Below, in pieces: positions 1 to 64,000 of a DNA stretch of 64,000 nucleotides. The position numbers and the translations under genes are program-made. Every line of letters starts with the position of its first letter. Within the stretch, counting starts at the first letter, position 1. The DNA comes from an uncultured Acetatifactor sp. GTDB taxonomy: Bacteria > Bacillota > Clostridia > Lachnospirales > Lachnospiraceae. The DNA is taken from the NCBI GenBank assembly GCA_947594835.1, contig CANQEH010000005.1, positions 1 through 64,000 on the forward strand. The letters are read 5' to 3'. Below the pieces are notes generated by a model that did no database searches, was not told the DNA's origin, and worked only from the letters and a program-made list of their open reading frames with translations.

Positions 1-1
1 C

Positions 2-865
2 GATGAACATGGTGGCTCCGGCTACGCGGCGATGGTGCTTTCCGTGGCCACCATGTTCATCGGCCTGTTTGTCATTGTGGTTCTGGCTCAAAAAGGGGTG
101 AAGGCCGCCGTGATCCTGGGGATGCTGGCAGCCAGCGTCATCCACTGGGCGGGGCAGGCGATTTTCCTGCACACCAATCCCTTTGCGTCCCTGACCACTG
201 CCTCCTTCCTGCCTCCTTTCAAGGATATGGCAGATACCACGCTGTTTCACTTTAACTTCAGCGGGTTTGCCCAGATCGGCTGGTTTACCGTTATCACGCT
301 GATTATCACCTTCTGCATCATCGATATGTTTGACACCATCGGAACTTTGGTGGGCACCGCAAGCCGCGCGGGAATGCTGGACAAGGAGGGCAAAATGCCC
401 AACATGAAGGAAGCGCTTTTGTCCGACGCCATCGGCACCGTGGTAGGTTCCGCAACAGGTACTTCCACCGTCACCACCTTCGTGGAATCCGCTTCCGGCG
501 TGGAGGCAGGCGGCCGCACCGGTCTGACGGCCCTTACCACCGGCGTGATCTTCCTGCTGTGTATGTTCATCTCCCCCATTGCGGCGGTCATTCCCGCATC
601 GGCAACCTCTGCGGCGCTGATCTATGTGGGCGTTCTGATGCTGACCGGCTTAAAGAATGTGCATTTCGATGAGATCAGCGAGTCCGTACCCGTTGCCCTC
701 ATGCTGATTGCAATGCCTGTTTCCAGCTCCATCGGCCACGCCATCGGCATCGGCCTGATCTCCTATACGGTGATCAAGCTCTTTACCGGCAAGGCAAAGG
801 ACGTGTCTGTGCTGACCTATGTGCTGTCCGCCATCTTCTTAGTAAAGTTTTTCCTGGTGGCTTAA
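2..865 (+). CDS. NCS2/AzgA-type purine permease, 3' part (5' end outside window)
   Basis: The frame is open from the window edge, so 287 C-terminal residues of an integral membrane transporter are visible. The family (AzgA/PbuG/PbuO branch of the nucleobase:cation symporters) imports hypoxanthine, guanine or adenine with protons. The visible part has several long hydrophobic segments. It also carries the family-typical FDTIGTLVG segment, followed by a GTSTVTTFVESASGV stretch and GGRTGLTAL, which form the substrate-binding core in AzgA-like proteins. Family members are about 430-480 residues, so roughly a third is missing at the N-terminus. A hairpin terminator follows at 911-943, so this is the last gene of its transcript. 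The exact base transported cannot be read from sequence. Confidence 0.9.
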   Translation, partial: DEHGGSGYAAMVLSVATMFIGLFVIVVLAQKGVKAAVILGMLAASVIHWAGQAIFLHTNPFASLTTASFLPPFKDMADTTLFHFNFSGFAQIGWFTVITLIITFCIIDMFDTIGTLVGTASRAGMLDKEGKMPNMKEALLSDAIGTVVGSATGTSTVTTFVESASGVEAGGRTGLTALTTGVIFLLCMFISPIAAVIPASATSAALIYVGVLMLTGLKNVHFDEISESVPVALMLIAMPVSSSIGHAIGIGLISYTVIKLFTGKAKDVSVLTYVLSAIFLVKFFLVA

Positions 866-910
866 CGGGCGCAGCTTGTTTCAGACAGAGAAAAGGAAAT
901 AGAATGGCTC

Positions 911-943
911 AGGCGGGCGGCTGGTCAGGCGGCCCGCCTTTTT
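911..943 (+). terminator. Intrinsic terminator after the purine permease
   Basis: AGGCGGGC (911-918) pairs perfectly with GCCCGCCT (932-939), followed by a run of five T (939-943). It lies 45 bases after the permease stop and before the next gene. Confidence 0.8.
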
Positions 944-971
944 GCCGGAAACGGCAAAGAATAGGGGATTT

Positions 972-2687
972 ATGGAGTATGTTGTGATTGCGCTGGCCTC
1001 GGCGGCGCTGGTGGTCTTTTTCTTTCTTCTGGAGGCGGCCCGGGAACGGCGGGCGGAAAAACAGTTTGTGGAAAAGCTTTATGGGGACTTCGGGAGAAGC
1101 GTCCACAGGGACGCCCCGCCAGAGCGCTATGCCCGGATAGACAGCTATTTCCGCAGGCACCCCAGGGAAGGCCAGCTGGACGATATCACCTGGAACGATC
1201 TGGGGATGGACGGGCTGTTTCAGAGGATGAATCTGGCGCTTTCCGCCACGGGGGAGGAGTATCTCTACCACACCCTGCGCAGCCTGCAGCTGGAGGAGGA
1301 GCCTTTAAAGCATCTGGAGGAAGTGGCAGGGTATTGGAAGAAAGAACCGGACAGGCGGGTCAGAATCCAGCTGATCATGAGAAAGCTGGGACACACCGGG
1401 AAATATTCCCTCTATGAATACCTGGAAAATCTGGATGCGCTGGGGGAGCGAAACTGTCGTGCCAGCCTGCTTACGGATTTTTTGTTTCTCCCTTTTCTCG
1501 GGCTTTTGTGGGTCAACGTCTCCGTGGGCGTCCTGGGAATCGCGGGGCTGATGGTGTTTAACATCCTGTCGTATTTTAAACAGAAGAGGGAAATCGAGCC
1601 CTATGTGGTCAGTTTCGCCTATGTGCTGCGGCTTCTGGAGGCCTGCGGGCAGTTGCAAAAACAGAAGATCCCGGTTTTAAAGAGAGAGTGGGAGGAAATG
1701 GAGCGGCATCTTGCGGCGCTCTCTGCGCTGCGGCGGCGTTCCTTCTGGATCCTGGCCTGGGGCCGAAACGCCGGGCCCGCCTCCGGAAACCCTCTGGAAG
1801 TGCTGTTTGACTATGTGCGGATGGTGTTTCATGTGGATCTGATCCAGTTCCACCGGATGCTGGCGGCGGTGCGCAGGCATCGGGAGGAGATCGACGCCCT
1901 GATCGGCATTGTGGGCTTTGTGGAGACAAGCGTCTGCGTCCTGGCCTTTAGGGAGTCCTTAAAAGAGGGGTATTGCGTGCCGGAATTTTCGGAAAAACTC
2001 TGCTTCCAGATGGAGGAGGGGTATCACCCGCTGCTGCAGGCGCCTGTGAAAAACGGCATTCTGGTAGAGCGGGGCGTGCTGCTCACCGGCTCCAACGCTT
2101 CCGGCAAGTCCACCTTCTTAAAGACGGCGGCGTTAAGCGCCGTGATGGCCCAGACCATCCACACCTGCGCGGCCTCCCGGTACAAAAGCGCCATGTTCCG
2201 GGTCTATTCCTCCATGGCCCTGCGGGACGACCTCTGCGGGGGAGAGAGCTATTACATCGTGGAGATCAAGGCCTTAAAGCGCATCCTGGACAGCGCAGGG
2301 CATGGGAAGGGGCCTGTTTTGTGCTTTGTGGACGAGGTGCTGCGGGGCACCAACACGGTGGAGCGGATCGCCGCCTCCGCCCAGATTCTGGACGCCCTGG
2401 GGGGCCGGGGCATTTTGTGCTTTGCCGCCACCCACGACATCGAGCTGACGGAGCTTTTGGAGGATTCCTTCGACAACTACCATTTCCAGGAAGAGGTGCG
2501 GGAGGGGGATGTGGTGTTTGACTACAAGCTTCTGGCGGGCAGGGCCCTCACCCGAAACGCCATCCAGCTTTTGGGGCTTCTGGGCTACGACGACGCCGTC
2601 ATCCGCCGGGCGGACGCCCAGGCCGGGCAGTTTTTACAGACCGGCGTCTGGACGCCCCTTGTCCGGGATGAAGCCGTCCCCACTTGA
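972..2687 (+). CDS. Membrane-anchored MutS-family ATPase
   Basis: A 571-residue protein whose C-terminal half is the MutS ABC-type ATPase: Walker A GSNASGKST at about residues 373-381 and Walker B CFVDEVLRGTN with Asp-Glu at about 454-455. It lacks the mismatch-recognition domain of true MutS. Instead it has a hydrophobic N-terminus (residues 2-22) and a second hydrophobic block at about 164-203, so it is probably attached to the membrane. Such MutS-related proteins occur in Firmicutes without a MutL partner and their role is not established, so it should not be read as mismatch repair. An in-frame TTG at 942 sits inside the terminator's T-run. ATG 972 has AGGGGA just upstream and is preferred. 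Confidence 0.85.
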   Translation: MEYVVIALASAALVVFFFLLEAARERRAEKQFVEKLYGDFGRSVHRDAPPERYARIDSYFRRHPREGQLDDITWNDLGMDGLFQRMNLALSATGEEYLYHTLRSLQLEEEPLKHLEEVAGYWKKEPDRRVRIQLIMRKLGHTGKYSLYEYLENLDALGERNCRASLLTDFLFLPFLGLLWVNVSVGVLGIAGLMVFNILSYFKQKREIEPYVVSFAYVLRLLEACGQLQKQKIPVLKREWEEMERHLAALSALRRRSFWILAWGRNAGPASGNPLEVLFDYVRMVFHVDLIQFHRMLAAVRRHREEIDALIGIVGFVETSVCVLAFRESLKEGYCVPEFSEKLCFQMEEGYHPLLQAPVKNGILVERGVLLTGSNASGKSTFLKTAALSAVMAQTIHTCAASRYKSAMFRVYSSMALRDDLCGGESYYIVEIKALKRILDSAGHGKGPVLCFVDEVLRGTNTVERIAASAQILDALGGRGILCFAATHDIELTELLEDSFDNYHFQEEVREGDVVFDYKLLAGRALTRNAIQLLGLLGYDDAVIRRADAQAGQFLQTGVWTPLVRDEAVPT

Positions 2688-2712
2688 CGGAAGCCGCCGG
2701 GATTGCTATACT
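2684..2712 (+). promoter_or_regulatory. Sigma-A-type promoter for the small membrane protein/HAD/WYL operon
   Basis: TTGACG (2684-2689), a 17-base spacer and TATACT (2707-2712). The -35 box overlaps the stop codon of the MutS-like gene. Confidence 0.75.
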
Positions 2713-2781
2713 GGATAAGTAGGCAGACTTAAGGCCGCGGCGGGGGGGAAAAAGCCGCAGGGCGGCGGAAGGTGAGGGAGT

Positions 2782-2955
2782 ATGGAAAATCTGATTTTAT
2801 TTCTCAATTCATTTTTCTCTTATCTGGTTCTGATGGTGATCATTCTGGCAGTGGCGGGAGCCGCTCTTGCCATCGGCATCACTCTGGCCAAAAAGAAAAA
2901 CAGGAAAGCGTCGTCCCTTTCCCAGGCTGACGGGGACGCTCCGGCGGGAAGATGA
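2782..2955 (+). CDS. Small single-pass membrane protein, unknown function
   Basis: A 57-residue frame starting at ATG 2782 behind GGTGAGGGAG. It has one strongly hydrophobic segment (about residues 14-36), then a basic cluster AKKKNRK and a polar tail. Its stop overlaps the start of the following hydrolase gene as ATGA (2952-2955), which is strong support for a real, translationally coupled gene. It sits directly downstream of a clear promoter. The basic residues after the membrane span suggest the C-terminus is cytoplasmic. I do not recognise a family with a known role. Confidence 0.75.
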   Translation: MENLILFLNSFFSYLVLMVIILAVAGAALAIGITLAKKKNRKASSLSQADGDAPAGR

Positions 2956-3683
2956 AAACAACGCGGTTTACCACGGTTCTGTGGGATGTGGACGGGACGC
3001 TTTTAGACTTTTTGTATTCCCAGCGCTGCGCTATCACCAGGGCCTTTCATTCGGTGGGGCGCGAGATCACACAGGAGCAGATCGAGCGGTATTCCCAGAT
3101 CAACGAATCCTTCTGGAAGCGGCACGAGCGGGGGGAAGTGGAGAGGGAGGAGCTTCTGACCGGGCGTTTTTTACAACTCTTTGACGAGTACGGCATGGAG
3201 GGGATCGACCTTCCGGCTTTTCTGCAGGAGTTTCAGGACGCCCTGGGCAGCGTGTTCCTGCACCGGGACGACTCGCTGGCTGTCTGCAGATTTCTTGCAG
3301 GATATGTGCGCCAGTATGTGGTGACAAACGGCGTCACCGCCACCCAGACAAAGAAGTTGAAGCTGTCCGGCCTTTGGGATCTGATGGACGGAGTGTTTAT
3401 CTCCGAGGAGATCGGCAAGCCAAAGCCCAGCAGCTTCTTTTTTGAGAGCTGTCTCTCCCGGGTGGAGGAGAAGGACAGGAGGAAGATCCTGATCGTGGGG
3501 GATTCCCTGTCCAGCGACATCAAAGGCGGGAAAGAGGCGGGCATCGCCACCTGCTGGTACCGGCCGGACGGGTCAGTCAACCCAACCGGGTTAAAACCGG
3601 ACTACGAGATAAGCGATCTTCACATGATATACGATATTTTGGGGGTTTTTGACAGATGGCAAAGTCCGCAGGGCAGAAGCTGA
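2952..3683 (+). CDS. yjjG: HAD-superfamily YjjG-type pyrimidine nucleotidase
   Basis: A 243-residue HAD phosphatase. Motif I is WDVDGTLL with the nucleophile and acid/base Asp at residues 12 and 14. Motif II is VTNG at about 124. The conserved Lys lies in GKPKP at about 155, and motif IV is VGDSLSSDI at about 182. The helical cap between motifs I and II and the DYEISDL tail match the YjjG/YfnB branch, which dephosphorylates nucleoside monophosphates, including non-canonical pyrimidines, as a clean-up activity. The start overlaps the upstream small gene by four bases, and the stop runs 28 bases into the WYL regulator. The neighbouring nrd-dut operon fits a nucleotide-metabolism setting, but substrate specificity is inferred only. 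Confidence 0.85.
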   Translation: MKTTRFTTVLWDVDGTLLDFLYSQRCAITRAFHSVGREITQEQIERYSQINESFWKRHERGEVEREELLTGRFLQLFDEYGMEGIDLPAFLQEFQDALGSVFLHRDDSLAVCRFLAGYVRQYVVTNGVTATQTKKLKLSGLWDLMDGVFISEEIGKPKPSSFFFESCLSRVEEKDRRKILIVGDSLSSDIKGGKEAGIATCWYRPDGSVNPTGLKPDYEISDLHMIYDILGVFDRWQSPQGRS

Positions 3684-4684
3684 AGCTCTTGTACATCGTC
3701 AGGCTGCTGTCGGAGAACACGGATGAGGAGCATCCTGCTAGCACGGCGGAGATCATCTCTTATCTGGAGGCAAATGGCATCCACTCCGAGAGAAAGAGCA
3801 TCTATGACGACATTGCTAAGCTGTGTGAGTTTGGCTATGACATCGTCCAGGTGCACAGCAGGCTGGGCGGCGGCTATTACATGGCGGGCAGGGAATTTGA
3901 ACTGGCGGAGTTAAAGCTTCTGGTGGACGCGGTGCAGTCCTCCCGCTTTATCACCACGAAGAAATCCCGCAGTCTGATCAAAAAGCTGGAGCATCTGGCT
4001 GGAAAATACGACGCGGGCAAGCTCCAGCGCCAGGTCTATGTGGCGGGGCGGATCAAGACCGAAAACGAGAGCATCTATTACAGCATCGACAATATCCACA
4101 GGGCCATCCAGGAGGACAGGCAGATCAGCTTCCAGTATCTGGACTGGAACTTAAAAAAACAGCTGGTGTGCCGGGACGGGAAACTGAGACAGGCCAGCCC
4201 CTGGGCGCTGATCTGGCGGGAGGAAAATTACTATCTGGCCGCCTTCGACCAGTCGGACGGCGTCTTAAAGCATTACCGGGTGGACAAGATGGGCCAGGTG
4301 AAGGTGCTGGATCTGCCCAGACAGGGCCTTGCGCAGTTTGAGAAGACGGATCCGGCGGTCTATGCCAACCTGACCTTCGGGATGTTTGCCGGGCAGGAGG
4401 AGACGGTGACGCTACAGTTTCCCAACCGTCTGGCGGGGGTGGTGCTGGACCGGTTCGGCAGGGAAGCACAGATCAGACCCATGGCGGACGGAAGTTTCCG
4501 GCTGCGGGCCAGGGTGGCCTTAAGCGGCCAGTTTTTCGGCTGGCTGGCGGGGATCGGAAAAGAGGCCGTGGTGGTGGCTCCCGAAAATGTGCGGGAGCAA
4601 TACAGGGAGTGGCTGTCCCAGATCGTGGCCGCCATGCAGCCGGATCACCCGGACAAGGGGCCTTCGGAGAAGGCGGAAGAATAG
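3656..4684 (+). CDS. WYL-domain transcriptional regulator
   Basis: A 342-residue protein with an N-terminal winged helix-turn-helix of the DeoR/HTH_11 kind (about residues 8-70, with STAEIISYLEANGIHSERKSIYDDI as recognition region) and a central WYL-type ligand-binding domain (about 140-230). This is followed by the C-terminal extension common in this family. WYL regulators bind small ligands or single-stranded nucleic acid and often control stress, defence or metabolic genes. Here the target is unknown, and autoregulation of the three-gene operon is plausible. The gene overlaps the preceding nucleotidase gene by 28 bases, so translation is coupled. A strong terminator follows. Confidence 0.85.
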   Translation: MAKSAGQKLKLLYIVRLLSENTDEEHPASTAEIISYLEANGIHSERKSIYDDIAKLCEFGYDIVQVHSRLGGGYYMAGREFELAELKLLVDAVQSSRFITTKKSRSLIKKLEHLAGKYDAGKLQRQVYVAGRIKTENESIYYSIDNIHRAIQEDRQISFQYLDWNLKKQLVCRDGKLRQASPWALIWREENYYLAAFDQSDGVLKHYRVDKMGQVKVLDLPRQGLAQFEKTDPAVYANLTFGMFAGQEETVTLQFPNRLAGVVLDRFGREAQIRPMADGSFRLRARVALSGQFFGWLAGIGKEAVVVAPENVREQYREWLSQIVAAMQPDHPDKGPSEKAEE

Positions 4685-4695
4685 GCGTCTGTCAG

Positions 4696-4735
4696 AATCA
4701 CCTAAATTTAAAAGAAAAATTTAGGTGATTTTTTT
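4696..4735 (+). terminator. Strong intrinsic terminator after the WYL regulator
   Basis: A perfect 14-base inverted repeat (4696-4709 with 4717-4730) with a seven-base loop, ending in a run of seven T (4729-4735). Confidence 0.92.
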
Positions 4736-4747
4736 ATGGTTCATTCG

Positions 4748-4776
4748 TTGACAAGCGGGGCATCATAAACTATACT
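4748..4776 (+). promoter_or_regulatory. Sigma-A promoter of the nrdD operon
   Basis: TTGACA (4748-4753), a 17-base spacer and TATACT (4771-4776). The start of transcription would fall near 4783, just before the candidate NrdR boxes. Confidence 0.85.
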
Positions 4777-4788
4777 TGTATGTATGCA

Positions 4789-4834
4789 GCACAAGATGTT
4801 GATGAAATTATCAACAAGAGACTATATTTAGTGT
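4789..4834 (+). promoter_or_regulatory. Candidate NrdR operator (two boxes)
   Basis: The site at 4819-4834 matches the NrdR box consensus ACACTATATATAGTGT at 14 of 16 positions. A weaker copy at 4789-4804 matches the central CwAtATaTwG at eight of ten. The box starts are 30 bases apart, close to the roughly three helical turns usual for paired NrdR boxes. They lie just downstream of the -10 element, a position fitting repression of nrdDG when dATP is high. The second box is good; the first is marginal. Confidence 0.6.
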
Positions 4835-4882
4835 AAAACCCGGCGCAGAGGGATTTGTCGGGGGGGAAAGGGATGAGAGACA

Positions 4883-7072
4883 ATGAGCAGTAATTTTGAT
4901 CAGGCGGTTACGGAGAATGTCGACTATGGAGAGCTGTTCCAGCCCCAGAAGACAGTATTTGTGATCAAAAAGGATGGGAGCAAGGAGGCTTTCAATGTCC
5001 AGAAGGTGATAAGCGCCGTGGGAAAGAGCGCTTACCGTGCCCTGACCAAGTTTACCAGGCAGGAGGAGGAGCAGATCTGCCAGTATGTGGTGGACAAGGT
5101 GGACGAGTTAGGTTCCGACCAGATCCCCATCCCCGTGATGCACAATATCGTGGAGAGCGCCTTGGAGCAGGTAAAGCCCGTGGTGGCAAAGAGCTACCGG
5201 GACTACCGCAATTACAAGCAGGATTTTGTGCGGATGCTGGACGATGTGTACAAAAAGAGCCAGTCCATCATGTACATCGGGGACAAGGAGAACGCCAACA
5301 CAGACTCCGCCCTGGTGTCCACCAAGCGCAGCCTGATCTTTAACCAGTTAAACAAGGAACTCTATCAGAAATTCTTCATGACCACCGAGGAGATCCAGGC
5401 CTGCCGGGACGGCTATATCTATGTGCACGATATGTCCGCCCGCAGGGACACCATGAACTGCTGCCTGTTTGACGTGCAGAGCGTGCTCACAGGGGGCTTT
5501 GAGATGGGCAATATCTGGTACAACGAGCCCAAGACCCTGGACGTGGCCTTTGACGTCATCGGCGACATTGTTTTAAGCGCCGCAAGCCAGCAGTACGGCG
5601 GCTTTACCGTTCCCAGCGTGGATCTGATCCTGGAGCCCTATGCGGAGAAATCCTACCGCCGTAACATCGACAAATACCTGCGCCTGGGCCTGGATCAGGA
5701 CACCGCGGAGGCAGAGGGCTATGCGGATGTGGTAAAGGAGTTTGAGCAGGGCTTCCAGGGATGGGAGTATAAATTCAACACCGTGGCAAGCAGCCGGGGG
5801 GATTATCCCTTCATCACCATGACCATCGGCACCGGAACCGGCAGGTTTGCAAAGCTGGCGGCCATCACCATGCTGAACGTGCGCAGGAAGGGCCAGGGCA
5901 AGAAGGGCTGCAAAAAGCCTGTGCTGTTCCCCAAGCTTGTGTTTTTGTACGACGAGAATCTCCACGGCCCCGGAAAGCCTCTGGAGGATGTGTTTGAAGC
6001 GGGAGTGCAGTGCTCCTCAAAGACCATGTATCCGGACTGGCTGAGCCTGACGGGCAAGGGATATGTGGCCAGTATGTACAAGCGCTACGGCAAGATCATC
6101 TCCCCCATGGGATGCCGTGCTTTCCTCTCTCCCTGGTATGAGCGGGGCGGGATGCACCCTGCGGACGAGGAGGATCAGCCCGTGTTTGTGGGCCGTTTTA
6201 ACATCGGCGCAGTCTCCCTGCATCTGCCCATGATCCTGGCCAAGGCGAGAAAAGAGAGCAAGGACTTTTACCAGGAGCTGGACTATTATCTGAATCTGAT
6301 CCGGCAGCTCCACATCCGCACCTATGCCTACTTAGGCGAGATGCGCGCCTCCACCAACCCGCTGGCCTACTGCGAGGGAGGCTTCCTGGGCGGCCATTTA
6401 CAGCTCACCGACAAGATCAAGCCCTTGTTGAAATCCGCCACCGCCAGCTTCGGCATCACGGCGTTAAACGAGCTGCAGGAGCTCTACAACGGGAAATCCC
6501 TGGTGGAGGACGGCCAGTTTGCGCTGGAAGTGATGGAATATATCAACAACCGGGTCAACGAGTTTAAGGAGGAGGACGGGCACCTCTACGCCATCTACGG
6601 CACGCCGGCAGAGAGCCTCTGCGGGCTGCAGGTAAAGCAGTTCAGGGAGAAATTCGGCATCATTGAGGGCGTTTCCGACAGGGAATATGTGAGCAACAGC
6701 TTCCACTGCCATGTGACGGAGGACATCACCCCCATCCAGAAGCAGGATCTGGAGGACAGGTTCTGGGATTTGAGCAACGGCGGCAAGATACAGTATGTGA
6801 AGTATCCCATCGACTACAACATGGAAGCCATCAAGACGCTGATCCGCCGGGCTATGGACATGGGCTTTTACGAGGGCGTGAACCTGTCTCTGGCTTACTG
6901 CGACGACTGCGGACATCAGGAACTGGAGATGGACGTGTGTCCCAAGTGCGGCAGCCGCAACCTGACCAAGATCGACCGCATGAACGGGTATCTGTCCTAT
7001 TCCAGGGTACACGGCTCCACCCGGTTAAACGATGCGAAGATGGCGGAGATTGCGGAAAGGAAAAGTATGTAG
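4883..7072 (+). CDS. nrdD: Anaerobic ribonucleoside-triphosphate reductase
   Basis: A 729-residue class III ribonucleotide reductase that makes deoxyribonucleoside triphosphates without oxygen, using a glycyl radical. The N-terminal ATP-cone regulatory domain (about residues 14-105) senses ATP/dATP. The body carries the NCCLFD segment typical of the catalytic barrel. Near the C-terminus are the zinc ligands CDDC (673-676) and CPKC (686-689), and the glycyl-radical site RMNGY with Gly at about 702. The length fits the family. It is followed five bases later by its activase nrdG and then by dut. A promoter and candidate NrdR boxes lie upstream. Confidence 0.97.
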   Translation: MSSNFDQAVTENVDYGELFQPQKTVFVIKKDGSKEAFNVQKVISAVGKSAYRALTKFTRQEEEQICQYVVDKVDELGSDQIPIPVMHNIVESALEQVKPVVAKSYRDYRNYKQDFVRMLDDVYKKSQSIMYIGDKENANTDSALVSTKRSLIFNQLNKELYQKFFMTTEEIQACRDGYIYVHDMSARRDTMNCCLFDVQSVLTGGFEMGNIWYNEPKTLDVAFDVIGDIVLSAASQQYGGFTVPSVDLILEPYAEKSYRRNIDKYLRLGLDQDTAEAEGYADVVKEFEQGFQGWEYKFNTVASSRGDYPFITMTIGTGTGRFAKLAAITMLNVRRKGQGKKGCKKPVLFPKLVFLYDENLHGPGKPLEDVFEAGVQCSSKTMYPDWLSLTGKGYVASMYKRYGKIISPMGCRAFLSPWYERGGMHPADEEDQPVFVGRFNIGAVSLHLPMILAKARKESKDFYQELDYYLNLIRQLHIRTYAYLGEMRASTNPLAYCEGGFLGGHLQLTDKIKPLLKSATASFGITALNELQELYNGKSLVEDGQFALEVMEYINNRVNEFKEEDGHLYAIYGTPAESLCGLQVKQFREKFGIIEGVSDREYVSNSFHCHVTEDITPIQKQDLEDRFWDLSNGGKIQYVKYPIDYNMEAIKTLIRRAMDMGFYEGVNLSLAYCDDCGHQELEMDVCPKCGSRNLTKIDRMNGYLSYSRVHGSTRLNDAKMAEIAERKSM

Positions 7073-7076
7073 CGCT

Positions 7077-7637
7077 ATGAGATACCACAATATCACCAAG
7101 GACGATATGCTGAACGGCGACGGCCTGCGGGTGGTGCTCTGGGTGGCAGGCTGCGCCCACTGCTGCAAGGGCTGCCAGAATCCTGTGACCTGGGATCCGG
7201 ACGGCGGCCTGCCCTTTGACGGGGCCGCGAGAGCGGAGATCTTTGAACAGCTGGACAAAAGCTATATATCGGGCATCACGTTTTCCGGCGGCGACCCGCT
7301 GCACCCCTCGAACCGTCTGGGCGTGCGGGAACTGATGGCCCAGATCAAGGAGAAATACCCCGACAAGACCATCTGGCTTTACACCGGAGACAGCTGGGAA
7401 AATATTTTGTACTACCCGATGATGAAGTATGTGGACGTGGTGGTGGACGGCGAGTTTGTGCAGGAGAAGGCGGATCCAAAGCTTCTGTGGAAGGGCAGCG
7501 CAAACCAGCGGGTTATCGACGTGAAGCGGACCCTGGAGCAGCCCGATCCCCTGGTTCCCGTTCTGCACTGCAGGGACTATGAGCAGGTGTACATAGAGAC
7601 CAGCAGACCGTCCGCTGTGAAAGGATGCTGTGACTGA
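7077..7637 (+). CDS. nrdG: Anaerobic ribonucleotide reductase activating protein
   Basis: A 186-residue radical SAM activase that installs the glycyl radical on NrdD by reductive cleavage of S-adenosylmethionine. The [4Fe-4S] motif is CX3CX2C at residues 26, 30 and 33 (with an additional Cys at 29). It is followed by the short GGDPL SAM-binding motif region. An in-frame ATG upstream (7032) lies inside nrdD and would add 15 basic residues; ATG 7077 gives the standard MRYHNITKDD start. It lies four bases after the nrdD stop and two bases before dut, so the three genes form one operon. Confidence 0.95.
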   Translation: MRYHNITKDDMLNGDGLRVVLWVAGCAHCCKGCQNPVTWDPDGGLPFDGAARAEIFEQLDKSYISGITFSGGDPLHPSNRLGVRELMAQIKEKYPDKTIWLYTGDSWENILYYPMMKYVDVVVDGEFVQEKADPKLLWKGSANQRVIDVKRTLEQPDPLVPVLHCRDYEQVYIETSRPSAVKGCCD

Positions 7638-7639
7638 AG

Positions 7640-8152
7640 ATGAAGAGAATCGCCCAGTTTTTGAAGGTCAGCGAAGATGTGTTTGCGTCGGCCATGGAGG
7701 AAGGGTTTCAGGAGTATTCCCCCGGGGAGATCCAGGAGATGTACCAGGGGATCAGGCTGCCGCAGAGAGCCACCAGGGGCAGCGCGGGGTATGACTTTTA
7801 CGCCCCCTTTTCCTTCCGTCTTCTGCCGGGAGAGACCATCAAAATCCCCACGGGAGTGCGGGTGAAGATGGAGGAGGGCTGGGTGCTTCAGATTTACCCC
7901 AGAAGCGGCCTGGGCTTTAAATACCGGCTGCAGATGGACAATACGGTGGGCGTCATCGACAGCGACTATTTCTACTCCGACAACCAGGGACACATCTTTA
8001 TCAAGATGACCAACTGCACCAATCAGGAAAAGATTCTGGAGGTGGCCCGGGGCACGGGATTCGCCCAGGGAATTTTCTTAGAATACGGCGTTACCGTGGA
8101 CGACGAGGCGGAAGGCCTGCGAAACGGCGGTTTTGGAAGCACCGGGATGTGA
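7640..8152 (+). CDS. dut: dUTP diphosphatase
   Basis: A 170-residue homotrimeric-type dUTPase, which hydrolyses dUTP to dUMP and pyrophosphate, keeping uracil out of DNA and feeding dTMP synthesis. All five motifs are visible: RGSAGYDFYAP, PRSGLG, GVIDSDY (uracil-binding loop with the catalytic Asp), GTGFAQGIF, and the C-terminal arginine/glycine arm RNGGFGSTG. The protein has about 40 residues before motif I, longer than minimal dUTPases. It is the last gene of nrdD-nrdG-dut, which fits a deoxynucleotide-supply operon. A hairpin follows the gene. Confidence 0.95.
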   Translation: MKRIAQFLKVSEDVFASAMEEGFQEYSPGEIQEMYQGIRLPQRATRGSAGYDFYAPFSFRLLPGETIKIPTGVRVKMEEGWVLQIYPRSGLGFKYRLQMDNTVGVIDSDYFYSDNQGHIFIKMTNCTNQEKILEVARGTGFAQGIFLEYGVTVDDEAEGLRNGGFGSTGM

Positions 8153-8168
8153 CCGGAAAGGAATAAAA

Positions 8169-8222
8169 ACTCCCTTTTGGTAAATGCTATGGGAAAAGAA
8201 GCGTTTACCAGAAGGGAGTTTT
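8169..8222 (+). terminator. Terminator-like hairpin carrying the next gene's ribosome binding site
   Basis: 8169-8184 pairs with 8204-8219 (15 of 16 positions, one G:T in RNA), with A-run before and TTTT after. The 3' arm contains AGAAGGGAG, the only good ribosome binding site for ATG 8223. The structure could end the nrd-dut transcript and also hide the start site of the germination gene when transcribed through. Confidence 0.7.
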
Positions 8223-9656
8223 ATGTTGGAAGAGATAAGGCATTTGACGGGGAAGCTCAAGGAGGATATGGCGTTTTTCGGGCAGGCGCTGGGCGTGGGG
8301 GAAAATTTTGACGTGATCTGCAGGCCCATTTCCATCGGCGGGAGAGAGGCCTGTATGTACCTCATCGACGGGTTCTGCAAGGATGAACTGATGCAGAAGC
8401 TGCTGCAGTATCTCATGGATCTGACGCCGGAAGATATGCCGGAGGGGATGGAGGGCATTTCCAGACAGTTTACCCCCTATGTGGAGGTGGAGACGCAGGA
8501 CGATGGCGGCCGCATCATCCAGTCGCTTTTGTCCGGGATGTTTGTGCTGCTCATAGACGGCTACTCCCAGGCGCTTTTAATCGACGCGAGGACTTACCCG
8601 GCCAGAAGCGTGGAGGAGCCGGAGAAGGACAAGGTGCTGAGGGGCTCGAAGGACGGGTTTGTGGAGACCATTGTGTTCAACACGGCCTTAATCCGCCGCC
8701 GGATCCGCAGCCCGCAGCTGCACATGGAGCTCTTAAGCGCGGGGGACAGCTCCCACACGGATATCGTGCTCTGCTATATGAAGGGCAGGGTGGAGGAAGG
8801 CTTTCTGGAGACGATCCGGGAAAAGATCAAAAAGATCCGGGTGGACGCGCTGACCATGAATCAGGAGTCCCTGGCGGAGTGCCTCTACCAGAGGAAGTGG
8901 TACAACCCCTTCCCCAAGTTTAAGTACACGGAGCGGCCAGACGCGGCGGCGGCCCAGGTGCTGGAGGGGAATCTGGTGATCCTGGTGGACAATTCGCCCT
9001 CGGCCATGATCCTGCCCACCACCATCTTTGACGTGATGGAGGAGGCGGACGACTATTATTTCCCGCCCATCACGGGGACTTACCTGCGGCTTGCCAGGTT
9101 TTTGATCTCCCTTCTCACCTACCTGATCACGCCCACCTTCCTTCTGTTGATGCAGAATCCCCAGTGGATACCCGGTTCGCTCTCCTTTATCCAGTTAAAG
9201 GAGGCGCCAAACATCCCGCTGATCTGGCAGTTTTTCATCCTGGAGCTTGCCATCGACGGGCTGAAGCTGGCGGCGGTGAACACGCCCAATATGCTCAGCA
9301 CCCCTTTGAGCGTGCTGGCGGCGCTGGTGTTGGGGGAATTTTCGGTCAACAGCGGCTGGTTTTCCCCGGAGGTCATGCTGTATATGGCTTTCGTGGCCAT
9401 TGCCAATTATACCCAGTCCAACTACGAGCTGGGATACGCCTTGAAATTCCTGCGGATGTTAAACCTTGTGCTGACCCAGCTTTTCCACCTGTGGGGATAC
9501 CTTGGGGCGATCCTTCTGGCGGCGCTGCTTGTCTGCTGCAACCGCACCGTGGCCCACACCAGCTATGTCTACCCGCTGATCCCCTTCGACTGGAAGGCCT
9601 TAAAGAGCTGCCTGATCCGGCGCAGGCTGCCGGGGGCTTTGAGAGAAAGAGAGTAG
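8223..9656 (+). CDS. GerA-family spore germination protein, SpoVAF-like
   Basis: A 477-residue protein. The N-terminal half (to about residue 270) is the soluble GerA-type domain, and the C-terminal half has about five hydrophobic helices. Segments such as SPQLHMELLSAGDSSHTDIVLCYMKGRV and VDNSPSAMILPTTIFDVME are typical of the GerAA/SpoVAF family, whose members sit in the inner spore membrane and take part in nutrient sensing or dipicolinic acid release. It stands alone, without gerB/gerC or spoVA partners, favouring a SpoVAF-like role over a complete germinant receptor. ATG 8223 has AGAAGGGAG at good spacing. The upstream in-frame ATG at 8184 falls in the hairpin loop region. I found no clear sigma-G promoter. 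Confidence 0.85.
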   Translation: MLEEIRHLTGKLKEDMAFFGQALGVGENFDVICRPISIGGREACMYLIDGFCKDELMQKLLQYLMDLTPEDMPEGMEGISRQFTPYVEVETQDDGGRIIQSLLSGMFVLLIDGYSQALLIDARTYPARSVEEPEKDKVLRGSKDGFVETIVFNTALIRRRIRSPQLHMELLSAGDSSHTDIVLCYMKGRVEEGFLETIREKIKKIRVDALTMNQESLAECLYQRKWYNPFPKFKYTERPDAAAAQVLEGNLVILVDNSPSAMILPTTIFDVMEEADDYYFPPITGTYLRLARFLISLLTYLITPTFLLLMQNPQWIPGSLSFIQLKEAPNIPLIWQFFILELAIDGLKLAAVNTPNMLSTPLSVLAALVLGEFSVNSGWFSPEVMLYMAFVAIANYTQSNYELGYALKFLRMLNLVLTQLFHLWGYLGAILLAALLVCCNRTVAHTSYVYPLIPFDWKALKSCLIRRRLPGALRERE

Positions 9657-9685
9657 TTGATAAAAAAGCAATAAAATGTTATACT
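9657..9685 (+). promoter_or_regulatory. Sigma-A promoter for degV
   Basis: TTGATA (9657-9662), a 17-base spacer and TATACT (9680-9685), starting immediately after the preceding stop codon. Confidence 0.75.
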
Positions 9686-9717
9686 GGGAAAAAGCCCTTC
9701 AGCAAAGGAGAAAAGCC

Positions 9718-10590
9718 ATGTTCAAGATCACAACGGATTCCACCGCCGACCTGCCCGTGGAATATCTGCAGGAACACAATGTGGGCTGTATGCCCATCAG
9801 CTATATTCTGGATGACGTCACCTACGGCAGGGACAGGGAGCTGGATTGGAAGGAATTTTACCGTATGATGCGGGAGGACGGCAAGATGCCCACTACCTCC
9901 CAGATCAATCCCGGGGATGCAAAGGAGTACTTTGAGGAATATATCAAGACGGACAAGGAGATCCTGCATCTGGCGTTTTCTTCCGGCTTAAGCGGCACCT
10001 ACGGCAATCTGTGCCTGGCCGCCAAAGAGGTGATGGAGGAACACCCGGACGTAAAGATCGTGGTAGTGGACAGCTTGAGCGCCTCTATGGGCGAGGGGCT
10101 GTTCGTACATAAGGCGGTAAAGCTGCGGGATGCGGGGAAAACCCTGGATGAGACGGCGCAGTGGCTGCGGGATCATGTGCAGGAGTTTGTCCATGTGTTT
10201 ACGGTGGACGATCTGTTCCATCTGCACAGGGGGGGACGGGTCAGCAGGACGGCTGCCGTGATCGGCACCCTGGCCGGCATCAAGCCCAAACTCCATGTGG
10301 ACAGCGAAGGCCACCTGATCGTCATCGGCAAGGTGCGGGGCCGCAAGAAATCCCTAAACGCCCTGGTGGATTACATGGAGGAGAAGATGGGGAGCCATCT
10401 GCAGGAAAACAAAGAGGACTGCGTGTTCATCAGCCACGGGGACGCGCTGGAGGACGCGGAGTATGTGCGGGATCAGGTCAGGGAGCGCTTCGGGATCCAG
10501 AATTTCCTGATTAACCACATCGGCCCCACCGTCGGCGCCCACTCCGGCCCGGGCACCATCGCCTTGTTCTTCATGGGAGAGTCCCGTTAA
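9718..10590 (+). CDS. DegV-family fatty-acid-binding protein
   Basis: A 290-residue DegV (FakB-like) protein. It opens with FKITTDSTADLP and contains the TSQINPGD and SSGLSGTY segments whose Thr/Ser residues hold the carboxylate of a bound fatty acid. It also has the family-typical ending GPTVGAHSGPGTIALFF. Members present fatty acids to the FakA kinase for phosphorylation and phospholipid synthesis, but no fakA is nearby, so the partner and ligand here are unproven. The start at ATG 9718 has AAAGGAG at the right spacing. An earlier in-frame ATG at 9676 precedes the -10 box and cannot be used from this promoter. A terminator follows at 10678. Confidence 0.9.
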   Translation: MFKITTDSTADLPVEYLQEHNVGCMPISYILDDVTYGRDRELDWKEFYRMMREDGKMPTTSQINPGDAKEYFEEYIKTDKEILHLAFSSGLSGTYGNLCLAAKEVMEEHPDVKIVVVDSLSASMGEGLFVHKAVKLRDAGKTLDETAQWLRDHVQEFVHVFTVDDLFHLHRGGRVSRTAAVIGTLAGIKPKLHVDSEGHLIVIGKVRGRKKSLNALVDYMEEKMGSHLQENKEDCVFISHGDALEDAEYVRDQVRERFGIQNFLINHIGPTVGAHSGPGTIALFFMGESR

Positions 10591-10677
10591 ACCTCTGGTT
10601 TCAGAAAACGGAATTGGCGAATCAGTATTTTTTGGGAAATTACAAATAAATTTAGAAAATTGAAGTGTAAATTTAGT

Positions 10678-10711
10678 AAAAGGCAGAAAAATTATTTTTC
10701 TGCCTTTTTTT
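10678..10711 (+). terminator. Intrinsic terminator after degV
   Basis: AAAAGGCAGAAAA pairs with TTTTCTGCCTTTT across a short loop, ending in a run of seven T. The preceding 87 bases (10591-10677) are AT-rich with no gene. Confidence 0.9.
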
Positions 10712-10763
10712 GCGGATTTTTCTGCGGATTTTGCCGCGGGTCGTCCCTGACGGCGGGAGTGGC

Positions 10764-10790
10764 ACCCTTTTTCCAGACCCACATATCTTA
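10764..10790 (+). promoter_or_regulatory. Candidate mother-cell sigma (SigE/SigK-type) promoter for cotJ
   Basis: AC (10764-10765), a 16-base spacer and CATATCTTA (10782-10790) match the SigK pattern AC-N16/17-CATANNNTA, which overlaps that of SigE. The position, 44 bases before the cotJA start, fits a sporulation-controlled coat operon. The motif is short, so chance matches are possible. Confidence 0.45.
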
Positions 10791-10833
10791 ATACCAAGAA
10801 ATGAAAAAGCGCAAACTGCGGAAAGGATGTAAG

Positions 10834-11010
10834 ATGCAGGATTATCTGTATCGCGAACCGTCTGACAATTTCTGCCTGGCGATGGCCTATGTGCCCTGGC
10901 AGCACTTTGACAAGCTCTACGACGATCTGGAAAAGGCTTACCGTTACGGCACGGTATTTCCGGAGCTGAACAAACCCTTTACGGGAAGGAGGTGCGTGTG
11001 CAATGGGTAA
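10834..11010 (+). CDS. cotJA: Spore coat protein CotJA
   Basis: A 58-residue protein of the CotJA family (SDNFCLAMAYVPWQHFDKLYD, typical of the small coat-associated protein). It is the first gene of cotJABC, which is made in the mother cell and contributes to the spore coat. GGAAAGG precedes ATG 10834. An in-frame ATG at 10801 would add 11 basic residues but has no visible ribosome binding site. The last eight bases overlap cotJB, indicating coupled translation. Its biochemical role is unknown. Confidence 0.85.
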   Translation: MQDYLYREPSDNFCLAMAYVPWQHFDKLYDDLEKAYRYGTVFPELNKPFTGRRCVCNG

Positions 11011-11257
11011 TAAGGAACAGCTTCTGCGGGACATCGGCATTGTGTGTTTTACGGTGACGGAACTGTGCCTCTATCTGGACACACATCCCACGGACAAAAA
11101 TGCCATGGAATATTTCAACCACTACAACCGCATCAAGCAGCAGATGGTGCGGGAATTTTCCCAGAAATACTATCCCCTGTCCTTAGACCAGGCAGAGTGC
11201 GGCAAGGAGTGGCAGTGGGCCCTGGCCCCCATGCCATGGGAAGGAGAGTGTGCGTAA
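11003..11257 (+). CDS. cotJB: Spore coat protein CotJB
   Basis: An 84-residue protein of the CotJB family. It is recognisable from the internal pattern FTVTELCLYLDTHPTDKNA, followed by a tyrosine-rich EYFNHYNRIK segment and the conserved aromatic ending WQWALAPMPWEGECA. It overlaps the end of cotJA by eight bases and is directly followed by cotJC (the next ATG begins on the base after its stop). It is a structural coat component with no known catalytic function. Confidence 0.92.
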   Translation: MGNKEQLLRDIGIVCFTVTELCLYLDTHPTDKNAMEYFNHYNRIKQQMVREFSQKYYPLSLDQAECGKEWQWALAPMPWEGECA

Positions 11258-11881
11258 ATGTGGAGTTATGAGAGAAGACTGGAATTTCCTGTAAACATCA
11301 AAACGCCAAACGCCAAGCTGGCCCAGGCCATCATTTCCCAGTACGGCGGCCCGGACGGCGAGATGAGCGCAAGCCTGCGCTATCTGTCCCAGCGCTATTC
11401 CATGCCCTACCGGGAGGTGGCAGGGCTTTTGACGGACATCGGCACGGAGGAGCTGGCCCATCTGGAGATGGTTGCCACCATCGTACACCAGCTCACCAGA
11501 AACCTGTCCATGGAGGAGATCGAAAAGAGCGGGTTTGCCAACTACTATGTGGATCACACGCTGGGTGTCTGGCCCCAGGCGGCGGGAGGGATCCCCTTCA
11601 ACGCCTGCGAGTTCCAGGTAAAGGGCGACGCCATCACGGATCTGATGGAGGATATGGCGGCGGAGCAGAAGGCCCGCAGCACCTACGACAACATCCTGCG
11701 CCTGGTAGACGACCCCGACGTCTGCGAGCCCATCCGGTTCCTGCGCCAGAGGGAGATCGTCCACTTCCAGCGGTTTGGGGAAGCCCTGCGCATCGTCCAG
11801 GATCGTCTGGACTCGAAGAACTTCTACGCCTTCAACCCGGAGTTTGACCGGTGCGGGGACTGCAAGGACGAAAACAACTGA
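11258..11881 (+). CDS. cotJC: Spore coat protein CotJC (manganese catalase family)
   Basis: A 207-residue ferritin-like four-helix protein of the manganese catalase family. Metal-ligand helices are visible in GEMSASLRYLSQRY, in GTEELAHLEMVATIVHQL (the Glu and the EXXH His) and in AAEQKARSTYDNIL. It is the largest member of the cotJ operon and is deposited in the spore coat. Catalase activity would protect the spore from peroxide, but activity of coat-bound CotJC is not assured. The C-terminus contains a short CGDC pair. A terminator follows eight bases after the stop. Confidence 0.93.
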   Translation: MWSYERRLEFPVNIKTPNAKLAQAIISQYGGPDGEMSASLRYLSQRYSMPYREVAGLLTDIGTEELAHLEMVATIVHQLTRNLSMEEIEKSGFANYYVDHTLGVWPQAAGGIPFNACEFQVKGDAITDLMEDMAAEQKARSTYDNILRLVDDPDVCEPIRFLRQREIVHFQRFGEALRIVQDRLDSKNFYAFNPEFDRCGDCKDENN

Positions 11882-11888
11882 GCGCCTG

Positions 11889-11925
11889 AAAAAAGGGCCT
11901 TCGGCGGTGCGCCGGGGGCCTTTTT
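11889..11925 (+). terminator. Intrinsic terminator after cotJABC
   Basis: AAAAAGGGCC pairs with GGCCTTTTT around a GC-rich loop that can itself pair (CGGC with GCCG), ending in five T. Confidence 0.88.
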
Positions 11926-11948
11926 CCTGCGGACGGAATTTTCCCCAT

Positions 11949-11972
11949 AAATTTTTGATTTCTCAAAAATTT
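11949..11972 (+). repeat. AT-rich perfect inverted repeat upstream of a promoter
   Basis: AAATTTTTGA (11949-11958) and TCAAAAATTT (11963-11972) form a perfect ten-base dyad with a four-base centre. It ends 14 bases before the -35 box of the lipoprotein/sensor kinase operon, so it may be an operator. It is not followed by a T-run, so it is a poor terminator. Confidence 0.6.
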
Positions 11973-11986
11973 GTGGCGGCCATTCC

Positions 11987-12015
11987 TTGACAATTCCTGC
12001 GGCGGTTCCTATAAT
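11987..12015 (+). promoter_or_regulatory. Consensus sigma-A promoter of the lipoprotein/hybrid kinase operon
   Basis: TTGACA (11987-11992), exactly 17 bases, TATAAT (12010-12015): a full consensus match. Transcription would start near 12022, leaving a leader of about 73 bases before ATG 12095. Confidence 0.9.
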
Positions 12016-12094
12016 GGATAAAAGGAGACTTCTTTTCAGACAGACAGCATCTCAGAAACGGATGTACGCCAAAACGCACAGGAAGGATGTAGCG

Positions 12095-14065
12095 ATGAAC
12101 AGACAAAGAAGGCTTTTTTCTTTTACGCTCTTATTGGCTCTTGCCTTTGCACTGACGGGCTGCGGCAGCGGCAGCAAGGAGACGCAGCAGGAGAGCGCCG
12201 TGCCGGAGCAGAAAACGGTTGTCACCATGATGTACTATATCGAGCTGCCCGCTTTTGAGCAGCTGGTGGAGGACACCTACCCGGACATCGACTTAAAGAT
12301 TGAACAGAATACCACCGTCACCATCGACGGAGAGGGGGAGAGGCGCCTGCGCCACGGCCACGGCACGGATATCGTGACCATGCTGATCCCCAGGGAGAAC
12401 ATCGGGGAATACCTGATGGATCTGAGCACGGAGGACTATGCTTCCCTGTACCAGAACGGCGTCACCCATTCCCTCATGGTGGACGGGCGCACCCTGTTTC
12501 TCCCCCTGCCGGGGCAGTACACGGGATATATCTATAACGCAACCTTAGTGGAGCAGATGGGGCTCTCCGCGCCCACCACGCCTGCGGAGATGATCGCCCT
12601 GATGGACAAGGCGGCCGAAGCGGGACTTGGAGTGGGGGACGACGGCACCCTGTACGCCGTGGAATCCGCCGACAAGGTCAACGTGGCCCAGTATCTGTTC
12701 GGCACCCAGGTGCCGGATTTTCTGGGGCTTGCGGACGGGATCCGCTGGAGCAGCAATATGCAGAGCGGCCAGGGGCGTTTTGCGGACGCCATGGGAAGCT
12801 GTCTGGATCTGCTCGAGACGGCCATAGAGCGGGGATATTTAAACCCCGTCTACATGACGGGGAGCGCGGGAAACCATGTGCCGGTGGAAAGCAGGATGTC
12901 AGAGGGCAGCCTGCTGCTCACCTACGGCAAGGTGAGCCTGCTGGATGCGCTGAACCGGAACAATGGGGAATATAAGTACGGTATGCTGCCGTTTTTAAGC
13001 GAGGAGGGCAACCACGCCTGGACGCTGGCCGTGCCGGACGCATACCTTTCCTTAAACCGTGCGCTCCAGGAACCGGGTAACGAGGAAAAGCTGGACGCCT
13101 GCCACCGTATCTTAAGGCTGCTCTCCACCCCGGAGGGCCAGCAGGCCGTCATGGCCAGCAGCGGCGCCTTCCAGTCGTACCTGACGGATCTGGAGCCGGA
13201 GAAAGAGCGGATCCCGGGGGGGTTAAAGGAATGCGTGGAGGGCGGGTATGTCTATAACCTCCAGGTGCCCGGGAAAGTGCTCTACTACTTCGGGGACAGG
13301 ATGATTGCGGTGTTAAATGACAAGGTTTCCATGGAGGAAGCCATGGACGCCGTGGACAATTACTACAAAAACGGGGACGACAACATAGACTACGACCAGT
13401 CGCTGATCGGCGAGATGGCGGAAGATATGTGCAATGAAAATTACAATGTGCGCCAGGGGGAGACTGCCATCGGCAATCTGGTGGCGGACGCCGCCCGGGA
13501 GATCACCGGCGCGGACTTTGCCTTTATCAACGGGGGCTCTGTCCGGGGAAGCCTTTACCAGGGGCCGGTGTTCGGCTATGAGTTAGACCAGTTGTGTCCT
13601 TACCCCAACAATCTGGTGGTGCTGGAGACAGACGCCGCCACCATCCGCGCCATGCTGCAGAACGGGATTTCCCGGCTGATCGAGACCAGGATCCCCAACG
13701 GGCGGTTCTTAAACGTGTCGGGCATCTGTTATTCCTTCTCCTGGCCCACCCAGGATGAGGAGGCAAAGCTTCTCTCTGTGACGCTGCCCGACGGCTCAGA
13801 ACTGTCGGAGGATGAGACGTATACCATCACGGTCACCAACTATATGGCGGGCGAGGCCGATTATTTCGACAACAACGGGGACGGTTATACGATGCTCAAC
13901 GTCTATGAAAACAGCACGCCCCTGGCAGAGGGGGTAAAGCTGGTGCAGGAGACGGAGTATATTCTGACAGACGCCCTGAAGGCATATTTTGAAGCGCGGG
14001 AGGGGACGGCCATCGAACCGGGAGCAGGCGGCAGGATAGAGGTAGTGGGAAAGAATGAGGAATGA
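12095..14065 (+). CDS. Lipoprotein: solute-binding domain fused to 5'-nucleotidase C-terminal domain
   Basis: A 656-residue secreted lipoprotein with a lipobox LTGC (Cys 23). Residues about 40-400 resemble an extracellular solute-binding protein of the ABC sugar class ([42 protein letters not shown]). From about 432 onward follows a 5'-nucleotidase C-terminal substrate-binding domain, with [24 protein letters not shown] (about 478-485) and YPNNLVVLE. The metallophosphoesterase domain that normally does catalysis is absent, so I infer binding rather than hydrolysis. It overlaps the hybrid kinase gene by 11 bases, and no transporter permease is nearby, which suggests a sensor ligand receptor. 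ATG 12095 follows AAGGATG; earlier in-frame starts lie in the promoter or leader. Confidence 0.8.
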
Positions 14066-16277
14066 TGCAGTTCCGAATAGAAGAGTGGCTCCTTGGTATG
14101 TGCTGATGGCCCTGGCTGTCCTGACGGCCTACGGCATCTGCTTTTACTGGATCAACCGGATGTCTGCGGAGACGTCGCTAAAGGCCGGTATCCAGGTAAA
14201 CGAGATCTACCTAAAGGAGATGACGGATCAGATACAGAACCAGTTCCGCACAAGTCTGGACACCAGATTTTCCATCTTAAATACGATCGTCTCCAGCGCG
14301 GAGCTGGCGCAGCTTTCCCAGGAGGAAGAGCTGTCCCGGTTCCTGCGGGAGATGAAGCTGGACAACCGTCTGGATTTTCTCGCCTTTGTGGACGAAAACG
14401 GAATGTATTACAGCGAGGAGGGGCCTCAGCCAGGCGCCTCCCAGATCGGTTTCCTGGCGGAGCTTTTGGAGGGAAAGACCAACCTGATCGCGTACAATGC
14501 GGGCATTGAGTCGAAGGACATGATCCTCTTTGGCACCAGCATCGCCCCCATCTCCTGCGGGGATATCCTTCTGGTCGGGGTGGTGGCGGGATTAAACGGC
14601 ACGGACTTCAGCAGCAATTTATCCCTGCGCCGGGAAAAGAGCAGCATCTACGCCAGTCTGGTCACGCGCTCGGGAAGCTATGTCATCTACAACACCGGCG
14701 TCACCGACCTGCCCCAGGGAACCAACCTCTTTACGAAGCTGGAACGGTATGCGGAGTTTGACAAGGGGTATTCCCTGAAGCAGATGCGGGACGACTTTTC
14801 CAGGGACGGGGAGGATCTTCTGATCTACACCATCGGCGGGAAACGTCTCTGTCTGTACTATGCGCCCATGCCGGAGACGGACTGGTACATCTTAATGGAG
14901 ATCCCCAGCGACGTGGTGGACGGCATCGTGAGAAATCTGTCGGAGCAGTTAAACGGCAATTCCATGCAGGTGATGCTGCTGGTGCTGGTTTTTTTGTTTG
15001 CGCTGTTTCTGGCCTTTGCCTTCAGTATGCGCCGGAACGAAAAGAGGCTGGTGGCCGCCAGCCAGGCAGCCAGGGAGGCCATGGAGCAGGCGGAAGCGGC
15101 CAACCGGGCAAAGAGCGATTTCCTGGGCCGCATGAGTCATGAGATCCGCACCCCCATGAACGGCATCATCGGCATGAACACCATCGCCCAGCAGAATCTG
15201 GCAAATCCGGCCAGGGTGGAGGACTGCCTGAAGAAGATCGCCTTCTCCTCCAGGCACCTTCTGTCTCTGATCAACGATGTGCTGGACGTGTCCAAGATCG
15301 AGAGCGGCAAGATGGAGTTCGTGCAGGAAAACTTTGAGCTCCGGTACCTGCTTGACAATCTGGAAAACATCTACACAGCCCAGGCGGAGGTCAAGAAAAT
15401 ACAGTTCCGGATCGAGGAGGAGGGGATCCACTCTGTGCTGACAGGGGACTCCCTGCGTCTCAACCAGATCCTGTCAAACCTTTTGTCCAACGCCTTAAAG
15501 TTTACGCCGGAGGGCGGCAGGATCAGCCTGCGGGTGTGGGAGAAGGAGCGGACACAGCAGCAGGTCAGGATGTGCTTTGCGGTGCAGGACACCGGCATCG
15601 GCATCCGGGAGGAAAACCTGGACAAGATCTTTGAGCCCTTCGAGCAGGAAAATTCCCGCATCTCCCAAAAGTACGGTGGAACGGGTTTAGGGCTGTCCAT
15701 CGTAAAGAGTATCTGCGGTCTTCTGGGAGGGGACGTGCAGGTGGCAAGCGTGTACGGGGAAGGAAGTACCTTCACCATAGAGCTGCCCTTTGGGCTGCCG
15801 GAGGAGGCGCAGGAGGCGGCGGAGAGCAAAAAAGTACAGACCGCGGCAGTGAGGAAGACCTCAGAGGGCTGCGATCTGAAGGGCAGGCATATCCTGCTGG
15901 CGGAGGACAACGAGCTAAACCGGGAGATTGCCCTGGAACTTCTGGGCAGCGCCACGGGGGCGTTGATCGAAACGGCGGCGGACGGAAACGAGGCGGTGAG
16001 GATGTTTGCATCCTCCGCCGTCGGCTACTATGACCTGATCCTCATGGATATCCAGATGCCCAATATGGACGGCTATGAGGCCACCCGGGCCATCCGGGCA
16101 TTGGACAGGCCGGACGCTGCTGGCGTCCCGATCTTTGCCATGACGGCCAACGCTTTTTCAGAGGACGCCAGGAAGTGTCTGGAGGCCGGGATGAACACAC
16201 ATCTCTCAAAGCCCCTGGATATCCGGGCAGTCTATGAGAAGATGAACGAGTTTCTGGGAGACGACGGAGGAAAATAA
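14055..16277 (+). CDS. Hybrid sensor histidine kinase with C-terminal receiver
   Basis: A 740-residue membrane kinase. Transmembrane helices at about 14-32 and 303-325 enclose an extracytoplasmic sensor region of about 265 residues (Cache-like in size). A short helical linker leads to the HisKA domain with the phosphorylated His in SHEIRTP (about 362). The ATPase domain follows with N-box SNALKF, GIGI and GTGLGLS. The C-terminal receiver (about 610-735) has Asp in [13 protein letters not shown] at about 665 and Lys in HLSKPLD. There is no DNA-binding domain and no HPt or response regulator next door, so the downstream target is unknown. The start overlaps the lipoprotein gene, pointing to a receptor-kinase pair. 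Confidence 0.93.
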
Positions 16278-16362
16278 GCCGTCCGCCCGGTGAGAATATT
16301 TTGGAACAATTTTACGGATGGATGCAAAACGCCGCTGGAAGCGGCAGAATGAGAGGGGAAAG

Positions 16363-17697
16363 ATGGGGGAATATGTGCTGCAGACGGCCTGCGGGCCGGT
16401 CAAGGGTCTGGAGCGGGAGGAAAGCGTGCTGTTTCGGGGCATCCGCTATGCCACCGCAGGACGGTTCTGCTATCCCGAGCCGGTGACGGCCTGGGAGGGC
16501 GTGCTGGACGCCACGAAACAGGAGATAAACTGCTTCCAGTACGACGCCTTTCGGAAAGAGGCAAAGGACAAGGATAATTTTTACTACGAGGAATTCCGCA
16601 GGGGGGAGTCCTTTCTCTACGAGGAGGACGCCCTGACATTAAATATTGTCAAGCCCCGGGAGGGAAGCGGCTGCCCGGTGCTTGTGTTTATCCACGGCGG
16701 CGGCCATGAGACGGGGACGGTGGGAGAGATGCCCTACGGCGATACGGAGGAGTACGCAAAGCGGGGGATCGTCTATGTGTCCGTGGGCTACCGCCTGAAC
16801 GTGTTTTCCCTGTACCGCAGCAGAAATTACGGCTTGTTCGACCAGATGACTGCCATCCGCTGGATCTATCAGAACATCGCTTCCTTTGGGGGCGACCCGG
16901 ACAGGATCACCCTGATGGGGCAGTCCGCCGGGGCCATGAGCGTCACAGACCTGCTCTACACCCAGGCGTTAAAGGGGATCGTGAAGGGGGCCGTCCTGTT
17001 GTCCGGAGGCGGGATGATCCCGAAGATGGCAAGGCCCTACACCCAGGAGGAGGCGGAAGGGTTCTGGCAGGAGGTGCGTCAGAGGGCCGGCGCGCCGGGG
17101 GAAGAGGATTTTCAGAAGCTTCCCGCAGATCAGATCTGGGAGGCCTGGTATCAGGTGTCCAGGGAGCACAACGATCTGCACTATCTGCAGCCCGGCATCG
17201 ACGGCACAATCATCCCAAAACTGCCCCAGGAGATCCGCAGGGAGGGGACGGATTTAGACGTGCCCATCTTGATCGGCGTCACCTCCCAGGATTTTATGCC
17301 GTATCTCATCTTTGAACTGGCCTACGGCTGGGCGAAGCGAAACGCCAGGGAGGGAAGGGCGCCCGTGTACGGCTTCTTTTTCGACAGGGCCCTGCCCGGG
17401 AACCGGTATAAGGCGTTCCACGCCGCGGATCTGTGGTACTTTTTCGGCAATATGGACAAGTGCTGGCGGCCCTTTGAAAAGACGGACTTTGATTTGAGCG
17501 CACAGATGATCGATTACACCGCTAACTTTGTGCGAACGGGGGATCCAAACGGGGCAGGGCTTGCCCCCTGGAAGCCGGTGGGCAGGGGCCAGAGGGGCTT
17601 TCGCAGGTTTGACGGCGTATCCGACGGGTACGCAGGCCCCATGGAGTGCCGCAGAAAGCTGTGGCATACCTTTTTAAAGGACAAGGGCCCCATGTGA
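16363..17697 (+). CDS. Carboxylesterase type B family protein
   Basis: A 444-residue alpha/beta-hydrolase of the carboxylesterase/para-nitrobenzyl esterase family. The oxyanion-hole stretch is FIHGGGHETG, the nucleophile elbow is GQSAG with Ser at about 188, and the likely catalytic His is in FHAADLWYFFG at about 353. There is no signal peptide, so it acts in the cytoplasm. The physiological ester is unknown. ATG 16363 follows GAGAGGGG. An upstream in-frame ATG at 16318 would add 15 basic residues without a good binding site. It begins 85 bases after the hybrid kinase with no terminator between, so it may belong to that transcript. Confidence 0.87.
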   Translation: MGEYVLQTACGPVKGLEREESVLFRGIRYATAGRFCYPEPVTAWEGVLDATKQEINCFQYDAFRKEAKDKDNFYYEEFRRGESFLYEEDALTLNIVKPREGSGCPVLVFIHGGGHETGTVGEMPYGDTEEYAKRGIVYVSVGYRLNVFSLYRSRNYGLFDQMTAIRWIYQNIASFGGDPDRITLMGQSAGAMSVTDLLYTQALKGIVKGAVLLSGGGMIPKMARPYTQEEAEGFWQEVRQRAGAPGEEDFQKLPADQIWEAWYQVSREHNDLHYLQPGIDGTIIPKLPQEIRREGTDLDVPILIGVTSQDFMPYLIFELAYGWAKRNAREGRAPVYGFFFDRALPGNRYKAFHAADLWYFFGNMDKCWRPFEKTDFDLSAQMIDYTANFVRTGDPNGAGLAPWKPVGRGQRGFRRFDGVSDGYAGPMECRRKLWHTFLKDKGPM

Positions 17698-17828
17698 CAG
17701 CTCAAGGGGCAGAATAAGCAAAAAGATACAAATCAGATACAATCCCTGCTTAAGATAACAGACAGGCGAAACGCCAAGTATCGGATGCGTGGGATTTTGT
17801 CCCGCGCAGAAATGGGATGGTAGACGGT

Positions 17829-18488
17829 ATGATCAAGATCCTGATCGCGGAGGACGAAGAGCCCATCGCAAATCTGATCAAGATAAACCTGCGCAAGGCA
17901 GGGTATCTGTGCACCTGGGCCCCGGACGGGGAGAAGGCGGCAGACCTGATGGACGGGGAGCGGTTCGACCTGCTTCTTTTAGACATCATGCTGCCCGGCA
18001 TCAACGGCTATGAACTGATGGAATACGCAAAGAGCCTGGAGCTGCCGGTGATCTTTTTAACGGCCCTGGGAAGCACGGAACACAAGGTGAAGGGGCTGAA
18101 AATGGGGGCGGACGACTATCTGACGAAGCCCTTTGAGATTGTGGAGCTTTTGGCCCGGGTGGAGGCGGTGCTGCGCCGCTATCAGAAGACGGAGACGATC
18201 TTAAAGGTGTTCGACGTGGTGATCGACTCCGCTTCCCGCTGTGTGACCCGGGGGCAGGAGCAGATCCCGCTCACCATGAAGGAATTTGACCTGCTCCTTC
18301 TTCTGGCCCGCAACCGCAACATCGCGCTCTACCGGGAGACTATCTACGAGAGCGTCTGGGGCGGGGAGTATATGGGGCAGAGCCGCACGGTGGACCTCCA
18401 CGTGCAGCGGTTAAAAAAGAAACTGGACTGGAACGACGAGATCACTGCAGTCTACAAGGTGGGCTACCGGCTGGAGGGCGAGCGCTGA
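17829..18488 (+). CDS. OmpR/PhoB-family response regulator
   Basis: A 219-residue regulator. The N-terminal receiver has acidic pocket EDE at 8-10, phospho-acceptor Asp 52 in LLLLDIMLPG, the FLTALG Thr and TKPF Lys. The C-terminal winged-helix DNA-binding domain ends with RTVDLHVQRLKKKLDWND and VGYRLEG. It lies three bases before its partner histidine kinase. ATG 17817 is an alternative start four codons upstream; 17829 has GGGATGG at suitable spacing. The 131-base gap before it holds no gene. It includes a hairpin without a T-run (17787-17794 with 17800-17807) and a possible -10 TACAAT (17738-17743) lacking a clear -35. Confidence 0.93.
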   Translation: MIKILIAEDEEPIANLIKINLRKAGYLCTWAPDGEKAADLMDGERFDLLLLDIMLPGINGYELMEYAKSLELPVIFLTALGSTEHKVKGLKMGADDYLTKPFEIVELLARVEAVLRRYQKTETILKVFDVVIDSASRCVTRGQEQIPLTMKEFDLLLLLARNRNIALYRETIYESVWGGEYMGQSRTVDLHVQRLKKKLDWNDEITAVYKVGYRLEGER

Positions 18489-18491
18489 CAC

Positions 18492-19979
18492 ATGAAATTC
18501 GCAGATAAGCTGTTTTTTGCCACGGTGGTGCTGCTGACGGTGATCTTTACCGTTTTCGGCCTGTGGATGCTGCAATCGAATTTTTCCCGGCTGATGAACC
18601 GGGAGATGGAGCGCTCCGGCAGCGACAGCCGCAATTTCCTGTTCCTGTTTGAGATGGGCTACCAGGCCATAGAGGACTACGGGGACGACTTTGCGGTGAA
18701 GCGCACCATGGAGGCCATCTCGGACAGCGTGAACCGGGACGGGAACCGCGTGTTTGTGATGCAGGAAGACGGCACGTTTTCCTACGGCGGGGACTATGTG
18801 GAAAAGGAGGGCTTTGCCCAGGAGCTTAAACAGCTGGCCGGGGCCCTGGACGAAGAACATTCCTACGGCTACTGCGTGCGGAAGGTGGAGGACGGCTACT
18901 ATGTGCTGACGGCGGCGCTGACGGACATCGCCTCCAAGCCTCTGTATGTGGGACTTTGCAGGGAACTGACTTATATCTATCAGGACAGGCAGGCGCTGGT
19001 TGCCCAGTATCGGACAGCGCTTGTCATTTTATTGCTTGCGGGGGGCGCGGGCATCTATCTTTTGTCCCGCTATATCACCTGGCCGATCCGCAGTCTGGAC
19101 AGGCTGGCGGGCAGGATCGCGGATGGGGATTACGCCAGCCGCTCCCACAACAAGAGCCAGGACGAGATCGGCACCCTGGCCAGGAATTTCAACCGGATGG
19201 CAGACCAGCTGGTGGATCAGATCGAGGAGAAGGCCCTGGAGGCAAAGCAGAAGGAAGACTTTACCGCGGCCTTTGCCCATGAGCTGAAGACGCCGTTAAC
19301 TTCCATCATCGGGTATGCGGATATGCTCAACTCCGTCAGTCTGACGGAAGCGGAGCGCAGGGAGGCTTACTTTTATATTTACAGCCAGGGAAAGCGCCTG
19401 GAGAGCCTTTCCCATAAGCTGCTGGAGCTGGTGAGCATGGACAAGACGCCCTTAAAGATGCGGATGGTCAGCACAAAGAGCCTGGAGGAGAATATCCGCT
19501 CCACCATGCGGCCCATCTGGAAGCAGCGGAATATCCGGGGCAGGGTGAACCTGGACAAGGGAAGCATCTGGGGGGATGAGGAACTGCTCTTGTCCCTGTT
19601 TTACAATCTTTTGGACAATGCGGTGAAGGCCATGGACAAGGAGGGGGAGCGTTTTATCCTGATCAAGGGGACGGCCCTGGACGAGGGCTATGAGGTTAAG
19701 GTGATCGACAACGGACGGGGCATTCCCAGGGAGGAGATCGGGCGCATCACGGAGGCGTTTTACATGGTGGACAAATCCCGATCCCGCAAGGAGGGCGGCG
19801 CGGGCATCGGCATGGCGCTGTGCAGCCGGATCGTGCTGCTGCACGGGGCCCGGCTCTCTGTGGAGAGTAACCTGGGGGAGGGCACGGTGATCCGGGTGTA
19901 TTTCCCCGCATCTCCCGCCAGGGGGGGCGGCCATGAGGAGAAGGGGAAGGAAGGGCAGGGCGATGAAAAGGAGCAGTGA
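18492..19979 (+). CDS. Sensor histidine kinase with HAMP domain
   Basis: A 495-residue kinase with transmembrane helices at about 10-28 and 177-195 enclosing a small extracytoplasmic sensor region of about 145 residues. A HAMP linker follows (about 195-248, WPIRSLDRLAGRIADGDY). The HisKA domain has the phospho-His in FAHELKTPL (about 263). The ATPase domain has NLLDNAVKA, DNGRGIP and GAGIGMALC. It is paired with the adjacent OmpR-type regulator. Its stop overlaps the start of the next gene by 17 bases, so the three are co-translated. The extracytoplasmic region gives no recognisable ligand. Confidence 0.93.
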   Translation: MKFADKLFFATVVLLTVIFTVFGLWMLQSNFSRLMNREMERSGSDSRNFLFLFEMGYQAIEDYGDDFAVKRTMEAISDSVNRDGNRVFVMQEDGTFSYGGDYVEKEGFAQELKQLAGALDEEHSYGYCVRKVEDGYYVLTAALTDIASKPLYVGLCRELTYIYQDRQALVAQYRTALVILLLAGGAGIYLLSRYITWPIRSLDRLAGRIADGDYASRSHNKSQDEIGTLARNFNRMADQLVDQIEEKALEAKQKEDFTAAFAHELKTPLTSIIGYADMLNSVSLTEAERREAYFYIYSQGKRLESLSHKLLELVSMDKTPLKMRMVSTKSLEENIRSTMRPIWKQRNIRGRVNLDKGSIWGDEELLLSLFYNLLDNAVKAMDKEGERFILIKGTALDEGYEVKVIDNGRGIPREEIGRITEAFYMVDKSRSRKEGGAGIGMALCSRIVLLHGARLSVESNLGEGTVIRVYFPASPARGGGHEEKGKEGQGDEKEQ

Positions 19980-21048
19980 GACGCCCGGCTGGGCGCGTTA
20001 TCTGGCAGGGGGACTATGCCTGGCAGCGCTGGTGGCCGCGGCTTTGCTGCTGCCCCAGATCCTGTTTGAGAGCCAGGATCGGGCGCTGTGCAGGGAGATG
20101 ATCCTGGAGGGCGGGGAGAATGTGAGTTTAAACCTGATCGACAGCTCCTATGAGATGTCCCTGTGCGGGCGGCTGGAAAAGTTTGCCGCGGGGATTGCCC
20201 AGGGAAGGGCCTACTATGTGTCGGAGCAGGAGATGGAGGTGACGGAGAAAGTCAGGGAGAAGCTGGAGACGGCGGTCTTTGACACGACGGAGAACCAGTA
20301 TCCTGTCTTCTGGGTCTTCATGAACGCCTCGTATCTGCCGTTGGCTTATCTGGACTTCGATTACACTTTAGCCGATACCATGAAGCAGTATGTGATTTAC
20401 ACGGACGATTACAAGGAGGGCGTGAATTTCATCCTCTGGTGCGTCACGCTGCGCCAGCATCTGGGTGGGCAGGACTACACGCTGACGCTTCTTTTAGACG
20501 CAAAGACCATGTCCCTATACGGCTTCCAGACCGATGGGGAGACCCCGGCCACTCTGAATGAATACTGGAGGGAGGACAGGTACGGGAATAAGTATTACCA
20601 GTTGGACAACGGCTGGCCTTACCGGTATACCTCCCTGGAAGGGTACAATCAGGACATGGGGATCGGCGCTACGGAGTTGTGGGCCTTTCTGGGATGCTAT
20701 TACCAGGAAGTCATGGGGACGGATCCCAATTGGGGCTACGACATGGAGAATATTCTGGAATCCATGCTCCAGCAGGCCGAGCAGTGGGAGCTGGAGGGGT
20801 GGGAGCCTTTTGAGTGGCAGGATGAAAACACGCTGCTCTTATCCTACCTCTTCGATCAAGATAGCCTGCACTGGAAACTTCACATCTGGGACGTTGGAAC
20901 AGGGCAGGACGTGGCCAAGGAGAAGGATGTCTCCCGCCAGGCGGCGGGAGAGAAGGCGGTCACGGACGCAGGCTACCGCTACCCGGGAATTTGCTTTGAG
21001 CTTTCCGAGCTGTGCCGCCTGATCCCGGAGTTTTCGGCGGACGAATAG
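19963..21048 (+). CDS. Membrane-anchored extracytoplasmic protein of unknown function in a two-component operon
   Basis: A 361-residue protein with a basic N-terminus and one hydrophobic helix (about residues 14-32), then a long polar, tyrosine- and tryptophan-rich region predicted outside the membrane. No catalytic motif or lipobox is visible. Genes of this architecture placed last in regulator-kinase operons may modulate the kinase's sensor domain, but that is inference from position. ATG 19963 follows AAGGAAGGGCAGGG. An in-frame ATG at 19933 lies deeper in the kinase gene. It overlaps the kinase stop by 17 bases and is followed by a terminator-like hairpin at 21067. Confidence 0.75.
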   Translation: MKRSSETPGWARYLAGGLCLAALVAAALLLPQILFESQDRALCREMILEGGENVSLNLIDSSYEMSLCGRLEKFAAGIAQGRAYYVSEQEMEVTEKVREKLETAVFDTTENQYPVFWVFMNASYLPLAYLDFDYTLADTMKQYVIYTDDYKEGVNFILWCVTLRQHLGGQDYTLTLLLDAKTMSLYGFQTDGETPATLNEYWREDRYGNKYYQLDNGWPYRYTSLEGYNQDMGIGATELWAFLGCYYQEVMGTDPNWGYDMENILESMLQQAEQWELEGWEPFEWQDENTLLLSYLFDQDSLHWKLHIWDVGTGQDVAKEKDVSRQAAGEKAVTDAGYRYPGICFELSELCRLIPEFSADE

Positions 21049-21066
21049 AGAAATCCCGCATAAGAT

Positions 21067-21112
21067 GGTCTCCCCGGCGATATATTGTAAGGATCGGCTG
21101 GGGAGGCTTTTT
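21067..21112 (+). terminator. Terminator-like hairpin containing the symporter's ribosome binding site
   Basis: GGTCTCCCC (21067-21075) pairs with GGGGAGGCT (21100-21108), with two G:T pairs, and the interior can pair further. A run of five T (21108-21112) leads straight into ATG 21113. GGGGAGG is also the ribosome binding site of the symporter gene. Confidence 0.7.
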
Positions 21113-22489
21113 ATGTCGGAGGTCACCATTTTTCTCAAGCGGGCGGACGATCTGGTCTGGGGGCCCGGTATGCTCTTTCTCCTTTTGGGGACGGGGCTTT
21201 ATCTGACGGTGCGGATGCGGTTTCTGCCCCTTAGAAACCTGGGGGCCGCCCTGCGGTGCGCGGCAAGCAGGGAGACCAGGGGCGGAGGCGGCGGGGGGAA
21301 AGTCTCCTCCCTGGGGGCGCTGACCACGGAGCTGGCGGTGACCATCGGCACCGGAAACATCATCGGCGTGGCCACGGCCATGGTGCTGGGCGGGCCGGGG
21401 GCCTTGTTCTGGATGGTGGCCACCAGCCTGATCGGCATGGCCACGAAGCTGGCGGAGAGCACCCTTTCCGTAAAGTACCGGGGGCAGAACGACAGGGGGG
21501 AGGCGGCGGGCGGGCCCATGTACACCTGTGTGCGCCGGTTGGGCGGCAGGGCGGGGCGCATCCTGGGAACCACCTTTGCTTTTCTGGCGGTGCTTTCCGC
21601 TCTGGGGATGGGCAATATGACCCAGTCCAACTCTGTGGCGGACGCGCTGTGGTACGCCTACGGGGTGCCCCGGGCAAAGACGGGGCTGTATCTGACGCTG
21701 GCAGTGATCCTGGTGGTGCTGGGGGGCATCGGGGTCATCGCCAGAGTGACCCGGATCCTGGTGCCGGGCATGGGCGTTTTGTATCTGGCGGGAAGCCTCT
21801 GGGTCATTCTGACCCATCTTGGGAATCTGCCGCAGGCCCTGGCGGGCATCCTGACCGCGGCAGCGTCTCCCCAGGCGGCAAGCGGCGGGCTGTTCGGCAC
21901 GGTGGCGGTAAGCGCTTTTTCGTCCCTGCGCTGGGGCGTCTCCCGGGGGATTTTCTCCAATGAGGCGGGGCTTGGCGCCTCCGGCATCACCTCGGCGGCG
22001 GCGGACACGTCAGACCCGGTGCGGCAGGGGTATATCAGCATGACGGGGGTCTTTCTGGACACGGCGGTGATGTGCTCAGTCACGGGGCTTGCCCTGGCCT
22101 GTTCCGGGGTGCTGGGGCTTGCGGAGACGGCCCAGGGGCGTCTGCAGGGGACGGGGTTGATTCTGGCAGTGTTTGAGAGCAGCTTCCCGGAGGGGAGCGG
22201 GCTGTTTGTGAGCCTCTGTGTGACGCTTTTTGCCTTCGCCACCATCGTGGGCTGCGCCTACCAGGGGGAGCGAGCCTTTGAGTTTCTGATGGGGGGCCGC
22301 ACCCGGTATCTTCTCCTGTTCCGTTTTGCCTACGGCCTCTTTGCCTTTCTGGGGTGTGTCTTTTCCCTGGAGGCGGTCTGGAGCTTCGCAGACATCTGCA
22401 ACGGCCTGATGGCCATCCCCAATCTGATCTGCCTTCTTGCGCTGTCGGGGGAAGTCTGCCGGGACGTGAGGAATTACCGGCTGGAATGA
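21113..22489 (+). CDS. Alanine/glycine:cation symporter family protein
   Basis: A 458-residue integral membrane transporter of the AgcS (AlsT/DagA) family, which imports alanine or glycine with sodium or protons. It has about ten to eleven hydrophobic helices. Family landmarks are TVRMRFLPLRNLGAALR near the N-terminus, LTTELAVTIGTGNIIGVATAM, GGPMYT, NSVADAL and the FSNEAGLGASGITSAAA loop. ATG 21113 is preceded by GGGGAGG; the in-frame upstream ATG at 21065 lies before the hairpin. The amino acid carried cannot be decided from sequence. It is followed by a dispersed repeat element. Confidence 0.93.
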   Translation: MSEVTIFLKRADDLVWGPGMLFLLLGTGLYLTVRMRFLPLRNLGAALRCAASRETRGGGGGGKVSSLGALTTELAVTIGTGNIIGVATAMVLGGPGALFWMVATSLIGMATKLAESTLSVKYRGQNDRGEAAGGPMYTCVRRLGGRAGRILGTTFAFLAVLSALGMGNMTQSNSVADALWYAYGVPRAKTGLYLTLAVILVVLGGIGVIARVTRILVPGMGVLYLAGSLWVILTHLGNLPQALAGILTAAASPQAASGGLFGTVAVSAFSSLRWGVSRGIFSNEAGLGASGITSAAADTSDPVRQGYISMTGVFLDTAVMCSVTGLALACSGVLGLAETAQGRLQGTGLILAVFESSFPEGSGLFVSLCVTLFAFATIVGCAYQGERAFEFLMGGRTRYLLLFRFAYGLFAFLGCVFSLEAVWSFADICNGLMAIPNLICLLALSGEVCRDVRNYRLE

Positions 22490-22521
22490 AAAATATAACA
22501 GTTTGGCTTTTGCCGGGTACA

Positions 22522-22678
22522 GCCCAGCACTGCAAAGGGCCTCCCTGCAGCCACGCTTTCGCTCGACGCGCAGCGTAATGGCACTAGGCTCGACAGTACC
22601 TCGCAAGCGCCCGAACTTTGGCGCTTTAGTGCCAACGCTGCTTTACGGTCTGCTGGGAGGCCCTTCGCAGCGCTGGGC
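22522..22678. repeat. Dispersed palindromic element, copy 1 (divergent)
   Basis: Outer arms 22522-22550 and 22650-22678 are inverted repeats (26 of 29 positions). The core (22551-22649) has CGCTTTCGCTCGACGC, then GCTCGACAGTACCTCGC, then GCTGCTTTACGG, shared with the elements near 31.0 kb and 60.2 kb. Inside, GCAGCGT...GGCACT pairs with AGTGCC...ACGCTGC. Unlike other copies it carries an additional small hairpin (AAGCGCC with GGCGCTT, near 22605-22626) in the apical region. The element starts 33 bases after the symporter stop. No convincing protein is encoded. Confidence 0.85.
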
Positions 22679-22737
22679 GTTGCCAGTCGGGGAAGCTGGA
22701 CTGTTGTGAAAGGATCAGACGAACTCTCGGGCTTGTC

Positions 22738-22767
22738 TTGCAAAAAAGGAAAGAACCGTGTTAAAAT
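22738..22767 (+). promoter_or_regulatory. Promoter for the MoxR operon
   Basis: TTGCAA (22738-22743), an 18-base spacer and TAAAAT (22762-22767), 40 bases before ATG 22807. Confidence 0.65.
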
Positions 22768-22806
22768 GAAAAAAACGGCTCATGTGCAGGACGGGAGGGG
22801 AACAGG

Positions 22807-23754
22807 ATGGAGCAGGACGGAAAGGCGTTTGGGGAGAAGGTCGTGGGAAACCTGGCGAAGGTCATCGTGGGAAAGGAGCAGGTCATCCGCTTTCTGCTGA
22901 CGGCGCTTCTGGCGGATGGCCATGTGCTGTTGGAGGACGTGCCGGGCACGGGAAAGACAAAGCTGGCCAAGGCGCTGGCCAGGACGGTGGCGGGCAGCTT
23001 TTCCCGGATCCAGTTTACCCCGGATCTTCTGCCCAGCGACATCACGGGGTTAAATATCTTTGACCGGAAGACGGAGCGCTTTGTCTTAAAAAAGGGACCT
23101 GTCTTCACCAATATCCTGCTGGCGGACGAGATCAACCGGGCAACGCCCAGAACCCAGTCGGGACTTCTGGAGTGCATGGAGGAGCGGCAGGTGACGATCG
23201 ACGGGGAGAGCTATCCCGTGGGAGACCCCTTCTTTGTCATCGCCACCCAGAACCCGGTGGAGACTGCGGGCACCTTTCCGCTGCCCGAGGCGCAGCTGGA
23301 TCGGTTTTTGATGAAGCTGTCCATGGGACTGCCGGGCAGGGAGGAGGAACTGGACATCTTAGAGCGCTGCGGGACGACGGATCCTTTGGAAACACTGGGA
23401 AGCGCGGTGACTCTGGAGGAGCTTGCGGCGGCAAGGGAGGGCGTCCGGCAGGTCTTTGTCCACCGCTGCGTGATGGAGTATCTGGTGGAGATCGTGGGAA
23501 AGACCCGGGAGAGCGGCCAGGTGGTCATGGGGGTAAGCCCCAGGGGAACTTTGGCGCTCCTGCGCTGTGCAAAGGCTTACGCCTATCTGGCGGGCCGCCC
23601 GTTTGTGACGCCGGATGACGTAAAGGAGCTGGCCGTGCCGGTGCTTGCCCACCGCATCCTGTCCGGCTATGGAGCTGGAGCAGAAAGCGGCAGGGAACTG
23701 GTGGAGCGCATCAAGGCGTCCACTCCCGTGCCCACAGAGGATTTCAGCCTATGA
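22807..23754 (+). CDS. MoxR-family AAA+ ATPase
   Basis: A 315-residue AAA+ ATPase. Walker A is EDVPGTGKTKLAKAL, Walker B is ILLADEINRATPRTQSGLLECMEE, and the sensor 1 stretch is FFVIATQNPVETAGTFPLPEAQLDRF. The C-terminal lid follows (MGVSPRGTLALLRCAKAYA). MoxR ATPases act as chaperones for maturation of protein complexes and typically sit next to DUF58 proteins, as here. ATGA overlap (23751-23754) couples it to the next gene. The client is unknown. Confidence 0.95.
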   Translation: MEQDGKAFGEKVVGNLAKVIVGKEQVIRFLLTALLADGHVLLEDVPGTGKTKLAKALARTVAGSFSRIQFTPDLLPSDITGLNIFDRKTERFVLKKGPVFTNILLADEINRATPRTQSGLLECMEERQVTIDGESYPVGDPFFVIATQNPVETAGTFPLPEAQLDRFLMKLSMGLPGREEELDILERCGTTDPLETLGSAVTLEELAAAREGVRQVFVHRCVMEYLVEIVGKTRESGQVVMGVSPRGTLALLRCAKAYAYLAGRPFVTPDDVKELAVPVLAHRILSGYGAGAESGRELVERIKASTPVPTEDFSL

Positions 23755-24872
23755 TCAGGTTATTGTCCATCGGGATTCTGACAGCCCTTCTCTATCTGCT
23801 GCAGCGTCAGGTGTACAGCAGGTGCTGGCAGAAGGGGCTCACGGTGGACATTTCCTTTGCAAAGGAGCATATTTTCTGCGGGGAGAAGGGACAGCTGCGG
23901 GAAGTCGTCGAAAACAGGAAGCGCCTGCCTCTGGCCATGCTGAAGGTGAAGTTTCAGACAGACAGAAACCTGGTCTTTGACAGCGGGAAGGGTTCCAGCA
24001 CCACGGATCGGTTTTATCGGAATGATGTGTTCCGCATCGGCAGCGGGGAGAAGGTGACCCGCACACTTTCCTTTACCGGGGGCAGGCGGGGGTATTACAC
24101 CATCAAAGGCGCAAGCCTTGTGGCCTCCGATCTGTTTTGGGACGCCATGTTTACCGCAGACACTCCGGCGGACGCCTTTCTCTATGTCTATCCCAGACCC
24201 TGTCTGGACGGGGAACTGCTGCGGTCTCTGACAAAGTGGAACGGGGAAGTGCTGGCCAGGCGGCATCTTTTGGAGGATCCTTTTGAATACCGGGGGATCC
24301 GGGAGTACCAGCCCTTTGACACCATGCGCAGCATCAACTGGAAGGCGACGGCTAAGACGGGGGAACTCAAGGTCAACCAGAAGAACTATACCGCGCTAAA
24401 GAGCGTGCGGGTCTTTTTGAATGTGCAGGACGACGGCGTGCTGAAAAAAGAGGACTGTGTGGAGTATGCCGTCAGCGTGGCCGCGGGGCTTTGCGCTTTT
24501 TTCCTAAACCAGGGCATCCAGGTGTCCTGCCACGCCAACGGGGTGGACGTCTTTAACGGCAGGCCGGTGGACATTGCAGCCAGGGCGGGAGAGGGCCAGA
24601 TGGACGCCATCTACCGGGCGCTTGCCAGGATGGACTTAAAAAAGCAGACGGCGGATTTCTGTGAAAGCTTCAAAGAGCGCATTTTTGCTCAGGCGGATGA
24701 GACGGTGACCTGTTTTGTCTCCCCCAACCAGTACGAGGACTTCCTTTCCCTTCTTGCAGGCTTTGGGGAGGCGGGGCATACGTATCGGTGGTTTTACCCG
24801 CTGGCCGAAAGCAGGGAGCCCCTCCTGCCTGCGGGGATTGCGGAGAATGTGACGTTTCTCCATATGGGCTGA
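23751..24872 (+). CDS. DUF58-domain protein
   Basis: A 373-residue protein with an N-terminal hydrophobic anchor (about residues 2-16) and a DUF58 domain. The domain hallmark DPFEYRGIREYQPFDTMRSI followed by NWKATAKTG lies at about residues 178-207. The fold that follows is von Willebrand factor A-like. DUF58 proteins accompany MoxR ATPases and may form the adaptor for a cell-envelope complex; their biochemical role is not established. It is coupled to moxR by a four-base overlap and followed 30 bases later by a DUF4129-like membrane protein. Confidence 0.9.
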   Translation: MIRLLSIGILTALLYLLQRQVYSRCWQKGLTVDISFAKEHIFCGEKGQLREVVENRKRLPLAMLKVKFQTDRNLVFDSGKGSSTTDRFYRNDVFRIGSGEKVTRTLSFTGGRRGYYTIKGASLVASDLFWDAMFTADTPADAFLYVYPRPCLDGELLRSLTKWNGEVLARRHLLEDPFEYRGIREYQPFDTMRSINWKATAKTGELKVNQKNYTALKSVRVFLNVQDDGVLKKEDCVEYAVSVAAGLCAFFLNQGIQVSCHANGVDVFNGRPVDIAARAGEGQMDAIYRALARMDLKKQTADFCESFKERIFAQADETVTCFVSPNQYEDFLSLLAGFGEAGHTYRWFYPLAESREPLLPAGIAENVTFLHMG

Positions 24873-24902
24873 CGGCGGGACAGCGTGGATGGGAGAGAGA
24901 GG

Positions 24903-26204
24903 ATGAAAGTCAGGACTTTGGAACGGGCAGCGGAATATCTGACACAGCAGATGAATCATTGGGTCTTCTTTCCTCTGTTTGTGACCGTACAGGGGGTTGC
25001 CCTGTCCTTTACGGGGGCATCTTCCCCCGACGTACTCTTGTTTGCCCTGTGCGGCGTCTTTCCCCTGGCCTTTTTTCTTTTGCGGGAATACGCAGAACGC
25101 CTGTGGCTTTGTCTGTTCCTCCATATTCTGCTGGCGGCGTCATCCCTTCTGCTCCCGGCCTCCGACCCGGTGGAGCGGGCGCTGGCGGCCTGTTTCGGGG
25201 CCGGGTATCTGATCCATTCCCTGGTGCTCCGGTTCCGGGAGGCGGGGGATCACGCCGCCCCTATCCCGCCTGCGGCAGCCCTGGGCGTCGCGCTCCCGGC
25301 TGTCCTTTTAGAGCACTATCAGGGGCCGGAGGACTGGGACTTCTATTACACCGCAGGGCTTGTGTGGGTGTTTGCCCTTTCCTTCCTGATTAGCTTTATC
25401 CGGCATTATCTGTCCTTTGTGGCGATGAATGAAAAGAGCAGCGGCTGTCTGCCTGCACAGGATATGTTCCGCTCCGGGTTTGGCATGGCCGCAGGCTATA
25501 CGCTGTCCGCCAGTCTGATTGTGCTGCTCGGCTCCGATCTGGGGTGGCTTTCCTTCCTGTGGGGCCATTTGAAGCGGTGGCTTCTGGCCGTGTTGCGCTT
25601 CCTGTTTTCCCTGCTGCCCCAGGGGAGCGAGCAGGAGGGGCCTCAGGCGGGACAGGCCCTTACGCCGGAGCCGGCCCCGGACATGGGGGTGTTGGAGCCC
25701 AGCCAGCCTTTTTTCCTCTGGCGGGTGCTGGAATACATCGCTGCGGCTGCGGTTTTTCTGGGACTGTTTTTTGCACTGGGGAAGGGGATTTTCCTTCTGG
25801 CACGCTTTTTAAAGGAGCGGTTTCAAAACCGCCGGGCGGGTCTTTTGCAGGCTGTGGGGGAGGAAAATGAAGACGTCAGGGAAAAATGCGGCACATCGTC
25901 CCGGGATCCCAGGACGGGAGCGGGAAAGCCCTTTTTTCTCCTCTCCCCTGTGGAGCGGGTGCGCAGGCTGTATCGGAAAAAGGTGGAGGCCTCCTCGGAG
26001 GTTTTGACCGGGGGAAAGCCGGGGCCTGGCCTTTCCCTGCTCACGGCCAGGGAATGCGGGGAGAAGCTGGAAGCGGGAGAGATGGCCGACGTGTATGAGC
26101 TGGCCCGCTATTCCGGCCAGGAGATCACCAAAGAACAGCTGCGCAGAATGCGGTCAGCCTGTAAAAACAGCGCGGGCGCGAGGCCCGCAAGGGAGAGAGT
26201 ATGA
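24903..26204 (+). CDS. Polytopic membrane protein with DUF4129-like C-terminus
   Basis: A 433-residue protein with about six or seven hydrophobic helices in residues 20-215, another at about 280-300, and a soluble tail. The tail (LSPVERVRRLYRKKV...VYELARYSGQEITKEQ) resembles the DUF4129 region found at the end of transglutaminase-like proteins in MoxR-DUF58 operons. The transglutaminase domain itself (Cys-His-Asp) is absent. I therefore call it by architecture only. ATG 24903 follows GGGAGAGAGG; an in-frame ATG six codons earlier has a weaker site. The stop overlaps the next gene as ATGA (26201-26204). Confidence 0.75.
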   Translation: MKVRTLERAAEYLTQQMNHWVFFPLFVTVQGVALSFTGASSPDVLLFALCGVFPLAFFLLREYAERLWLCLFLHILLAASSLLLPASDPVERALAACFGAGYLIHSLVLRFREAGDHAAPIPPAAALGVALPAVLLEHYQGPEDWDFYYTAGLVWVFALSFLISFIRHYLSFVAMNEKSSGCLPAQDMFRSGFGMAAGYTLSASLIVLLGSDLGWLSFLWGHLKRWLLAVLRFLFSLLPQGSEQEGPQAGQALTPEPAPDMGVLEPSQPFFLWRVLEYIAAAAVFLGLFFALGKGIFLLARFLKERFQNRRAGLLQAVGEENEDVREKCGTSSRDPRTGAGKPFFLLSPVERVRRLYRKKVEASSEVLTGGKPGPGLSLLTARECGEKLEAGEMADVYELARYSGQEITKEQLRRMRSACKNSAGARPARERV

Positions 26205-28975
26205 CAGAAAAACTGGCACTTTCAGATGATATTCTGATGAAAATAGAAAAGCCGGAGCGCTACATCGGCGGCGAGGTCAACACGGTGGTCAAGGATGCAG
26301 GGCGCGTGAAGGTGCGCTTTGCCATGTGTTTCCCGGACGTGTATGAGATCGGGATGTCCCATCTTGGAATCCAGATCCTGTATCACATGATCAACGAGAT
26401 GGAGGACGTCTGGTGCGAGCGGGTCTATTCCCCCTGGCTTGACTTGGACGCCGTCATGCGGGCCGAAAAAATTCCCCTGTTTGCCCTGGAGTCCCAGGAT
26501 CCCGTCAGGGATTTTGATTTTCTGGGCATCACCATCCAATACGAAATGTGTTACACCAATATCCTGCAGATTCTGGATCTGGCCGGGATCCCGCTTCTTG
26601 CCGCAGACCGGGGGGAGGATGTGCCCATCGTCATCGGCGGCGGCCCCTGCACTTACAACCCGGAACCTCTGGCGGACTTTTTTGACCTGTTTTATATCGG
26701 GGAGGGGGAGACCCAGTACCGGGCGCTCTTTACCCTGTATGAGAGCTGCAGGGAGGAAGGGGCCGGACGGGTGGAATTTCTGCGGCGGGCGGCGAAGCTG
26801 CCGGGGATTTACGTCCCCCGGTTTTATGAGGCTTCCTATCACCCGGACGGCACGCTGAAAAGCTTTGCGCCCACGGAAGAAGGCATCCCTCCTGTGATCC
26901 GCAAGGAGATCGTGAGGGAGATGTCCCCGGCGTTTTATCCCGTGAAGCCCATTGTGCCGTTTATCAAGATCACCCAGGACAGAGTCGTGCTGGAGATCCA
27001 GCGGGGCTGTATCCGGGGCTGCAGATTCTGCCAGGCGGGACAAGTCTACCGGCCGGTGCGGGAGCGGGACGTGGAGGTCTTGAAGAAATATGCGGTGGAG
27101 TTGTTAAAAAATACGGGGCAGGAGGAAATTTCCTTAAGCTCCCTAAGCTCCAGCGATTATTCTGGCCTGCCGGAGCTGGTGGATTTTTTGATCGAGGAGT
27201 GTTCCAGACAGCACACCAATATCTCCCTGCCCTCCCTGCGCATCGACGCCTTTTCCCTGGATGTGATGCAGAAGGTTCAGGACGTGAAAAAGTCAAGCCT
27301 CACCTTTGCGCCGGAGGCGGGGAGCCAGAGGCTGCGGGACGTGATCAACAAGGGACTGACGGAGGAGGCCATCTTAAACGGCGCAGCCCTTGCCTTTGCA
27401 GGCGGATGGAACAGGGTGAAGCTTTATTTTATGCTGGGTCTGCCCACAGAGACGGAGGAGGATATCCGGGGCATTGCGGAGCTTGCAAATAAGATTGCGG
27501 CAGTCTATTACGATACGGTTCCGAAGGAAAAGCGTCAGGGCGGCAGGGTACAGATCGTAGCCAGCACTTCCTTCTTTGTGCCCAAGCCCTTTACCCCTTT
27601 CCAGTGGGCGGCCCAGTGCACCAGCCGTGAATTTCTGGAAAAGGCGTATCAGACCAGGACGGCCATCGGGGAACAGCTCAATCAGAAGAGCATCAAGTAC
27701 AACTGGCACGAGGCGGACGCCAGCGTGATGGAAGGGGTGCTTGCCAGAGGAGACAGAAGGCTGGGGGAGGTCATCCGCCGGGTTTACGAAAAGGGCAGCT
27801 TTTACGAGGCCTGGGGAGAGTATTACAAACACGACAGATGGCTGGAGACCATGGAGGAGTGCGGTCTGTCTCCCGATTTTTATGCCTTCAGGGAGCGGCC
27901 TGGGGAGGAGCTTCTGCCCTGGGACTTTATTGACTGCGGCGTCACCAAGGATTTTCTGCTGCGGGAGTGGGAGAAGGCAAAACAGGCACAGCCCTCCGAA
28001 AACTGTAAGCGCTCATGCCAGGGCTGCGGCGCCGCCGGGTTTGGCTGCGGCGTCTGCACAGAGAAGAGACAGGAGCCTGCAGAAGGCGGGACAGGAAACG
28101 GTATCGGAGAAAGCGCCGTTGGAGAAAGCTTCAACGGAGGAAACGTCGCTCCAGACAGCGCTTCCCCGGCTTCTGGCGGCACCACCCCGGAGACGGCAAA
28201 AGAGGGCGCAGGGGAAGGCGTGCATGAGAGCGTGAAGGTGCGGGTGAAATTCAAAAAATACGGCCCCTTACGCTTTATCGGGCATCTGGACGTGATGCGG
28301 TTCTTCCAGAAAGCCATCCGCCGGGCGGGCATCGACGTGACGTATACCGCAGGCTTTTCCCCCCATCAGGTCATGTCCTTTGCGTCGCCGCTGGGCGTGG
28401 GACTGGAAAGTAACGGCGAGTATATGGATATCCAGGTAAATGCCCTGCCCGTGGACGAGGATGGGGCCCCTTCCTGTGCTGCTTTGGCCAGGAATCTTTC
28501 CCGTGCCAGCGTGGAGGGGCTGGATGTGGTCTTTGCGGGGATTCTGCCCAGACAGTCCCAAAACGCCATGGCAAGCGTTGCGGCGGCGTCTTACACCGTG
28601 CGGTTTGGGTCTGGCAGGGAGCCTGCGCTGGCCCGGTCCGGGGAGATGGAAGCAGCCCTGAAATCGTTTCTGGCCAGGGAGGAAATCTGGGTGACGAAGA
28701 AGGGAAAGCGCGGGGAGCGGAGGGTGGACATCCGGCCCGGCATCTTTGAGATGACCTGGCAGGGGGATTCCTTTTTCCTTCTGCTGGACGCTTCCAGCGG
28801 GGGCAATATAAAGCCTGTTCAGGTGATCGAGGCGCTTCTTACAGAGCAGGGGCAGTCCCTGGGAGAGAATGCCCTGCGGATCACCAGGGAGGAATTGTAC
28901 GTCAGAGAAAAGACACAGGAGGGAGAAGCTTTGCTGCCATTGGATCAGATGTGTCTGGAAGGAGCGGCGTTATGA
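26201..28975 (+). CDS. Fused B12-binding-type radical SAM protein and DUF2344 (TIGR03960-TIGR03936)
   Basis: A 924-residue protein. The N-terminal region (to about 230) is a cobalamin-binding-like domain (CFPDVYEIGMSHLGIQILY; IVIGGGPCTYNPEP). The radical SAM core has CX3CX2C at about 270, 274 and 277 (GCIRGCRFC). A cysteine cluster CKRSCQGCGAAGFGCGVC lies at about 602-619. After a poorly conserved Gly/Ser/Glu-rich linker of about 55 residues comes a DUF2344 domain (VKFKKYGPLRFIGHLDVMRFF). In many Firmicutes these are two adjacent genes before rng; here they are one. The substrate is unknown, and an RNA-modification role is suggested only by the coupling to RNase G. ATGA overlaps join it to both neighbours. 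Confidence 0.9.
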   Translation: MTEKLALSDDILMKIEKPERYIGGEVNTVVKDAGRVKVRFAMCFPDVYEIGMSHLGIQILYHMINEMEDVWCERVYSPWLDLDAVMRAEKIPLFALESQDPVRDFDFLGITIQYEMCYTNILQILDLAGIPLLAADRGEDVPIVIGGGPCTYNPEPLADFFDLFYIGEGETQYRALFTLYESCREEGAGRVEFLRRAAKLPGIYVPRFYEASYHPDGTLKSFAPTEEGIPPVIRKEIVREMSPAFYPVKPIVPFIKITQDRVVLEIQRGCIRGCRFCQAGQVYRPVRERDVEVLKKYAVELLKNTGQEEISLSSLSSSDYSGLPELVDFLIEECSRQHTNISLPSLRIDAFSLDVMQKVQDVKKSSLTFAPEAGSQRLRDVINKGLTEEAILNGAALAFAGGWNRVKLYFMLGLPTETEEDIRGIAELANKIAAVYYDTVPKEKRQGGRVQIVASTSFFVPKPFTPFQWAAQCTSREFLEKAYQTRTAIGEQLNQKSIKYNWHEADASVMEGVLARGDRRLGEVIRRVYEKGSFYEAWGEYYKHDRWLETMEECGLSPDFYAFRERPGEELLPWDFIDCGVTKDFLLREWEKAKQAQPSENCKRSCQGCGAAGFGCGVCTEKRQEPAEGGTGNGIGESAVGESFNGGNVAPDSASPASGGTTPETAKEGAGEGVHESVKVRVKFKKYGPLRFIGHLDVMRFFQKAIRRAGIDVTYTAGFSPHQVMSFASPLGVGLESNGEYMDIQVNALPVDEDGAPSCAALARNLSRASVEGLDVVFAGILPRQSQNAMASVAAASYTVRFGSGREPALARSGEMEAALKSFLAREEIWVTKKGKRGERRVDIRPGIFEMTWQGDSFFLLLDASSGGNIKPVQVIEALLTEQGQSLGENALRITREELYVREKTQEGEALLPLDQMCLEGAAL

Positions 28976-30327
28976 GCCGCAGCATACCGGCCAAGCACTC
29001 GGTGACAGTCACGGAAAACGAGAGAGGGCTGTTGGAGACGGAGGGCGGAAAGCTGGTATTTACGGAATACCGGGGCAGGCAGTGCGCCCTGCTCCTCAGA
29101 GGGGGACGGCTCATCGCCGCCAGCTTTTTTGACCACGAAAAGGGCAGTATGATTGGCGCGGTCTACATCGGGAAAGTCAAGAATATTGCCAAAAACATTG
29201 ACGCCTGCTTTGTAGAGATCGGGGAGGGGGAGATCTGTTTCCTGCCCCTCAAAAAGGCGGCGGCTCCTTTTTTGACCAACCGCAGATTTGACGGGCGGCT
29301 GCTTGCGGGGGACGAACTGCTGGTGCAGGTGGAGCGGGATGCCCAGAAGAACAAGCAGGCGTCCGTCACTGCCAATATCTCCTTATCCAACGATTATTTT
29401 GCCATTGTGCTGGGCTCCCCCCGGATGGGGTTTTCCGCAAAGCTGACGAAGGAGCAGAAGGAAGCCGCCGTGGACTTTCTGGAGCGCAATGCCTTTCTGG
29501 AGGATGGCATCTTAAGCCGGGATCCACAAAGGCTTCTGCCACAGGCGGCCCGGGAGGGATTTGGCGCGGCTCTGGGGAAAGAGGCCCTTGAGGGTCTTCC
29601 GCCCATGGGGTTAATTGTGCGGACCCGGTTCGGGGAACTGGCAGGACAGGAGGAAATGCTGGAGCATTTTTACGGGCTGACCGAAGAATTTTTCCGCATG
29701 GTGCGGGACGGCAGGACAAGGCAGTGCTTTCAGTGCCTGCGCAGCGCACCCCCTGCGTGGGAGGCGGCGGTTCAGGGGATGGCTTCCCCCGGGGAGTACG
29801 GGGAGATTGTCACGGACAGGGAGGAACTCTATGAATCCCTCTCCGCCTATTGCGCGGCCCATATGCCAGAAAAGCACCTTCGGTTTTACAGCGAGCAGGG
29901 ACTTCCCCTTTACAGCCTCTATGCGCTGGAGAGCAAGATGGAGACTGCCCTGCGCCCCAAAGTATGGCTCAAGAGCGGCGGGTATCTGGTCATCGAGGTG
30001 ACGGAGGCTTTGACGGTCATCGACGTAAACTCCGGCAAATACGAGACAGGAAAGGACGCCGGGGAGGCCATACGGCGCTTAAACCATGAGGCGGCAGAGG
30101 AGATCGCCCTGCAGCTTCGCCTTCGGAATCTCTCCGGCATTATTCTGGTGGACTTTGTGAATATGGAGGGGAAGGAGAATGGGCAGGCGCTCTTAGAGCA
30201 TTTGCGGTTTCTGGTGCGCCATGACAGGGTGAAGACCACCGTGGTGGACATGACGCCGTTGGGACTTGTGGAGATCACCAGGAAAAAACAGCGGTCGTCG
30301 CTGGCAGAACAGTTTAAAGAGGGATGA
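28972..30327 (+). CDS. rng: Ribonuclease G/E family endoribonuclease
   Basis: A 451-residue RNase G. An S1-type RNA-binding region (about residues 45-125, IGAVYIGKVKNIAKNIDACFVEIG) is followed by the catalytic domain. The metal-binding Asp residues are in VIDVNSGK (about 351) and ILVDFVNM (about 394), 43 residues apart as in RNase E. The enzyme cleaves single-stranded AU-rich RNA in mRNA turnover and rRNA processing. ATG 28972 follows GGAAGGAG and overlaps the preceding stop as ATGA. The usual downstream rplU-rpmA genes are not present; a Nudix gene follows six bases later. Confidence 0.93.
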   Translation: MSRSIPAKHSVTVTENERGLLETEGGKLVFTEYRGRQCALLLRGGRLIAASFFDHEKGSMIGAVYIGKVKNIAKNIDACFVEIGEGEICFLPLKKAAAPFLTNRRFDGRLLAGDELLVQVERDAQKNKQASVTANISLSNDYFAIVLGSPRMGFSAKLTKEQKEAAVDFLERNAFLEDGILSRDPQRLLPQAAREGFGAALGKEALEGLPPMGLIVRTRFGELAGQEEMLEHFYGLTEEFFRMVRDGRTRQCFQCLRSAPPAWEAAVQGMASPGEYGEIVTDREELYESLSAYCAAHMPEKHLRFYSEQGLPLYSLYALESKMETALRPKVWLKSGGYLVIEVTEALTVIDVNSGKYETGKDAGEAIRRLNHEAAEEIALQLRLRNLSGIILVDFVNMEGKENGQALLEHLRFLVRHDRVKTTVVDMTPLGLVEITRKKQRSSLAEQFKEG

Positions 30328-30333
30328 GATTCC

Positions 30334-30888
30334 ATGAAATTGCTGCGGATTGAAAAAGTACGGGAAGGAAAATACTTAAAGAACTATGAACTCACCTATG
30401 AAAACAAGCAGGGCAGGGAGAAGGTCTATGAGATGGTGAGTTACCGCAGCCTGTCCGGGCCGGAGGATCTGGGCAGGCACCCAAGCGGCGTGTCCATTGT
30501 GGCCACCTGTGGGGGGAAGCTCTTGCTCCTGCATGAATTCCGCATGGGTGCAAACCGCTTCATTTACAATCTCTGCGCCGGGATGCTGGAGCCGGGGGAG
30601 ACGCTGGAAGCGTGCATCGCGCGGGAGCTCTACGAGGAGACGGGGCTTTCTGTGAAACGGATCAAAAAGATTCTGCCTCCCGCCTATGCGGCGGTGGCGC
30701 TCTCGGATATCACCAACCAGCTTGCCTTTGTGGAGGTGGAGGGCGAGATCGCGGATCATACCTCCGGGAACGAGCAGATCGAGCCGGGGCTCTACACCAG
30801 GGAACAGGTGCAGGCTTTGCTGGAGACGGAGCCCTTCAGCTCCAGGGCGCAGATTGCGGCCTATCTGTTCTGTGTGGAGAAAGAGTAG
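30334..30888 (+). CDS. Nudix hydrolase (ADP-ribose pyrophosphatase-like)
   Basis: A 184-residue protein with a complete Nudix box GX5EX7REUXEEXGU, seen as GMLEPGETLEACIARELYEETGL (about residues 88-110). The proline/alanine-containing loop after it (PPAYAAVALSDI) resembles ADP-ribose pyrophosphatases, which split ADP-ribose or related nucleoside diphosphate sugars. Substrate is not certain. It is the last gene of the run starting at moxR and ends 14 bases before the tandem repeat array. Confidence 0.88.
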   Translation: MKLLRIEKVREGKYLKNYELTYENKQGREKVYEMVSYRSLSGPEDLGRHPSGVSIVATCGGKLLLLHEFRMGANRFIYNLCAGMLEPGETLEACIARELYEETGLSVKRIKKILPPAYAAVALSDITNQLAFVEVEGEIADHTSGNEQIEPGLYTREQVQALLETEPFSSRAQIAAYLFCVEKE

Positions 30889-30902
30889 GGATAGTGAGTG
30901 GT

Positions 30903-31040
30903 CCGGCGCTGCCAGGGGGCTTTTCGCAGGCCGTAAAGCAGCGTTGGCACTTGGCGAGGTACTTTCGAGCCTGGTGCCGCTACGCTGTGCGTCGAGCGAA
31001 AGCACGCCTGTGAAAAGTCCTTTGCAGTAACGGATACCTC
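30903..31040. repeat. Tandem palindromic element, unit A
   Basis: First of three direct repeats of about 137 bases. It carries the left outer arm (from 30903) and the shared core (GTAAAGCAGCG, GCGAGGTACTTTCGAGC, CGTCGAGCGAAAG), but its right end does not pair back to its own left arm over the full length. The segment GCCTGTGAAAAG near its right end is complementary to CTTTTCACAGGC in unit B. Confidence 0.88.
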
Positions 31041-31176
31041 CCGGCGCTGCCAGGGGGCTTTTCACAGGCCGTAAAGCAGCGTTGGCACTTGGCGAGGTAC
31101 TTTCGAGCCTAGTGCCGCTACGCTGCGCGTCGAGCGAAAGCGCACCTGTAAAAACCTTTGCAGTAACGGATACCTC
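31041..31176. repeat. Tandem palindromic element, unit B
   Basis: Second unit, starting with the same bases as units A and C and nearly identical through the core. The right end (CACCTGTAAAAACC) is a decayed relative of unit A's right end. A shared linker, TTTGCAGTAACGGATACCTC, joins A to B and B to C. Confidence 0.88.
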
Positions 31177-31308
31177 CCGGCGCTGCCAGGGGGCTTTTCG
31201 CAGGCCGTAAAGCAGCGTTGGCACTTGGCGAGGTACTTTCGAGCCTAGTGCCACTACGCTGCGCGTCGAGCGAAAGCGCGCCAGCGAAAAGCCCCCTGGC
31301 AGCGCCGG
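31177..31308. repeat. Tandem palindromic element, unit C (complete, with closing arm)
   Basis: The left arm 31177-31201 is perfectly complementary to the right arm 31284-31308 over 25 bases. Because units A and B begin with the same sequence, the right arm could pair with any of the three left arms. The core stem is GCAGCGT (31212-31218), GGCACT (31220-31225) and GGC (31227-31229), pairing with GCC (31243-31245), AGTGCC (31247-31252) and ACGCTGC (31256-31262). The 51 bases from here to the next gene hold only its ribosome binding site. Confidence 0.9.
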
Positions 31309-31359
31309 GCAGAGTCAGACTGTTACAAGAAATGTAAGGAAAGGGATAGGGAAAGGCAC

Positions 31360-32724
31360 ATGATCAATTTGTTTGAGGTAACACAGACCAATCGGATGAT
31401 CGAGGAGGAAAATCTGGATGTGCGCACCATCACGCTGGGGATCAGTCTTTTGGACTGTATCGACTCGGATCTGGGGCGTCTGCAGGAGAAGATCCACCGC
31501 AAGATCTATGAGGCGGCCAAAGACCTTGTGAAGACGGGAGAGGCAATCTCCAGGGAGTTTGGCATTCCCATCGTCAACAAGCGCATCTCCGTGACGCCCA
31601 TCGCCCTGGCGGCGGGGGCCGCCTGCAAAAGCCGGGAGGATTTTGTGGCGGTGGCAAAGACGCTGGATCTTGTGGCGAAAGAGGTGGGGGTAAACTTTAT
31701 CGGCGGCTACTCTGCGCTGGTGAACAAGGGGATGACGGAGGCTGACCGCCTTTTAATCTGTTCCATTCCCCAGGCCCTGGCACAGACGGAGCGGGTGTGC
31801 AGCTCCGTGAACCTGGGCTCCACCAGGACGGGCATCAATATGGACGGGGTCAGGCTGATGGGAGAGATCATCAAGGAGACGGCGCGGGAGACGAAGGAAC
31901 AGGATTCCCTGGGCTGTGCCAAGCTGGTGGTGTTCTGCAATGCGCCCGACGACAACCCGTTCATGGCGGGGGCGTTCCACGGGGTGACGGAGGCGGATAA
32001 GGTCATCAATGTGGGTGTCAGCGGCCCGGGGGTGGTCAAGACGGCGATTCAAAAGGTGCGTGGGGAAAATTTCGAAGTGCTCTGTGAAACCATCAAGAAG
32101 ACGGCCTTTCAGGTGACCCGGGTGGGGCAGCTGGTGGCGAAGAAGGCCTCCGAAATGCTGGATGTGCCCTTCGGCATTGTGGATCTGTCCCTGGCGCCCA
32201 CACCGGCGGTGGGGGACAGCGTGGCGGACATCCTCTGCGAGATGGGGCTGGAGCGCGTGGGGGCCCCTGGCACCACGGCGGCGCTGGCCCTGTTAAACGA
32301 CCAGGTGAAAAAGGGGGGCGTGATGGCTTCCTCCTATGTGGGCGGCTTAAGCGGGGCCTTTATCCCTGTCAGCGAGGATCAGGGCATGATCGACGCGGTA
32401 AAGGCCGGAGCGCTGTCCCTGGAAAAGCTGGAGGCCATGACCAGCGTCTGCTCCGTGGGGCTTGACATGATCGCAGTTCCGGGCGACACCACGGCAGCCG
32501 CCATTTCCGGCATCATCGCGGATGAGATGGCCATCGGCATGGTCAACCAGAAAACCACCGCCGTGCGCCTGATCCCGGTGGAGGGGAAAGGCGTGGGAGA
32601 GACGGTGGAATTTGGCGGGCTGCTCGGATATGCGCCTGTCATGCCGGTAAACGGCTTTGCCTGCGACAGGTTTGTCAGCCGGGGCGGCAGAATCCCGGCG
32701 CCCATTCACAGCTTCAAAAATTAG
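31360..32724 (+). CDS. PFL-family protein (UPF0210/DUF711)
   Basis: A 454-residue protein of the family named for distant similarity to pyruvate formate-lyase. Recognisable segments are [29 protein letters not shown], the [20 protein letters not shown] region and the [18 protein letters not shown] ending. No glycyl-radical motif is present, and the biochemical function is unknown. In other Firmicutes it usually follows a small ACT-domain gene, which is missing here. AAAGG precedes ATG 31360. It ends five bases before a convergent gene, and its terminator lies inside that gene. Confidence 0.9.
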
Positions 32725-32729
32725 AGGGA

Positions 32730-33968
32730 TCAGAGGATCACAAGCGGCGCGGCAATCTCATTTGCCGGCGCCGTTTTTGTCTTATGGGCCTGGACGCCCA
32801 GGTAGAGCTGGCTGATGCGGATATCCTGCTGCAGCATCCTTTGGGCGCTGCCATGGGGCAGGATATACTTTGCATCCGCCATCTTCACCAGAAGGGGCAG
32901 GCACGCCCGGGCCTTGATTTCTTTTAAAAGCGGCGCTGCGTTCCGCCTGAAGCCAAGGACGCGGGCATACGGGGTAAGCCCGGATTTTCTGGCGCGCTCC
33001 ATGTCTTCCTTCCGGATGTTTAACAGGATGTGGAACAGGCTGCGGCTGATGCGGGCGTAAGTCATTTCCCTGGTCTTTAACAGGCCGCAGAAGCTCTCCA
33101 GGCTGCTGTAACGGTTTAACTGCCTGCAGATGCGGGCGGACAATTCCCTGGAGACGTCCAGGTATTCTTCAAAGCCCTGGTCTTTTTCCGCCAGCAGCTT
33201 ATAGTAGACCATGTCGGAAAAATCCTGGCTGCGCACGGGGCCTGTACTTTTCAGCGCCTGGGAAAGCAGACGGGCCGGTTCCGGGGGCAGGTTCCCCGCT
33301 AAAACCTCTTCGCCTGCGCCTGAGTAGAGGGCCTGGCGGATGGCCAGGGCAGAATTGAACGCGCCGTCAGTCGTCTGGTCCAGGTAGCCCGACCCGGTGC
33401 GCCGCAGGGAAAAGGGGATGATGGGGCTTTCCTGCCGCAGGAGGGCTTTTAAGTATTCTATGGCAAGGATATTGTTGGGGGCAGAGAAGACGTCCTTATG
33501 CTCCGCCAGGAAAGGGTAGTTTTCCAGAAGAGCATCCTCTCTTGCGCCGGGGTAGGAGAGGCCGCGCCCCAGGGAGCGCTTTAAGGAGTTAAGATAGCCC
33601 TCCGGCTCCTTCGCCAGAATCCGGGCGACCCGGCCCAGCAGATCCAGATCGCCGTTCTCGCTGCCGAAACACAGGTGGGTGACGACTCCCAGCTTGTCCA
33701 AAAGGGACACCGCCCCGGCGGCAAAATACTCTGCGCTGGCCGTGGCATAGAGCGCGGGAAGTTCAACGACCAGATCCGCCCCGCAGGAGAGGGCCATGTT
33801 GGCCCGGAGGAATTTGTCCGTCAGGGCAGGGGCGCCCCGCTGGACAAAATTCCCGCTCATGACCACAATGGTATAGTCCGCCCCTGTCAGGCGCTTCGAC
33901 TCCGACAGATGGTAGAGGTGCCCGTTGTGGAAGGGGTTGTATTCCGCGACGATCCCATTTACTCTCAT
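32730..33968 (-). CDS. tmcAL: tRNA(Met) cytidine acetate ligase
   Basis: A 412-residue protein of the TmcAL (YlbM) family, which uses ATP and acetate to make N4-acetylcytidine at the wobble position of elongator tRNA-Met. The N-terminal nucleotidyltransferase fold shows GIVAEYNPFHNGH (HIGH-like motif), VMSGNFVQRGAPA and a VVELPALYATASAE segment. The C-terminal helical domain ends the protein. ATG 33968 gives the standard MRVNGIVAEYNPFHNGH start behind GGAAAGGGA. The frame stays open 31 codons further upstream, but that stretch contains the promoter. Divergent from pta and convergent with the PFL-family gene. Confidence 0.93.
   Translation of the reverse strand: MRVNGIVAEYNPFHNGHLYHLSESKRLTGADYTIVVMSGNFVQRGAPALTDKFLRANMALSCGADLVVELPALYATASAEYFAAGAVSLLDKLGVVTHLCFGSENGDLDLLGRVARILAKEPEGYLNSLKRSLGRGLSYPGAREDALLENYPFLAEHKDVFSAPNNILAIEYLKALLRQESPIIPFSLRRTGSGYLDQTTDGAFNSALAIRQALYSGAGEEVLAGNLPPEPARLLSQALKSTGPVRSQDFSDMVYYKLLAEKDQGFEEYLDVSRELSARICRQLNRYSSLESFCGLLKTREMTYARISRSLFHILLNIRKEDMERARKSGLTPYARVLGFRRNAAPLLKEIKARACLPLLVKMADAKYILPHGSAQRMLQQDIRISQLYLGVQAHKTKTAPANEIAAPLVIL
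32744..32778 (+). terminator. Terminator of the PFL-family gene, inside tmcAL coding sequence
   Basis: A GC-rich stem of about ten pairs with one bulge (32744-32754 with 32763-32773) is followed by TTTTT (32774-32778) on the plus strand. It sits 20 bases after the PFL-family stop but within the 3' end of the minus-strand tmcAL. Confidence 0.75.
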
Positions 33969-34021
33969 AACACTTACATCCCTTTCCCGCCGTTTTTTCT
34001 GCGGAAAAATAAACGAAATAA

Positions 34022-34050
34022 CGTATAAAAATATCGACAACAAATGTGAA
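34022..34050 (-). promoter_or_regulatory. Candidate promoter of tmcAL
   Basis: On the minus strand, TTCACA (complement of 34045-34050), a 17-base spacer and TATACG (complement of 34022-34027). Moderate match. Confidence 0.5.
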
Positions 34051-34065
34051 AAAAATAACATAGTG

Positions 34066-34079
34066 TGAAAGCGTTTACA
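34066..34079 (+). promoter_or_regulatory. Consensus cre site (CcpA binding)
   Basis: TGAAAGCGTTTACA fits every position of the cre consensus TGWAARCGYTWNCW. It lies in the divergent region between tmcAL and pta-ackA, about 120 bases before the expected pta start and about 58 before the tmcAL start. In Bacillus, CcpA activates pta and ackA from upstream cre sites. Which promoter is served here is not settled. Confidence 0.8.
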
Positions 34080-34160
34080 CCTTCACAGTCTGTAGGGAAA
34101 ACAGGAAACAAAACGAGAGGGCTTGTATCGGAAAATGTACAATTTAGCGCATATTTTTCC

Positions 34161-34189
34161 TTGTTTCCCATCCATTCATTTAGTATAAT
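34161..34189 (+). promoter_or_regulatory. Promoter of pta-ackA
   Basis: TTGTTT (34161-34166), a 17-base spacer and TATAAT (34184-34189). The leader to ATG 34281 is about 85 bases. The surrounding 34080-34280 is AT-rich with no gene. Confidence 0.75.
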
Positions 34190-34280
34190 ATAAACAACTC
34201 GGTTTGTTAAGCGGATTTTACATAACAACGCCAAGTGCGAACAATAAGGATGCGGGGAAACCGCCGGAAAGGAGATTGGT

Positions 34281-35282
34281 ATGTCTTATATTGACCTCAT
34301 CAAGGAGAGAGCCAGGATTGACAAAAAGACCATCGTGCTGCCGGAGTCTACGGACAAGCGGACGCTGATCGCTGCCTCGAAAATCGTGGAAGAGGGCATT
34401 GCGGACGTGATCCTGCTGGGAAACGAGGAAAAGATCATGGACGGCGCCGGGTGGCTGGAGGTGGATTTAAGCGGCGTACAGGTGATCGATCCCACCAACA
34501 CGCCAAAGTTTGAGGAATATGTCTCCCTGCTGTATGAGACCAGAAAGGCGAAGGGGATGACGGAGGAGATGGCCCGGGACATCCTGCGCCGTGATTATCT
34601 GACCTTCGGTATTGTGATGGTGAAGGCAAACGATGCGGACGGCATGGTGGCGGGCGCCTGCCATTCCACTGCGGATACCCTGCGCCCCGCCCTGCAGATT
34701 TTAAAGACCGCTCCCGGCGTGAAGCTGGTGTCCGCTTTCTTCGTGATGGACACCCAGTTTAAGGAGCTGGGCGAAAACGGCGCCTTCCTGTTTGCGGACT
34801 GCGCCCTGAATCAGGATCCCACTGCGGAGGAGCTGGCGGCCATCGCGGAGTCGTCCGCCCGCAGCTTTAAATCCCTGATCGGCCCCAAGCCTGTCATCGC
34901 CATGCTGAGCCATTCCACCAAGGGAAGCGCTAAGCACGCCATGGTGGACAAGGTGGTGGAGGCGACCCGGATCGCAAAGGAAGAATACCCCAATCTGGTG
35001 CTGGACGGCGAACTGCAGCTGGACGCGGCGCTGGTTCCCGGCGTTGCAAAGTCGAAAGCTCCCGGAAGCCCGGTAGGCGGCCGCGCCAACGTGCTGATCT
35101 TCCCCAATCTGGATGCGGGCAACATCGGCTATAAGCTGGTGCAGAGGCTGGGAGGAGCCGAGGCTTACGGCCCCATGCTCCAGGGCATCGCAAAGCCTGT
35201 AAACGACCTCTCCAGAGGCTGTTCCTGGCAGGACATCGTAGGCGTAGTAGCCCTCACCGCCGTTCAGGCACAGCTGGTTTAA
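34281..35282 (+). CDS. pta: Phosphate acetyltransferase
   Basis: A 333-residue single-domain phosphotransacetylase that converts acetyl-CoA and phosphate to acetyl phosphate. Typical segments are [67 protein letters not shown] and [21 protein letters not shown]. With ackA 47 bases downstream it forms the acetate-producing ATP-generating pathway of a fermenter. GGAAAGGAG precedes the start. A cre site and promoter lie upstream. Confidence 0.97.
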
Positions 35283-35329
35283 GGGCTTATCCTGCGTCAA
35301 TCTGATACCAACAGAAAGGAATCCGACCT

Positions 35330-36523
35330 ATGAAAATATTAGTCATCAACTGTGGAAGCTCCTCCCTGAAATTCCAGCTCATCGATTCCGATACGGAGAA
35401 ATGCCTGGCCAAGGGCCTCTGTGAGCGGATCGGCATCGAGGGCAGCATGATCACCTATGCCCCCGAGGGAGGCGAAAAAAAGAAGACCGAGACCCCCATG
35501 CCCGATCACACCGAGGCCATCCGTCTGGTGCTGGAGGCGCTGGCCGATCCTGAGACGGGCGTGGTAAAGAGCCTGGATGAGATCGGCGCGGTGGGCCACC
35601 GGGTGGTACACGGCGGCGAGAAATTTGCAGAATCCGTCCTCATCGACGACGAAGTGCTGAAGGCGGTGGAGGAGTGCAACGACCTTGCCCCCCTGCACAA
35701 CCCGGCCAACCTGATCGGCATCAACGCCTGCCGCAGACTGATGCCGGATACGCCGATGGTAGCGGTATTTGACACGGCGTTCCATCAGACGATGCCGCAG
35801 GAAGCTTACCTGTACGGCCCCCCCTATGAGTATTACAAAAACTACAAGATCCGCCGTTACGGGTTCCATGGCACCAGCCATTCCTATGTGTCCAAGCGGG
35901 CCGCGGAAGTGCTGGGAAAGCGGTATGAGGACTTGAAGGTGATCGTATGCCACCTGGGAAACGGGGCCAGCATCTCCGCTGTAAAGAACGGCAGATGCGT
36001 GGACACTTCCATGGGCCTTACCCCTTTGGAGGGCCTGATCATGGGCACCCGTTCCGGGGATATCGACCCTGCCATCATTGAATTTATCGCCCATAAAGAG
36101 GGGAAGGACATCGACGGGATCATGGAGATGCTGAACAAGAAGTCCGGGGTGCTCGGCCTGTCCGAGAATCTTTCCTCCGATTTCCGGGATCTGGAGGATT
36201 CCTACAACAAGGGAGAGGAGAGAGGAATCCGCACCATTCAAACCTTCTGCTACAGGGTGGCAAAATACATCGGCTCCTATGTGGCGGCGATGAACGGTGT
36301 GGACGTCATCTGCTTTACCGCAGGGGTGGGCGAGAACGCACCCCTGGTGCGCAATACCGTCTGCGGATATCTGGGATATCTGGGCGTGACCCTGGATCAG
36401 GAGGCAAACCACAAGCGGGGCGAGGACATTGTGATCTCCACGCCGGACAGTAAGACCACCGTGATGGTCATCCCCACCAACGAGGAGCTGGCCATTGCCA
36501 GGGAGACCGTGCGCCTGGTGTAG
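35330..36523 (+). CDS. ackA: Acetate kinase
   Basis: A 397-residue acetokinase of the ASKHA fold that turns acetyl phosphate and ADP into acetate and ATP. Signatures are VINCGSSSLKFQL at the N-terminus, VFDTAFHQTMP, RRYGFHGTSH, HLGNGAS and FTAGVGENAPLVR. The length is standard. It follows pta in one operon. It ends five bases before the convergent acyltransferase gene with no terminator in the gap; the first plus-strand terminator beyond it is at 37645-37680. Confidence 0.98.
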   Translation: MKILVINCGSSSLKFQLIDSDTEKCLAKGLCERIGIEGSMITYAPEGGEKKKTETPMPDHTEAIRLVLEALADPETGVVKSLDEIGAVGHRVVHGGEKFAESVLIDDEVLKAVEECNDLAPLHNPANLIGINACRRLMPDTPMVAVFDTAFHQTMPQEAYLYGPPYEYYKNYKIRRYGFHGTSHSYVSKRAAEVLGKRYEDLKVIVCHLGNGASISAVKNGRCVDTSMGLTPLEGLIMGTRSGDIDPAIIEFIAHKEGKDIDGIMEMLNKKSGVLGLSENLSSDFRDLEDSYNKGEERGIRTIQTFCYRVAKYIGSYVAAMNGVDVICFTAGVGENAPLVRNTVCGYLGYLGVTLDQEANHKRGEDIVISTPDSKTTVMVIPTNEELAIARETVRLV

Positions 36524-36528
36524 GGAGG

Positions 36529-37581
36529 TCAGGAGAAGATCCGATTCATCCACTCCATGATTTTCTCCGCCGTTTCGTCAATGGGCAGGGCGCTTAGTCT
36601 TTTGAGGCAAAAGGACGATACCCTGCGCTCCAGCAGGTAAAAGAGACTGCCGGCCGCCAGGCAGACGCAGACCGTGAAGGCCAGAAGCAGACCGGAGGAA
36701 ACGCCCGCCGCCCGCGTAAACAGGGAAAAAGAGACGTACTGATAAAAGAGAATCTGTGTCAGAAAGATGTGATAGGATGCCCTCCCGAAAAATGCAGCGG
36801 GGGGGCATTTCCATTTGCGGCATCTTTCGGAGAGGAGCAAGGCTCCTACGATTGGCATGATATAAAGGCCGGCTGCAAAGGAAGTGCCCGTCCACTGTAC
36901 CAGGATGACCGGCGTATAGTAACCGTAGAATGTGACAAAGAGAAACCCGGCCCCCGCCAGCAGGCTGAGTACATTCACCCATCGGCGCGGCAGTTTCTGC
37001 CAAAGGGCGATATAGCAGCCGAAGGAGACGAGCAGGATATAGCGGAAGCTTAAGATGCGGTAGAGGGATGGATCGATGCAGTACATCTTCTGCAGAAATT
37101 CATAGGCGGCGTTGAGCAGGCCGCAGAGCACCAGGCCGGAAAACCGATATTTCTTTACCAGAAAAAAGAGGACGGGGAACAAAAAAGTCAATTGTACCAT
37201 GACCGGGATATAGTAGGAACCCAGACCGGCGCCCCCTGTGAAAAAATTTGCAAAGGCGCTGCCCCAGGTGACGGGATAGCCCACCAGTCGGTTGCAGACG
37301 AGTTCCAGAAGGTATACCGGAAGAAACGGCAGCAAGTAGCGAAGCAGCCTGGCCAACAGATAGGAGGGCAGGTATGCCTGGCGCAGCGTGCTGATTTCAC
37401 GCCTCTGGAAGGAGAGCGCCCATACATAGCCGGAAAGGATCATAAAGACAGGCACGGCCATATCTATCAGATAGGGATAGATCAGACCTCTTTGCGCGGT
37501 TCCCGCAAACTCAAAGTGCGTGATGATGACGAGCACGGCACAGACGCCTTTTAAAATGTCAACGATTTGATTTCTCTGCAT
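36529..37581 (-). CDS. Acyltransferase 3 family membrane protein
   Basis: A 350-residue polytopic membrane protein (about ten helices) of the acyltransferase-3 family, whose members transfer acetyl or other acyl groups to envelope polysaccharides, sugars or lipids. It starts MQRNQIVDILKGVCAVLVIITHF, the family's helix 1 with the essential His, and continues LIDMAVPVFMILSGYVWALSF. The acceptor is unknown, and no glycan genes are adjacent. ATG 37581 follows GAGAG. The frame remains open to 37698, but that part contains the promoter and leader hairpin. Minus strand between two plus-strand operons. Confidence 0.85.
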   Translation of the reverse strand: MQRNQIVDILKGVCAVLVIITHFEFAGTAQRGLIYPYLIDMAVPVFMILSGYVWALSFQRREISTLRQAYLPSYLLARLLRYLLPFLPVYLLELVCNRLVGYPVTWGSAFANFFTGGAGLGSYYIPVMVQLTFLFPVLFFLVKKYRFSGLVLCGLLNAAYEFLQKMYCIDPSLYRILSFRYILLVSFGCYIALWQKLPRRWVNVLSLLAGAGFLFVTFYGYYTPVILVQWTGTSFAAGLYIMPIVGALLLSERCRKWKCPPAAFFGRASYHIFLTQILFYQYVSFSLFTRAAGVSSGLLLAFTVCVCLAAGSLFYLLERRVSSFCLKRLSALPIDETAEKIMEWMNRIFS

Positions 37582-37644
37582 AATTTCTCTCTTTTTCCTC
37601 TTTCTGGCGCAGACAGCCTGTTCAAATTTCATAGACAGCCCGCA

Positions 37645-37680
37645 GACAGGCCCGTCTTTCGGAAGACGCCTGTCCTTTTT
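37645..37680 (+). terminator. Hairpin plus T-run facing ackA; also the 5' leader hairpin of the acyltransferase mRNA
   Basis: GACAGG pairs with CCTGTC and CGTCTT with AAGACG (37645-37674) around TCGG, with a CC bulge. TTTTT follows on the plus strand (37676-37680). On the minus strand the same stem begins within a few bases of the predicted transcript start (about 37682). Confidence 0.7.
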
Positions 37681-37688
37681 GTCAAAAT

Positions 37689-37717
37689 ATTTTAACATAG
37701 GGAAAGGATTCTTTCAA
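37689..37717 (-). promoter_or_regulatory. Promoter of the acyltransferase gene
   Basis: On the minus strand, TTGAAA (complement of 37712-37717), a 17-base spacer and TAAAAT (complement of 37689-37694). Confidence 0.7.
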
Positions 37718-37756
37718 GATTTCTGCCGCCCTGTTTGGAAAGTCTTCATGGAACCG

Positions 37757-37786
37757 TTACAAGTCGGATACATCCCTATGTAAAAT
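37757..37786 (+). promoter_or_regulatory. Candidate promoter of the C39 peptidase-like gene
   Basis: TTACAA (37757-37762), an 18-base spacer and TAAAAT (37781-37786), 69 bases before ATG 37855. Confidence 0.5.
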
Positions 37787-37854
37787 GGAAGTCAGGCGGG
37801 GGAATCAGGAAAATTGCTCCCGCGCCCACGTTTTGCAGAAGAAGGAGAAAGCCG

Positions 37855-38964
37855 ATGTACAATGCGAGAGAAAATGGGAGAGCGGGCCGCCCTGTTCGGG
37901 GGGGCGCAAACAGGGGAAACGATCGGAGGGACAGGAGGGCGAAGGGGCCTTTGAGCAGGCCCTTGCTTTGGATTCTCTTTCTGCTGTGCGGGTTTACCCT
38001 GCTCCAGATGCGGGGCAGGATCGAGAGGCTTGGGGAATCTGTGGAGCTGATCTTAAAACGGCTCATGGCCCTGGAGGAGGCAGTGGGATACCAGAGCATC
38101 AAGCCCCAGTCCGGCCCCGCCGCCGAAGTCTCCGTGGGCGTCATCACGGCAGACTACGGGCAGCTTTGGGGGCTTGCGGAGGTGGATCCGCCAAAGGAGC
38201 GCACCCGGCAGGAGATCCTGGAGCGGCTGGATCTGCTTGGCCAGGAGAGCGAACTGATCCGGCAGGTGGCAGAAAACAGCGGCGCTTACCCGCAGCAGCT
38301 TTTGGAGGCCCTTGCGAACAATCCGGAGATGGCGGATTTTGCGGCGCATTTTCTGGAGAAAAAGGGCATGGTCACAGGCAGCGGGCTGACGGAGGGGGAG
38401 AAGGACGCAGAGTATCCCCTGTTTCTCCAGTGGGATCCCAGGTGGGGCTATGCCTCCTACGGAGACGACAGCGTGGTGGGGCTGACGGGGTGCGGGCCAA
38501 CGGCCCTCTCCATGGCCCTCTATTATCTGACGGGGGATGCGTCCCTCACCCCGGACAAGCTGGCGGCTTACAGCATGGAGAACGGCTACTATATCCCCGG
38601 CACGGGGACGGCATGGCTTCTGATGGAACAGGTGCCCGCTTTGTACGGGCTTTCCGTGCGCCAGCCGGAGATTTCCCGCCGGGAGATGGAACAGGCGCTG
38701 GAGGCGGGGGACGTCATCCTCTGCTCCATGGGGCCCGGAGACTTTACAATAGGCGGCCATTTTGTGGTCATCTACGGATACGACGGGGAGGGCTTCCTTA
38801 TCAACGATCCCAACTGCGTGGCCAGAAGCAGGCAGTCCTGGAGCTTTGAGACGCTGGAGCCGCAGATGAAACATATCTTTATCATCTCCAAGGACAGCGG
38901 ACAGGAGGGACAGTACCAGATCACCCGGCAGGAGGGCGCTTCTGTGCGGAAGATCGAAAATTAG
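37855..38964 (+). CDS. Membrane-anchored C39-like cysteine peptidase family protein
   Basis: A 369-residue protein with a basic N-terminus (about 35 residues, rich in Arg), one transmembrane helix (about 37-52) and a coiled or helical stretch. The C-terminal C39-like papain-fold domain has Cys 213 in GLTGCGPTALSMAL, His 302 in GGHFVVIYGY and Asp 318 in INDPN, a complete catalytic set. The domain faces outside the cell. It is not fused to an ABC exporter, so it is not a bacteriocin-processing transporter; a cell-wall or peptide-cleaving role is a guess. ATG 37855 follows AGAAGGAG. A T-box operon begins immediately after. Confidence 0.82.
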   Translation: MYNARENGRAGRPVRGGANRGNDRRDRRAKGPLSRPLLWILFLLCGFTLLQMRGRIERLGESVELILKRLMALEEAVGYQSIKPQSGPAAEVSVGVITADYGQLWGLAEVDPPKERTRQEILERLDLLGQESELIRQVAENSGAYPQQLLEALANNPEMADFAAHFLEKKGMVTGSGLTEGEKDAEYPLFLQWDPRWGYASYGDDSVVGLTGCGPTALSMALYYLTGDASLTPDKLAAYSMENGYYIPGTGTAWLLMEQVPALYGLSVRQPEISRREMEQALEAGDVILCSMGPGDFTIGGHFVVIYGYDGEGFLINDPNCVARSRQSWSFETLEPQMKHIFIISKDSGQEGQYQITRQEGASVRKIEN

Positions 38965-38967
38965 GCC

Positions 38968-38996
38968 TTGACACATTCCCTCCGGGGGAGTAAGAT
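38968..38996 (+). promoter_or_regulatory. Promoter of the trp operon
   Basis: TTGACA (38968-38973), a 17-base spacer and TAAGAT (38991-38996), directly after the stop of the preceding gene. Transcription would start near 39003 and enter the T-box leader. Confidence 0.82.
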
Positions 38997-39002
38997 GATA
39001 AA

Positions 39003-39295
39003 AACTAGATAAACCGCAGATGTGGAGATAAAGGCAGACGCCGCCCTTACAGAGAGGCCGGACGCTGGAAAAGGCCAGGAAACGGGCTGTCAAATGGGCC
39101 ACGGAGGGCGCGGGGAAAGGGAGTGTCGAAGGGACATCCCGGAGTATTCCGCGACGTGTGGGCATACGTCAGTTGCCGGGGATATGATAGTATCCCATAA
39201 GGGCGCTCTACGGAGCGAAGCAAGGTGGCACCGCGGGAAAGAGATAACCCGTCCTTGACAGAAGTCTTTGATTTCAGTTGAGGCGGGTTTTTTTG
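39003..39295 (+). promoter_or_regulatory. T-box riboswitch, predicted tryptophan-specific
   Basis: The hallmark T-box sequence AAGGTGGCACCGCGG lies at 39222-39236, followed by a terminator that the antiterminator would prevent. Upstream are stem I features: AGAGAG (39051-39056), a distal GGCC...GGCC arm, and a candidate specifier TGG (39095-39097, in CAAATGGGCC), which would read tRNA-Trp. Uncharged tRNA-Trp would let transcription reach trpE. The T-box itself is certain; the exact specifier is inferred from the downstream genes and loop position. Confidence 0.9.
39246..39294 (+). terminator. T-box-controlled terminator
   Basis: AACCCGTCCT (39246-39255) pairs, with a bulge, with AGGCGGGTT (39281-39289), followed by a run of seven T. 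It is mutually exclusive with the antiterminator formed around 39222-39255. Confidence 0.85.
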
Positions 39296-39340
39296 TGCCA
39301 TGCCCTGCAAATGCCGGTAAAGCGGCGGAAAGGAACCGAT

Positions 39341-40840
39341 ATGAAACTGCAGCCGACCCTGGAGGAATGTAAAGGGCTGGCGGCGCGGGACGCCTACGGC
39401 GTGATCCCCGTCAGCACAGAACTCTTCTCAGACACCACCACGCCCATCGAGGTGCTGAGAATCCTGAAAAACGTGAGCAGCCATGTGTATCTATTGGAGA
39501 GCGCGGAGGCGGATAAGCGATGGGGAAGGTATTCCTTTCTGGGGTACGATCCCTTGATGGAGATCACCTGCTGCAACGGAAAGACCCAGGTCAAGAGCCG
39601 TCTTACCGTCCAGACAGGCACGGAGGATATCCGCGAGTGTATCAGAAAGGTTATCGCCCAGAACAAAAGCCCCAGGCTGCCCTGGCTGCCCCCTTTTACC
39701 GGCGGCCTGGTGGGGTATTTTTCCTACGACTATATCAAGTATAGCGAGCCTGCCCTGAAGCTGGATGCGTCGGATCAGGAAGGGTTTGAGGACGTGAATC
39801 TGATGCTGTTTGACAAGGTCATCGCCTTTGACAACTACCGGCAGAAGATTCTCCTGATTACCAACATCAAGACGGACGGGCTGGAGGAAAATTACAGGAA
39901 GGCGGCGCTGGAGCTGGAGGGTATGAGACAGCTGATCCAGAAAGGGGAGAAGGCCCCCCATGTGCCCCTGTCCCTAAAATCCGGGTTTGAGCCGCTCTTT
40001 GACAGAGAGGCTTACTGCCGGATGGTGGAGCGGGGCAAGCAGTATATCCGGGAGGGCGATATCTTCCAGGTGGTGCTTTCCAACCGGCTGGAGGCGAAGA
40101 TGGAGGGAAGTCTCTTAGACGCCTACCGGGTGCTGCGCACTACAAACCCCTCCCCCTATATGTTCTATTTTTCCGGCGGGGACGGGGAGATCGCCGGGGC
40201 CAGCCCGGAGACGTTAGTCAAGTTAGAGCAGGGAAAGCTCTACACCTTCCCCCTGGCGGGTACCAGGCCCAGGGGCGCCGACAAAGAGGAGGACGAGAGG
40301 CTGGAGGCAGAGCTTCTGGCGGATGAAAAAGAGCTGGCGGAGCATAATATGTTAGTGGATCTGGGCCGGAACGACATCGGGCGGATCAGCCAGGTGGGGA
40401 CGGTGAAGGTGGAGAAATATATGTCTGTGGAACGCTATTCCCATGTGATGCACATTGGTTCCACGGTAAGCGGACTCCTGCGGGAAGACAAGGACGCCCT
40501 GGACGCAGTGGACGCCATCCTTCCGGCGGGAACTCTTTCGGGGGCGCCGAAGTTAAGGGCCTGTGAGATCATCAACGAGCTGGAGGACAACAAGCGGGGC
40601 ATCTACGGCGGCGCCATCGGCTATGTTTCCTTCACCGGGGAATTGGACACCTGTATCGCCATCCGGCTTGCCTTTTCCAAGAACGGGAAAGTGTTTATCC
40701 GCTCCGGGGCCGGGATCGTGGCGGACAGCGTGCCGGAAAACGAATACCGGGAGTGCATCCAGAAGGCGGCCGCCGTGAAAAACGCGGTGGAGCAGAGCGC
40801 GGCGCTCTTTGGCGGGCAGGAAGGAGCGTGGGAAAATTGA
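39341..40840 (+). CDS. trpE: Anthranilate synthase component I
   Basis: A 499-residue chorismate-utilising enzyme that makes anthranilate from chorismate with ammonia delivered by TrpG. The N-terminal part carries the tryptophan feedback site ([18 protein letters not shown]). The C-terminal core has [40 protein letters not shown] and [14 protein letters not shown], and ends with [20 protein letters not shown] 39341 follows GGAAAGG; the frame is open upstream into the T-box terminator. The stop TGA (40838-40840) overlaps the trpG start as TTGA. Confidence 0.97.
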
Positions 40841-42480
40841 TTCTGTTGATTGACAACTATGACAGCTTTGCCTACAACGTCTATCAGCTGGCGGCAGCCA
40901 TCGACCCGGACATCCGGGTGATCCGCAACGACGAGATGACCGTGGAGGAGATCGCCTCCCTTGAGCCGGAGCGCATCATCCTCTCCCCGGGCCCCGGGAA
41001 ACCGAAGGACGCAGGCGTCTGCGAGGACGTCATACGGCATTTTGCGGGAAAGGTTCCCATCCTCGGGATCTGCCTGGGCCACCAGGCCATCTGCGAGGTG
41101 TTTGGGGCCACCGTCACCTATGCCAGGGAGCTGATGCACGGAAAACAGTCCCGGGCGGCGCTGGATCGGACGGGAACCTTATTTTGCGGAATGGGGGAGG
41201 AGACCACGGTGGCCAGGTACCATTCCCTGGCGGCCGACAGGGCTACCCTGCCGGACTGCCTGCGGGTGACGGCCCAGACGGCGGACGGGGAGGTCATGGC
41301 GGTGGAGCACGTCAAATTTCCGGTCTACGGGGTACAGTTCCACCCGGAGTCGGTGCTGACCCCGGAGGGCGCAAAGATTATGGAAAATTTCCTGAAGGCA
41401 GGGCCCGGGCGAAAGGACGAAAAAAGTTCTGCAGCGGACACAAAAAACAGAAAGGGGAGCGAGGCAGTGATCGGGGAAGCAATCTTAAAGCTGGTAAAAA
41501 AAGAGGATATCGGATATGAAATGGCAAAGCAGGTGATGGATGAGATCATGAGCGGAAAGGCCACCGACGTGCAGAAGAGCGCATATCTGACAGCGCTCGC
41601 CATGAAGGGGGAGACCGTGGAGGAGATCACAGGCTCCGCAGAGGAAATGCGCCGCCATGCGCTGGCAGTTCACCCGGACCGGGAGGTGCTTGAGATCGTG
41701 GGCACCGGAGGGGACGGCTCCAACTCCTTTAACATTTCCACCACCGCCTCCCTCATCATTTCCGCAGCCGGAGTGCCCGTGGCAAAGCACGGCAACCGGG
41801 CGGCCAGCTCTAAATCCGGCGCGGCGGACTGTCTGGAGGCCCTGGGGGTCAATATCGTGCTGGAGCCCGGGCAGGCTGAGCAGCTCATCCGCCAGGCGGG
41901 CATCTGCTTCTTCTTTGCCCAGAAGTACCATACGGCCATGAAATATGTGGGCCCCATCCGGAAGGAGCTTGGCATCCGCACGGTGTTCAATATCTTAGGC
42001 CCTCTGACCAACCCCGCCAGGCCCTCCATGCAGGTGATGGGCGTCTACGACGAAAGCCTTTTGGAGAGCATGGCTCATGTGCTGAGCAACCTTGGCGTGA
42101 AAAAGGGGATGGTGGTGTACGGCCAGGAGAAGCTGGACGAGATTTCGATCTGCGGCCCCACAAGCGTCTGCGCTTTCCACAACGGCCAGTTCATGCGCTA
42201 TACCATCACGCCCGAGGAGCTGGGCTTAAAGCGGTATGAAAAGGACGAACTTCTGGGCGGAACGCCTAAGGAGAACGCAGAGATCACAAGGGCGATCCTG
42301 ACGGGCAGGGAAAGAGGCGCAAAGCGGGACGCAGCGGTGATCAACGCAGCGGCGGCGCTCTTTGTGGCAGGCAAGGCTTCCAGCCTGAAAGCGGCGGTGA
42401 AGCTGGCACAGGAGACCATCGACAGCGGAAAGGCCTGTGAAAAGCTGGAGGAATTTATCCGGCTTTCCAACGCTGTCTGA
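40837..42480 (+). CDS. trpGD: Fused anthranilate synthase component II and anthranilate phosphoribosyltransferase
   Basis: A 547-residue bifunctional protein. Residues 1-190 are the TrpG glutaminase: [11 protein letters not shown] start, Cys 79 in GICLGHQA, and His 169 with Glu 171 in FHPES. After a charged linker of about 20 residues, residues 211-547 are TrpD: GTGGDGSNSFNISTTA, GNRAASSKSGAADCLEALG and NILGPLTNPARP. TrpG feeds ammonia to TrpE, and TrpD attaches anthranilate to phosphoribosyl pyrophosphate. The TTG start at 40837 overlaps the trpE stop, has AAGGAG ten bases upstream and gives the canonical N-terminus; GTG 40828 is an alternative. A GTG at 41467 behind AAAGGGGAG could start a separate TrpD. 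Confidence 0.95.
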   Translation: MILLIDNYDSFAYNVYQLAAAIDPDIRVIRNDEMTVEEIASLEPERIILSPGPGKPKDAGVCEDVIRHFAGKVPILGICLGHQAICEVFGATVTYARELMHGKQSRAALDRTGTLFCGMGEETTVARYHSLAADRATLPDCLRVTAQTADGEVMAVEHVKFPVYGVQFHPESVLTPEGAKIMENFLKAGPGRKDEKSSAADTKNRKGSEAVIGEAILKLVKKEDIGYEMAKQVMDEIMSGKATDVQKSAYLTALAMKGETVEEITGSAEEMRRHALAVHPDREVLEIVGTGGDGSNSFNISTTASLIISAAGVPVAKHGNRAASSKSGAADCLEALGVNIVLEPGQAEQLIRQAGICFFFAQKYHTAMKYVGPIRKELGIRTVFNILGPLTNPARPSMQVMGVYDESLLESMAHVLSNLGVKKGMVVYGQEKLDEISICGPTSVCAFHNGQFMRYTITPEELGLKRYEKDELLGGTPKENAEITRAILTGRERGAKRDAAVINAAAALFVAGKASSLKAAVKLAQETIDSGKACEKLEEFIRLSNAV

Positions 42481-42496
42481 CAGACGGGGTGACGGT

Positions 42497-43288
42497 ATGA
42501 TATTGGATGAGATCGCGGCAAAGACCAGGGAGCGGGTCGAGGCGCACAAGAGACAGCTCCCCCTTGCCCAAATCCGCGCCCAGGCTGCCGCCATGGGCCG
42601 GGATACAGGGTTTGTCTTTGAAGAAGCCCTGAAAAAACCTGGGATACGGTTTATCTGCGAGGTGAAAAAGGCCTCCCCCTCCAAGGGAGTGATCGCAGGG
42701 GACTTCCCCTATACAGAGATTGCGAAGGAATATGAGCGGGCGGGGGCGGACGCCATCTCCGTGCTGACGGAACCCTTTTATTTCCAGGGCAGCGACGGAT
42801 ATCTGTCCGCCATCCGCAGGGAAGTGTCCATCCCCCTGCTGCGGAAGGACTTCACAGTGGACGAATATATGCTCTACGAGGCCAAGGTGATGGGGGCGGA
42901 CGCGGTGCTTCTCATCTGCGCCATCTTAAGCCAGGGCCAGCTGGAGGAATACGCCGGGATCTGCAGGGATCTGGGGCTGTCCGCGCTGGTAGAGGCCCAC
43001 GACGGGCAGGAAGTGGAGATGGCAAAAAAGGCGGGCGCTGAGATCATCGGGGTGAACAACCGCAACCTGAAGGACTTTACGGTGGACATTTCCAACTCCA
43101 TCCGGCTGCGGGAACTGGTGCCAGGGGACGTTGTATTCGTATCAGAGAGCGGCATGAGCACCAGGGAAGATATCATCCGGCTGGAAGAGTGCGGCGCAGA
43201 CGCGGTGCTGATCGGGGAGACCTTTATGAAAAGTCAGGATAAGGCCGGAATGTTGAAAATTCTCAGAGGAAAAAAGGACGGGGCGTAG
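42497..43288 (+). CDS. trpC: Indole-3-glycerol phosphate synthase
   Basis: A 263-residue TIM-barrel enzyme converting carboxyphenylamino-deoxyribulose phosphate to indole-3-glycerol phosphate. Motifs are FICEVKKASPSKG (catalytic Lys), AISVLTEPFYFQGS, LLRKDFTVDEY, LVEAHDGQE, IGVNNRNLKDF and SESGMSTREDI. ATG 42497 gives the standard MILDEIAAKTRERV start. It is 16 bases after trpGD and six before trpF, within one operon. Confidence 0.97.
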   Translation: MILDEIAAKTRERVEAHKRQLPLAQIRAQAAAMGRDTGFVFEEALKKPGIRFICEVKKASPSKGVIAGDFPYTEIAKEYERAGADAISVLTEPFYFQGSDGYLSAIRREVSIPLLRKDFTVDEYMLYEAKVMGADAVLLICAILSQGQLEEYAGICRDLGLSALVEAHDGQEVEMAKKAGAEIIGVNNRNLKDFTVDISNSIRLRELVPGDVVFVSESGMSTREDIIRLEECGADAVLIGETFMKSQDKAGMLKILRGKKDGA

Positions 43289-43293
43289 GCGGG

Positions 43294-43905
43294 ATGGAAA
43301 AGACAAAGATCAAGCTCTGCGGGATGTTCCGCCCGGAGGACATCGGCTTTGTGAATGAGGTGCAGCCGGATTTCTGCGGCTTTATCCTGGCGGAAGGGTT
43401 CAGACGGCATATCTCCCGCAGACAGGCAGCCGCATTCCGAAGGGCCCTCTCCCCCGGAATCCCGGCCGTGGGAGTCTTTGTGGACGCCCCCTGGGAAGAA
43501 GTGGCCTCGTTTCTGGAGGAAGGCGTGATCCAGATGGCCCAGCTCCACGGGCGGGAGACGGAAGAAGAGATCCGGCGCATCCGGCAGCGGACGGGGAAGC
43601 CGGTAATCAAGGCGGTGAAGGTAGAGCGGGCCGGGGATGTGGAAGCGTGGCTGGACTCGGAGGCGGATTACCTCTTGTTCGACGCAGGGACCGGATCCGG
43701 AAAGCAGTTCGACTGGAGCCTGCTGCAGGGGGTGGACAGGGCTTTTTTTCTGGCCGGCGGGCTGAAGGCGGAGAATCTGGCGGAAGCCATGGACAAGGTA
43801 ACCCCCTTTGCAGTGGATCTGAGCTCCGGAGTGGAGACGGACGGCGTGAAGGATCTGGCAAAGATGCGGGAAGCGGTGAGGATCGTGCGGGAGCGCGGAA
43901 AGTAA
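43294..43905 (+). CDS. trpF: Phosphoribosylanthranilate isomerase
   Basis: A 203-residue TIM-barrel enzyme carrying out the Amadori rearrangement between the TrpD and TrpC steps. The catalytic Cys is at residue 9 in IKLCGM. The Asp is in LLFDAGTGSGKQFDW, and the phosphate-binding end is FLAGGLKAENL and DLSSGVETDGVKD. As in many Firmicutes it is separate from trpC. It is five bases after trpC. Confidence 0.96.
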   Translation: MEKTKIKLCGMFRPEDIGFVNEVQPDFCGFILAEGFRRHISRRQAAAFRRALSPGIPAVGVFVDAPWEEVASFLEEGVIQMAQLHGRETEEEIRRIRQRTGKPVIKAVKVERAGDVEAWLDSEADYLLFDAGTGSGKQFDWSLLQGVDRAFFLAGGLKAENLAEAMDKVTPFAVDLSSGVETDGVKDLAKMREAVRIVRERGK

Positions 43906-43926
43906 AGCGTAGAAATGGAGAAAAAG

Positions 43927-45111
43927 ATGAGCAAAGGGCGTTATGGGATCCACGGCGGGCAGTATATTTCGGAGACGCTGATGAACGAGCTGATCCATCT
44001 GGAGGCGTGTTACGAGCAGTATAAAGAAGATCCCGAATTCCAGAGGGAACTGGATGTCTTAAACAGGGAGTATGCGGGCAGACCGTCGCTTTTGTACTAT
44101 GCGGAAAAAATGACCAAGGACTTGGGCGGCGCAAAGATTTATCTGAAGCGGGAGGATTTAAACCACACTGGCTCCCACAAGATCAACAATGTGCTGGGGC
44201 AGGCGCTTTTGGCAAAAAAGATGGGCAAGAAACGCATCATCGCGGAGACCGGGGCAGGCCAGCACGGCGTGGCCACCGCCACCGCCGCGGCGCTCTTTGG
44301 CATGGAGTGCGAGATCTTCATGGGAGAGGAGGATACCAGGCGGCAGGCCTTGAACGTATACCGAATGGAGCTTCTGGGGGCTAAGGTACACCCGGTGGCC
44401 ACCGGCACCCGGACGCTGAAGGATGCGGTGAACGAATGCATGAGGGAGTGGACCGCCCGGGTGGACGACACCCTGTATGTGCTGGGTTCCGTCATGGGGC
44501 CCCATCCCTTTCCCATGATCGTGCGGGATTTCCAGAGCGTGATCAGCCGGGAGGCCAGGGCGCAGATCCTGGAAAAAGAGGGGAAGCTGCCTGCGGCCAT
44601 CGTGGCCTGTGTGGGCGGCGGCAGCAACTCCATGGGCGCCTTTTACCACTTTATCGGGGACAAGGAGGTGGAGCTGATCGGCTGTGAGGCCGCAGGAAAG
44701 GGCGTGGATACGGCCTTTACCGCTGCTACCATCGCCACGGGAAGCCTCGGCATTTTCCACGGCATGAAGTCTTATTTCTGTCAGGACGAGTACGGCCAGA
44801 TCGCGCCGGTGTACTCCATCTCCGCAGGGCTGGATTACCCCGGTATCGGCCCGGAGCACGCCTATCTCCACGACATCGGCAGAGCCCGGTATGTGCCTGT
44901 CACGGACGACGAGGCAGTGGAGGCCTTTGAATATCTGGCCCGCACAGAGGGGATTATCTGTGCCATTGAGAGCGCCCACGCGGTGGCGTATGTCAAAAAG
45001 ATTGCGAAAAACTACCGCCCCGACCAGAGTATCATCCTCTGCCTCTCCGGCAGGGGAGATAAGGATGTGGCGGCGATCGCAAGATACAAGGGGGTGGACA
45101 TCCATGAATGA
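43927..45111 (+). CDS. trpB: Tryptophan synthase beta chain
   Basis: A 394-residue PLP enzyme joining indole and serine into tryptophan. The PLP Lys is about residue 85 in HTGSHKINN. The cofactor phosphate loop is [10 protein letters not shown], and further hallmarks are [24 protein letters not shown]-type and [14 protein letters not shown] stretches. ATG 43927 is preceded by ATGGAG and gives the typical [20 protein letters not shown] start; ATG 43915 is four codons upstream with a poorer site. Its end overlaps trpA by eight bases, fitting stoichiometric production of the alpha-beta complex. Confidence 0.97.
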
Positions 45112-45889
45112 CAGGCTGAAGAAAGTCTTCGACACGCCAAACAAAAAGGCGTTTATCCCGTTTCTGACCGCAGGAGATCCTTCTGCCGGCAGCACGGTGG
45201 AATTTGTTCTGGAGATGGAGCGGGCGGGAGCAGACCTTGTGGAGATCGGGATCCCCTTTTCCGACCCCACGGCGGAGGGCGTGGTGATTCAGGAGGCCAA
45301 TCTGAGGGCCTTAAAAAACGGCATGACCACCGACGGGGCCTTTCGGATCGTGGAGCAGATCCGGGAGAAATCCACAATCCCCTTAGCCTTCATGACCTAC
45401 GCAAACCCGGTGTTCCACTACGGCTACGAGCGGTTTTTTGACCGCTGCAGGGATCTGGGGGTGGACGCCCTAATCCTGCCGGATGTGCCGTTTGAAGAAA
45501 AAGATGAAATTGAAAAGCCGGCAGAGGAAAGGGGGGTTGCTTTGATCTCCATGATCGCACCCACCTCTGAGAGCCGGATCCAGAGGATTGCTTCCCAGGC
45601 GAAGGGCTTTCTCTATGTGGTTTCCTCTCTGGGAGTCACCGGCACAAGGAGCGAGATCAAGACTGATCTAAAGAGCATCGTCTCCAGCATCCGCCAGGTG
45701 ACGGACATACCCTGCGCCGTTGGCTTTGGCATCAGCACGCCTGACCAGGCAAGGGAAATGGCGTCGATCTCCGACGGGGCCATCGTGGGCAGCGCTATCG
45801 TAAAGCTCATCGCCCAGTACGGAGAGAAGGCGGCCCCGGAAATCTACAATTACGTAAAGCGCATGAAAGAGGCGGTAGAGGAAGCGTAA
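45104..45889 (+). CDS. trpA: Tryptophan synthase alpha chain
   Basis: A 261-residue TIM-barrel subunit that releases indole from indole-3-glycerol phosphate and channels it to TrpB. The catalytic Glu is in [15 protein letters not shown] and the Asp in [10 protein letters not shown]. The phosphate site is GVTGTRSEI and [11 protein letters not shown]. It starts at ATG 45104 inside the end of trpB. It is the last gene of the trp operon. No clear terminator is visible in the 26 bases before the next promoter. Confidence 0.97.
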
Positions 45890-45915
45890 GGCCGCCGAAA
45901 CAAAATAAAATTTAG

Positions 45916-45944
45916 TTGACAAACTGACGCCCGCTATGTATAAT
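45916..45944 (+). promoter_or_regulatory. Consensus promoter of the yceD-rpmF operon
   Basis: TTGACA (45916-45921), a 17-base spacer and TATAAT (45939-45944), a perfect consensus. The leader runs to ATG 45996. Confidence 0.9.
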
Positions 45945-45995
45945 GTTTCAGTGTGCGAATGGTATGCGCACAGAATAGTACACATAGGAGACGCG

Positions 45996-46517
45996 ATGCT
46001 GATTCATTTGTCCGATGCGCTGACAAAGGAAGGCTGGGCAGGGAAGGCAGAAGTTGTGCCGGAACTGACAGAGTTTGACAGCGGCCAGGGGATTTTCCCG
46101 GTAAAGGAGAAAACGCCGGTATCTTTCACCTTCACCAACTTAGAGGAGGGGAAAGCCATGATCGAAGGCGCCGGAAAGCTTACCTTTGCGGCTGTCTGCG
46201 ACCGATGCCTGGCGGAAGTGCCGGTCGAGATGGAGTTGTCCTTTCAGCGGCTTGTGACTTCCCCTGAAAAAGAGGAGGACGAGGATGCGGACGACAAGAG
46301 CTTTATGGAAGGCTATCAGCTGAATGTTGAGAAATTCGTGTACAACGAAATCATCGGTAACTGGCCTGCAAAGATCCTGTGCAGGGAAGACTGCAAGGGG
46401 TTGTGCCCCGTGTGCGGGCAGGATCTGAATGTGGAGGAATGCGGATGCGATACCTTTGTACCCGACCCCCGCATGGCAGTGATACAGGATATCTTTAAGC
46501 GCAATAAGGAGGTGTAA
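45996..46517 (+). CDS. YceD-family (DUF177) protein
   Basis: A 173-residue protein of the DUF177/YceD family, whose gene almost always precedes rpmF, as here. The family is linked to 23S rRNA accumulation or ribosome assembly, but the mechanism is not settled. An internal CDRC and a C-terminal cluster (CREDC, CPVC, CGC) suggest bound zinc. ATG 45996 follows AGGAGA; earlier in-frame codons lie in the -10 box region. It lies two bases before rpmF. Confidence 0.9.
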   Translation: MLIHLSDALTKEGWAGKAEVVPELTEFDSGQGIFPVKEKTPVSFTFTNLEEGKAMIEGAGKLTFAAVCDRCLAEVPVEMELSFQRLVTSPEKEEDEDADDKSFMEGYQLNVEKFVYNEIIGNWPAKILCREDCKGLCPVCGQDLNVEECGCDTFVPDPRMAVIQDIFKRNKEV

Positions 46518-46519
46518 CC

Positions 46520-46699
46520 ATGTCCATCTGTCCCAAGAATAAATCTTCCAAATCCAGAAGGGATAAAAGACGCGCAAACTGGAAGATGACTGCTCCCACT
46601 TTGGTAAAGTGCAGCAAGTGCGGCGCTCTGATGATGCCCCACAGGGTTTGTAAGGCCTGCGGCTCTTACAACAAAAAACAGGTTGTCAGCGTAGATTGA
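46520..46699 (+). CDS. rpmF: 50S ribosomal protein L32
   Basis: A 59-residue ribosomal protein of the large subunit. It starts MSICPKNKSSKSRRDKRRAN, has the KCSKCG and CKACGSYN pairs that form a zinc ribbon (C+ form), and ends with VVSVD. AAGGAGGTG gives a near-perfect ribosome binding site. It overlaps nothing and is followed by a strong terminator. The C+ form implies no zinc-sparing replacement within this gene. Confidence 0.97.
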   Translation: MSICPKNKSSKSRRDKRRANWKMTAPTLVKCSKCGALMMPHRVCKACGSYNKKQVVSVD

Positions 46700-46726
46700 C
46701 CTGTTTTGGAATGAAACGGCTTGACG

Positions 46727-46758
46727 TACTCCTCCGGCTTTCCCGGAGGAGTATTTTT
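46727..46758 (+). terminator. Intrinsic terminator after rpmF
   Basis: TACTCCTCCGG (46727-46737) pairs perfectly with CCGGAGGAGTA (46743-46753) around a five-base loop, followed by five T. Confidence 0.93.
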
Positions 46759-46772
46759 CTGTCTAAAATAGC

Positions 46773-46801
46773 TTGATTTTTGCTATGGTGTCTAGTATAG
46801 T
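46773..46801 (+). promoter_or_regulatory. Promoter of plsX-acpP
   Basis: TTGATT (46773-46778), a 17-base spacer and TATAGT (46796-46801), 66 bases before ATG 46868. Confidence 0.7.
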
Positions 46802-46867
46802 AATAGAGAAAAGCGCGGGCCGGGGGAGGAAAAGCCCGGAACGGCCCGGCGCCGGAAGGATAAACCT

Positions 46868-47878
46868 ATGTCAGAGAGAGTGAACGTAGCCGTGGACGCC
46901 ATGGGCGGCGACAACGCCCCGGGCGAGGTGGTCAAAGGGGCCGTAGAGGCCGTCTGCGAGGATCAGCGGGTAAAGGTATTTCTGGTAGGCAGGGAACCCG
47001 TCCTCAAGGAGGAATTGAAAAAGTATACCTACGATGGGGAACGGCTGGAGGTCGTTCACGCATCGGAGGTGATCGAGACCGGCGAGCCGCCGGTGATGGC
47101 CATTCGCTCCAAAAAAGATTCCTCCATCGTAAAGTGCATGAATCTGGTAAAAGAGGGCTCCTGTGACGCCATGGTTTCCGCCGGAAGCACCGGGGCAGTC
47201 CTGGTAGGCGGACAGGTGATCGTGGGCAGGATAAAGGGCGTGGAGAGACCGCCGCTGGCCCCTCTGATCCCCACCGTAAACGGGATATGCCTGCTTTTGG
47301 ACTGCGGCGCAAATGTGGACGCAAAACCGTCCCAGCTTTTGCAGTTTGCCAAGATCGGGAGCATCTATATGGAGAGCGTCATCGGTGTGAAAAATCCCAA
47401 GGTTGGGCTTGTAAACATCGGTGTGGAGGAAGAAAAGGGGAACGCCCTGACCAGGGAGACCTATCCGCTTTTGAAAAACTGTCCTGAAATCAACTTTGTG
47501 GGGAATATAGAGGCACGGGACATCCCATTGGGCGTGGCGGACGTGCTGGTATGTGAAGCTTTTGCCGGCAACATCGTGCTGAAAATGCTGGAGGGCGTCA
47601 GCGGGGCGCTGGTTTCCAAGATCAAAACGGGAATGATGAGCTCCCTGCGCAGCAAGATCGGCGCACTTTTGGTGAAGCCCGCCCTCAAAAAGACCTTGAA
47701 GGGCTTCAGCACGGAGGAGTACGGCGGAGCGCCTCTTCTCGGTTTGAAGGGTCTGGTGGTGAAGACCCACGGGAGCAGCAAGGCCATTGAGATCAAACAT
47801 TCTATCCTGCAGTGCATTGCATTCCAGGAGCAGAATATAAACGAAAAAATCAAGGAACAGATGATTCTGGGCGATTGA
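46868..47878 (+). CDS. plsX: Phosphate acyltransferase
   Basis: A 336-residue enzyme that makes acyl phosphate from acyl-ACP, the acyl donor for phosphatidic acid synthesis by PlsY. Segments [50 protein letters not shown] and [15 protein letters not shown] are diagnostic. It is a peripheral membrane enzyme. acpP follows 16 bases later, supplying its substrate carrier. Confidence 0.97.
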
Positions 47879-47894
47879 GAAGAAAGGAAACGTT

Positions 47895-48125
47895 ATGGAA
47901 TTTGAAAAGCTGAAAAAAGTAATTGCAGAGGTACTGAACGTGGATCCGGAGGAGATTTCCATGGAGACCACTTTTGTAGACGATCTTGGGGCAGACTCGC
48001 TGGATGTCTTTCAGATCATCATGGGCATCGAGGAGGAATTTGACATCGAGATTCCGGCAGAGAAAGCAGAGAAGATCAATACCGTGGAGGAAGCGGTGGA
48101 ACTGATCAAGAGCGCTTTGAACTGA
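47895..48125 (+). CDS. acpP: Acyl carrier protein
   Basis: A 76-residue acidic helical protein that carries growing fatty acids on 4'-phosphopantetheine attached to Ser 35 in the motif GADSLD. The following helix reads [28 protein letters not shown] precedes the ATG. Clustering with plsX and rnc is standard in Firmicutes. Confidence 0.97.
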
Positions 48126-48152
48126 AACGTGCCATTTTTGCTGAGAGGTATC

Positions 48153-48201
48153 GAGCAGTTCGTCAGACGTATTGCGGCGTCTGGCGTACTGCTCCTTTCT
48201 T
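48153..48201 (+). terminator. Hairpin between acpP and rnc, likely terminator or attenuator
   Basis: GAGCAG and CAGACG (48153-48168) pair with CGTCTG and CTGCTC (about 48178-48194) around small internal loops. The tail CTTTCTTGTTG is a weak T-tract, so partial termination is likely. Confidence 0.6.
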
Positions 48202-48235
48202 GTTGTTATTGTTTGAATGCGGCGGGGGTGAGAAA

Positions 48236-48949
48236 ATGCAGGCAGAATACAGCCTGGAACAGCTGGAAGAGCGCATCGGCTATTGTTTCCAGAACAAGGC
48301 GCTGTTAAAGCAGGCCATGACGCACAGCTCGTTTACCAACGAGCAAAAGATCAATAAGGCCAAAGATTATGAGCGGCTGGAGTTTTTGGGCGACGCAGTA
48401 TTGGAGCTTGTCTCCAGCGAGTTTTTGTTCTGGGAGCACGGGGAAGTGCCGGAGGGGGAGCTGACCAAGATGCGGGCGGCCATGGTCTGCGAACCGGCCC
48501 TGGCTTTTTGCGCCCGGGAGATAGAGCTTGGCGCTTTCATCCGCCTGGGGAAAGGCGAAGAAAGCACCGGCGGAAGGGAGCGGGACAGCATCACCTCAGA
48601 CGCCATGGAGGCGCTGATCGGCGCCATCTATCTGGACAGCGGTCTGGAGGCGGCAAAGGCCTTCATCAACCGCTTTGTGCTGTCGGATCTGGAAGATAAA
48701 CAGCTCTTTTACGACAGCAAGAGCAATCTTCAGGAGCTGATCCAGGGGAAATTAAAAAAAGAGTTCCATTATCATCTTCTGGAGGAGAGCGGGCCGGAGC
48801 ACCGCAAGGTCTTTCGTGTTTCGGTGGAGATGGAAGGCGAAGTACTGGGCGAGGGCCAGGGAAAAACAAAGAAGGCAGCCGAACAGCAGGCTGCGTACAA
48901 GGCCCTTCTGCGGCTGAGGGAAAGAGGATATGTATTTAAAAAGTATTGA
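48236..48949 (+). CDS. rnc: Ribonuclease III
   Basis: A 237-residue double-strand-specific endoribonuclease for rRNA and mRNA processing. The RNase III signature ERLEFLGDAVLELV (about 43-56) holds metal-binding acidic residues, repeated in ITSDAMEALIGAIYLD. A C-terminal double-stranded RNA-binding domain follows (about 160-232, GKTKKAAEQQAAYKAL). ATG 48236 follows GGGGGTGAG. Its end overlaps the smc start by 20 bases. Confidence 0.97.
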   Translation: MQAEYSLEQLEERIGYCFQNKALLKQAMTHSSFTNEQKINKAKDYERLEFLGDAVLELVSSEFLFWEHGEVPEGELTKMRAAMVCEPALAFCAREIELGAFIRLGKGEESTGGRERDSITSDAMEALIGAIYLDSGLEAAKAFINRFVLSDLEDKQLFYDSKSNLQELIQGKLKKEFHYHLLEESGPEHRKVFRVSVEMEGEVLGEGQGKTKKAAEQQAAYKALLRLRERGYVFKKY

Positions 48950-51900
48950 GGTACACGGGTTTAAGTCCTTTGCAAATAAGATCAATTTTCAGTTTCACAA
49001 TGGGATCACCGGCATTGTGGGGCCAAACGGCAGCGGAAAGAGCAATGTGGCGGATGCAGTCCGCTGGGTGCTGGGAGAGCAGCGGGTCAAGCAGCTGCGC
49101 GGCGCCAGTATGCAGGATGTGATCTTTTCAGGGACGGAGAACCGGAAGCCGTTAAGCTATGCCTATGTGGCCATCACGCTGGACAATTCCGACCATCAGC
49201 TGGCCATTGACTTCGACGAGGTGACGGTGGCAAGACGTCTCTACCGCTCCGGGGAGAGCGAATATCTGCTAAACGGCGCGCCCTGCAGGTTAAAGGATGT
49301 GAACGAACTGTTTTACGACACCGGGGTGGGGAAGGAAGGCTACTCCATCATCGGCCAGGGCCAGATCGACAAGGTCTTAAACGGTAAACCGGAGGAGCGC
49401 AGGGAGCTTTTTGACGAAGCGGCGGGCATCGTGAAATTCAAGCGCCGTAAGGCGGCCGCCCAGATGAAGCTGGAGAATGAAAAGCAGAATCTGGTGCGGG
49501 TAAACGATATCCTGTCTGAGCTGGAAAAGCAGACGGGGCCCCTGGAGCGGCAGGCGGAAGTGGCCCGGGTCTATCTGCGCAAGAAAGAAGAACTGAAGAC
49601 TTTGGATGTGAATGTCTTCCTGCTGGAGAACAGCCGCCTGCGGGAACAGCTCGTCTCTGTGGAGGAAAAGTGCGGCATTGCGGCAAACGACCTGTCCCAG
49701 GCCTCGGAGCAATATGAGAGCATCAAGGTGGAATACCAGCAGATACAGGAGGAAATCGAGGAGCTGGACAGGAGCATCGAGGAGGCCAGAAGCAGTGTGA
49801 CCGACGCAGGTCTGCTGCGGGGAAAGCTGGAAGGCGAGATGAACGTCCTAAAGGAGCAGATCAATTCCGCCAGGGGCAGCGAGGCCCATCTGACCAGCAG
49901 AAAGGCCGCCCTCCAGGAAGAGATTGCCTCCCGAAAGGAGGACCGGGAGGGGCTTCTTGCAAAAAAGGAGGAGATCGACGGCCAGATGCAGGAGCTGACG
50001 GCTGGCGCCGACGGGCTGCGCCTGCAGTTGGAGACCATCCAGAACAAGATAGACGAACAGAATAACGCCATCGAAGCAGGCAAAAATACCATTATCGGGG
50101 AGCTGAACCAGCGGGCCACCATCAAATCAAAGATGGGACGCTTTGACACCATGATGGAGCAGATCAACATCCGGAAGGCAGAGTTAAACGCAAAAATCCT
50201 GCGGGCAAAATCGGATGAGAGCGCCCGGGAAGAGACCATCGGGAAGATGGAAGAAGCGTTTGCGGAGGTGACGGGACAGATCGGCGATATGACGAAACGG
50301 ACGTCCCAGGCCGAAGAGACGCTGGGGGCCATCCGGGAAACGCTGGCGGCCAAAGACGCAAAGCTCAGGGAGACCCAGAGCGCTTACCACATGGAGCGAT
50401 CCAAGCTGGAGACCCTGGAAGGGCTGACCGAGCGCTATGAGGGCTACGGCGGCAGCGTCAAAAAGGTCATGGAGCAAAAGGAAAAGGTAAAGGGCATCAT
50501 CGGCGTGGTGGCGGACATCATCAAGGTGGAGAAGCAGTATGAGACTGCAATCGAGACCGCTCTGGGCGGGAATATCCAGAACATTGTCACCGACGACGAG
50601 GAGACGGCCAAGAGGATGATCCGGTTTTTAAAGGACAACCGTCTGGGCCGCGCCACCTTCCTGCCTCTGACCAGCATCAAAAACCCGCAGGAATTTAAGA
50701 CGCCGGAGGTGCTGAAAGAAAAGGGCGTGCTGGGGATGGCGGACAGCCTGGTGCGGACCGATCGAAGGTATGCGGACGTGGCCAGATCCATGCTGGGCCG
50801 CATCGTGGTCGTGGACAACGTGGACAATGCGGTGAAGATTGCCAGAAAATTTGACTACGGCATCCGCATGGTGACCCTGGAGGGGGAACTTCTGGTGCCC
50901 GGCGGCGCGATCAGCGGCGGCGCGTTCAAAAACAGTACCAATCTGCTGGGCAGACGCCGGGAGGTGGAGGAGCTGGAAAGAAAAGTGAAACAGCTTCTGG
51001 CTTCCGTAGACGCAGTGAACCGGGAGATCGATGAGACCAAGGCAGAGCGAAACAGGCTGCGCATGGAGCTGGAGACATTAAAGGCGGACATCCAGCGCAA
51101 GTCCATCGAGCAGAACACCCTGCGCATCAACATCAGCCAGGAACGCGCCCGGATGGAGGAGGAAGCTCAGGGAGCGGCCTCCCTGAAGCTGGAGGAGCAG
51201 GACATCGAGACGCAGATGTCCCAGATCAAGAGCGACAAAGAGACCATCCAGAAGGAGCTCGCAGACAGCGAGGCTCTGGAGCGCAAGACCCAGGAGGAGA
51301 TCGTAGAGCGGCAGGGAGAGCTGGAAAAACAGCACGCCGCGGAGTCCCAGGCGGCAGCGCTGCTTTCCGAGCAGGATTTAAAGGTGGAAAAAATGCGCCA
51401 GGCCCAGGGCTTCCACCAGGCAAACCTGGAGCGAATCCAGGGAGAGATCGGGCGGTCTGAGACAGAGCTTGCAGAAATTCTGGAGGCTTTGGAGAAAAAC
51501 AGCCAGGACATGGAGCAGAAAAAGCAGAACATTCTGGAGATCGAGAAGACGATCGCCGCCTCCTACGACGTGCAGAACGAATCGGAGGGCAAACGCAGGG
51601 AGATGGCGTCCCGCAGGGAGAAACTGGCGGAAAGCCAGAAGACCTTCTTCCAGAGGCGGGAGAAACTGGCGGAGCAGATCGCTTCCCTGGACAAGGAGGT
51701 CTACCGTCTGAATGCCCAGAAAGACCGGCTGGAGGAATCCCTGGAGGGGCAGATCAACTATATGTGGAGCGAGTATGAGATCACCCTGTCCGACGCAGGC
51801 GCTCTCCGGGATGAAAAAATGACAGACCTGCCCTCGATGAAACGGGATATCGCCTCCTTAAAAGAGCAGATCAAGAAGCTGGGGAACGTGAATGTGAACG

Positions 51901-52490
51901 CCATCGAGGACTACCGCAGCCTGATGGAGCGCTATCAGTTTATGAAGACCCAGCACGACGATCTGGTGGAGGCGCAGGGCGTTCTGGAAGGCATCATCCA
52001 GGAGCTGGACGGAGCCATGCGGAAACAGTTCACAGAAAAATTTGCGCAGATCAACCATGAGTTTGACAAGGTCTTCAAGGAACTGTTCGGCGGCGGCAAG
52101 GGGACGCTGGAGCTTCTGGAGGACGAGGATATCCTGGAGGCGGGCATCCGCATCATCGCCCAGCCGCCCGGAAAGAAGCTGCAGAACATGATGCAGCTCT
52201 CCGGCGGAGAAAAGGCGCTGACGGCCATCGCACTTTTGTTTGCCATCCAGAACTTAAAGCCCTCCCCGTTTTGTCTGCTGGACGAGATCGAGGCGGCACT
52301 GGATGACTCCAACGTGGGACGGTTTGCAAAATATCTGCACAAACTGACCAAGAACACCCAGTTTATCGTGATTACCCACAGGCGGGGCACGATGGAGGAG
52401 GTGGACCGCCTGTACGGCATCACCATGCAGGAGAAGGGCGTGTCCACCCTGGTGAGCGTGAACCTGATAGACAAGGAACTGGACGATTAG
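48930..52490 (+). CDS. smc: Chromosome segregation ATPase SMC
   Basis: A 1186-residue condensin subunit. The N-terminal head has Walker [10 protein letters not shown] at 31-39. Two long coiled-coil arms (about 170-500 and 675-1020) flank the hinge (about 505-665, with [21 protein letters not shown] at its start and GGAISGGAF at its end). The C-terminal head has signature [16 protein letters not shown] (about 1090) and Walker [14 protein letters not shown] (about 1118). It acts with ScpA/ScpB to organise and segregate the nucleoid. The order rnc-smc-ftsY is conserved in Firmicutes. Confidence 0.98.
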
Positions 52491-52505
52491 GAGGGCGTGG
52501 CAGGC

Positions 52506-53507
52506 ATGGGAAAGTATGACGTGAACTTCAGAAGCGCGGAAACGGTAGAGGTGGAGGAGTCCGGGAAAAAAGGCTTTTTCTCCCGCCTGAAGGCCGGCCT
52601 GGCCAAGACCAGGGACAATATCGTCAAGGGGATGGACTCTGTCTTTACCGGCTACACCGCCATCGACGACGAGTTTTACGAGGAGCTGGAGGAGACCCTG
52701 ATCATGGGGGATATCGGCGTCAGCGCCACCACCCAGATCATAGACCGGCTGCGGGAGCAGGTGGAGGAGGAGCGCATCAGCCAGCCGTCCAAGTGCAAGC
52801 AGCTATTGATCCAGAGCATCCGGGAGCAGATGCGGGTGGACGACACCGCCTATGATTTTGAGAAAAAGCAGTCCGTGATCATGGTGATCGGGGTAAACGG
52901 CGTGGGCAAGACCACCTCCGTGGGGAAGCTTGCGGGGAAACTCAAAGACAGCGGGCGCAAGGTGCTGATCGCGGCGGCGGACACGTTCCGGGCTGCGGCG
53001 GGAGAACAGCTGGCGGAGTGGGCCAGAAGGGCCGACGTCCCCATGATCGGCGGAAACGAGGGAGCGGATCCGGCCAGTGTGGTGTTCGACGCGGTGACGG
53101 CGGCAAAGGCCAGAGGCGTAGACGTGCTGCTCATCGATACGGCAGGACGCCTGCACAACAAGAAAAACCTGATGGAAGAGCTGCGGAAAATGAATCGGAT
53201 CATCGACAAGGAATTTCCCGACGCCCACCGGGAAAACCTGATCGTGCTGGACGGCACCACAGGGCAGAACGCGCTGGTGCAGGCCCGGGAGTTCGGGGAG
53301 GTGGCCGATCTGACAGGCATCGTGCTGACCAAGATGGACGGCACGGCAAAGGGCGGCATTGCCGTAGCCATCCAGTCGGAGTTAAAGGTGCCCGTGAAGT
53401 ACATCGGCGTGGGAGAGACGATCGAAGATCTGCAGAAATTTGATCCGGATCAGTTTGTGAACGCGCTGTTTGAGTTGGAGCCGGAGGAAGGATCGCCGCT
53501 GTACTGA
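52506..53507 (+). CDS. ftsY: Signal recognition particle receptor FtsY
   Basis: A 333-residue GTPase that receives the SRP-ribosome complex at the membrane. The short N-terminal region ends in KKGFFSRLKAGLAKTRDNI (membrane/lipid-binding helix of the N domain). The G domain has GVNGVGKTTSVGKLA, DTFRAAAGEQL, DTAGRLHNKKNLMEEL, TKMDGTAKGG and GVGETIEDLQKFD. ATG 52506 lies ten bases after AGGAGGG; an in-frame GTG at 52497 is too close to that site. The long acidic A domain of E. coli is absent, as usual in Firmicutes. Confidence 0.96.
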   Translation: MGKYDVNFRSAETVEVEESGKKGFFSRLKAGLAKTRDNIVKGMDSVFTGYTAIDDEFYEELEETLIMGDIGVSATTQIIDRLREQVEEERISQPSKCKQLLIQSIREQMRVDDTAYDFEKKQSVIMVIGVNGVGKTTSVGKLAGKLKDSGRKVLIAAADTFRAAAGEQLAEWARRADVPMIGGNEGADPASVVFDAVTAAKARGVDVLLIDTAGRLHNKKNLMEELRKMNRIIDKEFPDAHRENLIVLDGTTGQNALVQAREFGEVADLTGIVLTKMDGTAKGGIAVAIQSELKVPVKYIGVGETIEDLQKFDPDQFVNALFELEPEEGSPLY

Positions 53508-53534
53508 TTTTTACGAGGAGAAAGGGAGAGGAAG

Positions 53535-54758
53535 ATGGGAGAACAGATGCTGACGTTGGAAAAATTCGAGGAAGCCTGTGAGGTGGTAAAACGGGTCACG
53601 CTGGAGACAGAGCTGGTGTTCAGCAATTATTTCAGCGCCATCACGGGGAACAAGGTTTACCTGAAACCGGAGAATATGCAGCTTACCGGCGCCTACAAGG
53701 TGCGGGGCGCATATTATAAGATGAGCACGCTGACAGAGGAAGAACGGGCAAAGGGGCTGATCACTGCCTCGGCCGGCAACCATGCCCAGGGCGTGGCCTA
53801 TGCGGCCAAGTGCTACGGGGCAAAGGCAACCATCGTCATGCCCACCACCACGCCCTTCATCAAGGTGGAGCGCACCCAGAGCTACGGCGCGGAGACGGTC
53901 CTGTACGGCGACGTGTACGACGAGGCCTGCCAGAAGGCCTATGCGCTGGCCGCAGAGCATGGATATACCTTCATCCACCCCTTTGACGACCTGACGGTGG
54001 CCACCGGCCAGGGCACCATAGCCATGGAGATTTTAAAGGAGCTGCCGGAGGCAGATTACATACTGGTGCCCATCGGCGGAGGCGGCCTGGCCACAGGCGT
54101 CTCTACCCTGGCGAAGATGCTGAATCCAAAGGTCAAGATCATCGGCGTGGAACCGGCGGGGGCAAACTGTATGCAGGAATCCCTGCGGGCGGGCAGGGTG
54201 ACCACACTTCCCGCGGTGAACACCATTGCGGACGGCACGGCGGTAAAGACGCCGGGCGAAAAGCTGTTCCCCTACCTCCAGAAGAATCTGGACGACATCA
54301 TCACCGTACAGGACGAGGAGCTGGTAGGCGCCTTTCTGGATATGGTGGAAAACCATAAGATGGTGGCGGAAAATTCCGGCCTGCTCACGGTGGCGGCCCT
54401 GCGCCATCTGGATGTGAAGGGCAAAAATATCGTGTCCATCATCAGCGGCGGCAACATGGATGTGATTACCATGTCTTCCGTGGTACAGCAGGGGCTGATC
54501 CTGCGGGACCGCATCTTTACGGTGTCTGTGCTTTTGCCCGACAAGCCGGGAGAGCTGTATCGGATCTCCGGCATCATCGCAGGGGTGAGCGGAAACGTGA
54601 TCAAGCTGGAGCACAACCAGTTTGTCTCCATCAACCGCAACGCAGCCGTGGAGCTTTGCATCACCATGGAGGCTTTCGGCACGGAGCACAAGCGTCAGAT
54701 CATGGACGCGCTGGAAAAGGGCGGCTTCCAGCCAAAGCAGGTCCGCACCATCATTTAA
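53535..54758 (+). CDS. ilvA: Threonine ammonia-lyase with C-terminal ACT domain
   Basis: A 407-residue PLP enzyme that deaminates threonine to 2-oxobutanoate, the first step to isoleucine or a catabolic step. The PLP Lys is about residue 55 in LTGAYKVRGA. SAGNHAQGVA and the glycine-rich loop PIGGGGLATG follow. The C-terminal ACT-type domain (about 325-405, FTVSVLLPDKPGELYRISGIIA) suggests allosteric control. The length (about 400) matches the single-ACT TdcB/IlvA-like form rather than the 510-residue E. coli IlvA. Its place between ftsY and the ylxM-ffh operon is unusual. Confidence 0.93.
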   Translation: MGEQMLTLEKFEEACEVVKRVTLETELVFSNYFSAITGNKVYLKPENMQLTGAYKVRGAYYKMSTLTEEERAKGLITASAGNHAQGVAYAAKCYGAKATIVMPTTTPFIKVERTQSYGAETVLYGDVYDEACQKAYALAAEHGYTFIHPFDDLTVATGQGTIAMEILKELPEADYILVPIGGGGLATGVSTLAKMLNPKVKIIGVEPAGANCMQESLRAGRVTTLPAVNTIADGTAVKTPGEKLFPYLQKNLDDIITVQDEELVGAFLDMVENHKMVAENSGLLTVAALRHLDVKGKNIVSIISGGNMDVITMSSVVQQGLILRDRIFTVSVLLPDKPGELYRISGIIAGVSGNVIKLEHNQFVSINRNAAVELCITMEAFGTEHKRQIMDALEKGGFQPKQVRTII

Positions 54759-54793
54759 ACAGGAAACTGACAGGGCAGGAAATGGAGTAAGAT

Positions 54794-55711
54794 ATGGCAG
54801 GAAAACCGATCACAAACCCGGAACAGGAGAAAGAGATCCGCTATGAGGCCGCAAAATCGGTGGGCCGCAGGGTGAAGGACTATCTGGCGATCACCCTGGC
54901 TTCCTTCATCTATGCAGCGGCGGTCAGCCTGTTTTTAGACCCCAACTCCCTGGCGCCCGGCGGCGTGACCGGTGTTTCCATCATCTTAAACCGGTTCACG
55001 GGGCTGGAGACCGGTACCTGGATGCTGTTGATCAATGTGCCCATCCTGGCGGTGGGCACCTGGAAATTCGGCCTGCGCTTTATCCTTTCCACCATGTACT
55101 GCACCGCGCTGACCTCCCTGTTTACCAACTGGCTGACGCCTTACGGCCCTGTGACGACGGATCTGCTCCTGGCGGCGTTGGTGGGAGGCGCCATGATCGC
55201 CGTCTCCCTGGGGCTGGTGTTTAAGGCAGGCGCTACCACCGGCGGCACGGATATCATTGTGAAACTGCTGCGGTTACGGTTCCCCCACTTAAAAACGGGA
55301 TCCTTGTTTTTGATCACGGACGCCATGATTGTCACCGCGTCCGCCGTTGTATTTAAAAATCTGGATGTAGCCCTCTACGCTGGTCTGGTGGTGCTGGTCA
55401 ACTCCCTGCTTCTGGATCTGGTGCTCTATGGCAGGGACGGCGCAAAGCTTCTCTTTATCATCAGCGACCGCCATCGGGAGATTGCGGGACGGCTTCTGGA
55501 AGATCTGGATATCGGCGCGACCTATCTGTCTGGCACCGGAGCTTACAGCGGCAGGGACAAAGAAGTGATCATGTGCGTGATCAAAAAGCAGCTCTCCCCC
55601 AAGGCGGAGGAGATCGTCCGCCAGGAAGACCCCATGGCCTTTACCATTGTGACCAGCGCCACGGAGATCTTCGGGGAGGGGTACAAGAGCATTTTCAGCG
55701 AGAAGATATAG
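54794..55711 (+). CDS. YitT-family membrane protein (DUF161 with DUF2179)
   Basis: A 305-residue protein with an N-terminal cytoplasmic stretch, about five or six hydrophobic helices (about 35-215) typical of the YitT family, including SLFLDPNSLAPGGVTGVSIILN and AGATTGGTDII. A C-terminal cytoplasmic DUF2179 domain follows (about 225-300, TYLSGTGAYSGRDKEVIMCVI). Transport activity is suspected for the family, but no substrate is established. It lies 35 bases after ilvA; co-transcription is likely. Confidence 0.9.
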   Translation: MAGKPITNPEQEKEIRYEAAKSVGRRVKDYLAITLASFIYAAAVSLFLDPNSLAPGGVTGVSIILNRFTGLETGTWMLLINVPILAVGTWKFGLRFILSTMYCTALTSLFTNWLTPYGPVTTDLLLAALVGGAMIAVSLGLVFKAGATTGGTDIIVKLLRLRFPHLKTGSLFLITDAMIVTASAVVFKNLDVALYAGLVVLVNSLLLDLVLYGRDGAKLLFIISDRHREIAGRLLEDLDIGATYLSGTGAYSGRDKEVIMCVIKKQLSPKAEEIVRQEDPMAFTIVTSATEIFGEGYKSIFSEKI

Positions 55712-55752
55712 ACGCGCAGGGGATCTGCGCTTCCCCTGTAAAGAAAAAATAC

Positions 55753-55781
55753 TTGACACCTGTTCCCGGGTGTAGTAAGAT
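55753..55781 (+). promoter_or_regulatory. Promoter of the ylxM-ffh operon
   Basis: TTGACA (55753-55758), a 17-base spacer and TAAGAT (55776-55781), 45 bases before ATG 55827. Confidence 0.82.
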
Positions 55782-55826
55782 ACTCAAGGTGCCTCCTTTG
55801 TGGAAGGCGCTGTGAGGCAAAAGAGC

Positions 55827-56171
55827 ATGGACAAGATTTATGAGCAGACAATGCTGTTTGATTTTTACGGCGAACTGCTGACGCCGCATCAGCGCAGCAT
55901 TTATGAGGATGCGCTGTACAACGATATGTCCCTGGGGGAAATTTCCCAGGAGCGGGGCATCACCAGGCAGGGCGTGCATGATCTGATCAAGCGCTGCGAC
56001 AAGATTTTGGAAGCGTATGAGGGCAAGCTCCACCTGGTAGAGCGCTTTGCCAGGGCCAAGGCGGCGGTGTGTGAGATAGAGGAACTGACCGGGCCGGAGG
56101 GCCGGGGGGACATGGAAGAGCGGCTCTCAAAGATCCGTGTCCTGGCGCGCCAGCTTTTGGAAGAACTGTGA
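55827..56171 (+). CDS. ylxM: YlxM-family helix-turn-helix protein
   Basis: A 114-residue protein resembling region 4 of sigma factors (MSLGEISQERGITRQGVHDLIKRCDKILEAYE). It is always encoded beside ffh and thought to be part of or regulate the signal recognition particle pathway. ATG 55827 gives the standard MDKIYEQTMLFDFYGELLT start; the upstream in-frame ATG at 55800 is close to the transcription start. It lies ten bases before ffh. Confidence 0.93.
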   Translation: MDKIYEQTMLFDFYGELLTPHQRSIYEDALYNDMSLGEISQERGITRQGVHDLIKRCDKILEAYEGKLHLVERFARAKAAVCEIEELTGPEGRGDMEERLSKIRVLARQLLEEL

Positions 56172-56181
56172 GGAATGACCG

Positions 56182-57549
56182 GTGGCATTTGAAAACCTGA
56201 CGGATAAATTGCAGAATGTGTTTAAGGGCCTGCGCAGCAAGGGCCTGCTCACCGAGGAGGATGTGCGCGCCGCCTTAAAAGAGGTCAAAATGGCGCTCCT
56301 GGAGGCGGACGTCAACTTCAAAGTGGTGAAGCAGTTCGTCAAGGCCGTGGAGGAGAGGGCCGTGGGGCAGGAGGTCATGAGCGGCTTAAACCCTGGGCAG
56401 ATGATCGTAAAGATTGTCAACGAGGAACTGGTGTCCCTCATGGGGAGCGAAACCACGGAGATCGCCATGCAGCCGGGCAAGGCGGTGACGGTGATTCTGA
56501 TGGCCGGTCTTCAGGGCGCGGGAAAGACCACCGCCACGGCAAAGCTGGCCGGAAAGCTGAAGCAGAAGGGGAAAAAATCCCTGCTGGCGGCCTGCGACAT
56601 TTACCGTCCTGCGGCCATTGAGCAGTTGAAGATCAACGGGCAGAAGATGGGCGTGGACGTGTTCGAGATGGGGACGGAGCACAAGCCCGCAGAGATTGCG
56701 GCCCAGGCTGTGGCCCGTGCAAGGGATAACGGATACAATGTGGTGATCCTGGACACTGCCGGACGGCTCCATGTGGACGAGGAGATGATGGCGGAGCTTC
56801 AGGAGATCAAGGCCAGCGTAGAGGTGCACCAGACCCTGTTAGTGGTGGACGCCATGACCGGACAGGACGCGGTGAACGTGGCCAAGGAGTTCGACGATAA
56901 GGTGGGCGTAGACGGCGTCATCCTCACCAAGATGGACGGCGATACCCGGGGCGGCGCTGCCCTCTCCATCAAGGCGGTGACGGGAAAACCCATCCTCTAC
57001 GTGGGGATGGGGGAGAAGCTCTCGGATCTGGAGCAGTTTTATCCGGAGCGGATGGCCAACCGCATCCTGGGGATGGGGGATATGCTGACCCTCATCGAAA
57101 AAGCCCAGGAAAACATAGATCTCGACGAGGATAAGGGCCGGGAGATGGCCTCCCGCATGAAGAAGGGGAAATTCGACTTTGAAGATTACCTGGAGAGTAT
57201 GAAGCAGATGCGGAACATGGGCGGCCTTTCCAGTATCCTGGGGATGCTGCCGGGCCTTGGCATCAAAGGCGCGGACTTAAGCTCCATGGTGGACGAAAAG
57301 CAGTTGAAGCACATGGAAGCCATCGTGCTGTCCATGACGCGGGAGGAACGCCGCAATCCAAAGCTTTTAAACCCGCAGCGGAAGCACCGCATCGCCCGGG
57401 GCGCCGGTGTGGACATCGCGGTGGTCAACCGGTTTATCAAGCAGTTTGAGCAGAGCCAGAAGCTGATGAAGCAGTTCGGCGGCGGGAAAAAGGGCCGTGG
57501 AATGTTCGGCGGCTTTCCCGGCATGGGGGGCGGAAGATTCCCCTTTTAA
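56182..57549 (+). CDS. ffh: Signal recognition particle protein Ffh
   Basis: A 455-residue SRP GTPase that binds signal sequences and 4.5S/6S RNA. The N and G domains (1-295) show GLQGAGKTTATAKLAGKL, DIYRPAAIEQL, DTAGRLHVDEEMM, TKMDGDTRGGAAL and GMGEKLSDLEQF. The methionine-rich M domain follows (about 325-440, with SSILGMLPG and RKHRIARGAG). The tail is glycine- and phenylalanine-rich (MFGGFPGMGGG). The start codon is GTG at 56182. Receptor ftsY lies 2.7 kb upstream, separated by ilvA and yitT. Confidence 0.97.
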   Translation: MAFENLTDKLQNVFKGLRSKGLLTEEDVRAALKEVKMALLEADVNFKVVKQFVKAVEERAVGQEVMSGLNPGQMIVKIVNEELVSLMGSETTEIAMQPGKAVTVILMAGLQGAGKTTATAKLAGKLKQKGKKSLLAACDIYRPAAIEQLKINGQKMGVDVFEMGTEHKPAEIAAQAVARARDNGYNVVILDTAGRLHVDEEMMAELQEIKASVEVHQTLLVVDAMTGQDAVNVAKEFDDKVGVDGVILTKMDGDTRGGAALSIKAVTGKPILYVGMGEKLSDLEQFYPERMANRILGMGDMLTLIEKAQENIDLDEDKGREMASRMKKGKFDFEDYLESMKQMRNMGGLSSILGMLPGLGIKGADLSSMVDEKQLKHMEAIVLSMTREERRNPKLLNPQRKHRIARGAGVDIAVVNRFIKQFEQSQKLMKQFGGGKKGRGMFGGFPGMGGGRFPF

Positions 57550-57556
57550 CCTGATG

Positions 57557-57588
57557 AAAAAGGACTTGCGGCGGCGCCGTCTCCTTTT
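57557..57588 (+). terminator. Hairpin between ffh and rpsP
   Basis: AAAAGGA pairs with TCCTTTT, with further GCGGCG/CGCCGT pairing inside, and ends in only four T. Probably a partial terminator or processing site. Confidence 0.5.
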
Positions 57589-57642
57589 CATAATACCAAC
57601 AACAAGGAAGAGCCGGAAAAACCGGCAGAAAGAGGTAAAGAC

Positions 57643-57888
57643 ATGGCAGTAAAGATCAGACTGAAAAGAATGGGACAGAAGAAGGCTCCTTTTTATAGAA
57701 TTATCGTAGCCGATTCCCGTTCTCCCAGAGACGGCAGATTCATCGAGGAGATCGGTACTTATGATCCCAGCACGGATCCCAGCACCTTTAAGATCAACGA
57801 GGAGCTTGCAAAGAAATGGCTTGCAAACGGTGCACAGCCCACAGAGGTAGTGGGAAAACTTTTCAAGGCGGCCGGCATCGAAAAGTAA
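57643..57888 (+). CDS. rpsP: 30S ribosomal protein S16
   Basis: An 81-residue small-subunit protein starting [20 protein letters not shown] with the S16 signature [21 protein letters not shown]. Needed for 30S assembly. The leader between 57589 and the start contains AGAAAGAGG as ribosome binding site. It is followed 16 bases later by khpA, the standard order rpsP-khpA-rimM-trmD-rplS. Confidence 0.98.
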
Positions 57889-57904
57889 GTTAGGAGGTGT
57901 CCTG

Positions 57905-58132
57905 ATGAAAGAATTAGTGGAAGTGGTTGCCAAAGCGCTGGTGGATCATCCAGACGAGGTGGCGGTGACAGAGCGCAGAGAAGGCAAGACCACTATCATC
58001 GAACTCCATGTGGCCCCGTCCGATATGGGCAAGGTCATCGGCAAGCAGGGAAGGATTGCCAAGGCAATCCGAGCTGTGGTAAAAGCGGCATCCAACAAAG
58101 ACAACCAGAGAGTGGATGTAGAGATCGTGTAA
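57905..58132 (+). CDS. khpA: KH-domain RNA-binding protein KhpA
   Basis: A 75-residue single KH domain with the GXXG loop in GKVIGKQGRIAKAIR. KhpA works with KhpB as a global RNA-binding pair influencing cell division and small RNA stability in Gram-positive bacteria. TTAGGAGGTG precedes the ATG. A hairpin follows its stop. Confidence 0.95.
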   Translation: MKELVEVVAKALVDHPDEVAVTERREGKTTIIELHVAPSDMGKVIGKQGRIAKAIRAVVKAASNKDNQRVDVEIV

Positions 58133-58138
58133 ACCAAA

Positions 58139-58166
58139 AAGAGGGGCAGGGTTTTCTGTCCCTCTT
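58139..58166 (+). terminator. Hairpin between khpA and rimM
   Basis: AAGAGGGGCAG (58139-58149) pairs with CTGTCCCTCTT (58156-58166), one mismatch, loop of six. No T-run follows, so it is more likely a stabilising or processing structure than a full terminator. Confidence 0.5.
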
Positions 58167-58212
58167 CGTGCGTTTGGGCATAGCCGTTTCGGGCGGCAGA
58201 AACAGAGGGAAA

Positions 58213-58731
58213 ATGGAAGATTTTTTTCAGGTGGGGATCATCACGTCTCCCCACGGGATAAACGGCGAGGTGAAAGTATTTCCCACCACCGACGACCCCA
58301 GGCGGTTTAAGCGGTTGAAGGAAGTGCTCCTGGACACGGGGAAAGAGCGCAGGCCCATGACGGTGCAGGGCGTGCGGTTTTCCAAGCAGTTTGTGCTCTT
58401 AAAGCTTCAAGGCTTAGAGAGCAGAAACGATGCGGAGAAGGCCGCAGGCTGCCCGCTGTTCGTCCCCCGCAAAGACGCCGTGCAGCTGGGGAAAGACGAA
58501 TATTTCGTGGCTGATCTGGAGGGCCTTAAGGCTCTGGACGAGGAGGGGAACCCCCTGGGCGTTTTAGAGCGGGTGATCGAGACCGGGGCCAATGACGTCT
58601 ATGTGATCCGGTTAAAGGACGGCAGAGAGCTGCTGCTTCCCGCCATCAAGCAATGCGTGCTGGAGGTGGACGTGGAGGCGGGGTACTTGAAAATACACAT
58701 TTTGGAAGGGCTGTTGGACGAAACAGTGTGA
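58213..58731 (+). CDS. rimM: 16S rRNA processing protein RimM
   Basis: A 172-residue ribosome maturation factor for the 30S head, which binds S19. The N-terminal RimM domain starts FFQVGIITSPHGINGEVKVFP, and the C-terminal PRC-barrel ends LLLPAIKQCVLEVDVEAG. ATG 58213 follows GAGGGA; the in-frame ATG at 58168 has no ribosome binding site. It lies six bases before trmD. Confidence 0.96.
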   Translation: MEDFFQVGIITSPHGINGEVKVFPTTDDPRRFKRLKEVLLDTGKERRPMTVQGVRFSKQFVLLKLQGLESRNDAEKAAGCPLFVPRKDAVQLGKDEYFVADLEGLKALDEEGNPLGVLERVIETGANDVYVIRLKDGRELLLPAIKQCVLEVDVEAGYLKIHILEGLLDETV

Positions 58732-58737
58732 AAAATC

Positions 58738-60114
58738 ATGAAATTTCATGTGCTGACACTATTTCCGGAGATGATCTGTCAGGGTTTGGGAACCGGCGTC
58801 ATCGGCCGGGCGTTAAATAAAAATCTCATTGCGCTTCACGCGGTGAACATCCGGGATTACACCCTGGAAAAGCACGGCAAAGTGGACGACTACCCTTACG
58901 GTGGCGGCGCCGGTATGCTGATCCAGGCCCAGCCCGTCTATGACGCCCACAGGGCCGTCTGCGGGGGCCGTCCTGTGCGGACGGTCTATGTGACGCCCCA
59001 GGGACGCCCCTTTGACCAAAGACTGGCCCGGGAACTGGCCCGGGAGGAGGAGCTGGTTCTGCTCTGCGGCCACTATGAAGGGATTGACGAGCGGGTGCTG
59101 GAGGAAGTGGTCACGGACCGTGTTTCCATCGGCGATTACATCCTGACCGGAGGAGAGCTTGCGGCCATGGTGATCATCGACGCGGTGGCCCGGCTGGTTC
59201 CCGGGGTTTTGGGAAACGAGACTTCGGCTCAGGAGGAGAGTTTTGACAACGATCTTTTAGAGTACCCTCAGTACACCAGGCCGGAGGTGTGGCGGGATAA
59301 GGCGGTGCCCCAGGTGCTTTTATCCGGGGATCACAACCGGATTGCCGGATGGCGGCTGGAGCAGTCCTTACAGCGCACCAGGAGCGTGCGGCCACAGCTC
59401 TATGAGAGATACCGGCAGAGGCAGAGCCTGGCGAAACGCCTCTCCAGGGAAAAGCGCAGCAACATCCACATGATGGAAAGCCTTGCCAGAGGGCTGGGGG
59501 AAATCCTCTACGAAAACGGGGATACGGCGGCGGTCTACCTGCCGGAGAGCCGTATCTGTATGGCTTGCGCCGCAGACGGAGCCGGAGGCAGGGCCATTCT
59601 GGACAGGATGCCCCGGGAGGCAGAGCTGGTGGTCGTCCATCAGGAGGGCTTAAAGCAGCTTCTGGAGGAGACGGGCTTCCAGGCGCTTTTTTCCTGCAGG
59701 CAGTTTCTCTATACCCAGAGAAAAACTTTGCCCGTAAGGCACAAGGATATCCGTCTTCTTGGGATGGAGAGCTTTGCGTATCTTTGCGCTCGTTATGAGA
59801 TGGATGGGCCGGAATATGTGCGGGAGCGGCTTACATCCGGCGCTGTGTACGGCGCTTTTGTGGAGGGAGAGCTGGCTGGTTTTATCGGCACCCACCGGGA
59901 GGGCAGCATGGGGATGCTCTATGTGGACGAGGCATACCGCAGGCAGGGCCTGGCGGCTTCTCTGGAAGCCTATCTGGTCAATCGGACGCTGGAGCGGGGC
60001 TTCACCCCCTACGTCCAGGTAAAACCCGACAATCTTCCCTCCCTGCAGCTGCAGGAAAAACTGGGGTTTTACCAGGCAGGCCCCCTTTACTGGTGGATGG
60101 AGCGGCACAGTTGA
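58738..60114 (+). CDS. trmD: tRNA (guanine-37-N1)-methyltransferase fused to a GNAT acetyltransferase domain
   Basis: A 458-residue protein. Residues 1 to about 240 are a complete TrmD that methylates G37 of tRNAs to prevent frameshifting: HGKVDDYPYGGGAGM, YVTPQGRPF and CGHYEGIDERV, and the knot segment SIGDYILTGGELA. Where TrmD normally ends (about residue 245), the frame continues for about 210 residues. The extra part ends in a GNAT fold with LYVDEAYRRQGLAASLEAYL (acetyl-CoA loop, about 392-411) and PYVQVKPDNLPSLQLQEKLGFYQ. No frameshift or internal stop separates them. The acetyl acceptor is unknown. The frame is uniform in composition, so a sequencing-error merge is unlikely. Confidence 0.93.
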   Translation: MKFHVLTLFPEMICQGLGTGVIGRALNKNLIALHAVNIRDYTLEKHGKVDDYPYGGGAGMLIQAQPVYDAHRAVCGGRPVRTVYVTPQGRPFDQRLARELAREEELVLLCGHYEGIDERVLEEVVTDRVSIGDYILTGGELAAMVIIDAVARLVPGVLGNETSAQEESFDNDLLEYPQYTRPEVWRDKAVPQVLLSGDHNRIAGWRLEQSLQRTRSVRPQLYERYRQRQSLAKRLSREKRSNIHMMESLARGLGEILYENGDTAAVYLPESRICMACAADGAGGRAILDRMPREAELVVVHQEGLKQLLEETGFQALFSCRQFLYTQRKTLPVRHKDIRLLGMESFAYLCARYEMDGPEYVRERLTSGAVYGAFVEGELAGFIGTHREGSMGMLYVDEAYRRQGLAASLEAYLVNRTLERGFTPYVQVKPDNLPSLQLQEKLGFYQAGPLYWWMERHS

Positions 60115-60134
60115 TTTTTCCGCCAGGAAAGGCA

Positions 60135-60263
60135 GGCGCGTCCGATGTCCTCTGGGCAGACACGCTTTCGCTCGGCGCAGCACGCAGCGGTCACTAAGCT
60201 CGAAAGTACCTCGCTAAGTGCCGGCGTGCTTTTACGGTCTGCCCAGAGGACATCGGACGCGCC
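60135..60263. repeat. Dispersed palindromic element, copy 3 (compact)
   Basis: Outer arms 60135-60161 and 60237-60263 are perfectly complementary over 27 bases and unrelated in sequence to the arms at the other two sites. The core (60162-60236) keeps CGCTTTCGCTCGGCGC, GCTCGAAAGTACCTCGC and TTTTACGG. The inner stem GCACGC (60180-60185) pairs with GCGTGC (60224-60229), and AGC (60197-60199) with GCT (60213-60215), both changed in a compensating way relative to unit C. It starts 20 bases after the trmD stop. Bases 60264-60367 beyond it hold no gene that I can support. Confidence 0.88.
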
Positions 60264-60367
60264 GCGTGCCAACCGCAGCTCAAATTTTGCCGCTTTGTCG
60301 GCCACAGCGGTTGTCTGCCGTGTCATGTTATCAGTGCGGCAGTTGTCGGCGCGGTGCAAATTCATGC

Positions 60368-60396
60368 TTGCATTTTCCGGCGCACTGTGGTAAAAT
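60368..60396 (+). promoter_or_regulatory. Promoter of rplS
   Basis: TTGCAT (60368-60373), a 17-base spacer and TAAAAT (60391-60396). The leader of about 90 bases contains GGTCC...GGACC (near 60419-60448), a possible L19-type leader stem, not confirmed. Confidence 0.65.
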
Positions 60397-60493
60397 CTGA
60401 ATGTTGCGAAAACGAGATGGTCCTCTGTTACCAGTGGCGTATCGGACCGCCATGGAAGTATTAAGAACATCCATTTGAAAAAGGAGGCTCACC

Positions 60494-60841
60494 ATGAGTG
60501 ACATCATCAGAGAGATCGAGGCAGAACAGCTGAAGGAAAAGGTAGACGATTTTGCGGTGGGAGATACCGTGAAGGTCTATGGCAAAATCAAAGAGGGAAA
60601 CCGCGAGCGGATCCAGATATTTGAGGGCGTTGTGTTAAAGCGCCAGGGCGGCAGCAACCGGGAGACTTTTACCGTGAGAAAGACCTCCAGCGGCATCGGC
60701 GTCGAGAAGACCTGGCCCCTGCATTCCCCCAATGTGGAAAAGATCGAGGTTGTGAGAAAGGGTAAGATAAGACGCGCAAAGCTGAATTATCTGAGAGATC
60801 GGTCGGGCAAGAAGGCAAAGGTAAAAGAGCTCGTGAGATAA
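60494..60841 (+). CDS. rplS: 50S ribosomal protein L19
   Basis: A 115-residue large-subunit protein at the 30S-50S interface: [13 protein letters not shown] start, [46 protein letters not shown] and the basic [16 protein letters not shown] ending. AAAAAGGAGG is a strong ribosome binding site. It has its own promoter because the repeat element separates it from trmD. Confidence 0.98.
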
Positions 60842-60851
60842 GGAATAGCGG

Positions 60852-60882
60852 AAGGACAATTACCGGCGTAGTTGTCCTTTTC
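60852..60882 (+). terminator. Intrinsic terminator after rplS
   Basis: AAGGACAA (60852-60859) pairs with TTGTCCTT (60872-60879), followed by a short T-rich tail (TTTTCTATTT). Confidence 0.8.
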
Positions 60883-60897
60883 TATTTGCAGAAAATA

Positions 60898-60906
60898 TGT
60901 TATACT
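60898..60906 (+). promoter_or_regulatory. Extended -10 promoter of the lepB operon
   Basis: TGTTATACT matches the extended -10 pattern TGNTATAAT at all but one position. No good -35 is present, as expected of this class. It is 55 bases before ATG 60961. Confidence 0.6.
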
Positions 60907-60960
60907 CATAAAAGGCACTGTTTGGCCTGCGCCGCCCCTGTGGCAGAATGAGCGGAAAAG

Positions 60961-61539
60961 ATGGCAAAGAGCAAAGGACTGAGTTTTTATAAGAGAAAGA
61001 AAAAGATCAGCTCCGCGGCCGTGCGGGAGGTGTTCAGTTGGATATTCGGCATCCTTGCGGCAATTTTTATTGCGGGCGTCCTGGTTTTTTTCCTGGGTAT
61101 GACCACCCGGGTGGTGGGGGTCTCCATGGAGCCCGTCCTCTACAACGAGCAGCAGGTTCTGATCAACCGTTTTCTCTATGTGATCTCCTCCCCCAAGAGA
61201 GGGGACGTGGTGGTGTTTCTGCCAAACGGCAACGAGAACGCCCACTATTATGTCAAGCGGGTGGTGGCAGTGCCAGGGGACCGGGTGCTGGTGCAGAGCG
61301 GCGTCCTGTATGTCAACGGCATTGAAAGCCCCTGGGTCGCAGAGCGGGTGACAGAGCCGGGGATTGCGGCAAACGAGCTTGTGCTGGATCACAATGAATA
61401 TTTCTGCATGGGGGACAATCCGGGCAACAGCGAGGACAGCCGTTCCGCCAACATCGGGCCCGTGCAGGGGGACGACATTATAGGAAAGGTATGGTTCCGT
61501 GCCGCCTGTCAGGGGTCGGGCATGGGATTTGTAAAATGA
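60961..61539 (+). CDS. lepB: Signal peptidase I (first copy)
   Basis: A 192-residue membrane peptidase that removes signal peptides from secreted proteins. A basic N-terminus and one transmembrane helix (about 24-46) are followed by the catalytic Ser in GVSMEPVL (about 55), the general base Lys in YYVKRVVAVPGD (about 99) and the box E motif MGDNPGNSEDSR. It is followed one base after its stop by rbgA. A second signal peptidase lies after rbgA. Confidence 0.96.
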   Translation: MAKSKGLSFYKRKKKISSAAVREVFSWIFGILAAIFIAGVLVFFLGMTTRVVGVSMEPVLYNEQQVLINRFLYVISSPKRGDVVVFLPNGNENAHYYVKRVVAVPGDRVLVQSGVLYVNGIESPWVAERVTEPGIAANELVLDHNEYFCMGDNPGNSEDSRSANIGPVQGDDIIGKVWFRAACQGSGMGFVK

Positions 61540-61540
61540 G

Positions 61541-62407
61541 ATGAGGGAAGAATACGGCAGATATCACTGGTATCCCGGCCATATGACCAAGGCCGTCCGC
61601 ATGATGCAGGAGAACATAAAGCTGATCGACCTGGTGATCGAGCTGGTGGACGCCAGGATCCCTTACAGCAGCCAGAACCCGGATATCGACAGGCTGGCCG
61701 CGGGGAAATCCCGCATCCTGCTGTTGAACAAGGCAGATCTGGCCAGTGCGGAGGCAAACGCGCAGTGGGCCGCTTTTTTCCGGGAGAAGGGCATCCATGT
61801 GCAGGAGATCAACGCCAAGACCGGCGAAGGCATCAAAGCCATAGACGCCCTGGTCAGGGAAGCCTGCCGGGAAAAGCTGGAGCGGGATAAAAAGCGGGGG
61901 ATCGTCAACCGGCCCGTGCGGGCCATGGTGGCGGGCATCCCCAACGTGGGCAAGTCCACCTTTATCAACGCCTTTGCGGGGAAAGCCTGTACCAAAACGG
62001 GAAATAAGCCCGGCGTCACCAAGGGGAAACAATGGATACGTCTGAATAAGAGCCTGGAGCTTTTAGACACCCCCGGTATCCTCTGGCCCAGGTTTGAGGA
62101 TGCAAAAGCGGGGATGTATCTGGCTCTGGTGGGCTCCATGAACGATGAGACGCTTCTTTTGGAGGAGCTGGCCTGCGATCTGCTGGACTGCATGCAGGAG
62201 CTGTACCCTGGGGCGGTATCGGAGCGGTATGGCGTCCTTCCTGCCGCAGAGGCGCAGGAGACGCTGGGCCTCATCGCAAAGGCCAGAGGCTGCCTGGGAA
62301 AAGGGGACACATTAGACGATCGGAAGGCCGCCGCCATCCTGCTGGAGGATTTCAGGAGCGGCCGCCTGGGCCGTATGACGTTGGAGCGGCCGCGGGAAAG
62401 GGAATAG
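61541..62407 (+). CDS. rbgA: Ribosome biogenesis GTPase YlqF/RbgA
   Basis: A 288-residue circularly permuted GTPase for late 50S assembly. It starts HWYPGHMTKAVRMMQE. The G4 motif LLNKADL precedes G1 GIPNVGKSTFINAF and G3 DTPGILWP, the permuted order. The C-terminal helical domain binds rRNA. It lies between two signal peptidase genes, an order also seen as rplS-lepB-rbgA-rnhB in other Firmicutes. Confidence 0.96.
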   Translation: MREEYGRYHWYPGHMTKAVRMMQENIKLIDLVIELVDARIPYSSQNPDIDRLAAGKSRILLLNKADLASAEANAQWAAFFREKGIHVQEINAKTGEGIKAIDALVREACREKLERDKKRGIVNRPVRAMVAGIPNVGKSTFINAFAGKACTKTGNKPGVTKGKQWIRLNKSLELLDTPGILWPRFEDAKAGMYLALVGSMNDETLLLEELACDLLDCMQELYPGAVSERYGVLPAAEAQETLGLIAKARGCLGKGDTLDDRKAAAILLEDFRSGRLGRMTLERPRERE

Positions 62408-62438
62408 GGAGTTTGCCCGGAAAGGTTTGGTATACGCA

Positions 62439-62975
62439 ATGAACAAGGTGATGAAAGAAATGATCAGCACGCTTTTGTATCTGCTCTTTGTGCTGTGTGC
62501 GGTGCTGGCGCTGACCAGTTTTGTGTGCCAGCGCACCAAGGTGGAAGGCGCCTCCATGGAACCTACTCTCTATGACGGGGACAATCTCATCGTGGATAAG
62601 ATCAGCTACCGATTCCGTGATCCCAGCCGGTTTGATATCATCGTCTTTCCCCACGAACAGGTGCTCTTTATCAAGCGCATCATCGGCCTGCCCGGGGAAA
62701 CGGTACAGATCGACGCCAAGGGGGATATCTATATCGACGGGGTGCTTCTGCCGGAAGGGTACGGCAAGGAAGTGATCCGGCCGGAAAACGTGGGAATCGC
62801 CATTGAGCCCATCGTGCTGGGAGAAGACGAGTACTTTGTCATGGGAGACAACCGCAACAACAGCGCGGACAGCCGGATGGAGAGCGTGGGAAACGTGAAG
62901 CGGGACGCCATTGTGGGGCGTGCCTGGGTGCGCATCTGGCCCTTTTCCAGATTCGGCGTGCTCAAACATCAGTGA
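62439..62975 (+). CDS. lepB: Signal peptidase I (second copy)
   Basis: A 178-residue signal peptidase with a transmembrane helix at about 9-30, Ser in GASMEPTLYDGD (about 39), Lys in FIKRIIGLPGE (about 79) and MGDNRNNSADSR. It is a different paralogue from the gene at 60961, not a recent duplicate, judging by low similarity outside the motifs. ATG 62439 is 13 bases after GGAAAGG; an in-frame TTG at 62427 is too close to that site. rnhB follows 12 bases later. Confidence 0.95.
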   Translation: MNKVMKEMISTLLYLLFVLCAVLALTSFVCQRTKVEGASMEPTLYDGDNLIVDKISYRFRDPSRFDIIVFPHEQVLFIKRIIGLPGETVQIDAKGDIYIDGVLLPEGYGKEVIRPENVGIAIEPIVLGEDEYFVMGDNRNNSADSRMESVGNVKRDAIVGRAWVRIWPFSRFGVLKHQ

Positions 62976-62987
62976 CGGAGACAGAGT

Positions 62988-63752
62988 ATGGACAGAGAAG
63001 AGAGTATCAGCCAGATACAAAAGACGTTGCAGGCAGCTTGTGAAACAGAGCTGCCTGCCTTCATAGAGGCCCACAGGCAGGATCCCCGGGCCGGGGTGCA
63101 GAAACTGATCGCGTCCGCCCAAAGGCGCCTGGAGGCCCTCGCACGGGAGAGGGAGCGCATAGAAGGGCTTAGAAGGTACGAGGAACAGTACGGGGAGTAT
63201 GAGTATATCTGCGGCATCGACGAGGTGGGCAGAGGGCCTCTGGCGGGGCCTGTGGTGGCCGCCGCCGTGATTCTTCCCAGGGGCTGCCGGATCTTATATA
63301 TAAACGATTCCAAGCAGCTGTCCGAAAAAAAGAGAGAGGAGCTTTATCAGGTGATTCTGGAACAGGCCGTGGCCTGCGCCGTGGGATATGCCACGCCGGA
63401 GCGGATCGACCAGATCAACATCCTGCAGGCCACCTATGAGGCCATGCGGGAGGCCATCGGGAAGCTGAAGCCTTCGCCGGATATCCTGTTAAACGACGCC
63501 GTGACCATCCCGGGGGTGAACCTGCCCCAGGTGCCCATCATCAAGGGGGACGCAAAGAGCATTACCATCGGGGCGGCCAGCATCCTGGCCAAGGTGACCA
63601 GGGACCGGCTGATGCAGGAGTACGACAAGGTATTTCCCGCCTATGATTTTGCGGCAAACAAGGGCTACGGCAGCCCGGCGCACATTGCGGCGCTGAAAAA
63701 ATACGGGCCCACGCCGATCCACCGCAGGAGCTTTATCACACATTTTGTCTGA
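62988..63752 (+). CDS. rnhB: Ribonuclease HII
   Basis: A 254-residue type 2 RNase H that removes ribonucleotides and RNA from RNA-DNA hybrids. An N-terminal extension of about 70 residues typical of Firmicute RnhB precedes the catalytic core: Asp-Glu in CGIDEVGRGPLAGP (about 78-79), ILLNDAVTIPG region and ASILAKVTRDR. It ends PTPIHRRSFITHFV. GGAGACAGAGT precedes the ATG region. Confidence 0.96.
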   Translation: MDREESISQIQKTLQAACETELPAFIEAHRQDPRAGVQKLIASAQRRLEALARERERIEGLRRYEEQYGEYEYICGIDEVGRGPLAGPVVAAAVILPRGCRILYINDSKQLSEKKREELYQVILEQAVACAVGYATPERIDQINILQATYEAMREAIGKLKPSPDILLNDAVTIPGVNLPQVPIIKGDAKSITIGAASILAKVTRDRLMQEYDKVFPAYDFAANKGYGSPAHIAALKKYGPTPIHRRSFITHFV

Positions 63753-63762
63753 GGAGACCGAG

Positions 63763-64000
63763 ATGAGACTGAGGATGCCATGGGGAAATGTACAGATGTC
63801 TGAGACGTCCGCACAGGGTAAGCGGGCAGACGGATCTTTGCGCTCATCCAGCCCCTACGGGAGCGCCCAGGCGGCCAGCATCAGCCGTCAGATCCGCTCC
63901 CTGGTGCCGGGCCAGACCCTGCACGGAGAGATCGTGGGCCGGAATGGCAGCGAGGTACAGATCCGATTAAGCGACGACGTGGTCATCCAGGCGAGGGTGG
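63763..64000 (+). CDS. Uncharacterised protein, 5' part (runs off the window)
   Basis: An open frame from ATG 63763 (GAGGAG upstream) gives 79 residues before the window ends. The first 45 residues are polar, Ser/Gln/Arg-rich. Then SLVPGQTLHGEIVGRNGSEVQIRLSD looks like the start of a beta-rich domain, somewhat like FliK-type or similar hypothetical proteins encoded after rnhB in related genomes. The assignment is weak and the function unknown. It begins 10 bases after rnhB, so probably the same operon. Confidence 0.55.
   Translation, partial: MRLRMPWGNVQMSETSAQGKRADGSLRSSSPYGSAQAASISRQIRSLVPGQTLHGEIVGRNGSEVQIRLSDDVVIQARV

Follow-up and report, generated by a model that had tools for sequence, protein, structure and literature searches.

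Three sites in the analysed window, a 64-kb stretch of a contig from an uncultured Acetatifactor sp., carry copies of a hairpin element whose core 17-mer has five matches in the window, against 0.15 expected from shuffles. Site 1 is a single plus-strand unit at 22522–22678 (covariance model 115 bits), with 29-nt arms starting at 22522 and 22650 (22522–22550 and 22650–22678) that are 90% complementary (26/29 paired). Its apical loop segment, GCTCGACAGTACCTCGC (22588–22604, plus strand, located by the core 17-mer search), is followed within the apical stem by an extra small hairpin, AAGCGCC..GGCGCTT (22605–22626, plus strand), which is missing from other copies, similar insertions being seen elsewhere in the family. 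Degenerate terminal repeats lie on either side, ATAACAGTTTGGC on the left (22495–22507, plus strand; family form GTAACAGTTCAGC) and ACAACAGTCCAGC on the right (22695–22707, minus strand). Three minus-strand units make up the tandem array of site 2. The first (31175–31310, covariance model 154.7 bits) has 30-nt arms, starting at 31176 and 31280, that are 97% complementary; the second (31039–31171) and third (30901–31035), delimited by arm comparison and the covariance model, each have one diverged arm. By comparison with the family terminus, a terminal repeat, GTAACAGTCTGAC, is present at one end of the array (31314–31326, minus strand), and none was recognised when the sequence of the second end was inspected. 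Site 3 is again a single plus-strand unit (60131–60267, covariance model 139 bits), with the apical loop segment GCTCGAAAGTACCTCGC at 60198–60214 on the plus strand, also from the 17-mer search. Its inner 27-bp arms, starting at 60135 and 60237, are perfectly complementary (27/27), yet the flanking terminal repeats are barely recognisable. Recognisable ends are gone from most window copies, where the terminal repeats are degenerate or one-sided. The initial annotation of this DNA had described three sites with a shared core and arms complementary within each site, and all of these are present, as five units.

A unit consists, in order, of a 31-pair outer stem, a conserved short segment (CGC-TTTC-GCTC), an inner stem and an apical stem with the same loop as at site 3, and it closes with the short return TTTACGG. 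Core length stays close to 136 nt even among very different species, and in some relatives (L046, L075, L108, L121, L034 and L029) complementarity reaches 60–80 bp per arm. A covariance model built from 12 units and searched against the element's own 2.76-Mb genome, as had been proposed earlier, returned exactly 14 copies (E 1e-18 to 1e-29), which agrees with the original description of a dispersed structured element. The family is abundant among gut Lachnospiraceae, with at least 109 copies in the sister genome G061, and within the genus it occurs unevenly, in 20 of 31 genomes. Viral contigs searched for the 14-base terminus contained no more than chance-like matches and none to the core, and plasmids and phages lacked matches to the full unit. 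A published description of the family was not found in the literature searched, coverage of which was incomplete. Association with intrinsic terminators is weak (13 on the left and 7 on the right among 151).

The ends of intact copies are GTAACAGTTCAGCC terminal repeats in inverted orientation, 194–199 bp apart in most copies, and units bounded in this way occur in G012, a Robinsoniella assembly and some copies of the own genome. Copies with these ends in related species measure 196 bp. In 45 terminal-repeat-bounded copies from several species, exactly 8 flanking bases are duplicated, with an identity of 0.725 versus 0.275 when shuffled and about 0.40 at offsets of 7 or 9. Within the genus, IS66 elements end in GTAACTATTCAG or GTTACAGTTCAG and are flanked by perfect 8-bp duplications; copies L298, L301 and L295 share their ends with the hairpin element. 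For a published element of the ISBst12 group, the ends are GTAACTGCTCAGCA and the repeat is likewise 8 bp long (PMC12898284). Because the terminal repeats and 8-bp duplications match those of IS66/ISBst12 elements, we infer that the hairpin element is a non-autonomous transposon, a MITE derived from ISBst12-type IS66 elements. It is too short to encode the TnpC (DDE_Tnp_IS66) transposase, and a search of its own genome for the IS66 transposase (PF03050) found no match, so that only an IS66/ISBst12 derivative is possible. As expected of a MITE, it is short and non-coding, has many dispersed copies, and carries terminal inverted repeats with an 8-bp target duplication; an autonomous element with shared ends is provided within the genus by the IS66 copies and by none in the own genome.

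The element thus resembles MITEs of the ISBst12 group of the IS66 family, which are likewise short, gene-free, intergenic and dispersed and have GTAACnnTTCAGC terminal repeats and 8-bp target duplications. It differs from them in that the centre is conserved and not the ends alone, the arms and apical hairpin evolve in concert, inverted pairs are frequent, and the copies of a few species have other ends. In L034 and L029 the core is unchanged and the ends are different, CACGGAAATCAATTTTCA, with apparent 9-bp duplications (CTGCTGTAA and GAAAGGAGG), which suggests that the core switched transposon ends there. REP/REPIN elements, which are moved by a Y1 (RAYT) transposase, are also intergenic palindromes with tens to more than 100 copies and inverted pairs, and the hairpin element could be assigned to them on these grounds. 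Unlike them, it has very long copy-specific arms and target duplications, the 8-bp length of which fits a DDE transposase, and it lacks an association with Y1 transposases: a search of the window's genome found no Y1 transposase, and the Y1 genes of other carrier genomes are neither flanked by such hairpins nor close to one. We therefore rule out a RAYT/IS200 origin, and regard a REP/REPIN-type element as hardly credible. The initial annotation could match the element to no known class; its terminal repeats and 8-bp duplications place it with the MITEs, and it is best described as an unusually dynamic form of MITE or palindromic repeat.

At site 3, the genes on either side also adjoin each other in several relatives, where about 250 bp less separates them; in G006, for instance, the aligned flanks lie 154 bp apart, versus 406 bp in the window. 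The junction in these relatives is likely to be an unoccupied site. Since the arms lie inside the terminal repeats, they arrive with the element, which answers a question that the initial annotation had left to a comparison of occupied and empty sites.

The arms had been described as unrelated between sites, a view that is not upheld when the copies are aligned in full. The left arms of 11 own-genome copies have a mean identity of 64%, compared with 29% when shuffled, and the arms at different sites are diverged homologues. Most departures of own-genome arms from the family majority occur in both arms, with pairing kept. It had also been objected that a simple transposed sequence would carry the same ends everywhere. 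Exactly this is seen in a young expansion in G012, where recent copies have near-identical arms, terminal repeats and target duplications. Nearly all of the G012 copies share a tolerated mismatch, TACTGCC on one side versus TAATGTC on the other, and versions of this stretch matched in either direction also occur; furthermore, one young copy (L405) has a private two-base change in both arms.

We compared orthologous copies in three sister genomes (G017, G061 and G043). Two-sided pair changes number 13 among 28 orthologous copies in two sister species, where 2.0 would be expected (P ~2e-7), and when the partner is slid by 1–3 columns only 1–4 two-sided pairs remain. Thus, in line with the initial annotation, the match between arms within a site is not due to chance. 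In the orthologues L055 and L069, the deletion of one base pair is likewise compensated. All helices of the element covary strongly, and in 134 non-redundant copies the arm columns contain all four Watson–Crick pairs except at the innermost few.

Covariation is usually taken as proof of functional RNA structure. If a structured RNA were made from the element, or folded within mRNAs, selection for RNA pairing would drive the compensatory changes in the arms, and the covariation of every helix is what such selection would produce. On the strand opposite to the drawn one, 130 of 133 copies have a GNRA-type tetraloop in the conserved segment, and the pair that closes it covaries, although the distant copies were gathered with the exact 17-mer, which makes loop conservation there a matter of construction, the loop statistics also resting on copies found by the covariance model. 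The conserved loop hints at an RNA function, for which it is the strongest evidence. The element also evolves more slowly than its surroundings, with a divergence per site of 4.9% in arms and 7.0% in loops, compared with 15.0% in intergenic flanks and 15.2% in spacers between paired copies, that is, 2–3 times slower in arms and loops than in flanks. Unbiased copying does not slow divergence, and therefore selection, correction biased toward the old sequence, or homogenisation by other copies must contribute. These rates and the conserved loop speak against a purely neutral history and make a role as RNA or for the host conceivable.

Selection on RNA normally leaves many G-U intermediates. In the 134 non-redundant copies, however, wobble pairs amount to about 2% on either strand, and one-sided changes in P1 show no clear strand preference (39 to G-U on the plus strand, 30 on the minus strand and 23 other). 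Among 134 copies, 0 to 3 show an intermediate in the apical toggles between G-C and A-T. Of the features expected of a functional RNA, the conserved GNRA loop is found and the tolerance of wobble on a transcribed strand is not. Furthermore, the element lies in almost random orientation to the genes around it (27 against 19), and the Rfam covariance models contain no family that matches the element. A loop–loop pseudoknot between CTTTCG and CGAAAG, suggested by the sequence, was discarded because the partners do not covary. On balance, we consider it rather unlikely that RNA-level selection maintains the arms.

The scarcity of G-U intermediates makes DNA-level copying from arm to arm a better account than RNA selection and the most likely reason why the arms keep matching. 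Copying of this kind has been proposed for RNA genes, which offers a precedent for the mechanism (PMC8794818). The template-switch-maintained RNA hairpins of that study resemble the present case in that concerted two-sided changes keep the stems perfect; here, in contrast, the hairpin is a dispersed transposon with arms of 30–80 bp, and the changes are seen between orthologous insertions. As 95 one-sided changes are still present across 50 comparisons of orthologues, the copying is not fast. Of the two options in the initial annotation, the creation of inverted copies comes closer, but the template would be the element's own second arm instead of host DNA. The other option, selection for pairing, loses ground at the RNA level because wobble pairs are nearly absent. 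Pairing might instead be selected in the DNA itself, if a hairpin or cruciform served transposition or protein binding and only well-paired copies survived or multiplied. In keeping with DNA pairing, G-T is not favoured over A-C, and the 136-nt core length is conserved across species. Nevertheless, the young and successful G012 copies bear up to three arm mismatches, and old copies with degenerate ends are still well paired, so that pairing persists after mobility is lost; selection of this kind therefore appears quite improbable.

At orthologous sites where the arms are nearly unchanged (26–31 of 31 pairs), the 36–40-nt tip is often swapped in its entirety for a form that other members of the family carry (as in L367/L458, L363/L474, L366/L453, L373/L445 and L378/L493), and 30 of 31 two-sided changes in the apical stem go from one Watson–Crick pair to another. 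This suggests that the tip is exchanged between dispersed copies, with assembly error as a possible alternative, since the comparative genomes are mostly metagenome assemblies, in which repeats can be misjoined. Such exchange accounts for the impression of a common centre and local arms.

Taken together, we think it probable that the family is a MITE moved in trans by an IS66 transposase, with DNA-level copying between arms and apical exchange between copies. ISBst12-type IS66 transposases would move the element and generate the 8-bp target duplication, as its anatomy indicates, and the long arms inside the terminal repeats would arrive together with it. After insertion each copy would drift, and DNA-level processes at the hairpin, either template switching during replication or repair inside an extruded hairpin, would often transfer mutations in one arm to its partner or remove them. 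Such copying, to which we attribute the observed concerted double changes, would yield arms that are site-specific yet self-complementary. Short-tract gene conversion would probably carry the apical hairpin, whose replacement is seen at orthologous sites, from one dispersed copy to another. It is decidedly unlikely, by our estimate, that a dedicated process swaps apical cassettes among more than 100 loci and rewrites both stem strands at once, for example through a single-stranded DNA or reverse-transcribed hairpin intermediate, which would make this a self-editing repeat family and not an ordinary MITE. With dozens of orthologous hairpins that covary strongly and largely without wobble intermediates, the family lends itself to a direct test of the extent to which DNA-level arm copying can mimic RNA selection. 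If confirmed in isolates, tip exchange between loci would represent an unusual form of bacterial concerted evolution, with tracts of about 35 bp.

Neighbouring copies are often arranged as inverted pairs with their left ends outward. Every one of the 20 non-tandem pairs of neighbours among the loci retrieved shows this arrangement (loci include L363, L364, L366, L370, L055 and L069), as do, genome-wide, 25 of 26 pairs in G061 and all 11 in G043. These pairs often combine two different arm types and have partly alignable spacers, and an inverted pair may itself move as a unit. Tandem arrays with triple core matches like site 2 are found at G083:C11:529566-529912 and G080:C22:16748-17179, with spacings of 130 and 181 bp. 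A further hairpin type, TGAAGGAAATCACTAAGCTCGAAAGTACCTCGCTAAGTGATTTCAAGCTTCA, has the same loop on a different, near-fixed stem (L037, L043, L066, L078 and L110). Finally, the apical hairpin CACTARGCTCGAAAGTACCTCGCYAAGTG occurs without arms in other Lachnospiraceae (L053, L060, L061, L082, L086, L094, L104, L105 and L106), frequently as a pair with a spacing of 44 nt, in places that include the gap between rplK-like and rplA-like genes and the vicinity of rpsG and fusA.
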